This document shows positions 1 through 39,122 of a stretch of DNA of 39,122 nucleotides, piece after piece. Source of the stretch: Gammaproteobacteria bacterium (GTDB lineage: Bacteria; Pseudomonadota; Gammaproteobacteria; Xanthomonadales; Marinicellaceae); NCBI GenBank assembly GCA_030432115.1, contig JAUIHY010000003.1, positions 1 through 39,122 of the forward strand, read 5' to 3'. The position numbers and the translations under genes were made by a program. The notes under the pieces are model-generated. The model did no database searches. It was not told the origin of the DNA and saw nothing but the letters and a program-made list of their open reading frames with translations. How positions within the stretch are numbered: position 1 is the first letter of the stretch; each line of letters opens with the position of its first letter.

Positions 1-438
1 CATTTGGCGCAAATAAAACAGGATCCCAATGTGGCCCAAAAGGCGGCTGAAGTGTTCAATCAAAAGTATGAAAACAGCAATGACGATGTCGATGAAATGA
101 TTTATGCCGGGTTTTTTAGCTACCAAGACAAAGCGGAGCTGGGTGCTTGGCAAGCCGCTGATCCGAAGGACATTCCTTGGGGTGATTCTGGTTTGCAAGA
201 TGGGCGTGCTGATGAGTTATTAAAACGTTATAAAGCGAGGAACTTCCCTGAAGTGCTGACTGCCAATGAACAAGTTGATTGGCAACAGGCTGTATTAAAA
301 CGCATGCACCAACGCTATGGTGAAGGCTTCGAGTGGTGGTTTGATGAATTAGAGCGTGTTAGGGTGGCATATCCTGACGCGGAAAAACAAATCATTTTGG
401 ATCAGTTAGAGCAATTTGTCATGGCGCAATTTGAGTAG
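1..438 (+). CDS. sbcB: Exodeoxyribonuclease I, C-terminal part (truncated by window start)
   Basis: ORF open to the left edge. C-terminal pattern 'ADELLKRYKARNFPEVLTANEQVDWQ' resembles the ExoI C-terminus (FDELIALYRARNFPxTLxxxEQxxW). The annotated TTG start is probably internal. Confidence 0.8.
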   Translation, partial: HLAQIKQDPNVAQKAAEVFNQKYENSNDDVDEMIYAGFFSYQDKAELGAWQAADPKDIPWGDSGLQDGRADELLKRYKARNFPEVLTANEQVDWQQAVLKRMHQRYGEGFEWWFDELERVRVAYPDAEKQIILDQLEQFVMAQFE

Positions 439-515
439 AAAAGTTCAGCGTTTGTGTTCATTTGTGTTTTTCGTTAAGATGTAAGAAATCAATCTAACAA
501 AAACAATAATGACCC

Positions 516-1538
516 ATGATTGAAACACAAGTCAACAGACACCAAAGAAGGGTGTTTAAAACACTGCTAATCATCACAGCCTTGGGGGGCTTGGTGTTCT
601 TTTTTATTAATGTCAATCGAGAACAATATGTATTGGCAAGCATTGAGTTGCTCGCTGGTGCCATTTCATTGTCATTGTATTTGAAAGCCTATAGAAAACT
701 TGCCTTAACTCAATTCAGAAAACTGACTGCAGTATATGTTGTGATTTTCTATGCCATCATGTTTTTTGCCTTAACCCGCGAAGGTGTCAGCAACAATATA
801 TTCATATGGGTTTTGGTCATTCCTTTGCTGTCTTATTTGTTATTGGGAATGAAACTGGGCTTTATGATGACAACAGGGTTTATGCTTGGATTTGTTTTGC
901 TGTTCGGTTTGATTTTCCAGCTACCTGAACACTTACATTCATTGGTGGCCGTTTTTAACATGACGTTTTGCTTCTTTTTGGTTTGGGGCTTATCTCATGC
1001 GTATGAAAAGGCCACAGAAACCTCGCACAAAAAACTCAGACATTTGGCCATTACTGACCATTTAACAGGTTTATTCAATAGAAGCTTATTGAAAGCCAGT
1101 TATGAATCTGCTCAGGCTGAATCTAATGAAGGCAAAAGAAAACTGTCTGTTGTCGTACTTGATTTAGATTGTTTTAAAGACATCAATGACAATCATGGCC
1201 ATGATGTAGGAGACTGGGTTTTGAAAGAGTTTGCACAAATATTAAAAGAGCTTCTTGAAGATCCGGTTTATGGCTTTCGGATGGGAGGAGAAGAATTTTG
1301 TTTGATCTGTGCCAATATGACACTGCATGAAGCAGCAAGGTTGGCAGAGTCAATCAGGTCTAAGGTGGCTGAACATGAAATTGATCTGAACGGTGTTGCT
1401 GTGCGTGTTACGGTCAGCATAGGAGTGGCATCAGGGGACAGTGATACGCACAGTTTCAAACAATTACATGCGGTGGCAGACAGGCGCTTGTATCAGGCTA
1501 AAAACATGGGGCGGAATCAAGTGGTTTTTCAGGGCTAA
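516..1538 (+). CDS. Membrane-anchored GGDEF-domain diguanylate cyclase
   Basis: Several N-terminal hydrophobic segments, then 'DHLTGLFNR...DLDCFKDINDNHGHDVGD...FRMGGEEFCLI...VTVSIGVA', a canonical GGDEF domain with GGEEF active site. No RxxD I-site at the usual position ('LLEDPVYGFRMGGEEF'). Confidence 0.92.
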   Translation: MIETQVNRHQRRVFKTLLIITALGGLVFFFINVNREQYVLASIELLAGAISLSLYLKAYRKLALTQFRKLTAVYVVIFYAIMFFALTREGVSNNIFIWVLVIPLLSYLLLGMKLGFMMTTGFMLGFVLLFGLIFQLPEHLHSLVAVFNMTFCFFLVWGLSHAYEKATETSHKKLRHLAITDHLTGLFNRSLLKASYESAQAESNEGKRKLSVVVLDLDCFKDINDNHGHDVGDWVLKEFAQILKELLEDPVYGFRMGGEEFCLICANMTLHEAARLAESIRSKVAEHEIDLNGVAVRVTVSIGVASGDSDTHSFKQLHAVADRRLYQAKNMGRNQVVFQG

Positions 1539-1546
1539 AAGTCCGT

Positions 1547-1933
1547 TTATTTTAATTGATTGACTTCTTTCCATTTGGTTTTGTGGATTGATTTGGTATA
1601 GACCATCAAGGAGCGGATGATGACATACAGCAAAAAACCGGCGCCCACGGCGTAAATGCCCCAGTGTTCCTTTAATACCACAACTTGGTTGGTTTCTAAG
1701 CCTTTGATGTAATCCCATAACATGGGTAAGGCACCAAACATGGCGATACTCATGGCGACATAGCTGATCATTTTTAAGCGATACATGCGGTCACGCAATT
1801 GCCGCTTCAAGAATAATTTGACCTCTTCTGGATCTGCTTTACCTTCTTTTTTTAGGGCAAAGCCACATTTGGGGCAGGCTTCAGCAACAGAAGACATTTT
1901 GATGCGACAGGATGGGCAATTGATTAAGGCCAT
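1547..1933 (-). CDS. Zinc-ribbon domain small membrane protein
   Basis: N-terminal 'CPSCRIKMSSVAEACPKCGF' (two CxxC pairs), followed by two hydrophobic segments. Confidence 0.7.
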   Translation of the reverse strand: MALINCPSCRIKMSSVAEACPKCGFALKKEGKADPEEVKLFLKRQLRDRMYRLKMISYVAMSIAMFGALPMLWDYIKGLETNQVVVLKEHWGIYAVGAGFLLYVIIRSLMVYTKSIHKTKWKEVNQLK

Positions 1934-1996
1934 GGTGCTTTGATTAAATTTACAATTTTGGAATTATATATCAGACAGAAAATTGACATGAAAGTT

Positions 1997-2030
1997 TGAT
2001 AAAAAAAGTTTATCATGGTTATTTTTATCA
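1997..2030. promoter_or_regulatory. Candidate operator upstream of pyk: TGATAAA-N5-TTTATCA plus a third TTTATCA half-site
   Basis: TGATAAA at 1997-2003, TTTATCA at 2009-2015 and TTTATCA at 2024-2030, about 13 bp before the pyk ATG. A TTGACA hexamer lies at 1983-1988. Confidence 0.4.
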
Positions 2031-2042
2031 CCACTTGATTGC

Positions 2043-3461
2043 ATGAAAAGGAAAACCAAAATTGTGGCCACCATGGGCCCAGCCAGTGCTTCACCCGATC
2101 AAATCAAAACGCTGATTCAAACGGGGGTGAACGTGTTCCGATTGAATTTTTCTCATGGTACGGCCAAGGACCACGAACAGAACGTTAAAAACATCCGAGC
2201 TGTGGCCAAGGATTTGGGTGTGATGGTGGGCATCTTACAAGATTTACAAGGCCCCAAAATCAGGGTGGGCAGTTTTGAATCAGGTCAGGTGGTGCTCGAA
2301 AAAGGGCAAAGCTTTGCTTTGTATGCGGAAACCAGCCAAGCAGGCGATTTGCACGGTGTGGGTATCAGTTATGCAGGTCTTCACAAAGATGTGACTCCCG
2401 GGGATGTGATTTTATTGGATGATGGCAGGTTGTCATTGTCGGTAAACAAAATATCAGGCAGTACGATTCATACAGATGTGGTGCGTGGTGGCGTTTTGAG
2501 CAATAACAAAGGCATCAATATTCCGTCTGCTGATTTGTCTTTGGCGGCCGTGACCAAAAAAGACATCGCCGACATTGCCACCGGTGCCGCTTTGGATGTC
2601 GATTGGGTGGCATTGAGTTTTGTCAGAAACCGCGATGATTTGCTGTTGGCCAAACATTATTTGGCACTCAATGATTCCAATGCCAAACTGATGGCCAAAA
2701 TAGAAAAACCAGGGGCTGTGAGGAATTACAAAGAAATACTGAAAACGGCCGATGGCATCATGGTGGCACGGGGTGATTTGGGCGTGGAGCTGTCAGCAGA
2801 GAAAGTGCCCATGCTCCAAAAAAGATTGATCAGAAAGGCTCGAGAAAAAGGCAAACCTGTGGTGACGGCGACGCAAATGTTAGAGTCTATGATTTCAAGC
2901 CCCATCCCAACCCGAGCAGAGGCCAATGATGTGGCCAATGCCATTTTCGATGGCACCGATGCAGTGATGTTATCGGCCGAAACTGCCACGGGAGAATTCC
3001 CTGTCCAAGCAGTGGCCACCATGGACACCATAGCCAAAACGGTGGAAGCAGATGGTGACTATAAAAAGCGCATGGTTGAGCGCAAGGTGCTTGCTGAGAA
3101 AAACACACCAGATGCGGTGTCATCAGCGGCCTGTCATATGGCTTCCACACTTGATGTGAAAGTCATGTGCAGCTTTTCCAGTTCCGGTGCCACGGCTTTG
3201 CGGGTGGCACGAAACCGTGTGCCAACCACTGTACTGGCCATATCTCCTTCCATCAAATCATGTCACCAATTAACGCTCTCATGGGGAATTCAGCCAGTAC
3301 TCAGCGACGATGCCACCAGTTCTGAGGAAATGGTTGAGATTGCCAAGCAAGTAATAATCGATCACAAAGAGGCGAAATCCGGTGATCAATTCATCATCAC
3401 CGCAGGCGTTCCCTTTGGGCAATCAGGCACCACCAATTTGATTCGGGTAGAGACTTTGTAG
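2043..3461 (+). CDS. pyk: Pyruvate kinase
   Basis: 'RKTKIVATMGPAS', 'NVFRLNFSHG', 'IMVARGDLGVE', 'KPVVTATQMLESMISSPIPTRAEANDVANAIFDGTDAVMLSAETATGEFP': canonical pyruvate kinase motifs. Confidence 0.98.
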   Translation: MKRKTKIVATMGPASASPDQIKTLIQTGVNVFRLNFSHGTAKDHEQNVKNIRAVAKDLGVMVGILQDLQGPKIRVGSFESGQVVLEKGQSFALYAETSQAGDLHGVGISYAGLHKDVTPGDVILLDDGRLSLSVNKISGSTIHTDVVRGGVLSNNKGINIPSADLSLAAVTKKDIADIATGAALDVDWVALSFVRNRDDLLLAKHYLALNDSNAKLMAKIEKPGAVRNYKEILKTADGIMVARGDLGVELSAEKVPMLQKRLIRKAREKGKPVVTATQMLESMISSPIPTRAEANDVANAIFDGTDAVMLSAETATGEFPVQAVATMDTIAKTVEADGDYKKRMVERKVLAEKNTPDAVSSAACHMASTLDVKVMCSFSSSGATALRVARNRVPTTVLAISPSIKSCHQLTLSWGIQPVLSDDATSSEEMVEIAKQVIIDHKEAKSGDQFIITAGVPFGQSGTTNLIRVETL

Positions 3462-3491
3462 CATAATAAGTATTTGATAGCTTAAATCACC

Positions 3492-4418
3492 ATGACCAAT
3501 AACAAAACGCCCACCGTGCTCAGTCCCATGATTGATGCCATTGCATCAAAAATTCTTGATAAAGAACCGCAAATTAAATTGGTTGTCGCTGCGTTGTTGG
3601 CAGGTGGTCATGTGTTATTGGAAGACAGACCTGGCTTAGGAAAAACCACTTTGGCAGCGGCTTTGGCACAGGTTTTTGGTATGGATTATACCCGCATACA
3701 ATTGACCTCGGACATGATGCCCAGTGATGTTTTGGGTGTCAGTATTTACGATGCCAAAGAACAAACTTTCAGTTACCACAAAGGCCCAATATTTACCCAG
3801 TTCTTACTCGCCGATGAGTTGAACCGGGCAACGCCGAAAACACAAAGTGCTTTGTTAGAAGCCATGGCGGAAAATCAAGTCAGTATGGACGGGAAAACCT
3901 ATGACCTTGATTCGGTGTTTTTTGTGATGGCGACACAGAATCCCATGGATGATGCCGGTACTTATCATTTGCCGCATTCTCAATTGGACAGATTCATCAT
4001 CAGTTTGTCTTTGGGTTATCCAAGCCAAGAAAGTGAACGTGCTTTGTACAGTCCCGCTTATTTAAAGGCTTTGGGTCAACCGCTTAAGGCCTTAGCTGAT
4101 GTGGAACAATTGCGTCATTGGCAGCAGCAGGTCAACCAGGTTTTTGCCAGTGATGAGGTGTTGGATTACTTACAAAAATTGATTGCCAAAACCCGTCATC
4201 ACCCAGACATCCACCATGGATTGTCTCCACGGGCGGGCTTGTCACTTTTTAAATTGGCACAAGCATTGGCTTTTATGTCTGGGCGTGATTTTTTAATTCC
4301 AGAAGATGTGTCTTTGGCCTTTTATCCTGTTTGTCGTCATCGTTTGGTTTCTAACCAAGGCTTTGATGCGGTGAAAACGATGATACATCAGATGCTGGAA
4401 GACACGCCTTTTGTGTGA
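3492..4418 (+). CDS. MoxR-family AAA+ ATPase
   Basis: 'GHVLLEDRPGLGKTTLA' Walker A, 'LADELNRATPKTQSALLEAMAE' Walker B, 'FFVMATQNPMDDAGTYHLPHSQLDRF'. Confidence 0.95.
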   Translation: MTNNKTPTVLSPMIDAIASKILDKEPQIKLVVAALLAGGHVLLEDRPGLGKTTLAAALAQVFGMDYTRIQLTSDMMPSDVLGVSIYDAKEQTFSYHKGPIFTQFLLADELNRATPKTQSALLEAMAENQVSMDGKTYDLDSVFFVMATQNPMDDAGTYHLPHSQLDRFIISLSLGYPSQESERALYSPAYLKALGQPLKALADVEQLRHWQQQVNQVFASDEVLDYLQKLIAKTRHHPDIHHGLSPRAGLSLFKLAQALAFMSGRDFLIPEDVSLAFYPVCRHRLVSNQGFDAVKTMIHQMLEDTPFV

Positions 4419-5362
4419 TGAAACGCCTGCGGTCACTGCTAGATAAAATCATCAATCGAAGGGGCGTGGAATCTCTGCCTGTTCGTTTTGATTGGCGTCG
4501 CATATATGTGTTACCAAGCAAGCCAGGCTTGTTTTTTTCTGTGATCTGGTTTGTTATGTTGATGGCCGCCTTGAACTTCAATAACAACATGGGATTGATG
4601 CTGGTGTTCCTGTTGTTTGGAATGGCTCAGGTGATGTTGTTACAAACGTTTTTTAATATGCGCAATGTGCAGCTCAAACGAATCAAAGTGTCTCCTGTTT
4701 TTCTGGGTGATGTGGCCGAAGCACAATTGGAATTAACCCACGATCAAGACAAATGGCAACTGCAATGCGGCGGCGAGGGTAATGATGAATCTGCCAACAT
4801 CTGCTCAGGTACGGGGCATTTATTGTATCGAGTGACCAGCCGCAAAAGGGGGCTTCAAGCTTTGCCACGCATTAAGCTTTGGACACGTTATCCGATGGGT
4901 TTATTCACCGTTTGGGTTTACTGCCATCCAGATGTCCAGTTTTTAGTTTATCCTAAGCCTGAGCGGCCGGTGCCTGACTATCCCAGCCACGGCGGATTAG
5001 ACGGCGATTTTGAGTTACCCATCAAGGGTGATGAATTGGCACATGTGCGGGAATACCAACAGGGCGACCCCATTCGTGACATCGCGTGGAAAAAAACAGC
5101 ACAAAGTGACAAAATTTGGGTCAAACAAAACGAAGCAACCCAGGGTTTACATATGTTGTTTGATTTTGAGCAAATGGTCATGCCCAGCACCGAAGCCAAA
5201 TTGTCTCGATTGACTGCTTGGGTTTTACAAGCAGAGCATGAAAACATTGATTACCAACTGAAGTTGCCAGGTTTTCACAGTGAAATGGCACATGGCGGTG
5301 AACAATTGGCTGGGTGTTTAGAGGCACTGGCTTTGTATGGAGGTGGTTCATCGGCCGAATAG
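4415..5362 (+). CDS. DUF58 domain-containing protein
   Basis: N-terminal TM pair and 'GDELAHVREYQQGDPIRDIAWKKTAQSDKIWVKQNE' (DUF58 core). Overlaps the MoxR stop by 4 bp and precedes a transglutaminase. Confidence 0.9.
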   Translation: MMKRLRSLLDKIINRRGVESLPVRFDWRRIYVLPSKPGLFFSVIWFVMLMAALNFNNNMGLMLVFLLFGMAQVMLLQTFFNMRNVQLKRIKVSPVFLGDVAEAQLELTHDQDKWQLQCGGEGNDESANICSGTGHLLYRVTSRKRGLQALPRIKLWTRYPMGLFTVWVYCHPDVQFLVYPKPERPVPDYPSHGGLDGDFELPIKGDELAHVREYQQGDPIRDIAWKKTAQSDKIWVKQNEATQGLHMLFDFEQMVMPSTEAKLSRLTAWVLQAEHENIDYQLKLPGFHSEMAHGGEQLAGCLEALALYGGGSSAE

Positions 5363-7329
5363 TTTCACAATTGAGTCACAAGCAGTTGTTGTGGTTGATT
5401 TTGGCGGTTTTAGTCGCTGTGATGCCTCAAATACACCGTTTGCCCTTTTGGTTTTTGCCAATGGCAGTGCTGGTGATTTCTTACCGTGTTTATGCCCAAA
5501 TTCATCTTATGAAAAAGGGTCATGCTTTGGTGTTGAATTTGTTGGCCTTTGCAGTGGTGGTTTTTTTGATGTATTCGCAAGGTTTTGGGGTGTCTCGAGA
5601 AGTGAGCGTCAGTATCCTGCTCACCATGACAGTTTTGAAACTGTTGGAAACCTACCGCAAACGCGATGCATATTTGGTAGCCATGCTGTGTTATTTTGTC
5701 ATCATGACGCGGTTTTTGTATTCTCAAGATTTGCTGCTGTTGTTTTATTTGTTGCTCTCTGTGTTTGTCAGCACCCATGCTTTGTCCTTGTTACAATTTG
5801 AGCGCAATGCTGTCTGGTTTGATAAAAAACACATGAAATCCACAGCGGGCTTGATGGCCACAGCCGTTCCTTTTGCAGTGGTTTTCTTTTTGTTTTTTCC
5901 ACGCCTGGGCTCACCAATTTGGGGGTCGCCAGATATTTTTGGGGAGGGGAAAACTGGCATCTCTGACAGCATGAGTCCGGGTTCTATTGTGCAGTTGTTT
6001 ATGGATGATTCGCCTGCATTTCGGGTTACATTTGAAGGTAAGGTCCCGTTGGCAGGGGAAGATTTGTATTGGCGTGGGCCGGTGTTAACCCATTACGATG
6101 GGCAAACATGGACGCGTCAAAAAGCGCGTGTGCGCCCCCCCATTACTGACTATGACCCTGAATTGGTTTATAGCTATCAAATAGAACAAGAAGCCACAGG
6201 GCAACATTTTATGTTTGGTTTGGATTATGTGCTCCAGGGCTTTACTGGCGCTTTTTTGTTGTCTGACTCTAGTATGTATTCACCAACAAAAATCAATCAA
6301 ATCAAACATTATGATGTGAAGTCGGTGTTGTTAGATGCATTGCATCAAAAAATCTCTGCTACCGAGCGGCAGCGTTTGTTGGATTTTCCTGCACACATGA
6401 ACCCAGCCAGTCAAACCATGATTCAAGAGTGGCAACAGTCATTACAAGGTGCGCCACCACAGGCCATGGTCAATAAGGCATTACAGCATTTTCACCAACA
6501 GGGCTTTTTCTATTCTTACACGCCACCGCCCTTATCTGGGGATGTGATTGATCAATTCCTGTTTCAAAGCAAGCGAGGTTTTTGTGAACATTATGCCTCG
6601 ACCTTTGTCATCATGATGCGCATGGCTGGGATTCCCGCACGGGTGGTTACGGGTTATCAAGGGGGCGTGGATATGGGCGATTATTTGCTGGTCAAGCAAT
6701 CTGACGCACACGCCTGGGCTGAAGTGTTTTATGAAAGTGAACCGGGTGTGGGTGCTTGGCATCGGGTTGACCCTACGTCGGTGGTTTCGCCCGAGCGTTT
6801 GGCCACCGGCTCTCAATCCATCATTGAACAGCGCCGTCATTGGTTTGATTTTGAATGGCTCAGGGACATGCGAGAAGACATGGACACCATGCGATACCAA
6901 TGGAATCGTTGGGTGCGGGATTTCAATGTGTCCAAACAACAAGCCATGTTTGAACTGATGGGTTTTGAACACCATGAAGGCACCCAGATTGCATTGGTGA
7001 TGGCCAGTTTGATTTTGTTATTGAGCCTTTTGGTGGCCCTGTGGTTTTGGTACCGTGGCCGCCCCCAATTAAATCCTTATCAGCAGATATATCGACAATA
7101 CATTCACATCATGTGGCCTAAAATTGAACGTGAATCAGCCAGCCAGCGAGGCATTCAGGCCAATACCCGGTTGTTGGTTAAAGCACAGCCTCAGTTGGCT
7201 GCCTTGTTGTTGCAATTTGAACGCTTGTATTTACGAGCCAGGTTTGGCCAGCAGCCGCAAAACCAAGCGGCTTACCAGAAACAATTGGGTCGATTACTTC
7301 AAGCAATTAAACAGCGAAAAGCTTTATAA
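5314..7329 (+). CDS. tgpA: TgpA-like membrane transglutaminase (DUF3488 + transglutaminase core)
   Basis: Multiple N-terminal TM segments. Transglutaminase triad 'KRGFCEHYASTFVIMMRMAGIPARVVTGYQGG', 'SDAHAWAEVFYE', 'HRVDPTSVV'. The exact start is uncertain and overlaps DUF58. Confidence 0.9.
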   Translation: MFRGTGFVWRWFIGRIVSQLSHKQLLWLILAVLVAVMPQIHRLPFWFLPMAVLVISYRVYAQIHLMKKGHALVLNLLAFAVVVFLMYSQGFGVSREVSVSILLTMTVLKLLETYRKRDAYLVAMLCYFVIMTRFLYSQDLLLLFYLLLSVFVSTHALSLLQFERNAVWFDKKHMKSTAGLMATAVPFAVVFFLFFPRLGSPIWGSPDIFGEGKTGISDSMSPGSIVQLFMDDSPAFRVTFEGKVPLAGEDLYWRGPVLTHYDGQTWTRQKARVRPPITDYDPELVYSYQIEQEATGQHFMFGLDYVLQGFTGAFLLSDSSMYSPTKINQIKHYDVKSVLLDALHQKISATERQRLLDFPAHMNPASQTMIQEWQQSLQGAPPQAMVNKALQHFHQQGFFYSYTPPPLSGDVIDQFLFQSKRGFCEHYASTFVIMMRMAGIPARVVTGYQGGVDMGDYLLVKQSDAHAWAEVFYESEPGVGAWHRVDPTSVVSPERLATGSQSIIEQRRHWFDFEWLRDMREDMDTMRYQWNRWVRDFNVSKQQAMFELMGFEHHEGTQIALVMASLILLLSLLVALWFWYRGRPQLNPYQQIYRQYIHIMWPKIERESASQRGIQANTRLLVKAQPQLAALLLQFERLYLRARFGQQPQNQAAYQKQLGRLLQAIKQRKAL

Positions 7330-7423
7330 TTGCCACAAAACAGGCTATTGTTAATTCCATGGGTGGCTTGAAAATTGTCAATCACACCTTAGATAGCGTC
7401 TTATCAATGTATTGAATAAAACC

Positions 7424-7744
7424 ATGAGTAACGAAAACAACCCATACAATTTAGATGCTGAACTGTTAGAGCAGGTCGAACATGCGTTCAAAGAACCACA
7501 GATGTATAAAGTGGTGCTGTTGAATGATGACTACACACCCATGGACTTTGTCATAGAGGTGTTGATGCGGTTTTTTGGCATGGATGAACAAAAAGCCACG
7601 CAGATTATGTTGCATGTGCATACCCGAGGCAAGGGCTTGTGTGGCGTTTTCACCCATGAGGTCGCTGAAACCAAATCCACTTTGGTGAATGAATTTGCGC
7701 GTGAAAATGAACACCCACTGATGTGTGTCACGGAGGTGGTGTGA
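7424..7744 (+). CDS. clpS: ATP-dependent Clp protease adaptor ClpS
   Basis: '[57 protein letters not shown]'. The ORF track starts at 7412; the internal ATG at 7424 is equally plausible. Confidence 0.96.
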
Positions 7745-10011
7745 TGCTAGACTTACATTTAGATAATACCGTAAACCAAATTTACAAATACGCCCGTCAC
7801 CATCGCCATGAAATGTTGACCATGGAACATTTGATGCTGGGCTTATTGAAAAACAAACACGCCCTTCAGGTACTGGATGCAGTGGGTGCTGATGTTGCTT
7901 TGTTGCAACAAGAGCTAGAATCATTGATTGCCCAACATGTGACCATACTGCCTGCAGATATTGATCAAGACACACAACCAACTTTGGCCTTTCGTCGGGT
8001 GATTCAAAGGGCAATCTATTCAGCCCAATCTGCTGAGTTAAAGCAAGTCAAAGGTGATCGTGTTTTGGTGGCCATGTTTGATGAAGTGGATGCCCATCCT
8101 GTGTACTTGCTCAACAAGCAAGGCATCACGCGTTTTGATGTGGTTCGTTGTATAGCCCATGGTGGCACAGAATTAGAAGAAACAGACGATAAGAAAGTCG
8201 CGCCAGATAACAACAAAGGCCCCGAAGAAGAAAAAAAGACCAGTGTCAAAGAATTCTTATCAGACCTGAATGCCAAAGCAAAGAAAGGCGATATTGATCC
8301 TTTGATTGGGCGCTCTGAAGAAATAAACCGCATGGTTCAGGTGTTGATGCGGCGCTCAAAAAACAATCCATTGCTGGTGGGTGAGCCAGGCGTGGGTAAA
8401 ACAGCCATGGCTGAAGGATTGGCGTTGAAAATAGTCAATGGTCAGGTCCCCGATGTGATGAAAGAAACCCGTGTGTTTGCATTGGACATGGGCAGTTTAT
8501 TGGCCGGAACCAAGTACAGAGGTGATTTTGAAAAACGGATGAAAGCGGTGATTGCCTTCATCAAAAAAATCCCCAATGCTGTGATGTTCATTGATGAAAT
8601 TCACACCATCATAGGAGCGGGTGCCGTTTCTGGTGGCACCTTAGATACTTCTAATTTGCTGAAGCCAGTATTGGCCTCAGGCAAGATGCGCTGCATCGGA
8701 GCCACAACGCAAGATGAAGTGCGCCAAATTTTCGAACGTGACCGGGCTTTGGCCAGACGATTCCAAAAAATCACCATAGCAGAGCCGAGTAAACAGGAAG
8801 CTGTAGAAATCCTCAAAGGCTTGAAACCCAACTTTGAACAGTTCCACCAGGTGACATACAGTGATCAGGCCTTGGTGGATGCGGTTGAATTATCCAGCAA
8901 ACACATCACTGATAAGTTCTTACCTGACAAGGCCATTGATGCCATTGATGAGGCGGGTGCTTGGCAAAACATCCACGACAAAAACGAAGAGCCGATAGAC
9001 AGTAAGGACATCAAAAGGGTGGTTGCCAGTATCGCTAAAATTCCATTGGAAGATGTGGCCCAAGATGAAGCTTTGAAATTAAAGTCCATTGGTCGGAGTT
9101 TGCGTCATGTGATTTTTGGTCAGGATGAAGCGATTGATATTTTGGCCACCGCCATCAAAATGTCGCGCGCAGGCATGGTCAGAGACCATCGGACTGTGGC
9201 TAATTTGATGTTTGCCGGTCCCACCGGTGTGGGTAAAACTGAAGTGGTCAGACAATTGTCACACCATTTGGGATTGACCCTGTTGCGTTTTGACATGTCT
9301 GAATACATGGAAGCCCATACAGTGTCAAAAATGATTGGCTCTCCTCCGGGCTATGTTGGGCATGAACAGGGCGGTCAATTGACTGAAAAAGTGAACCAAA
9401 CACCGCATTGCGTCGTGCTCTTAGATGAAATAGAAAAGGCCCATCCTGATGTCTTGAATATTTTGTTGCAGGTGATGGACAATGGCAAATTAACCGACTC
9501 CAATGGTCGTGAGACTGATTTCAGGAACGTGTTGGTGGTGATGACCACCAATGCAGGTGCTGAGGCACACGGTAAAAGCAGTTTTGGCTTCACCGAACAA
9601 GACCATTCCAGCGATGCCATGCTGGAGTTGAATCGATCATTCTCACCTGAGTTCAGGAACCGTTTGGACGCGATTGTGCCTTTTGCGGCATTGCAAGCCA
9701 AGCATGTTGAAAAAATTGTTGATAAATTGATGATTGAGTTAGAGCAACAATTGTCCGAAAACAAAATCACTTTCAGCCTGACACCTGAAGCCAGAACGTG
9801 GTTGGTCAAACAAGGCTATAACCCAGAGATGGGTGCCAGGCCCATGCAAAGGGCCATCGATCAATTCGTCAAAAAACCATTGATTGATGACATTTTGTTT
9901 GGCGAGTTAAAACAAGGCGGATCGGTCAAAATCAGTTTATTGAATGATGCGTTGAACTTTGAGCTGCTGTCCAATACCCGATTGTTGTCAGTTGAAGAAA
10001 CCACGCCTTGA
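7744..10011 (+). CDS. clpA: ATP-dependent Clp protease ATP-binding subunit ClpA
   Basis: Two AAA+ modules ('[15 protein letters not shown]', '[14 protein letters not shown]') and a Clp-N domain, directly downstream of clpS. The ATG at 7744 fits the ClpA N-terminus better than 7723. Confidence 0.97.
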
Positions 10012-10060
10012 TGGAACATCGTTGAGTTACGAAACTCAATGGCGGCGTGGCTTTTATTTT
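10001..10060. terminator. Nested hairpin terminator between convergent clpA and infA
   Basis: Outer stem CCACGCC (10001-10007) / GGCGTGG (10044-10050), inner stem TTGAGTT-ACGA-AACTCAA, followed by CTTTTATTTT. T-rich on both strands. The outer stem begins inside the last clpA codons. Confidence 0.6.
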
Positions 10061-10272
10061 GAGCGGAATGTGATGCGACCTTTGCTCAGGTCATAAGGTG
10101 TAAGCTCAACAGTGACTGTGTCGCCAGTCAAAATTCTGATGTAATGTTTGCGCATGCGGCCAGAAATGTGCGCAGTCACGATGTGACCATTTTCCAGTTC
10201 AACGCGAAACATGGTGTTGGGTAAAGTATCTATCACTTTGCCCTCTAATTCAATGACGTCTTCTTTTGCCAT
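10054..10272 (-). CDS. infA: Translation initiation factor IF-1
   Basis: 72 aa, '[70 protein letters not shown]', canonical IF-1. Confidence 0.98.
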
Positions 10273-10299
10273 ATATTGGGTATTCCAAAAAAAAGGGGT

Positions 10300-10311
10300 A
10301 TTCTACCAGAA
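10300..10311 (-). promoter_or_regulatory. Putative extended -10 promoter element upstream of infA
   Basis: Minus strand reads TTCTGGTAGAAT (TGnTAGAAT). The identical 12-mer occurs upstream of the acyl-CoA dehydrogenase at 22708-22719. Confidence 0.4.
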
Positions 10312-10316
10312 TTAAT

Positions 10317-10348
10317 TGAACGCCACCACTTTGTTTAGTTGGCGTTCA
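10317..10348 (-). terminator. Inverted repeat (9-bp perfect arms) downstream of the 10361-12205 gene
   Basis: TGAACGCCA (10317-10325) and TGGCGTTCA (10340-10348) with a 14-nt loop, just after the minus-strand gene stop. Only a weak T-run follows. Confidence 0.5.
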
Positions 10349-10360
10349 TATATCTAAAGC

Positions 10361-12205
10361 TTAGGGTGTAAGCAATTCAAAGCCATCTTCAAAAATCAAG
10401 TCATCCAATTGAGGCTGAATACTTTCAATTGTGAAACGATTGGCCAAGTTTTCATGACCTTGTATAGTGATGGGAAGGGATTCAGGGGCAATATTGGTGG
10501 TGAATGAAAAACTAAATAACATACCCCAATCCATTAGGTTTTCGTTGGTAGATGCTAATATCAAACTATGACCTTGTCGAGTAGTGACCCAATCATTTCC
10601 GGTATCTGTATCACTGTCAGACCAGATAAAATTTGAAAATGTGGCCCAGTGAGGCAATTGAATTTCAATTTTTTCCACCTGAGGGTCATAATCATGATTT
10701 TCTACCATGTAATTGTAACGGAAGTTGCCGCCACCTAAATCAATCACTTTCACAGCAGCTGTTAAATGCCCTTCTCCCGCTTGCAATGTGCGATGAGAGG
10801 CGGACATCAGGTCTTTGGCTGTGGTGTTGGGAGGCAAATAGGCGTCTGAAGCCGGGCCGTTTTGGAAAGCCGAGGGATTGATCATATTCCAAGTTAAACT
10901 TTTGGGGTGTTGATCAAATTCATAGGACATAAAGCCCATGCCATTGAATATATTGACATCTTCTCTGACTAAGTACCAAGCAGAAAAATAATAACTTAAA
11001 CTCGGATCAGAAAACAGAGCTTCATTGACAACCAACCTGTTTTCATCTGTGTTGTTTGAAATATGGGTTTGTTGGTTAGTACATCCGGGGTCAAAAAATG
11101 AGCATTCTTGTTCCCACATACCAGTAAAGGCTGTAAGCTCTTCACGGGGGCCCAGGTATGAGCCTCCGTCATTGTTACTGACAGTGTAGGTGTCTTCACA
11201 GCCTTTGTAGAGTACGAAGTTACTGCCACAATGGTAGGTGCAATTGATGTTTTGTGCAAAAAACGCATGTTTGACGTCAGACAAGGCCACTTGCTCAAAA
11301 CGGTTGTCTATCTCGCGATACATGGCCCAGTTAAGAAAAGGGTGTTGCTCGTTATTATAAGGGGGCACAGGCTGGGTGAATTTGCCTTGCCAAACCACAT
11401 CCGCTTCACCGACATTTTTTAATTTGGCATTGGGTGTTAGCACCACATGGTTGTCATCAATTCGACGGCGGTAAACCCAGGACATGTCAATCAAAGCCAC
11501 GTCGGCTGGTGTGGTTTCATTTGGCCACAGTGGGCGGTCATCCGGGCAGGTTGGTGCCCCTTTGACTAAGGCGTATTCGGGCGGGATGACTAAATGATTA
11601 AACATGTGTCCTTCAGCCACCACCCAATTACTGATGTGAGGCAGTTGTAACTTATTGGCCAGCCAAGGTGTGATTCTGATGTCCATTCGTAACAACCGCA
11701 ATTGCTGTTGTTTAACGTCTAATTCTGTGTGAATGTGGTCTAAGGTAAACAAGGAATGTCCCTTGTTATCGACAATCACTGCACTGACGACTTCACCGGC
11801 TTCTTTTCCTTGGCTGGTGGCTCTAAAAAGCAGGTCATTGAATTCATGACTGATTTGATCAGATTGCCACTTAAATCCGCCTTTGATGTGTAGTTGGCCA
11901 GCAGAGATGGACTCTAATCGGCCAAATGGTGCCTGTATGACCAATGAGCTGGTGTTGTTAATGGGAAATACTGCATGTGCTTGGCTATCAATTAATTTCG
12001 TGTTTTGAGGTAAGCCTGTCACCTGAATCCCCAGCTCATTGAGTAAGCGGTCTTCAAAATTAATCAATAACTCCCCACCATCGGCATGCCAACGCAGGTC
12101 AATTTGTTGTTGTGTTTGTGGGTGGGATAAGCTTTCTAGCCAAGGAGACAATGCCCAAGAACTTTGAGCAAAAACAAATAAAATGATCAGTGTTTTGAAT
12201 TTCAT
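10361..12205 (-). CDS. Secreted hypothetical protein with Cys-rich region and C-terminal 'IFEDGFE' peptide
   Basis: Signal peptide 'MKFKTLIILFVFAQSSWA'. Cysteines at CPDD, NCTYHCG, KGCED, ECSFFDPGC. C-terminus 'DDLIFEDGFELLTP'. No enzymatic motif recognised. Confidence 0.7.
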   Translation of the reverse strand: MKFKTLIILFVFAQSSWALSPWLESLSHPQTQQQIDLRWHADGGELLINFEDRLLNELGIQVTGLPQNTKLIDSQAHAVFPINNTSSLVIQAPFGRLESISAGQLHIKGGFKWQSDQISHEFNDLLFRATSQGKEAGEVVSAVIVDNKGHSLFTLDHIHTELDVKQQQLRLLRMDIRITPWLANKLQLPHISNWVVAEGHMFNHLVIPPEYALVKGAPTCPDDRPLWPNETTPADVALIDMSWVYRRRIDDNHVVLTPNAKLKNVGEADVVWQGKFTQPVPPYNNEQHPFLNWAMYREIDNRFEQVALSDVKHAFFAQNINCTYHCGSNFVLYKGCEDTYTVSNNDGGSYLGPREELTAFTGMWEQECSFFDPGCTNQQTHISNNTDENRLVVNEALFSDPSLSYYFSAWYLVREDVNIFNGMGFMSYEFDQHPKSLTWNMINPSAFQNGPASDAYLPPNTTAKDLMSASHRTLQAGEGHLTAAVKVIDLGGGNFRYNYMVENHDYDPQVEKIEIQLPHWATFSNFIWSDSDTDTGNDWVTTRQGHSLILASTNENLMDWGMLFSFSFTTNIAPESLPITIQGHENLANRFTIESIQPQLDDLIFEDGFELLTP

Positions 12206-12258
12206 AATGATTGGAATTGTTTTCTAACCATTATATGAGTAAGTGTGTATTTTGGCAG

Positions 12259-12936
12259 TTAATTATTCGGTAATTGCCAATCAATGGGCGTTTTTTTATG
12301 ATGAATGAGGTATTTGTTACACTGAGAGAAGTGACCGCAGCCGAAAAAACCTCGGTGTGCAGACAAAGGCGAAGGGTGCGGGGCATGTAGTACCAAGTGC
12401 CTTTGACTGTCTATGTGTTGTCCTTTTTTCTGTGCATAAGCGCCCCACAGCATGAAGACCACTTTTTTGCAGCGGTCATTAACCAGCGAGATGATGCAAT
12501 CAGTGAAACGCTCCCATCCTTGCTTCTGGTGGCTGGCAGCTTGAGCCTGTTCAACTGTTAGTACGCTGTTTAATAACAGGACGCCTTGTTGTGCCCAGGT
12601 GGTTAAATTACCTGTGCTGTTTGTGATGCTGAGGTCGCTGGCTTGTTCTTTGAAGATGTTTTTTAATGAAGGCGGTGGTGCCACACCATCAGGAACAGAA
12701 AATGCCAAGCCATGTGCTTGCCCTGGTCCATGGTATGGGTCTTGGCCCAAAATCACCACTTTCACTTGATTCAAAGGTGTGGTGTTCAATGCATTGAAGA
12801 TCTGATGGCCGGGTGGGTATATGGTTTTTCCTTGGGCTTTTTGCTGTGCTAAAAACGCCTTCAATTGTTGCATATAGACTGAATCAAACTCTGAAGTAAG
12901 CGGTGTCAGCCAACTGTCATGCAATTGCGGTTTCAT
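12259..12936 (-). CDS. ung: Uracil-DNA glycosylase (family 1)
   Basis: '[38 protein letters not shown]' and '[21 protein letters not shown]'. Confidence 0.97.
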
Positions 12937-12944
12937 GTATGAAA

Positions 12945-13754
12945 TTATTTGGCTTTTTGGCGGTGGAATTGGGTGAAGCGAATTTGGAACTTCAATTTTT
13001 TAACCAAGGCTTCTTGGTTGACGGGTTTGCCCACCAAATCATTGGCGCCTTCATTCAGGATCTGCTTTTGATTCTCAGTGTTTTCATCACCTGTCATGAT
13101 CACAAAAGGCATTTCTAACTTGTTCAAATGAAGCTCTTCACGTGCATAGCTAAGTATGCCGCGGGCTGTTTCATTGTTTTTTAAATAATAGTCAGTCAGT
13201 ACCAAATCGAAATCATCGTAGGAAGTCTGACGGTCTGGCATCACTTCTTTGGCATCGGTGACCGACAGTTTGTGGGTGATTTCTAAGTTGTGATTTTGTA
13301 GTAATTTTTTGGTTGCATGGGCAACGACCATTGAATCTTCAATATAAAGGATGCGACCATTGATTTCATCATCTGGGCGTAACAGGCCACTGAGAAAGAT
13401 TTCCAAACCTTTTTGACCTGCCGATTTATCGATGTAGTCAGTGACATCGGAACTGAGTATGCGGTCTTTTAACCGAGCGTCCACGCTGCCAGAAATGATG
13501 ATCACTGGTAAATAATGGTGGTTTTCACGGGCGTACTCACAAATTTTTGTACCGTCATCGTCAGGCAAACGCAATGCAGAGATAATCAAGTCCACTCGGT
13601 TGCTGGCTAATTTTTCAATGGCTTTGGCGACAGTATCCACAGCAATGACCTCTGTATATGGTTGGATTTTTTTCACCAACCGTTCAGTCATGGAACGCGC
13701 CAACTTGGATGCGTCGGCGATTAAAACTTTAGCTGCGTCTGTCATAAACGACAT
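12945..13754 (-). CDS. Tandem-receiver response regulator without output domain (REC-REC)
   Basis: Two CheY-like repeats: '[13 protein letters not shown]...[14 protein letters not shown]...DKSAG' and '[16 protein letters not shown]...[11 protein letters not shown]...VIMTGDEN...GKPVNQ'. Translation may start at the second Met ('MTDAAK', 13745). Confidence 0.88.
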
Positions 13755-13825
13755 TGTACCTCAAGAACAAAATCATGATGCCATGAAAACACAAAATGAG
13801 AAAAAAAAGTGTGAAACAGACAGAA

Positions 13826-14761
13826 TTATAAAGACCTGATGTGATTGGAAGCGCTGAATCGTGCGCCCAGCCAGGTGATGGCGGTGGCCATCAACAAGAA
13901 AAGCATTGAAACCGAAAAGGAAGGGCTTTGAATCAGGATGCTTTGTCCAAAGGAGGCAGACAGTTCTTGAATGGGATTTGCCACCCAAAGTAGGGTGCTG
14001 TGCAGCAAAAGCAATGCCAATGCAGCCGATGCCAAGCCATAATAAATGCCTCCGTATAAAAAGCGTCGTCTGATTTGACTCGGGTAAGCACCCAACAGTT
14101 TATTGAGCGCGATTTCTTTTTTGTGGTTGGCGATTTCATTACCAATGGAATGGCTTAAGAAGACCAATACGATGACCAAAAACACCACCACACTGGCTTG
14201 CATCATATAGAAAAATGCACGGGTCAGTGTTTGTAATTGGTTGAACCAATCGGCATCAAAGCTGACATAGTCGATGCTGGGGTTGAGTTGGAGCTTTTGG
14301 CTCAGCTCGATTAATTGTTCATTGGTGGCATCTGGGTGGGGAGTGATCAAAATTTGATCAGGTAACTGTTGCTGTTCAATGATGGCAATGACTTTATTCA
14401 ATTGCGGGTCTTCATTCAATTGCTGACGAATGTCTTCGCTTTGTACCACTTGACTGCTTTTGATGAGGTTGCGTTCGTCCAAATCTAATTGCAATGCGGT
14501 CATTTCATCGGCTTGGATGCCGGGTTTGAGAAAAATGGCCATGCTGCCTTTGCTTTGCCATTGGCTTTCTAACTCATCAAAATTTTGCCAAACCGTCCAC
14601 ATCACCAGGGGCAAGTAAAAACAAATCCCCAAGGTGATGACAGTGAATAAACTGGACCAAGGGGTTTGCATGGGCATGAGAAAGCCCTCTTTGATGGCAC
14701 GCAAATGTCCTCGATACCAGCAGATTATAGCATTCGGTTTGTGCTTGACTGTTTGGTTCAT
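13826..14761 (-). CDS. ftsX: Cell division protein FtsX
   Basis: Four TM segments, 'NEIANHKKEIALNKLLGAYPSQIRRRFLYGG', overlapping the stop of ftsE by 4 bp. Confidence 0.92.
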   Translation of the reverse strand: MNQTVKHKPNAIICWYRGHLRAIKEGFLMPMQTPWSSLFTVITLGICFYLPLVMWTVWQNFDELESQWQSKGSMAIFLKPGIQADEMTALQLDLDERNLIKSSQVVQSEDIRQQLNEDPQLNKVIAIIEQQQLPDQILITPHPDATNEQLIELSQKLQLNPSIDYVSFDADWFNQLQTLTRAFFYMMQASVVVFLVIVLVFLSHSIGNEIANHKKEIALNKLLGAYPSQIRRRFLYGGIYYGLASAALALLLLHSTLLWVANPIQELSASFGQSILIQSPSFSVSMLFLLMATAITWLGARFSASNHIRSL

Positions 14762-15441
14762 TGATCGGGCCTGTAATCGTCAATCAATTGGCCTGAGTCC
14801 ATCACCAAGACCCGTTTTCTCAATCTTTTGATCAGGAATAAATCATGGGTCGCGATGATCACAGTGGTGCCCTTTTTGTTGATGTCCATAAACAATTCCA
14901 TCAAATCCAGTGACAAATCAGGATCCAAATTACCGGTGGGCTCATCTGCCAACAATATATCAGGTTGGGCTATGATGGCACGGGCAATGCCCACCCGTTG
15001 TTGCTGTCCGCTGGAGAGCTCATTGGGGTAAAAATTGGCCTTGTCTGCAATGCCCACTTGATTCAAAGTGACGCGTGCTTGTTTCAAACTTTCTGTCTTT
15101 GAATGTCCGCGTAACCACAAAGACAAAGCGATGTTGTCAATGATGGTTCTGTTTTCAAGCAATTGGTGGTCTTGAAAAATCATGCCCAAGGTCTGGCGGT
15201 ATTTGGGCAGGGTTTTGGCGTTTAAATCACGCAATCCAAAGCCATTGACCTGTGCCTGGCCATAACTGATGGACTCCATACACATGATGAGTTTTAGGAT
15301 GGATGTTTTTCCCGCACCAGAGTGACCGGTGAGGAATAACATTTCACCTTGTTCTACTTCGAAGCTGACGTCGTGCAAGGCTTTGTTGTGCTTGCCATAG
15401 GACTTACTGACGCGGTTGAATTTAATGATGTTGCGGCTCAT
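14758..15441 (-). CDS. ftsE: Cell division ATP-binding protein FtsE
   Basis: ABC ATPase: 'FLTGHSGAGKTSILKLI', 'LSSGQQQRVGIARAIIAQPDILLADEPTGNLDPDLS', adjacent to ftsX. Confidence 0.95.
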   Translation of the reverse strand: MSRNIIKFNRVSKSYGKHNKALHDVSFEVEQGEMLFLTGHSGAGKTSILKLIMCMESISYGQAQVNGFGLRDLNAKTLPKYRQTLGMIFQDHQLLENRTIIDNIALSLWLRGHSKTESLKQARVTLNQVGIADKANFYPNELSSGQQQRVGIARAIIAQPDILLADEPTGNLDPDLSLDLMELFMDINKKGTTVIIATHDLFLIKRLRKRVLVMDSGQLIDDYRPDQ

Positions 15442-16652
15442 TTCAACACCGAATTGAGTTGGAAAATGGGCAACAACATGGCCAATACAATGAACAAGAC
15501 CACCATGCCCACCAATAAAATGGCCATGGGTTGAATGGCACCGATCAAAGTCGACAGTTTGTTTTCAACATTTTTTTCTTGCACTTCAGCGGCTCGTTCT
15601 AGCATGTCACTGAGGTTACCGCTTTGTTCGCCTGCATTGACCAGTTTGACTGTCAACGGTGGGAAGGCTTTGGCATTGGCCATGGCTTTGGCCAAACCGG
15701 CACCCTCTCGCACGGCCGCAGCTGTTTCTTCACAAGCTTGCTTAAAGCGGGCATTGGAAACCACCTGTGATGACAGGCTCAATGCGGGCACGATGGGCAC
15801 GGCACTTTTACTTAAAATACCCAAGGTGCGGGTGAATTTAGCGGCTTGTGAAGTGCGAATCAATGGTCCTATGCCTGGCCATTTGAGTAATGAGCCATGC
15901 CATTTGATGCGAAATTCAGGTTTTTGTAACAGGCTCCAAAAGCCCATCCCTGCCAAGATCAAGAAAGCCAAAAACCAGAGGCCATAATTGGCCAAAAAAT
16001 CACTGATGGCAATCAATGTTTGCGTCATGGGAGGTAAGGCCACCTGAGAATTGGCAAACACTTCGGTGACTTTGGGGACGATATAAACCATCATCCCCGT
16101 GACCACAGCAACCGATGTTAAAATCAAGATGATGGGATAAATCAAAGCCATCAAAGATTGTTTGCCCATCTGGTCTCGGGTCTCTAAATAATCGGCCAAT
16201 TGTGCCAATATTTGTTCTAAATGTCCGGATTGTTCGCCAGCCTCAATACTGGTGGTGATCAGTTCATCAAAGGCCTTGGGAAACAGCCGCATGGAGGTGG
16301 CCAATGATTGTCCTTCCATGATTTTGGCGTGCAAAGTGGAAAGGATTTTCTCGGTGTTGCGGTGGTCACTTTGTTCAATCAGGGTTTTCAATGCGTCATC
16401 GATGGGCAGTCCTGCTTTAACCAAGGTGGCCAATTGGCGAATCAACAGAGGCAATTCATTGGATTTCAATCGCAGCCTTTGTACCGCGCTTGCTTGCTGA
16501 CCTTTGTTGCTGGCCAATACTTTTTCAATGTGTACAGGAACCAGTTGTTGCGCCCGCAACAATTGTCTGGCTTGCTTTTCGTTGTCGGCTTGAATCACGC
16601 CTTTGCGTGATTTGCCTTTTGGATCTAAAGAACTGTACTCGAAGGCTTCCAT
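15438..16652 (-). CDS. gspF: Type II secretion system inner membrane protein GspF
   Basis: 'MEAFEYSSLDPKGKSRKGVIQADNEKQARQLLRAQQLVPV' and duplicated T2SSF domains with 'SIEAGEQSGHLEQIL' and 'LVNAGEQSGNLSDMLERAA'. Confidence 0.95.
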   Translation of the reverse strand: MEAFEYSSLDPKGKSRKGVIQADNEKQARQLLRAQQLVPVHIEKVLASNKGQQASAVQRLRLKSNELPLLIRQLATLVKAGLPIDDALKTLIEQSDHRNTEKILSTLHAKIMEGQSLATSMRLFPKAFDELITTSIEAGEQSGHLEQILAQLADYLETRDQMGKQSLMALIYPIILILTSVAVVTGMMVYIVPKVTEVFANSQVALPPMTQTLIAISDFLANYGLWFLAFLILAGMGFWSLLQKPEFRIKWHGSLLKWPGIGPLIRTSQAAKFTRTLGILSKSAVPIVPALSLSSQVVSNARFKQACEETAAAVREGAGLAKAMANAKAFPPLTVKLVNAGEQSGNLSDMLERAAEVQEKNVENKLSTLIGAIQPMAILLVGMVVLFIVLAMLLPIFQLNSVLK

Positions 16653-16655
16653 GGG

Positions 16656-18125
16656 TTATGAATCGTACATGACACGGAAAATTTCGTCGGCCGTGGTCAA
16701 ACCGGCACATAACTTTTCCACTGCATCGGTTTTGATGCTGGGAAACAGCAGGTGTGCTTTGTCGGCCAACTCCAATTCTGAAGCACCTTGGTGAATCATG
16801 GTGCGCAACTCGTCGTTCAATTGAATCACTTCAAAAACACCCAAACGTCCAGCATAGGCTTCATTGATGGGCAAACTGTCATCGGCTTGGTAAATGGTTT
16901 CGATTTCTTCTGGTATGCCCAAAGCAGTGCGCAACTGAGCGGTTACTTGCTGGGCTTTGCGGTGTTTTGGGTTCAATCGCTTCACCAAGCGCTGTGCCAC
17001 CACGGCTTTGATGGATGTGGCCAATAAAAAGGGTGGCACACCCATATCAATCAATCGCGTCACCGCCCCGATGGCGGTGTTGGTGTGTAAGGTTGAGAAC
17101 ACCAAATGACCGGTTAAACTGGCTTGGATGGCGATTTCGGCGGTTTCCAGATCACGAATCTCACCGATCATGATGACGTCCGGGTCTTGGCGCAATATGG
17201 CACGCAAACCGCGAGCAAAAGACATATCGACCTTATCATTCACCTGCGTTTGGCTGATGCCCGACAAGTGATATTCAATTGGATTCTCAATCGTCATGAT
17301 GTTACGAGAGCGCTCATTGATGGCTTCCAATGCCGCGTACAAACTGGTGGTTTTACCAGAACCTGTGGGGCCTGTGACCAAGATGATGCCGTGTGGTAAT
17401 TTCACCAAATCAGACATCATGTTCAAGTGCTTGTTGTTCATGCCCAATTGTTTCAAACTCAACTGCCCGGCTTTTTTGTCCAACAAGCGCATCACAATGC
17501 GTTCACCAAAAGCACCGGGTATGGTTGAAACACGGACATCAATGGGGTGGTCAGCAATTTTCAAAGAGATGCGACCATCTTGTGGCAGGCGCTTTTCTGC
17601 GATGTCCAGTTTGGACATGATTTTAATTCTTGATGCAATCAAGCTGGCCAAGGATTGGTCGGGTGTCAGGACTTCTTGTAAATGACCATCAACTCGGTAA
17701 CGAATTGACAGCAGGTGCTCGCCCGGCTCAATGTGGATGTCAGATGCACTGACTTTCACTGCGTCGGCCAACAAGGCATTGATCAGCCGAATGATGGGTG
17801 CATCGTCATTGCTTTCTAACAGATCATCAGGTTCAGCCAATACTTCGGCCACTTGGGCCAATTCGGCTTCTGAATCACCCATGTCAGCCACCACATCATC
17901 GGTCATGGATTGTTGGTGGTGGTAAATTTTTTGAATCACCTGTTGGTACGCTTCGGGTTCAAAAAATGTCAACTCTATAGGCAAATCGCTTTGCCTTTGT
18001 AATTCGGCAATGGCTTGAGGTTTGGCTGCTTTTGATACCGCCAAAACCACGCGTTCACCATCTTGTTCCAAGATGGTGGCGCCGCGTTTTTTGGCGAAAC
18101 TGTAGGCCGGCAGTTTCACTGTCAT
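16656..18125 (-). CDS. gspE: Type II secretion system ATPase GspE
   Basis: 'GPTGSGKTTSLYAAL', 'ILRQDPDVIMIGEIRDLETAEIAIQASLTGHLVFSTLHTN', 'ASDIHIEP'. The C-terminal tetracysteine motif is absent. Confidence 0.95.
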   Translation of the reverse strand: MTVKLPAYSFAKKRGATILEQDGERVVLAVSKAAKPQAIAELQRQSDLPIELTFFEPEAYQQVIQKIYHHQQSMTDDVVADMGDSEAELAQVAEVLAEPDDLLESNDDAPIIRLINALLADAVKVSASDIHIEPGEHLLSIRYRVDGHLQEVLTPDQSLASLIASRIKIMSKLDIAEKRLPQDGRISLKIADHPIDVRVSTIPGAFGERIVMRLLDKKAGQLSLKQLGMNNKHLNMMSDLVKLPHGIILVTGPTGSGKTTSLYAALEAINERSRNIMTIENPIEYHLSGISQTQVNDKVDMSFARGLRAILRQDPDVIMIGEIRDLETAEIAIQASLTGHLVFSTLHTNTAIGAVTRLIDMGVPPFLLATSIKAVVAQRLVKRLNPKHRKAQQVTAQLRTALGIPEEIETIYQADDSLPINEAYAGRLGVFEVIQLNDELRTMIHQGASELELADKAHLLFPSIKTDAVEKLCAGLTTADEIFRVMYDS

Positions 18126-18126
18126 G

Positions 18127-20031
18127 TTATTGCCCGTCTGCCTCTGTGACCGGGTCTTCAGTGGGATTTTCTGGGAGCAATGGCGAACCCCTTCTGAAGG
18201 TTTCGGGTTTCAGTTCTTTCAATTGTTGCTCACGAATGTCGCGGTACCTTTGTTGACTGATTTGTGCTTGTTCGGCATCCGTTTTTAATATGCGCGGGTG
18301 AATGAAAATCATTAAATTTCTTTTAACACGGGTGCGCTTTTTGGTGCGAAACAGATTTTTAATCAGAGGTATATCGCCCAACAATGGTACTTTTTTGATG
18401 CTTTCTTGAACTTCATCATCAATCAAACCACCCAGCACCAATATTTGGTTATCAGGAATCATGACCGATGTATCAAGCGTTCGTTTTTTGGTGACCAAAT
18501 CCACTGCAGTGACTGCATTGGGGTCGATGCTGGAAATTTCTTGGGCAATGTCCACAACCACTTGGCCACCTTCATTGATGTGTGGTGTCACAGTCAAAGA
18601 CAAACCCACGTCTTCACGCTGAATGGTGGTGAAGGGATTGGGTGAACCACTGGAATCGGCGTTGCCAGTTTGGGAATATTGTCCTGTCACAAATGGTACC
18701 TCTTGACCCACAGACAAACTGGCTTCTTGGTGGTTTAGTGTCACCACCGATGGGGTGGACAATACGTTGCTGTTGCCATTGGTGCTGATGGCTTTTAAGA
18801 GTCCGCCAAAGTTGAGCACTTGCTCGCCATCAGCATTGGTATTGAAATCTAAGTACCCGAGGTTCAAGCCACCTGATAATAAACTGCCAAAGACATTTAA
18901 TGGGTCATCCGATGACAGGTTTGGTGCAGTGTTGCCTGTGAATGATCCACCAACGATGCCGTTGTCATTGTCTCCACCAATCGGGGCATACCAATCCACG
19001 CCCAGTTCTTTAGAATTGTCCACCGACACTTCGGCGATGATGGCTTCAATCAATACCTGCTGGCGTCTGATGTCCAATTGATCAATGGCACTCTGAATAT
19101 TGCGAAATACGGCAGGGGGGGCATTGATGACCAAGGAGTTGGTTTCTGCATGGGCTTGGATACTGACAGCGTCTTTGTCAGCATCAGTTTCTCCCCGTTT
19201 GGCCAAGGTTTCCATGATGGGAACCAGTTTTTCAGCCGAAGCATATTTCAAGTAGATTACCTGTGACTGGGTGTTGGTGTCCAATGGTTTGTCTAATTGA
19301 GCAATGATGCCCATGATGCGGCTTTTCAGTGACGGGTTGGCGTTAATGATGACAGAATTGGTGCGCGCATCGGGTACGATTTTGGATTGCGGCCCCAAGG
19401 TGTTGCCGCTGTCCAACAATCCGGTCAAGGTTTCAGCCACGTCTTGCGCATCGGCATACTGCAATGGAATCAATTCGATGGAGGTGTCGGATTTTTTGTC
19501 CAAATTGGCAATCAACTGTTCCATCTTAGCCACACTGGCGGCTTTGTCTGACACAATGAGCAGGTTGGCGTCTTTATTGGCAATCAATTTAGCCTTACTG
19601 TTCATCGATTTCAGCATTTGTTCCACTTCAGTGACAGGGATGTGTTTGATGCGGAATATTTTGGTCATCAATTGGTCAGGGTGATCACCGGTTAAACCGG
19701 CCAATGGATTGCTTTTGGCCACGGGAATGATTTTGATGGTCTCGCCTTGGGTTTCAGTGGTGAAGCCATTGACGCTTAAAATTGATAGGAATAAGTCGTA
19801 TATTTTGTCTTCAGGAACGGGTTGGCCTGAAATGACGGTGATTTTGGCATCCACTTCAGGGTCGAGAACAAAGTTTTTACCAGTGATGTCACTGACCGTT
19901 TCAACCAAAAGTCGAATATCAGTGTCTTGTAAGTTCAATGTGTGCAAGTGGTTATCTGCCTGCGAAGACAGGCTGAAAAATAGGCACAGGCACAATAGCA
20001 GCCTGACTTGAATCGAGGTGGTGGTTCTCAT
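18127..20031 (-). CDS. gspD: Type II secretion system secretin GspD
   Basis: Signal peptide; N0/N1 'LNLQDTDIRLLVETVSDITGKNFVLDP'; repeated N domains; secretin core 'VPFVTGQYSQ...VDIAQEISSID...VPLLGDIPLIKNLFRTKKR'. Confidence 0.97.
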   Translation of the reverse strand: MRTTTSIQVRLLLCLCLFFSLSSQADNHLHTLNLQDTDIRLLVETVSDITGKNFVLDPEVDAKITVISGQPVPEDKIYDLFLSILSVNGFTTETQGETIKIIPVAKSNPLAGLTGDHPDQLMTKIFRIKHIPVTEVEQMLKSMNSKAKLIANKDANLLIVSDKAASVAKMEQLIANLDKKSDTSIELIPLQYADAQDVAETLTGLLDSGNTLGPQSKIVPDARTNSVIINANPSLKSRIMGIIAQLDKPLDTNTQSQVIYLKYASAEKLVPIMETLAKRGETDADKDAVSIQAHAETNSLVINAPPAVFRNIQSAIDQLDIRRQQVLIEAIIAEVSVDNSKELGVDWYAPIGGDNDNGIVGGSFTGNTAPNLSSDDPLNVFGSLLSGGLNLGYLDFNTNADGEQVLNFGGLLKAISTNGNSNVLSTPSVVTLNHQEASLSVGQEVPFVTGQYSQTGNADSSGSPNPFTTIQREDVGLSLTVTPHINEGGQVVVDIAQEISSIDPNAVTAVDLVTKKRTLDTSVMIPDNQILVLGGLIDDEVQESIKKVPLLGDIPLIKNLFRTKKRTRVKRNLMIFIHPRILKTDAEQAQISQQRYRDIREQQLKELKPETFRRGSPLLPENPTEDPVTEADGQ

Positions 20032-20897
20032 TATTGAAGCTCGGATAAGTTGACGTTGATGTTTATTTTACGACCATTTCGCAGCACTGTCACTTGTGCA
20101 TTACTTGCTTGATCTAATTGGCTACGTAATTTGAGTAAATTTTGGGTGTTGATTTGGGTGCCATTGACAGCAACAATTTGGTCATTGCGCTGCAAACCTT
20201 GTTTTAGCAAGGCGCTGTTTTGACTGAGGGACGATACCCTAAGTCCAGTAATTTGACCTTGGCTATTTTGCATCACATTGAGGTTTTTGGTGATGTTGCT
20301 GATCTTGTTGGGGTCGAATTTCTGTTGGTTCAGGGTTTGTTGCCATTGGTTTGAATTTTTAACAAAGTTCCTGATGTTATTGGCTTTCACTTCATCTGCT
20401 GACTCAGGTTTTTTCTTGCGACTGGCGGGTCGGCGATCGGTGTTGATGCCCACGCCTTTGTGCAAAGACAAACGTTCTGTTTTACTGCCCCGAGAAAGGA
20501 TCAGATAATCATCATGAACTTCAGCCAGCTTGGCCAAACCAAAGACATCATCACCCACTTTGAATTTTTTTTCTTCACCTTTGGTGGTTTTGATGTATGC
20601 CATCCCAGCCTTGGCATCATCACTGGACATGATGCCCGTCAAAATTAAATTCAATTGGCTTTCAGTATCTAAGTGTGCCAGCGAGGTTTCGGTGATTTCG
20701 GACGAACCAAACAAATGATAGCTAGATGGTTTGGGTCTGTTGGCTGTGCTGGCGATTCTTTGGGGTGGGTTAAATGCAGGTTCAAAACCGCTGGTTCGAC
20801 CTTGTGGAAACAAAATAAAATGTGTCCACAAGGCCAAAATAAGTAGCGCAATGAGCCAAGTGCCCAGGCTGTAGAGTTTTTTTGCGTATTGATTCAA
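20031..20897 (-). CDS. gspC: Type II secretion system protein GspC
   Basis: Single N-terminal TM, HR-like domain 'LNLILTGIMSSDDAKAGMAYIKT', C-terminal PDZ-like 'LLKQGLQRNDQIVAVNGTQI', upstream of gspD. Confidence 0.92.
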   Translation of the reverse strand: MNQYAKKLYSLGTWLIALLILALWTHFILFPQGRTSGFEPAFNPPQRIASTANRPKPSSYHLFGSSEITETSLAHLDTESQLNLILTGIMSSDDAKAGMAYIKTTKGEEKKFKVGDDVFGLAKLAEVHDDYLILSRGSKTERLSLHKGVGINTDRRPASRKKKPESADEVKANNIRNFVKNSNQWQQTLNQQKFDPNKISNITKNLNVMQNSQGQITGLRVSSLSQNSALLKQGLQRNDQIVAVNGTQINTQNLLKLRSQLDQASNAQVTVLRNGRKININVNLSELQ

Positions 20898-20906
20898 ATT
20901 AAATCA

Positions 20907-22679
20907 TTAAAATTCTGCCGCGTTAATCTCCATCAAAGGCGCTGCTCCAGTCGTTATGGTTGCTTTCAGACTGTGACATCTGGGCAGGATTTTAGCAAAG
21001 TAAAATTCGGCAGATTTGACCTTGCCTTGATAAAAATCTGCACCCAGTTGGCCTTTGGCTTGCTTAGCAGCATTATGCAATTGGGCTTGGAAAAAAGCAA
21101 GAATCACATAGCCTGACATCATCAAGTAGTCCACAGAGGCCGCGCCGACTTCATTGGGGTTTTTCATTGCTGCTGCCACCACTTGTTCAGTGGTTTCCTT
21201 CCAAAGGTCAACATACAGTTGCAATTGCGGTGCCAATTCAGCACCAGAGTTATCAATGAACCCTTGAATCATGTCCAAAACAGGACCAATTTGTCCTTTT
21301 TGCATCATCAGCAGTTTACGACCTGTTAAATCCAAGGCTTGAATGCCTGTGGTGCCTTCATACAAGGTGAAGATTTTGGCGTCACGTGCCCATTGTTCTT
21401 GACCGTGTTCACGGATGTAACCATGGCCTCCGAAGACTTGGATGCCATGATTGGTGGCTTCTAAGGCCACTTCAGTCAAAAAGGCCTTGATGATAGGTGT
21501 CATAAAGGCCAATAAAGATTCGGCCTTTTGTTTTTCGTTTTCATCTTGGCTGTGTTTAATGATTTCAATTTGCTGTGCAACAAAATAAGCCATGGCACGA
21601 TTGCCTTCAGCAAAAGATTTTTGAGTCAACAGCATGCGACGCACATCAGGGTGCACTATGATGGGGTCAGCGGCTTTATTGGGGTAGGCGGGGCCAGTGG
21701 CTGCTCGCATTTGCAAACGTTCATTGGCATAATCCAAAGCATTCAAATAAGACGCTTGAGTCGCTGCCAAACCTTGAATGCCTGTATTCAGGCGTGCGCC
21801 ATTCATCATGGTGAACATTAAACGCAAACCTTCGTTGGCATTACCAATCAAAAAGCCTTTGGCGGCATCGAAATTCATTACACAAGTGGCAGAACCATTC
21901 AAACCCATTTTGTGTTCAATGCTGGCCGCGCCCAATGTGTTGCGTTCACCCAAAGACTGATCGTCATTGACCATGAATTTAGGTACCAAGAACAAAGAAA
22001 TGCCTTTGGTGCCTTTGGGTGCATCTGGCAAGCGAGCCAAAACCAAGTGGACGATGTTGTCACACAGGTCATGTTCACCAGAAGTGATAAAAATTTTGGT
22101 GCCAGTGATGGCATAAGAACCATCATCATTGGGTTGAGCTGCTGTATTTACCAAGCCCAAATCAGTACCACAATGCGGTTCAGTCAAGCACATGGTCCCC
22201 GACCAAGCGCCTGTGGTCAGTTTGGGTAAAAACATCGCGCGTTGTTCTTCGTTTGAAAACTTTTCAATTAATTCACGTACACCATGGGTCAATCCTGGGT
22301 AATTTGACCAGCCAGGGCAATAATAGGTATTTAACTCACCCAATATCAATTGCAACCAATAGCTTAAGCCTTGGCCACCATATTCAGGGTCGCCATCCAA
22401 AGAGGCCCAACCGGCTTCACAATAGTCTTTGTACAATTGTTTAAAGCCATCTGGAGCCGTGACGGTGTCCCCTTCATGGGTACAGCCCTGCTCATCGGCA
22501 TTGCGGTTCAATGGACCTGCATTCTCATGCAAAAATTTAGAAGCTTCCTCAACGATGGTGACAAAAGTCTCGGCATCGATTTCTTCGTGGACGCCTAATG
22601 TTTGGTAATGGTGGGTTAAGTCCAAAACCTCATCAGCAACAAATTGAACTTCTTTAATGGGAAATAATATATTGGCCAT
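20907..22679 (-). CDS. Acyl-CoA dehydrogenase (FadE-like, with C-terminal extension)
   Basis: 'SGTMCLTEPHCGTDLGLVNTAA', 'ITGTKIFITSGEHDL', 'QVFGGHGYIREHGQEQWARDAKIFTLYEGTTGIQALDL'. Confidence 0.95.
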   Translation of the reverse strand: MANILFPIKEVQFVADEVLDLTHHYQTLGVHEEIDAETFVTIVEEASKFLHENAGPLNRNADEQGCTHEGDTVTAPDGFKQLYKDYCEAGWASLDGDPEYGGQGLSYWLQLILGELNTYYCPGWSNYPGLTHGVRELIEKFSNEEQRAMFLPKLTTGAWSGTMCLTEPHCGTDLGLVNTAAQPNDDGSYAITGTKIFITSGEHDLCDNIVHLVLARLPDAPKGTKGISLFLVPKFMVNDDQSLGERNTLGAASIEHKMGLNGSATCVMNFDAAKGFLIGNANEGLRLMFTMMNGARLNTGIQGLAATQASYLNALDYANERLQMRAATGPAYPNKAADPIIVHPDVRRMLLTQKSFAEGNRAMAYFVAQQIEIIKHSQDENEKQKAESLLAFMTPIIKAFLTEVALEATNHGIQVFGGHGYIREHGQEQWARDAKIFTLYEGTTGIQALDLTGRKLLMMQKGQIGPVLDMIQGFIDNSGAELAPQLQLYVDLWKETTEQVVAAAMKNPNEVGAASVDYLMMSGYVILAFFQAQLHNAAKQAKGQLGADFYQGKVKSAEFYFAKILPRCHSLKATITTGAAPLMEINAAEF

Positions 22680-22683
22680 AATT

Positions 22684-22693
22684 CAAACGTTTG
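22684..22693. promoter_or_regulatory. Palindromic candidate operator CAAACGTTTG in the acyl-CoA dehydrogenase leader
   Basis: 10-bp perfect palindrome a few bp upstream of the minus-strand ATG, downstream of a candidate promoter. Confidence 0.45.
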
Positions 22694-22707
22694 TTTTAAA
22701 AACAAGC

Positions 22708-22735
22708 ATTCTACCAGAAAATTGATTCAGGGCAA
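22708..22735 (-). promoter_or_regulatory. Putative promoter of the acyl-CoA dehydrogenase gene
   Basis: Minus strand: TTGCCC-N16-TAGAAT with an extended -10 TGG. Shares TTCTGGTAGAAT with the infA upstream region. Confidence 0.45.
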
Positions 22736-22823
22736 CACAACAAGCTATGAAGTTTAACCATACTGATGTTTACAGTCGTGATGGCGTGATGTACAATAAA
22801 GTCAAACACAAGCACCAAACCCT

Positions 22824-23975
22824 ATGAACGCCATCAAACTCAGCTGCATTCTTGTTTTAACCACCTTGACAGCTCAGTTATCAGCCAAAGTGGCTTATTT
22901 ACCATTGTTGCGTCACAATTATGATGTGTTGATTTACTCCCCAACAGCGACTGAACTCTTGGCCGTTGATTTAGAAAATGGCCAGCGACTCAAAAAAATT
23001 ACAGTTGGTGAGGGTGCAGGTCCTGTTTATTTAAGTCATGACGACAAAACGCTTTATGCAGCAGCGCAGTATGAAGAAAAAATTGTAGTGATCGATACTG
23101 CTGCATTGGAAATTTTGGCGGTTTGGGAGCAGTTACCGGTCGAGCCCAGGCTGATTTTCTTGAATTCAGCAGGTGATGAATTGTTTTTTTCTGACAATTC
23201 TGAACTGTATTCTATCAACTTAAGCGGTGAACAGATTGAATTAAAATTATCAGGTTATAATAATCAAGGGTACACATGGCTTTACAACGAGGACTTGACC
23301 CATTTGATGATCTATTCACCTACTCAGGTTGATGTCTATCATTTGGCTGATATGAGTCTGAAGAGTAGCTTTACTGCCAGTTTGTCTAGAGGCGCTCAGC
23401 TTTCAAAATCTGGTGAGGTCATCTTTTCATTCGATGATTCTGATGATGTTTTGACAGCCATTGATTCAAAAAATGGCACGCCTATTTGGACATTTGAGCC
23501 CACTTCAGATTCAGGGCTTCAAATTGCGCAACAGGATGGCAACTGGTTAACTGTATTTGGATTTAGAGGCACGTATAAAATCAATATGACAAGCGGAGAA
23601 GGCGTGCTGAGCTCTACATATACACCTTACAGCAGGGCATTATTTTGGGCACAATGGCATTCAGGGATTGGAGATAATCAATACCTCGCTACAGGTGGTG
23701 TTGAAATGGTGACGGTAACAGGATGGGCTTGGCTGCTTGACCACATGAAACTCATTGTTGCTTCAGAACGTGGAGAGGTCAGTTATTTTGAACCTTTTGG
23801 TGATGCTTTGTCAGCAGCAGTCCCAAGCGGACGATTCATAGGTGAAAAACTGTACTCTATTCCAGTGGTTACTGTGAATGATTTGTGGCTTATTTTTGTG
23901 CTTATTGGCGTGGTGTTTCTTGTGACCATGAGTGTGTTGTTAAGGCAGAATGGGTCACTAAATGATTCAAACTAA
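22824..23975 (+). CDS. Exported/membrane-anchored beta-propeller (YncE/YVTN-like) protein
   Basis: N-terminal signal segment; repeats such as 'AVDLENGQRLKKITVGEGAGPVYLSHDDKTLYAAAQYEEKIVVIDTAALEIL'; C-terminal TM 'LIFVLIGVVFLVTMSVLL'. Confidence 0.65.
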   Translation: MNAIKLSCILVLTTLTAQLSAKVAYLPLLRHNYDVLIYSPTATELLAVDLENGQRLKKITVGEGAGPVYLSHDDKTLYAAAQYEEKIVVIDTAALEILAVWEQLPVEPRLIFLNSAGDELFFSDNSELYSINLSGEQIELKLSGYNNQGYTWLYNEDLTHLMIYSPTQVDVYHLADMSLKSSFTASLSRGAQLSKSGEVIFSFDDSDDVLTAIDSKNGTPIWTFEPTSDSGLQIAQQDGNWLTVFGFRGTYKINMTSGEGVLSSTYTPYSRALFWAQWHSGIGDNQYLATGGVEMVTVTGWAWLLDHMKLIVASERGEVSYFEPFGDALSAAVPSGRFIGEKLYSIPVVTVNDLWLIFVLIGVVFLVTMSVLLRQNGSLNDSN

Positions 23976-24054
23976 GTTTGTACTATCGCATTAGGTGTGA
24001 TTTATTCTGAACAAGATGTATGGCAAGAGGAAGTGTTTGGTTGTGGAAGGATGG

Positions 24055-25848
24055 TCATTGTTTAATTGATTCAACTTGTAAGTATTTTTTGTGTCTTTGC
24101 TCAGCTCCCAGCCTTGAATAATTGATAAAATCTATGATCTCATCGCTGTTTTTTAGATTCCCATCAATGATGCGTGTATCATTTCCATTGAGTTCTATGG
24201 TGGCTTGTTGTAAGCCTTGTTCACAAAATACATCAACCCGTTCACGAAAATCTCCACGACTGTGGTAGATGCATGCGGCAGGTTTTGGCGGTTGGGAAAA
24301 GGCATTGCCCTCGTCAATTCTTGAGCAATGTTTTTCAGCAATTAAATACTCGATAGAATTGAGCAAGTCAGATTGTTGTAAGTATTGTGTGTGCTTTTTA
24401 GGCTGGGTTGAGGTTTTATTATCAATGACAATCAATGGAATCCTTGAAACTGCCTGCTGGCCATACTTTTCTAACTCATTGGCAGCAACAGGTGTCATAC
24501 TCCTGTGGTCGCTGGTGATGATCAAAACCCCGTTTTTAAAGAAATTCATTTGCTGTAATGACAAGTAAAATTGCATGAGGGCTTGGTCGGCATATCGGGT
24601 AGTGAGTTCTATGGATGGCGTTTGCGTTATAGGATCAATATAGGGAGCATGTGTTGATACCGTAATCACATTGATGAAATAGGGGGTGCTGAGGTTTTTG
24701 ATATAATTGATTACTCGCTGATACAAATCTTCATCAGCCACTGAATTAAAGCCAAACCGTGGTTTACCTTCATAACCTTTAAATTCAGATCCTTCAACAT
24801 AGTCAAAACCAATGCCTTCCATGTATTGCCCAGTGCCTGAAAAATTGAGATCGGCACCATCTAAAAAGGCGGTGTGATAGCCATGAGAATTGAGTAGTTT
24901 AGGCAAACTCCTTTGGCTGTTCCAATACCCAGCTCGACCAAACCCGCGTTCAGAAAAATCTGATATACCTCGAAATGTTTTCTCAGCTGTTAACAAAGCA
25001 ATCCGGCCTTCTAAGCTGGTAAAATTATTGGCAAAAAAGTTACTGTAATAGGTGTTTTCTGTAGCCAGTCTATCTAAATTGGGTGTCCAGTCATTCAGCC
25101 CTGAATGTAATGAGCTTTGGTAGTTAGAGAGTGATTCTACAACCAGTAAAATGATGTTGCTTTTGTTGTTTAAACCGTTTTGCTGGCAAGTAAGCGCTTC
25201 AATCTGTTGGATTTTTTCTGGCGCAGCTTGGCGTGTCGCTTGATCATAGTCAATGGATTCTTTGGCCTTGTAATTGATGGTAAATACATTTTTTAAATAA
25301 ATGTCATTCACATAATCAATTCTTTTGTTGGTCACTTGTAAAACCCCCAAAGTTAAGAAAACAATTGAGAAGCCAGTTTTTTCAATCCAATGCCATCGAC
25401 TCACTCGGTGGAAGAAGACAAAAACCAACATGGCCGCCGATAACAAAATCAGCATCAACAGGGTGCTGGATGTTTCTCTTTGAATGGTTTCGTTGATGGT
25501 ATTGAGGTCAAAATATCGCACCACGTCTTTGAAATAAAGGCGTTGATTTAGGGATTTAAAAATATAAATATCTAAAAGGTAATAGCAAATACCGAGTAAG
25601 GCAAGCGCCCTGGAGGCAAGGCGAAGAAAATAATTTTTAAAGAAAGAGGCCGCAATTAACAAGAAGACCAGGAGTAATATCAGTCCGGCATCAGCATTCA
25701 GAACCGTTAGTCGGTAGCATTTTTCACAAGATGTGTATGCACCTAAAATGTTGTCAACCACCAAGCTTCTGTAATTCATCATGATTAAACATAATAAAAC
25801 AGCCGTGTATGTGATGATTTTGTTGATAAAAACAGAAATTTTTTGCAT
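24055..25848 (-). CDS. LTA-synthase-family membrane sulfatase / phosphoglycerol transferase-like protein
   Basis: About five N-terminal TM segments, then an alkaline-phosphatase-fold sulfatase domain: 'NIILLVVESLSNYQ', 'NNFTSLEGRIALLTA', 'VITVSTHAPY', 'LIITSDHRS'. Confidence 0.85.
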   Translation of the reverse strand: MQKISVFINKIITYTAVLLCLIMMNYRSLVVDNILGAYTSCEKCYRLTVLNADAGLILLLVFLLIAASFFKNYFLRLASRALALLGICYYLLDIYIFKSLNQRLYFKDVVRYFDLNTINETIQRETSSTLLMLILLSAAMLVFVFFHRVSRWHWIEKTGFSIVFLTLGVLQVTNKRIDYVNDIYLKNVFTINYKAKESIDYDQATRQAAPEKIQQIEALTCQQNGLNNKSNIILLVVESLSNYQSSLHSGLNDWTPNLDRLATENTYYSNFFANNFTSLEGRIALLTAEKTFRGISDFSERGFGRAGYWNSQRSLPKLLNSHGYHTAFLDGADLNFSGTGQYMEGIGFDYVEGSEFKGYEGKPRFGFNSVADEDLYQRVINYIKNLSTPYFINVITVSTHAPYIDPITQTPSIELTTRYADQALMQFYLSLQQMNFFKNGVLIITSDHRSMTPVAANELEKYGQQAVSRIPLIVIDNKTSTQPKKHTQYLQQSDLLNSIEYLIAEKHCSRIDEGNAFSQPPKPAACIYHSRGDFRERVDVFCEQGLQQATIELNGNDTRIIDGNLKNSDEIIDFINYSRLGAEQRHKKYLQVESIKQ

Positions 25849-26206
25849 GGATCCTTTTAGGCTGGTTTCATTAAGCAGATAAATTAGCCATGCCTATTAT
25901 GGTAACCAGTGAAAATAAAAGCAATCATCAAATGATGAAAAGAAATCCATACGCTGCCACTCAATGGCGAAGGTGTGCAGGACCTACGTCCATATGGGCC
26001 TAAAAGGGAAGCAAGTCACCTCTATTAACTAACAATAGAAGCAATCAACTTATTGATGATCGGTGTTTGCTGGTTCAGCTTGGTTGTTTTTACAATGGTC
26101 AGTGAGCCTAGAAGTCGATATCTAAGCAGTGATGATTATGGAATAACTTTGATATTTCAGTGGCATTAGAAAAATTGTTACAATTAGATTTTTGTGGTGA
26201 TTGAAT

Positions 26207-27118
26207 ATGGCCAAAGGCACACATGAATACATTGAAGACGAGCGCAATCGCAGCATTTTGATCAACATCAATGGCGAGTTGTTTCCGCGTGAAAAAGCCA
26301 TGGTTTCGGTTTTCGACAGCGGTTTTATTTTGGGCGATGGTGTTTGGGAGGGTTTGCGTTTGCATGATGGCGTGGTGGTGTTTTTGAAAGACCATTTGCG
26401 CCGTTTGTATCAAGGGGCCAAGGCTTTGGATTTGGACATTGGTCTCACTCCAGCTGAATTAAGCGACCGATTGATGGCCACTTTGCAAGCCAATGACATG
26501 ACTGACGGGGTTCATATCCGTTTGATGGTGACTCGTGGTGAAAAAATCACACCCTATCAAGACCCGCGCTGCACCATTCCGGGTGCCACCATTGTTATCA
26601 TTCCTGAATATAAAAATCCTTCGCCGAGGAAAATCGAAGGCGGTATCAAGTTGTTCACCACCCATGTGCGTCGTGGCTATCCTGATGTCCAGGATCAAAA
26701 GATGAACTCACACTCCAAGATCAACTGCATTCAGGGCTGTATTCAAGCGGCCAAAGCGGGTGCCGATGAGGCCTTGATGTTGGATCCGCATGGTTTTGTT
26801 GCTACATGTAATTCGACACACTTTTTTATCGTCACCCAAGGTGAGGTGTGGACATCGACCGGCGATTACTGTTTGGGTGGCATCACACGTTCGAAAATCA
26901 TTCAGTTGTGTGAAGACAACGGCATTCCTGTGAAGCAAAAGAACTTTTCTTTGTTTGATGTTTATGGTGCCGATGAATGTTTTGTTACGGGCACATTCGC
27001 TGGTGTGACACCTGTCAATGAAGTCGATGGTCGGATCATAGGTTCGGGGTCACGAGATATGATTGTGCGATTGCAGGACTTGTATCTGGCTTTGATCAAA
27101 TCGGAGTCTGAATCGTGA
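26207..27118 (+). CDS. Class IV (branched-chain-like) PLP-dependent aminotransferase
   Basis: 'VFDSGFILGDGVWEGLRLHDGVVVFLKDHLRRL', 'KMNSHSKINCIQGCIQAAKAGADEALMLDPHGFVATCNSTHFFIV', 'FVTGTFAGVTPVNEVDGRIIG'. ATG at 26207 preferred over TTG at 26201. Confidence 0.9.
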   Translation: MAKGTHEYIEDERNRSILININGELFPREKAMVSVFDSGFILGDGVWEGLRLHDGVVVFLKDHLRRLYQGAKALDLDIGLTPAELSDRLMATLQANDMTDGVHIRLMVTRGEKITPYQDPRCTIPGATIVIIPEYKNPSPRKIEGGIKLFTTHVRRGYPDVQDQKMNSHSKINCIQGCIQAAKAGADEALMLDPHGFVATCNSTHFFIVTQGEVWTSTGDYCLGGITRSKIIQLCEDNGIPVKQKNFSLFDVYGADECFVTGTFAGVTPVNEVDGRIIGSGSRDMIVRLQDLYLALIKSESES

Positions 27119-27837
27119 TTCGCATTGCCATGTGGTCAGGGCCGCGCAACATCTCTACGGCCATGATGCGTTCTTGGGAAAACCGTACCGACACGGTGGT
27201 GGTCGATGAGCCTTTGTATGGACCTTATTTGGCGGCCACGGGCAAAAAGCACCCAATGTGGCAAGAGACCATTGATGCCCAAGGTGATGATTATGCGGCG
27301 GTGATTGATGGTTTGTGCCATGAAGAAAAAACGGCGGATATTCATTATCAGAAGCACATGACCCACCACATCTTGCCAAATATGGACGTGGCCTTTGTTG
27401 GCGCGTTTCGCAATGCTTTTTTACTGCGCCACCCCAATGATGTGTTGTCATCCTATTTGCGCAAGCACCCAAGGGCCACGCCTGAAGATTTGGGCTTTCC
27501 ACAGCAGTTGAAACTGTTTCAGTGGTTACAGAAAGAACAAAGCATCACGGCACCGGTGATGGAAGCCAAGGACATTTTGATCAATCCAGAGGGCATGATG
27601 AAGAAACTGTGTCAGTTTTTGGATGTGCCTTTTGATGTAGGCATGTTGTCTTGGCCCAAGGGCTACCGTGATTCGGATGGTGTGTGGGCGCCCCATTGGT
27701 ACAACCGTGTGATTGAGTCGACAGGCTTTTCAAAGTATGTGCCCAAAGAGAACCAATTGACTCAAGAGGAGCAACGTGTCGCTGATGCCTGTTTGCCGTA
27801 TTATGAACAAATGGCGGCTTATAAGGTGGTTTGTTGA
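27115..27837 (+). CDS. Sulfotransferase-like P-loop protein, translationally coupled to the aminotransferase
   Basis: N-terminal 'IAMWSGPRNISTAMMRSWENRTDTVVVDEPLYGPYLAATG' (PAPS-loop-like) and 'FLLRHPNDVLSSYLRKH' (3'-phosphate-loop-like). GTG start overlaps the upstream TGA. Confidence 0.8.
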   Translation: MIRIAMWSGPRNISTAMMRSWENRTDTVVVDEPLYGPYLAATGKKHPMWQETIDAQGDDYAAVIDGLCHEEKTADIHYQKHMTHHILPNMDVAFVGAFRNAFLLRHPNDVLSSYLRKHPRATPEDLGFPQQLKLFQWLQKEQSITAPVMEAKDILINPEGMMKKLCQFLDVPFDVGMLSWPKGYRDSDGVWAPHWYNRVIESTGFSKYVPKENQLTQEEQRVADACLPYYEQMAAYKVVC

Positions 27838-27858
27838 GGGGATTTTTTATGTGGAAAT

Positions 27859-27890
27859 GCCGCCTGAGCCAAGTTAGGGCATCAGGCGGT
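27859..27890 (+). terminator. Stem-loop downstream of the sulfotransferase-like gene
   Basis: CCGCCTGA-GCC...GGC-A-TCAGGCGG hairpin (27860-27889) about 20 bp after the stop. No T-tract, so intrinsic termination is uncertain. Confidence 0.4.
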
Positions 27891-27901
27891 CGTGTTATAT
27901 A

Positions 27902-28022
27902 AAGTGTCTTGCTTCCCTTCTTTTGTCCTTCGAACAAAAACCGGCTTCTCAAGACTTAGAATTATCAAGCACGAATAACGGCATTAACCCATGCTTTCTT
28001 TGACTTCGTCAAAACCAGCATG
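27902..28022. repeat. Hairpin-rich intergenic element (possible interspersed repeat)
   Basis: Nested inverted repeats AAGTgtCTTG...CAAGACTT with inner TTTTGT...ACAAAA (27902-27957), and CATGCTttcTTTGAC-TTC-GTCAAAaccAGCATG (27990-28022). Confidence 0.4.
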
Positions 28023-28153
28023 AGTTCATTGCCTATTCTCGGCCTTCTGATTCGTTGCACTCACCAACCAGGTCGGCGGGTCGCTGCGCTTCATCGGCAA
28101 TATACCAATACAGTTTGACGTATATGGCTTGTCCTGAGGGTTTAAGCTGTTTG

Positions 28154-28408
28154 TTAATCCAGTTCGGCCAATAATTCATCGGCTGCTTCACAAACGGCTT
28201 GCAGGTCGTCGCCAGATTGTGCGGCTTGTGAAATTTTCATCGACTTTTGTGACAATTCCATCAACTTATTCATGTCGCCTGATGTGGCCATCTTTTGAAC
28301 TTTTTCAGACAGTTCCATGACCTTGGCTTGCAGGTCTTCTTCGGTACATGTGCTGCTGCAACCTGACAATGTGATGGCGGCCAAGGCCGTGATGATGATC
28401 TTTTTCAT
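28154..28408 (-). CDS. Small lipoprotein
   Basis: From the internal ATG: 'MKKIIITALAAITLSGCSSTCTEEDLQ', signal peptide with lipobox LSGC. The N-terminal extension in the ORF track is unlikely. Confidence 0.75.
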   Translation of the reverse strand: MKKIIITALAAITLSGCSSTCTEEDLQAKVMELSEKVQKMATSGDMNKLMELSQKSMKISQAAQSGDDLQAVCEAADELLAELD

Positions 28409-28512
28409 GTGCTCCTCTTTGTTTTGTTGTTTATTGTTGTTTTCATTGTAGCAAGTTTTTGGACAGCGGGTGTGTGTTTTGGTAGCATGTTTGTTTTTGC
28501 AAAACGAGACAG

Positions 28513-28926
28513 ATGATGACTGAATTGATTTACCCAATGGCGACTTTGGTGATTTGGACCTTTGGGGTTTTGTTTGCGATGGGTTTTGGTCGTGTGCGAG
28601 CCATCAAAGGCCGCGAAGTGTCGATCAAGTCATTTGTGTTGATGGAAGGTAAGGCGCAGTTGTCTCAACGCTTGCAACAAATGGACAGGAATTTCAGTAA
28701 TTTATTGGAAATTCCCGTGCTGTTTTATCTGTGGTGTTTGGTGGTAATGGTATTGCCACTTCAGGCCAATGAATTGTTGCTACTGGCTTGGGTGTATGTG
28801 GCCATGCGATGTTTACACAGTGTGATTCACACCACTTACAACAACGTCAACCACCGCTTTTCTGTGTTTGTCTTGTCTTGTTTGTTATTACTGGTGATGT
28901 GGGTTCGTTTACTGTTTTTAATCTGA
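28513..28926 (+). CDS. MAPEG family membrane protein
   Basis: About 137 aa with four hydrophobic segments and 'RNFSNLLEIPVLFYLWCLVVM...YVAMRCLHSVIHTTYNNVNHRFSVFVLS', the MAPEG pattern. Confidence 0.85.
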   Translation: MMTELIYPMATLVIWTFGVLFAMGFGRVRAIKGREVSIKSFVLMEGKAQLSQRLQQMDRNFSNLLEIPVLFYLWCLVVMVLPLQANELLLLAWVYVAMRCLHSVIHTTYNNVNHRFSVFVLSCLLLLVMWVRLLFLI

Positions 28927-29817
28927 CAAGAGTTGATACAGCAAAGCAGAGCGCATCAATACACCGTTCCTGACCTGCTCTAATATCACGGACTGCGGTC
29001 CGTCAGCCACAGCCGAGGAGATTTCTACACCACGGTTCATGGGGCCTGGGTGCATCACGATGGCGTCTTTTTTGGCCCATTCTAAGTTGTTTTCATTGAG
29101 GCCGTAATTGTCATGCCAATGGTCCAAAACTTCGGCATCAATTTGACTGATGCGTTCTTTTTGGATGCGCAACATCACCACCACATCAGCATCGCTCAAA
29201 GCTTGTTTCATGTTTTCAGCTTTGCGTGCTGTGGTGGAAGCTGGCAACAATTCATCGGGTGCATAAATCCATGTGTTGTTATTGCCCAAAATATGAAGGC
29301 CATCGACCAAGGAGCCGGCCACACGTGAATGCTTGATGTCACCTATGATGGCGACTTTGAGCTGGGAGAAGTCTTTTTTGTGTTCCCTGATGGTGTATAA
29401 ATCCAACAAACCTTGAGTGGGGTGCTGGTTTGTGCCATCGCCGGCATTGATGACGCTGGCTTGATCGCCGAGCCATTTGGCGGCTTGTTTTTGTGTGTGG
29501 TTTTCACTGTGTCTGATGATAAATGCATCAGATTGCATGGCATTCAAGGTGAACAAGGTGTCTTTTAAAGTTTCACCTTTCTGTGCTGAAGAATGGGCAA
29601 TGTTCAAAGCACAAAAATCCATGCCCAAACGTTGGGCGGCCAGTTGGAATGACATCAAGGTGCGCGTTGAATTTTCAAAAAACAAAGCCATGGCGGTTTT
29701 GCCTGCCAGCCATTTTTTGGTTTCGGTCACGGCTGTGGTTTTGATTTTATCAGCAAGGCTGAACAAGTGATTCAGTTGCTCAGCATTGAGTTGTTTGATG
29801 TCGTATAGGTGTTTCAT
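28918..29817 (-). CDS. pyrB: Aspartate carbamoyltransferase catalytic subunit
   Basis: 'LFFENSTRTLMSFQLAAQRLG', 'INAGDGTNQHPTQGLLDLYTI', 'VMHPGPMNRGVEIS'. Confidence 0.96.
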   Translation of the reverse strand: MKHLYDIKQLNAEQLNHLFSLADKIKTTAVTETKKWLAGKTAMALFFENSTRTLMSFQLAAQRLGMDFCALNIAHSSAQKGETLKDTLFTLNAMQSDAFIIRHSENHTQKQAAKWLGDQASVINAGDGTNQHPTQGLLDLYTIREHKKDFSQLKVAIIGDIKHSRVAGSLVDGLHILGNNNTWIYAPDELLPASTTARKAENMKQALSDADVVVMLRIQKERISQIDAEVLDHWHDNYGLNENNLEWAKKDAIVMHPGPMNRGVEISSAVADGPQSVILEQVRNGVLMRSALLYQLLSD

Positions 29818-29829
29818 GCTTGTGCTTAA

Positions 29830-30249
29830 TTATTGGTTTTGATCTAAAAATGATTGCAAAATAATTTGTGCCGCAATGGCGTCAATTTGGTCTTTGTTTT
29901 TGGCCTTGGCTTGCTTGTTTTGTCGTTGTGTTTTGAATTGTCGTTCTGCCTCAAATGAGCTCAAACGTTCATCAACAAAGGTCACGGGTAATTGGCACTG
30001 GTTTTTTAATTTTTTGGAAAAATTTTTAACCTGACGAGTGACTTCTTGCTCTTCACCGTCCATGGTCAAAGGCAGACCCAAAATCAAATGATTGACTTGC
30101 CACTCTTTGATTAGCTTATTCATGGCATCAAAAAAAGCACCATTATTTGGCAAGACGGTCAAAGGTCTGGCCGCTCCTGTCATTGAATTACCCAGGGCCA
30201 AGCCGATGCGTTTGGTGCCAAAATCTATACCCAGAAAGACGTCAGGCAT
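29830..30249 (-). CDS. ruvX: Putative pre-16S rRNA nuclease / Holliday junction resolvase-like YqgF
   Basis: 'FLGIDFGTKRIGLALGNS', 'LILGLPLTMDGEEQ', 'VTFVDERLSSFEAE', 'DAIAAQIILQSFL'. Confidence 0.95.
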   Translation of the reverse strand: MPDVFLGIDFGTKRIGLALGNSMTGAARPLTVLPNNGAFFDAMNKLIKEWQVNHLILGLPLTMDGEEQEVTRQVKNFSKKLKNQCQLPVTFVDERLSSFEAERQFKTQRQNKQAKAKNKDQIDAIAAQIILQSFLDQNQ

Positions 30250-30787
30250 GACCCATGTCGCTGCTGAGTTGGTGTGCTTGTATACCCAAAATGTTTAAGG
30301 CATCGGTCCATTTGTTGCTGCTTTGTTGGAAAATAATGCCCAAATCAGCGGGGCACATCAACCAGGCGTTGTCCGCAATTTCTTGTTCTAATTGACCAGC
30401 TGACCAGGTGGCACAACCCAAGGCCAACAACCATTCATCATCGACCTCATTGTTGGCAATGGCACGAATGATGTCTTTTGAAGTGGTCAGATTTAAATGT
30501 CGACCAACCACAATAGAGCTGGTGTAAACCTGGTGGTTGTTGTGCAAAATAAAACCGCATTCGGTGTTCACAGGACCGCCTTCGTGCACCATAGGAAACC
30601 GTTGTGGTGTGCTTTGTTCAATTTTAAGGCTGGAAAGAATTTCTTCGAAAGCCACTTCGCTGGGTTGGTTGATGTTGATGCCCATGGCGCCATCGTCATT
30701 GTGGTCGCAAACCAAAATCACTGCATGCTTAAATCGATCATCCTGCATGTCTGGTGTGGCAATTAAAAATTGATTGATCAAGTTCAT
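30242..30787 (-). CDS. YqgE/AlgH family protein
   Basis: 'NQFLIATPDMQDDRFKHAVILVCDHNDDGAMGININQPSEV', 'VHEGGPVNTECGFILH', 'ALGCATWSAGQLEQEIADNAWL'. Overlaps ruvX. Confidence 0.95.
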   Translation of the reverse strand: MNLINQFLIATPDMQDDRFKHAVILVCDHNDDGAMGININQPSEVAFEEILSSLKIEQSTPQRFPMVHEGGPVNTECGFILHNNHQVYTSSIVVGRHLNLTTSKDIIRAIANNEVDDEWLLALGCATWSAGQLEQEIADNAWLMCPADLGIIFQQSSNKWTDALNILGIQAHQLSSDMGHA

Positions 30788-30907
30788 GCTGCAATTTTAA
30801 CCGAATAAACCTAAGGTTGAATGAAATTGTTGTTAATTTGAACCTGTGGCGACTGTGCCGTTTACAGTCGCCTAGAAACGTTTTAAAGCTTTGAATGGTT
30901 TTCAGGC

Positions 30908-31759
30908 TTATTTATGCCTTAACAAATGCCCAGGTAAAAACTGCCAGGTTCGGGTGATGTACAGGATGTCGACACGTTCTTGGGTATTGGGCAATGGGTC
31001 AAAGGGTTGTGACAATTCGACGATGTGTTTGGCTGCCTCATTGAGGAATTGGTGGGGTGAGGCTTTGATGACTTTGATTTCATGGATGCTGCCGTCTTTT
31101 TTGATGCCGACGGTTAACATCACACTTCCTTGGAAGTTGGTTTTTTTGGCTTGGTCTGGGTAGTTTAAATCACCGGTTCGTTCTATTTTTTTGACCCACT
31201 TTGTTATGTAAGGGGCAAATTCATAGGCTTTGGTGTTGCTTGAGATGTATTTGCTGCGCGGTTTTTTGGCGTATTTTTCTAACTTTTTGGCCAATTCGTT
31301 TTCAATACGAGCCAAGCGTTGGGCCGGTGTTTCTTTGGGGTCGTTGTTTTTTTGCTCTTGGTTTTCTGTCGGTTTCTCTGCTTGTTGGATTTTGATGTCT
31401 GATTCGCTTTGTGTCATCAAAGCTTGTTGTTCTTGAGCTTCTTTCTTTTTCTTCAGTTCTGGCGTTTCTTGCTGGGAGAATCCAGTTTCTGTGGGAGACG
31501 TGGCTGTGGCAATGTTTTGAGGCCTGACTTTTTCATCTTCAGTGCCACCGCCCATCTGGTTGTCCTGAGCCAAAAAATCAGCTTCCTCAGGAGTCAAAGT
31601 GTTGGCTTTTTTGGTTAAAATGACGTCCATGCTGTGCAATATTTCTTGCTCACTTTTGTTGTGTGTGAATGACACGCCCAATATCACAACGGCCAGAAAC
31701 ATGGCTGCCAAAGTGAAGGTCATGACATTGCGGTCTTTGGTGCTGATGTTGGGGCTCAT
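30908..31759 (-). CDS. TonB-family energy transducer protein
   Basis: N-terminal TM anchor, Q/E/K-rich linker, C-terminal 'YPDQAKKTNFQGSVMLTVGIKKDGSIHEIKVIKASPHQFLNEAAKHIV'. Next to gshB. Confidence 0.85.
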   Translation of the reverse strand: MSPNISTKDRNVMTFTLAAMFLAVVILGVSFTHNKSEQEILHSMDVILTKKANTLTPEEADFLAQDNQMGGGTEDEKVRPQNIATATSPTETGFSQQETPELKKKKEAQEQQALMTQSESDIKIQQAEKPTENQEQKNNDPKETPAQRLARIENELAKKLEKYAKKPRSKYISSNTKAYEFAPYITKWVKKIERTGDLNYPDQAKKTNFQGSVMLTVGIKKDGSIHEIKVIKASPHQFLNEAAKHIVELSQPFDPLPNTQERVDILYITRTWQFLPGHLLRHK

Positions 31760-32700
31760 TGACTGCTGCTTTCCAAGTAATCAAACAGTTGACCCGCAAT
31801 ATTAAGGTCATACAAAGCGTCCAATTCCCTGATGCAAGTGGGGCTGGTGACATTGACTTCAGTGAGGTATTCGCCAATCACATCAATGCCGGCAAATACG
31901 ATGCCCATGGCTTTCAATTTGGGCCCAACCAATAGACAAATTTTCATGTCACTTTCTGAAAGTGGCACACCTTTTCCAGTGCCGCCTTTGGCCAAGTTGC
32001 CGCGAAAATCTTCATCAGATGGGATGCGTGCCAGTGCATAGGGTACGGGGTCGCCATTGATCATCAAAATGCGTTTATCACCCGCTGTGATTTCTTTGAT
32101 GTAACGTTGTACCATGGTGGTTCGTGAGTTGTTTTGGGTCACGGTTTCTAAGATGACATTGAGGTTTTTGTCATCTTTAGAAGTTTTGAATATGGAGTGG
32201 CCACCCATGCCGTCCATGGGCTTGACGATCACATCACCCAGTTCTTGAATGGCTGCTTTTAATAAATCAGCGTTTCTGGAAATGATATTTTCAGGTGTGA
32301 CTGAGGGGAAGGTTTCAGTGAAAAACTTTTCATTGGCATCTCGCAATGCTTGCGGATCATTGATGATTCTGGCACCTTGCTGTTGGGCCAAGTCCAGGAC
32401 ATAGGTGTCCATCACATATTCCATATCAAAAGGTGGGTCTTTTCGCATGAATATGTAATCCATTTCACCCAAGTTGATGGTTTGTTCTGACTTGACATGA
32501 TAATAGTCAGAGGTTTGGTCAGTGATGCTGATGACTTGACTTTTGGCCATGGCGCGGCTTTGTTGACAAAAAAGGTCAGATTGGGTGATGTAGTGAATTT
32601 CGTGTGCTCTTTTTTGTGCTTCCAACATCATGGCAAAAGTGGAATCTTTTTTGGTCTGAATGGACGTGATGGGGTCCATGATAAAGGCACATTTTTTCAT
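31756..32700 (-). CDS. gshB: Glutathione synthetase
   Basis: 'FIMDPITSIQTKKDSTFAMMLEAQKR', 'FMRKDPPFDMEYVMDTY', 'KPMDGMGGHSIF', 'NVTSPTCIRELD'. Confidence 0.97.
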   Translation of the reverse strand: MKKCAFIMDPITSIQTKKDSTFAMMLEAQKRAHEIHYITQSDLFCQQSRAMAKSQVISITDQTSDYYHVKSEQTINLGEMDYIFMRKDPPFDMEYVMDTYVLDLAQQQGARIINDPQALRDANEKFFTETFPSVTPENIISRNADLLKAAIQELGDVIVKPMDGMGGHSIFKTSKDDKNLNVILETVTQNNSRTTMVQRYIKEITAGDKRILMINGDPVPYALARIPSDEDFRGNLAKGGTGKGVPLSESDMKICLLVGPKLKAMGIVFAGIDVIGEYLTEVNVTSPTCIRELDALYDLNIAGQLFDYLESSSQ

Positions 32701-32936
32701 TGTATAGGTAGCGGTATAAGAGTCGTTTATTATATGCAGTGGTTGCTATAAATAAAGCAGCGATTTAGAAAATCTTTGAGGTGGAATTTTTAAATATACA
32801 AACGAAGACATTTTATCGATTGACAATTGGCTGATAAAGGCCTAACTTAGTGGATGGAAGTGTGTTTGAAAATTAATTTTTATTTTGCTTATTTTTCAAT
32901 TTAAGTTTGTATTCATGTTAAAAATGAGTTATTTTC

Positions 32937-32966
32937 TTGAGAATGACACACTTAGGAGTGTATTTT
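32937..32966 (+). promoter_or_regulatory. Possible sigma70-type promoter upstream of pilG
   Basis: TTGAGA (32937-32942) - 18 bp - TATTTT (32961-32966), about 57 bp before the pilG ATG. Confidence 0.3.
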
Positions 32967-33022
32967 AATGAATGTTATGAATAGCAAATAACACCGGAAT
33001 AACAAATTCACGTGGAGAAATT

Positions 33023-33403
33023 ATGAATTTAGAAGGTTTAAAAGTGATGGTGATTGACGACAGTAAAACCATCCGCCGAACCGCTGAAACTTTGCTTAAA
33101 AAAGAGGGTTGCGAAGTCATTACAGTAGACAATGGATACGAAGCCCTTTCTCAAATATCTGATCTTGAGCCTAATATCATTTTTGTTGACATCATGATGC
33201 CCCGCTTGGATGGCTATAAAACATGTGCTTTGATTAAAATGAACAGTGAACATAAGGACACGCCAGTCATTATGTTGTCGAGTAAGGACGGTTTATTTGA
33301 TAAAGCAAAAGGTCGGGTTGTGGGTGCAGAAGAATACCTGACCAAACCCTTTACCAAAGAAGAATTGATAGAAGCCATTGAGGCTCATGTCAAAAGAGAT
33401 TAA
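33023..33403 (+). CDS. pilG: Twitching motility response regulator PilG
   Basis: 'LKVMVIDDSKTIRRTAETLLKKEGCEVITVDNGYEAL...PNIIFVDIMMPRLDGYKTCALIK...TPVIMLSSKDGLFDKAKGRVVGAEEYLTKPF', very close to Pseudomonas PilG. Confidence 0.95.
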   Translation: MNLEGLKVMVIDDSKTIRRTAETLLKKEGCEVITVDNGYEALSQISDLEPNIIFVDIMMPRLDGYKTCALIKMNSEHKDTPVIMLSSKDGLFDKAKGRVVGAEEYLTKPFTKEELIEAIEAHVKRD

Positions 33404-33408
33404 TTGTC

Positions 33409-33960
33409 ATGAGTAGTCAAATCATTAAACCATTCGAGTTGTTGCTTGAGTATGAGCGTCGCAGTGTGGCGCATGCTTTGGGAGGTGGTTCGGATGATGA
33501 GTCGGTTGAAGATTGGTCGGGCATTGGCTTTAAAGTGGGTGAAGATCATTTGGTTTCAGTGGTGGATGACATCAATGAAGTGGTGATTTTGCCTGAGTTA
33601 ATCAGAATCCCGGGCATCGATACTTGGGTTTTGGGCTTGGTTAATATCCGCAGTAATTTGATTCCTGCGATTGATCTCAAACAATATTTGTTCGGTGAAC
33701 CTTCGCGCATCACCAAACACAGCAGGATGTTGATTATCAATCAACCCGGTGGGCAGGCTGGTTTGGTTGTTGATGAGGTGTTTGGTCAAAGACATTTTCA
33801 ACAGAAAATGTGGCAATCATTAACGCAGGTTGACGAAAGCGAAACACGCTTGCTTTCTTATTGTGAGAAGTTTTTCAATCAGGAAGACATAAATTGGCAT
33901 GTATTTTTGGTCGATCGTTTGGTTCATGACGTTCAATTCCAAAATGCATCAGTAAGATAA
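33409..33960 (+). CDS. pilI: CheW-like chemotaxis protein PilI
   Basis: CheW-type 'VVILPELIRIPGIDTWVLGLVNIRSNLIPAIDLKQYLFG'. Position between pilG and pilJ. Confidence 0.9.
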   Translation: MSSQIIKPFELLLEYERRSVAHALGGGSDDESVEDWSGIGFKVGEDHLVSVVDDINEVVILPELIRIPGIDTWVLGLVNIRSNLIPAIDLKQYLFGEPSRITKHSRMLIINQPGGQAGLVVDEVFGQRHFQQKMWQSLTQVDESETRLLSYCEKFFNQEDINWHVFLVDRLVHDVQFQNASVR

Positions 33961-33979
33961 TATTAAGAGGTAGATTTTT

Positions 33980-36004
33980 ATGAGCAGTTCTTCAGTGGAT
34001 ATGGATCAAAGAACCCGAACGCTGCCCATGTGGCAATTGATCATTTTGGTCGTTTTGGTCTTTGCGTTTTTTGGTCACTCCGCCTGGCTGAATATCGTGG
34101 ATTCGAATCGTTCGGCACACATTCAGGTCAGTGACAGAATCACGATCAAGGCGCAACAGTTGGCACAATATGCCAAAAGTGCGTCCATTGGTGATGTGGA
34201 TGCGTTCAACTCCTTGTCAACAGATCGTCGCATTGTGGATGATGCGATTCGTGACTTGAAAAATGGCAATGACAGTTTCCCAGCCATCCCAACGGATTTG
34301 AACCCACGTTTGAATGCGATGGATTCTCGTTGGGCAGACATCAACGCCAATGCCTTGACCATTCTGGAGCAGCGTGATCGAATTCAAGAGCTTACCGCCA
34401 TATCAGATAAATTTGCCAAAGAAATTCCTTTACTGCAAGCCAGTTCTGATGCCGTTGTGAAACGATTGGTGGCGATTAAAGAAGACCGGAATCAAATCTA
34501 TTTGGCCTCGCAACAATTGGTGCTCGCTGACAGGATGTTGCGTCGCATGAGTGAAATTTTGAAAGGTGGGGCAGCCTCAATTCAGGCAGCAGATGCTCTG
34601 GACCGAGATGCCCGCATGTTTGAAAATGTGATGAACGGTATGTTCAATGGTTCAGATCAGATTGATGCCGTTACCGATGCGCAAGCCTTAGAGGCTTTGG
34701 GTCGTGTGTTCAATGCATTTGACAGCATACAAGCGGACATTGCTTCGGTATTGAATGCCATGGAGCTGTTTGATGCACAAACCGCAGCTGATGACATCGA
34801 AGTAGATATAGAAACCTTTGTGGAAGACACTGAGGTGTTGCGCAGTCAGTTGGCTGCCGATGAAAACAAACCCAACCTGCCTTCAGAAAATGTGGGGTAT
34901 GGTATCGCCGTTGCTTTGTTCTTTTGGTTGATTTGGATTTTCCGAACATTATCTAAAAATGACCGTGTTCGGGCCGCTGTGGCACAGGATCAAAACGAAA
35001 GGAATCAGCAAGCGATTTTGCGATTACTTGATGAGATGGCCTCACTGGCTGATGGTGACTTGACCGTGAATGCGACGGTATCGGAAGACATCACAGGAGC
35101 GATTGCTGACTCGGTTAACTTTGCGATTGAAGCACTGCGGTCATTGGTAAAAACCATTAATGATGCCTCGGTGGGTGTGGCATCTGCGGCGCAAGAAGCA
35201 CAAGCCACGGCGATGCATTTGGCAGAGGCTTCTGAACATCAGGCCACACAGATTACCAATGCTTCGGCTGCGATTAATGAGATTGCCGTTTCTATTGATG
35301 AAGTATCGAAAAACTCTTTGGAATCAGCTGACGTAGCACAACGTTCGGTATTGATTGCACATAATGGCGCAGAAGTGGTGCGAGACACCATTAAGGGCAT
35401 GAACAACATTCGTTCTCAGATTCAAGACACTTCTAAGCGTATTAAACGATTGGGTGAGTCATCTCAAGAAATTGGTAACATCGTAGAACTGATTAACGAC
35501 ATTGCCGAGCAAACGAACATTCTGGCATTGAATGCAGCGATTCAAGCGGCATCATCGGGTGAATCAGGCCGTGGTTTCGCGGTTGTTGCCGATGAGGTAC
35601 AGCAACTGGCAGAACGTGCATCGAGTGCGACGCGTCAGATTGAGGGCATTGTACAAACCATTCAAACCGATACCAATGAAGCGGTTAAATCAATGGAACA
35701 AACGACCACAGAGGTGGTGGGTGGTGCTCGCAAAGCGGAGGACGCAGGTGAGGCCTTGATTGAGATTGAAACGGTATCTAACGATTTGGCGGAATTGATT
35801 CAGAACATTTCGGAAGCAGCCAGGCAGCAATCGGTGGCCGCAACCAACATTTCCGGCACCATGAACGTGATTCAAGAGATCACGACACAAACATCAGCAG
35901 GTACACAACAAACCGCCGAGTCGATTGGTAACTTGGTGGAATTGGCGACCGAGCTGCGTAAGTCGGTAGAAGACTTTAAGTTACCTGAAGACGAATTCTT
36001 TTAA
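33980..36004 (+). CDS. pilJ: Methyl-accepting chemotaxis protein PilJ
   Basis: Two TM segments and signalling hairpin '[59 protein letters not shown]'. Confidence 0.95.
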
Positions 36005-36028
36005 TTGAAGAGGTGATATCCAGTTCAC

Positions 36029-36889
36029 GTGTATAAAATGTATAGCAACAAACCATTCCTAAAAATTCCGCCACTGTCAGCTGCTGAGTATCGACGGTGG
36101 GCGGAATTGTTGGAACACCGTTTGGGAATCATTGTTCCTCAAGAGCGAAAATTATTTTTACAATCAAAGATATGGTCGCGAATGAGAGAGGTGGGTTATA
36201 CAGAATATGATGATTATTGGAATTTCATTCAAAGTGGAATAGAAGGCAATTTAGAGTGGTCACAATTGGTGGATCGACTCACGGTTCACGAAACTTCATT
36301 TTTTCGGCACAAACCCTCTTTTGACTTGGTAAGTGATGACTTGAAAGCCAAGATAGCGCGCAGCACCAAACCGCTGCGTTATAAAATTTGGAGTGTCAGT
36401 TGTGCGACTGGTGAGGAGGCATATTCCTTGGCCATGATGGCTCAAAGCATTTGTGCTGCAGATGAAAAGGAAGCGCATTTTGGTGTCACTGGCACCGATG
36501 TCAGTAGCCCCGCTGTGGCGATAGCCAATCAGGCCATTTACAGCAAAGACAAATTAGCAACCATCGATGAAAAATACCATGCACACATCACGGAAGTCAG
36601 TGATGAAATGTTTGTGATCAAAGATCACATCAAAAAAAGAATGGCCTTTGGTGTGTTTAATTTGTTGGATGTGAACAAACCCTCAAATATTAAATATGAT
36701 GTGGTTTATTGTCAAAACGTCTTGATGTATTTTGACAAAGCAGTCAGGGAACAGATATTAGATGGCTTGGTAAATTATTTAAATAAAGACGGTTTGTTGG
36801 TCATAGGACAGACTGAAATCAATGCTTGGGCACACAAAAGAATGGCACGTGTCAACAAAAGCAGAACATTGGCATTTAGATTAAAATAA
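36029..36889 (+). CDS. pilK: CheR-family methyltransferase PilK
   Basis: 'WSRLVDRLTVHETSFFRH'-type CheR pattern, 'KIWSVSCATGEEAYSLAMMAQ', 'YDVVYCQNVLMYFD', downstream of pilJ. Confidence 0.9.
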   Translation: MYKMYSNKPFLKIPPLSAAEYRRWAELLEHRLGIIVPQERKLFLQSKIWSRMREVGYTEYDDYWNFIQSGIEGNLEWSQLVDRLTVHETSFFRHKPSFDLVSDDLKAKIARSTKPLRYKIWSVSCATGEEAYSLAMMAQSICAADEKEAHFGVTGTDVSSPAVAIANQAIYSKDKLATIDEKYHAHITEVSDEMFVIKDHIKKRMAFGVFNLLDVNKPSNIKYDVVYCQNVLMYFDKAVREQILDGLVNYLNKDGLLVIGQTEINAWAHKRMARVNKSRTLAFRLK

Positions 36890-36891
36890 AT

Positions 36892-39122
36892 ATGAGTAGT
36901 ACAGATCAAATCGATTTTTCAACACTGACGTGGGTAAAATCAGAGCTCGACGAAACCCTGAATCGTGCCAAAGAGGCACTTAAGGCATATGTAGAAGACT
37001 CAGAGGACACCAATCAACTACAATTTTGCGTCACCTATTTACACCAAGTGCAAGGCACATTGAAAATGGTGGAGCTGTATGGTGCAGCCATGGTGGCCGA
37101 AGAAATGGAATTTGTTGCCAAGGACTTGATTGATGGCAACATCAGCGATGAAGACGCAGCTTATGATATTTTGTTGCAGAGCATATTGCGGCTGCCAGAT
37201 TACCTGGAACGCATAGAGCTGGGTCATAAGGACGTTCCCATTGTGCTTTTACCACTGGTTAATGACTTAAGGGCTGTCAGAAGCAAAAAATTATTGTCAG
37301 AAAGTGCTTTATTTAACCCCAATTTGACATTGGGCGTCCCTGATCGTTTGATGGATGGTGATTTTTCAATGACCGGCAGTCAATTGAAAGGTGCATTGAC
37401 AAAAATCAGAACCGTGTATCAAGTCTCCTTATTGAATTGGATTAAACAAATCAATGGTGACAAAGCCTTGTCCAACATTCAATTGTTGATTACCAAGTTA
37501 CAAACCGTGGTCAGCCCTTTGCATTTAAAACAATTGTTCTGGGTTTACTCTGCTGTGGTTGAAGGCTTGCGAGCGCGTGTTGTTGAAGATTCAATTTCAG
37601 TCAAACAAGTGGCAGGTCAAGTGGATGTGCTGTTGCGAGATTTGATCAGTTTGCCTACCTTATCTGCGTCAAAAACCAACCCCATTACTAAAAATTTACT
37701 GTACTTTGTGGCTTCAGGCTCTGGTCAAGGTCGCTTAATCAGTGAAGTGAAAAAATTCTTTGATTTAGAACAATTCATTCCTGATGAAGAAGAAATCAAA
37801 CATGCTGAAGGCAGCTTGTCTGGTAAGAACAAAGATTTGTTACAGACCGTTTCTGAGGCTATTAATGATGACATTTTAGTGGTTCAGGAATCTTTAGATC
37901 TTTATATCAGAAACAAATCAGCCAGCTCAGATCAATTGGCACCTTTGTTAGACACATTGCAAAAAATTGCCGATACTTTAGGTATTTTAGGTTTGGGTGT
38001 GGCCAGAGAAAGTGTGTTATTACATCAAGGCACACTAAAATCTGCAGTTGATGACAACAGCAGGCCTTCGGATGATCAATTGCTGGATGTGGCCAAGTCA
38101 TTGTTGTTACTTGAGTCTCAATTGGGCGACCACATTCAATCTTTGGGTGGCGCACCGGCAACTGCTTCAGAAGATGAGCAAGATCACAGCGTACCTAAAA
38201 CTGAGCAAATGGCTATTTTGAAACAATTGGCCAAAGAGTCCATTGTTAATTTACAACAAATCAAAGCCAATTTTGTCGCGTATATAGAATCACCTTGGGA
38301 CAAAGTCCAAATCAATGACAACCCCAAGTTATTGCAAGACATCGCCGGTGCGCTCAAAATTTTGCAATTAGACCAAGCCAGTGAACAGTTGGTGTTGTTG
38401 ATTGATTATGTCAAAGCACAAATTATTCAAAAGAAGGCGACGCCTTCAGCCGCAGAATTAGACCAGTTGGCCACCACCATTTCAACATTTGAATATTATT
38501 TGGAAAACTTGGACCAAGGCCAGTCCATACAAGAAAATTTAATAGAAAAAGTTTCACAACAAGTTGAAAAACTTCAAACTTTTGCTACCGATGACCATGA
38601 AATAGATGTGCCAGCTTCTCATGAAGAAGTTGTTGAAGAAGCCACAGAAACGCTTGAAGAAACCCACATAGAAGCTGATGAAGCAGAGACAAAGGAAGAG
38701 GAAAAAGAAACAATTCCATCGGTTCCTTCTCAAGGTGGAACCTTACCTGTGACCTTTGGTGATGACGTTGATGATGAATTCAAAGAAATATTCTTAGAGG
38801 AATACGAAGAAGAACTGGCGAATTTACAGCGCATCTATAGTAACTGGAAGCAAGATCCTGAATCTCATGAAGATGAAATGGGTGAAATGCGACGTATTTT
38901 CCATACATTAAAAGGCAGTGGTCGCATGGTTGGTGCCGAAGCTGTGGGTGAATTTGGATGGCAATTGGAAAACATGTGTAACCGTTTCATAGAAGGTGGC
39001 ATCAATTTATCTGATGGCTTCAAAGCCATGATGGATAAAGGTGTTTCTATGGCGGCTGATATGTTCGAAGCATTGAAAGCAGAATCATTTGCACCTGCAG
39101 ATTATGATCAAGTCTTGACCAA
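36892..39122 (+). CDS. chpA: ChpA/PilL hybrid histidine kinase, N-terminal part (truncated by window end; missing from ORF track)
   Basis: ATG at 36892: 'MSSTDQIDFSTLTWVKSELDETLNRAKEALKAYVED...YLHQVQGTLKMVELYGAAMVAEEMEFVAKDL', an acidic linker, then Hpt 'RRIFHTLKGSGRMVGAEAVGEFGWQLENMCNRF'. Open to the right edge. Confidence 0.92.
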   Translation, partial: MSSTDQIDFSTLTWVKSELDETLNRAKEALKAYVEDSEDTNQLQFCVTYLHQVQGTLKMVELYGAAMVAEEMEFVAKDLIDGNISDEDAAYDILLQSILRLPDYLERIELGHKDVPIVLLPLVNDLRAVRSKKLLSESALFNPNLTLGVPDRLMDGDFSMTGSQLKGALTKIRTVYQVSLLNWIKQINGDKALSNIQLLITKLQTVVSPLHLKQLFWVYSAVVEGLRARVVEDSISVKQVAGQVDVLLRDLISLPTLSASKTNPITKNLLYFVASGSGQGRLISEVKKFFDLEQFIPDEEEIKHAEGSLSGKNKDLLQTVSEAINDDILVVQESLDLYIRNKSASSDQLAPLLDTLQKIADTLGILGLGVARESVLLHQGTLKSAVDDNSRPSDDQLLDVAKSLLLLESQLGDHIQSLGGAPATASEDEQDHSVPKTEQMAILKQLAKESIVNLQQIKANFVAYIESPWDKVQINDNPKLLQDIAGALKILQLDQASEQLVLLIDYVKAQIIQKKATPSAAELDQLATTISTFEYYLENLDQGQSIQENLIEKVSQQVEKLQTFATDDHEIDVPASHEEVVEEATETLEETHIEADEAETKEEEKETIPSVPSQGGTLPVTFGDDVDDEFKEIFLEEYEEELANLQRIYSNWKQDPESHEDEMGEMRRIFHTLKGSGRMVGAEAVGEFGWQLENMCNRFIEGGINLSDGFKAMMDKGVSMAADMFEALKAESFAPADYDQVLT

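Follow-up and report, generated by a model that had tools for sequence, protein, structure and literature searches.

A lysine-less aminotransferase homologue and a predicted PAPS-type sulfotransferase form a conserved bacterial gene pair

Two overlapping genes on the forward strand of the window (the whole 39,122-nucleotide stretch analysed here, contig C246 of a 2.5 Mb genome that is about 90% complete and whose nearest relatives among the genomes retrieved are MAGs of Lysobacterales) raise the question of what a class-IV aminotransferase homologue and a sulfotransferase-like protein might do together. The first gene (26207..27118, +; 303 aa) runs from an ATG at 26207 to a TGA at 27118, with an in-frame TTG at 26201, and its class-IV (fold type IV) product, hereafter the AT-like protein, matches PF01063 at 135.7 bits (Pfam cut-off 28.5). 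The second gene (27115..27837, +; 240 aa) runs from a GTG at 27115 to a TGA at 27837 and encodes a P-loop protein that matches PF19798 (Sulfotransfer_5) at 180.2 bits (Pfam cut-off 23.2). As originally predicted, the GTG of the second frame overlaps the TGA of the first: the two share a 4-nt GTGA start/stop sequence (27115..27118, +), and a GGAG Shine-Dalgarno-like motif (27103..27106, +) lies 8 nt 5' of the GTG. In the sequence flanking the pair, promoter and terminator matches were no commoner than in shuffled sequence. The divergent upstream neighbour (24055-25848, - strand) encodes a membrane protein, by eye of the LTA-synthase/sulfatase type.

The second protein is the easier of the two to assign. 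Both motifs quoted in the original prediction, WSGPRNISTAMMRSWENR and RHPNDVLSSYLR, were found, with key residues invariant or nearly so in 81 to 129 homologues. The first forms a putative 5'-phosphosulfate-binding loop (residues 7-24; 27133..27186, +) in which W7, G9, P10, R11, S14 and R24 never vary across 129 homologues and most other positions hardly do. A putative 3'-phosphate-binding motif, RHPNDVLSS, extends from R105 to S113 (27427..27453, +), and its R105, P107 and S113 are kept in 129/129 homologues; E32, K80 and H85 are likewise invariant in the 129 sequences. The predicted structure (pLDDT 92.9) has the PAPS-sulfotransferase fold that the prediction required of it, and Foldseek returned almost exclusively PAPS sulfotransferases, at moderate TM-scores of 0.4-0.58. 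In a profile search the sulfotransferase domain of CurM (4gbm) was matched at E=1.3e-10 and that of an olefin synthase at E=1.2e-7. Fold and motif thus both mark the P-loop protein as a PAPS-type sulfotransferase. An APS kinase is encoded in the same genome (E=1.6e-59) and, when weak P-loop matches are excluded, strong APS kinase matches occur in 46/47 sulfotransferase genomes tested, as against 19/30 comparison genomes. Family profile, fold, 5' P-loop, 3' R...S motif and host PAPS capacity are accordingly all present for the window protein. A distant PF19798 gene lies directly 5' of cysC on a Dolichospermum plasmid (L211, 5989-7917), and two further genomes (G524, contig C5; G567, contig C408) each have a gene with a weak PF19798 match, some 1.3-1.5 kb away from one for APS kinase; the position of these distant genes supports the use of PAPS by the family.

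The association of the two genes extends far beyond close relatives, as the original prediction required. We surveyed 568 genomes sampled evenly from three phyla (299 Pseudomonadota, 119 Planctomycetota and 150 Actinomycetota). A strong PF19798 gene is present in 48 of them, and all 48 also encode a lysine-less AT-like protein of the kind described below, which occurs in 51 genomes altogether, three of them without the sulfotransferase. By phylum, the AT-like gene accompanies the sulfotransferase in 22/22 genomes of Pseudomonadota (AT-like gene in 25/299, sulfotransferase in 22/299), in 17/17 of Planctomycetota (each gene in 17/119) and, counting strong matches, in 9/9 of Actinomycetota (each gene in 9/150). 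The combined Fisher p of about 1e-66 is inflated by shared ancestry; the co-occurrence nevertheless recurs separately in the three phyla, with the genes in either order and with copies that are unlinked. Of the 48 genomes, 37 have the two genes side by side (16/22 Pseudomonadota, 13/17 Planctomycetota, 8/9 Actinomycetota). In a separate collection, GTDB genomes supplied 80 sulfotransferase loci; an AT-like gene adjoins the sulfotransferase at 73 of these, preceding it in 65 loci, always at 40 nt or less, and following it in eight, where every AT-like gene belongs to the histidine subtype defined below. The two protein trees are correlated (mirror-tree r=0.58, equalled in 0/2000 permutations). 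The pair is present in Acidobacteriota as well, and the pairing is not due to chance. A clear lysine-less AT-like gene is missing from four Anaerolineales genomes that carry PF19798 (G299, G302, G304, G305), some of them incomplete MAGs, and seven to nine Actinomycetota have PF19798 only as a weak match of a different subfamily. No conserved third gene was detected at the pair, the biggest cluster of neighbours spanning eight loci. The one-to-one co-occurrence gives good support to the idea, also put forward at the outset, that both genes serve a shared, uncharacterised pathway.

What the first gene contributes to such a pathway is less straightforward. It had been taken for a working branched-chain-type aminotransferase, a view that we abandon because the PLP lysine is missing throughout its subfamily. 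Where lysine-containing paralogues read IKSLNYLN the window protein reads MNSHSKIN, at an equal distance from the (A)DEALML(D/N) block and with no gaps, so that the gapless alignment places N167 (codon AAC, 26705..26707, +) at the position of the Schiff-base lysine. Column comparison further places K171 (AAG, 26717..26719, +) in the column of the tyrosine that hydrogen-bonds PLP O3', and T200 (ACA, 26804..26806, +) in that of the glutamate that binds the pyridine nitrogen. Typing the lysine and glutamate columns in 191 sequences gave asparagine in 106, histidine in 39 and lysine in 46/46 canonical paralogues, which defines an N-subtype, to which the window protein belongs, and an H-subtype; the lysine state is perfectly partitioned by clade, none of the 145 typed clade sequences having lysine. 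The pyridine column holds threonine or serine in the 106 N-subtype sequences, glutamate in the 39 H-subtype sequences, and glutamate or aspartate in the 46 canonical ones. The O3' tyrosine column is lysine or arginine in all N-subtype proteins, leucine, glutamine or methionine (mostly leucine) in the H-subtype, and tyrosine in 93% of canonical enzymes. Two nearby lysines were considered as replacements and rejected. K165 appeared as a shifted catalytic lysine in one MAFFT alignment, by way of a gap, whereas the gapless motif alignment with KSLNYL-type paralogues puts N167 there, and K165 varies to arginine or glutamine; K171 is arginine in one branch and leucine, glutamine or methionine in the H-subtype. 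A long-branched H-subtype protein of Serinicoccus kebangsaanensis (L121, genome G300), whose gene is unlinked to the sulfotransferase gene of that genome, keeps histidine at the lysine position.

A conventional pathway, in which a working transaminase of the branched-chain or D-amino-acid type supplies an amino or keto acid for the sulfotransferase to sulfate, would agree with the class-IV fold and family and with the conserved pairing. It is at odds with the absence of lysine from 145/145 typed clade sequences and with the NCBIfam transaminase models, none of which matches the AT-like protein at its cut-off, and we regard it as very improbable. One review (PMC9309667) calls the Schiff-base lysine and the acidic residue both highly conserved among aminotransferases, K160 of E. 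coli BCAT being named as such. The window protein has the fold and family membership of a class-IV PLP aminotransferase, together with the phosphate cup described below, and lacks the lysine and the pyridine acid; since these two columns and that of the O3' tyrosine are altered, it falls short of what defines a PLP aminotransferase, though the fold is there. Judged from these residues, the AT-like protein is very probably not an aminotransferase. In a tree from which the lysine and glutamate columns that define the subtypes were left out, the lysine-less sequences form a single group (support 99), within which the N-subtype is a clade (support 100). This fits one loss of lysine and then a second step in which the glutamate would also have been lost, an order that we infer.

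The loss of these residues does not reflect decay. In asparagine-type loci the AT-like homologues share about 60-70% identity and the sulfotransferases about 45%; because the former are the better conserved, the AT-like gene is not a decaying pseudogene, and both proteins are under strong constraint. R51, G225, T227 and T263, which from knowledge of the family we take to be the PLP phosphate cup (Arg, Gly-Ile-Thr, Thr), are kept as in canonical enzymes, while W47, H103, K113, E134 and N202 are specific to the clade. The pocket region is among the best-conserved parts of the protein, which speaks against a pure scaffold, that is, a subunit with a regulatory or structural part in the sulfotransferase and no ligand chemistry of its own; one-to-one co-occurrence and correlated divergence are what such a subunit would show, but on balance we find this reading quite unlikely. 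The main rival is a lysine-free PLP/PMP enzyme, which would hold its cofactor non-covalently and catalyse another reaction (elimination, dehydration or cyclisation), with histidine or asparagine and their neighbours replacing the lysine, on a substrate that the sulfotransferase activates or that is yet to be sulfated. Some fold-type-I dehydratases with histidine in place of lysine use PLP/PMP in this non-covalent way. By sequence profile, no solved structure is closer to the window sulfotransferase than the sulfotransferase domain of CurM, and in CurM sulfation activates a leaving group and elimination follows. The intact phosphate cup argues for such an enzyme, as does the H-subtype, which retains the pyridine glutamate as a PLP/PMP binder would; against it, the N-subtype of the window is without both the glutamate and the O3' tyrosine, so that ring binding looks remodelled. 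We consider this rival rather unlikely.

Relatives that lack the sulfotransferase offer a view of the fold on its own. Plasmids of Rhodobacterales, Agrobacterium, Pantoea and Pseudomonas savastanoi, as well as two genomes (G247, G222), carry lysine-less AT-like genes without a sulfotransferase. These genes recur in an operon with a GntR regulator, an amino-acid ABC importer and often a ClC channel and proC (L214-216, L218-227, L237, L238), to which some loci (L220, L225, L226) add a member of the ornithine-cyclodeaminase family, a racemase of the enolase family or a sulfatase whose gene overlaps that of the AT-like protein. In Mameliella the overlapping sulfatase is annotated betC, and in Yoonia a sulfatase with the same annotation lies about 4 kb downstream of the AT-like gene (L226, 6897-8435, and L220, 13208-14725). 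All ten plasmid loci checked are of the N-subtype, and essentially no importer genes adjoin the sulfotransferase-paired loci. The operons suggest that the ligand of the importer-linked proteins is amino-acid-like, which may extend to the sulfotransferase-paired branch; the proposal that the substrate of the pair derives from an amino or keto acid thus gains indirect support from its sulfotransferase-less relatives. The three genomes with an AT-like gene alone and the importer-linked relatives also indicate that the fold has a role independent of sulfation. A pure scaffold is again disfavoured by these operons, while the sulfatase or ClC channel genes adjoining some of the relatives add to the case for a lysine-free PLP/PMP enzyme.

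The explanation that we favour, and hold to be moderately probable, is that a dedicated PAPS sulfotransferase and a repurposed, lysine-free class-IV fold act in one pathway on a small anionic, amino-acid-derived ligand. The pair would constitute a stand-alone two-protein sulfation module, in which the second protein is predicted to be a PAPS-dependent sulfotransferase. The first would have the class-IV aminotransferase fold and be unable to run a normal transaminase cycle, since it lacks the Schiff-base lysine and, in the N-subtype, the residues by which the PLP ring is held; as the phosphate-binding cup is kept, its ligand is probably small, phosphorylated or anionic, and derived from an amino acid. 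It could serve the sulfotransferase as a dedicated partner, presenting or processing the latter's substrate, or else catalyse the reaction that immediately precedes or follows sulfation. We infer from these comparisons a single pathway for both proteins, the absence of transamination and an amino-acid-like substrate. A bolder possibility, which we think rather unlikely, is that the lysine-free fold represents a novel type of enzyme which, having lost lysine-based PLP catalysis, carries out another reaction on an amino-acid-derived compound. It might, for instance, act by elimination or by cyclisation on a hydroxy-amino acid whose hydroxyl the dedicated sulfotransferase has sulfated or, in the importer-linked relatives, on a sulfated or halogenated amino acid that has been imported.

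The folds themselves are known, but their combination, in which a dedicated sulfotransferase accompanies an aminotransferase homologue without the lysine, is conserved and, in the literature searched, largely unstudied: nothing was found there on the gene pair, on the structures 7z79 and 9j32 discussed below or on the Arabidopsis loci, and PF19798 is merely listed in surveys. The database label of branched-chain or class-IV aminotransferase stands against a multi-phylum clade without the residue that defines PLP catalysis, which makes this a widespread misannotated family, whose members and a sulfotransferase go together one-to-one. We predict from this a sulfated metabolite, or a step dependent on sulfation, that has yet to be described, and with only two genes the pair makes an easy target for assays and metabolomics. 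In the 80 bacterial loci the two proteins are always encoded by separate reading frames, and no natural fusion was found. Some plant proteins designated 'branched-chain-amino-acid aminotransferase-like' may carry P-loop/sulfotransferase-like and aminotransferase domains fused, an arrangement that the papers searched do not bring up; if plants do fuse the same modules, the pathway would extend to eukaryotes.

Among known systems, the closest counterpart of the AT-like protein is 7z79, an 'aminotransferase-like protein from Variovorax paradoxus' of which 9j32 is the N174K mutant. It is the top PDB match (335 bits) and the best of the fold-type-IV enzymes returned by Foldseek (E=3.7e-36), and shares with the window protein 52-53% identity in the structural alignment, the fold and an asparagine at the lysine position (N174, equivalent to N167). 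It differs in being placed in the importer-linked branch (support 98); no solved structure in the sulfotransferase-linked branch was present in the PDB copy searched. The class-IV branched-chain and D-amino-acid aminotransferases (PRK08320-type, IlvE) share with the AT-like protein the whole fold, the phosphate-cup residues and PF01063. They have, however, the Schiff-base lysine where the window clade has asparagine or histidine, and the pyridine glutamate and O3' tyrosine where the N-subtype has threonine or serine and lysine or arginine, respectively. As for the second protein, the sulfotransferase domains of CurM and olefin synthase (4gbm, 4gox) and the tyrosylprotein sulfotransferases have in common with it the PAPS-sulfotransferase fold and the R...S 3'-phosphate motif; in contrast to them, at 14-17% identity (Foldseek), the window sulfotransferase is shorter, stands alone and has family-wide invariant residues of its own.
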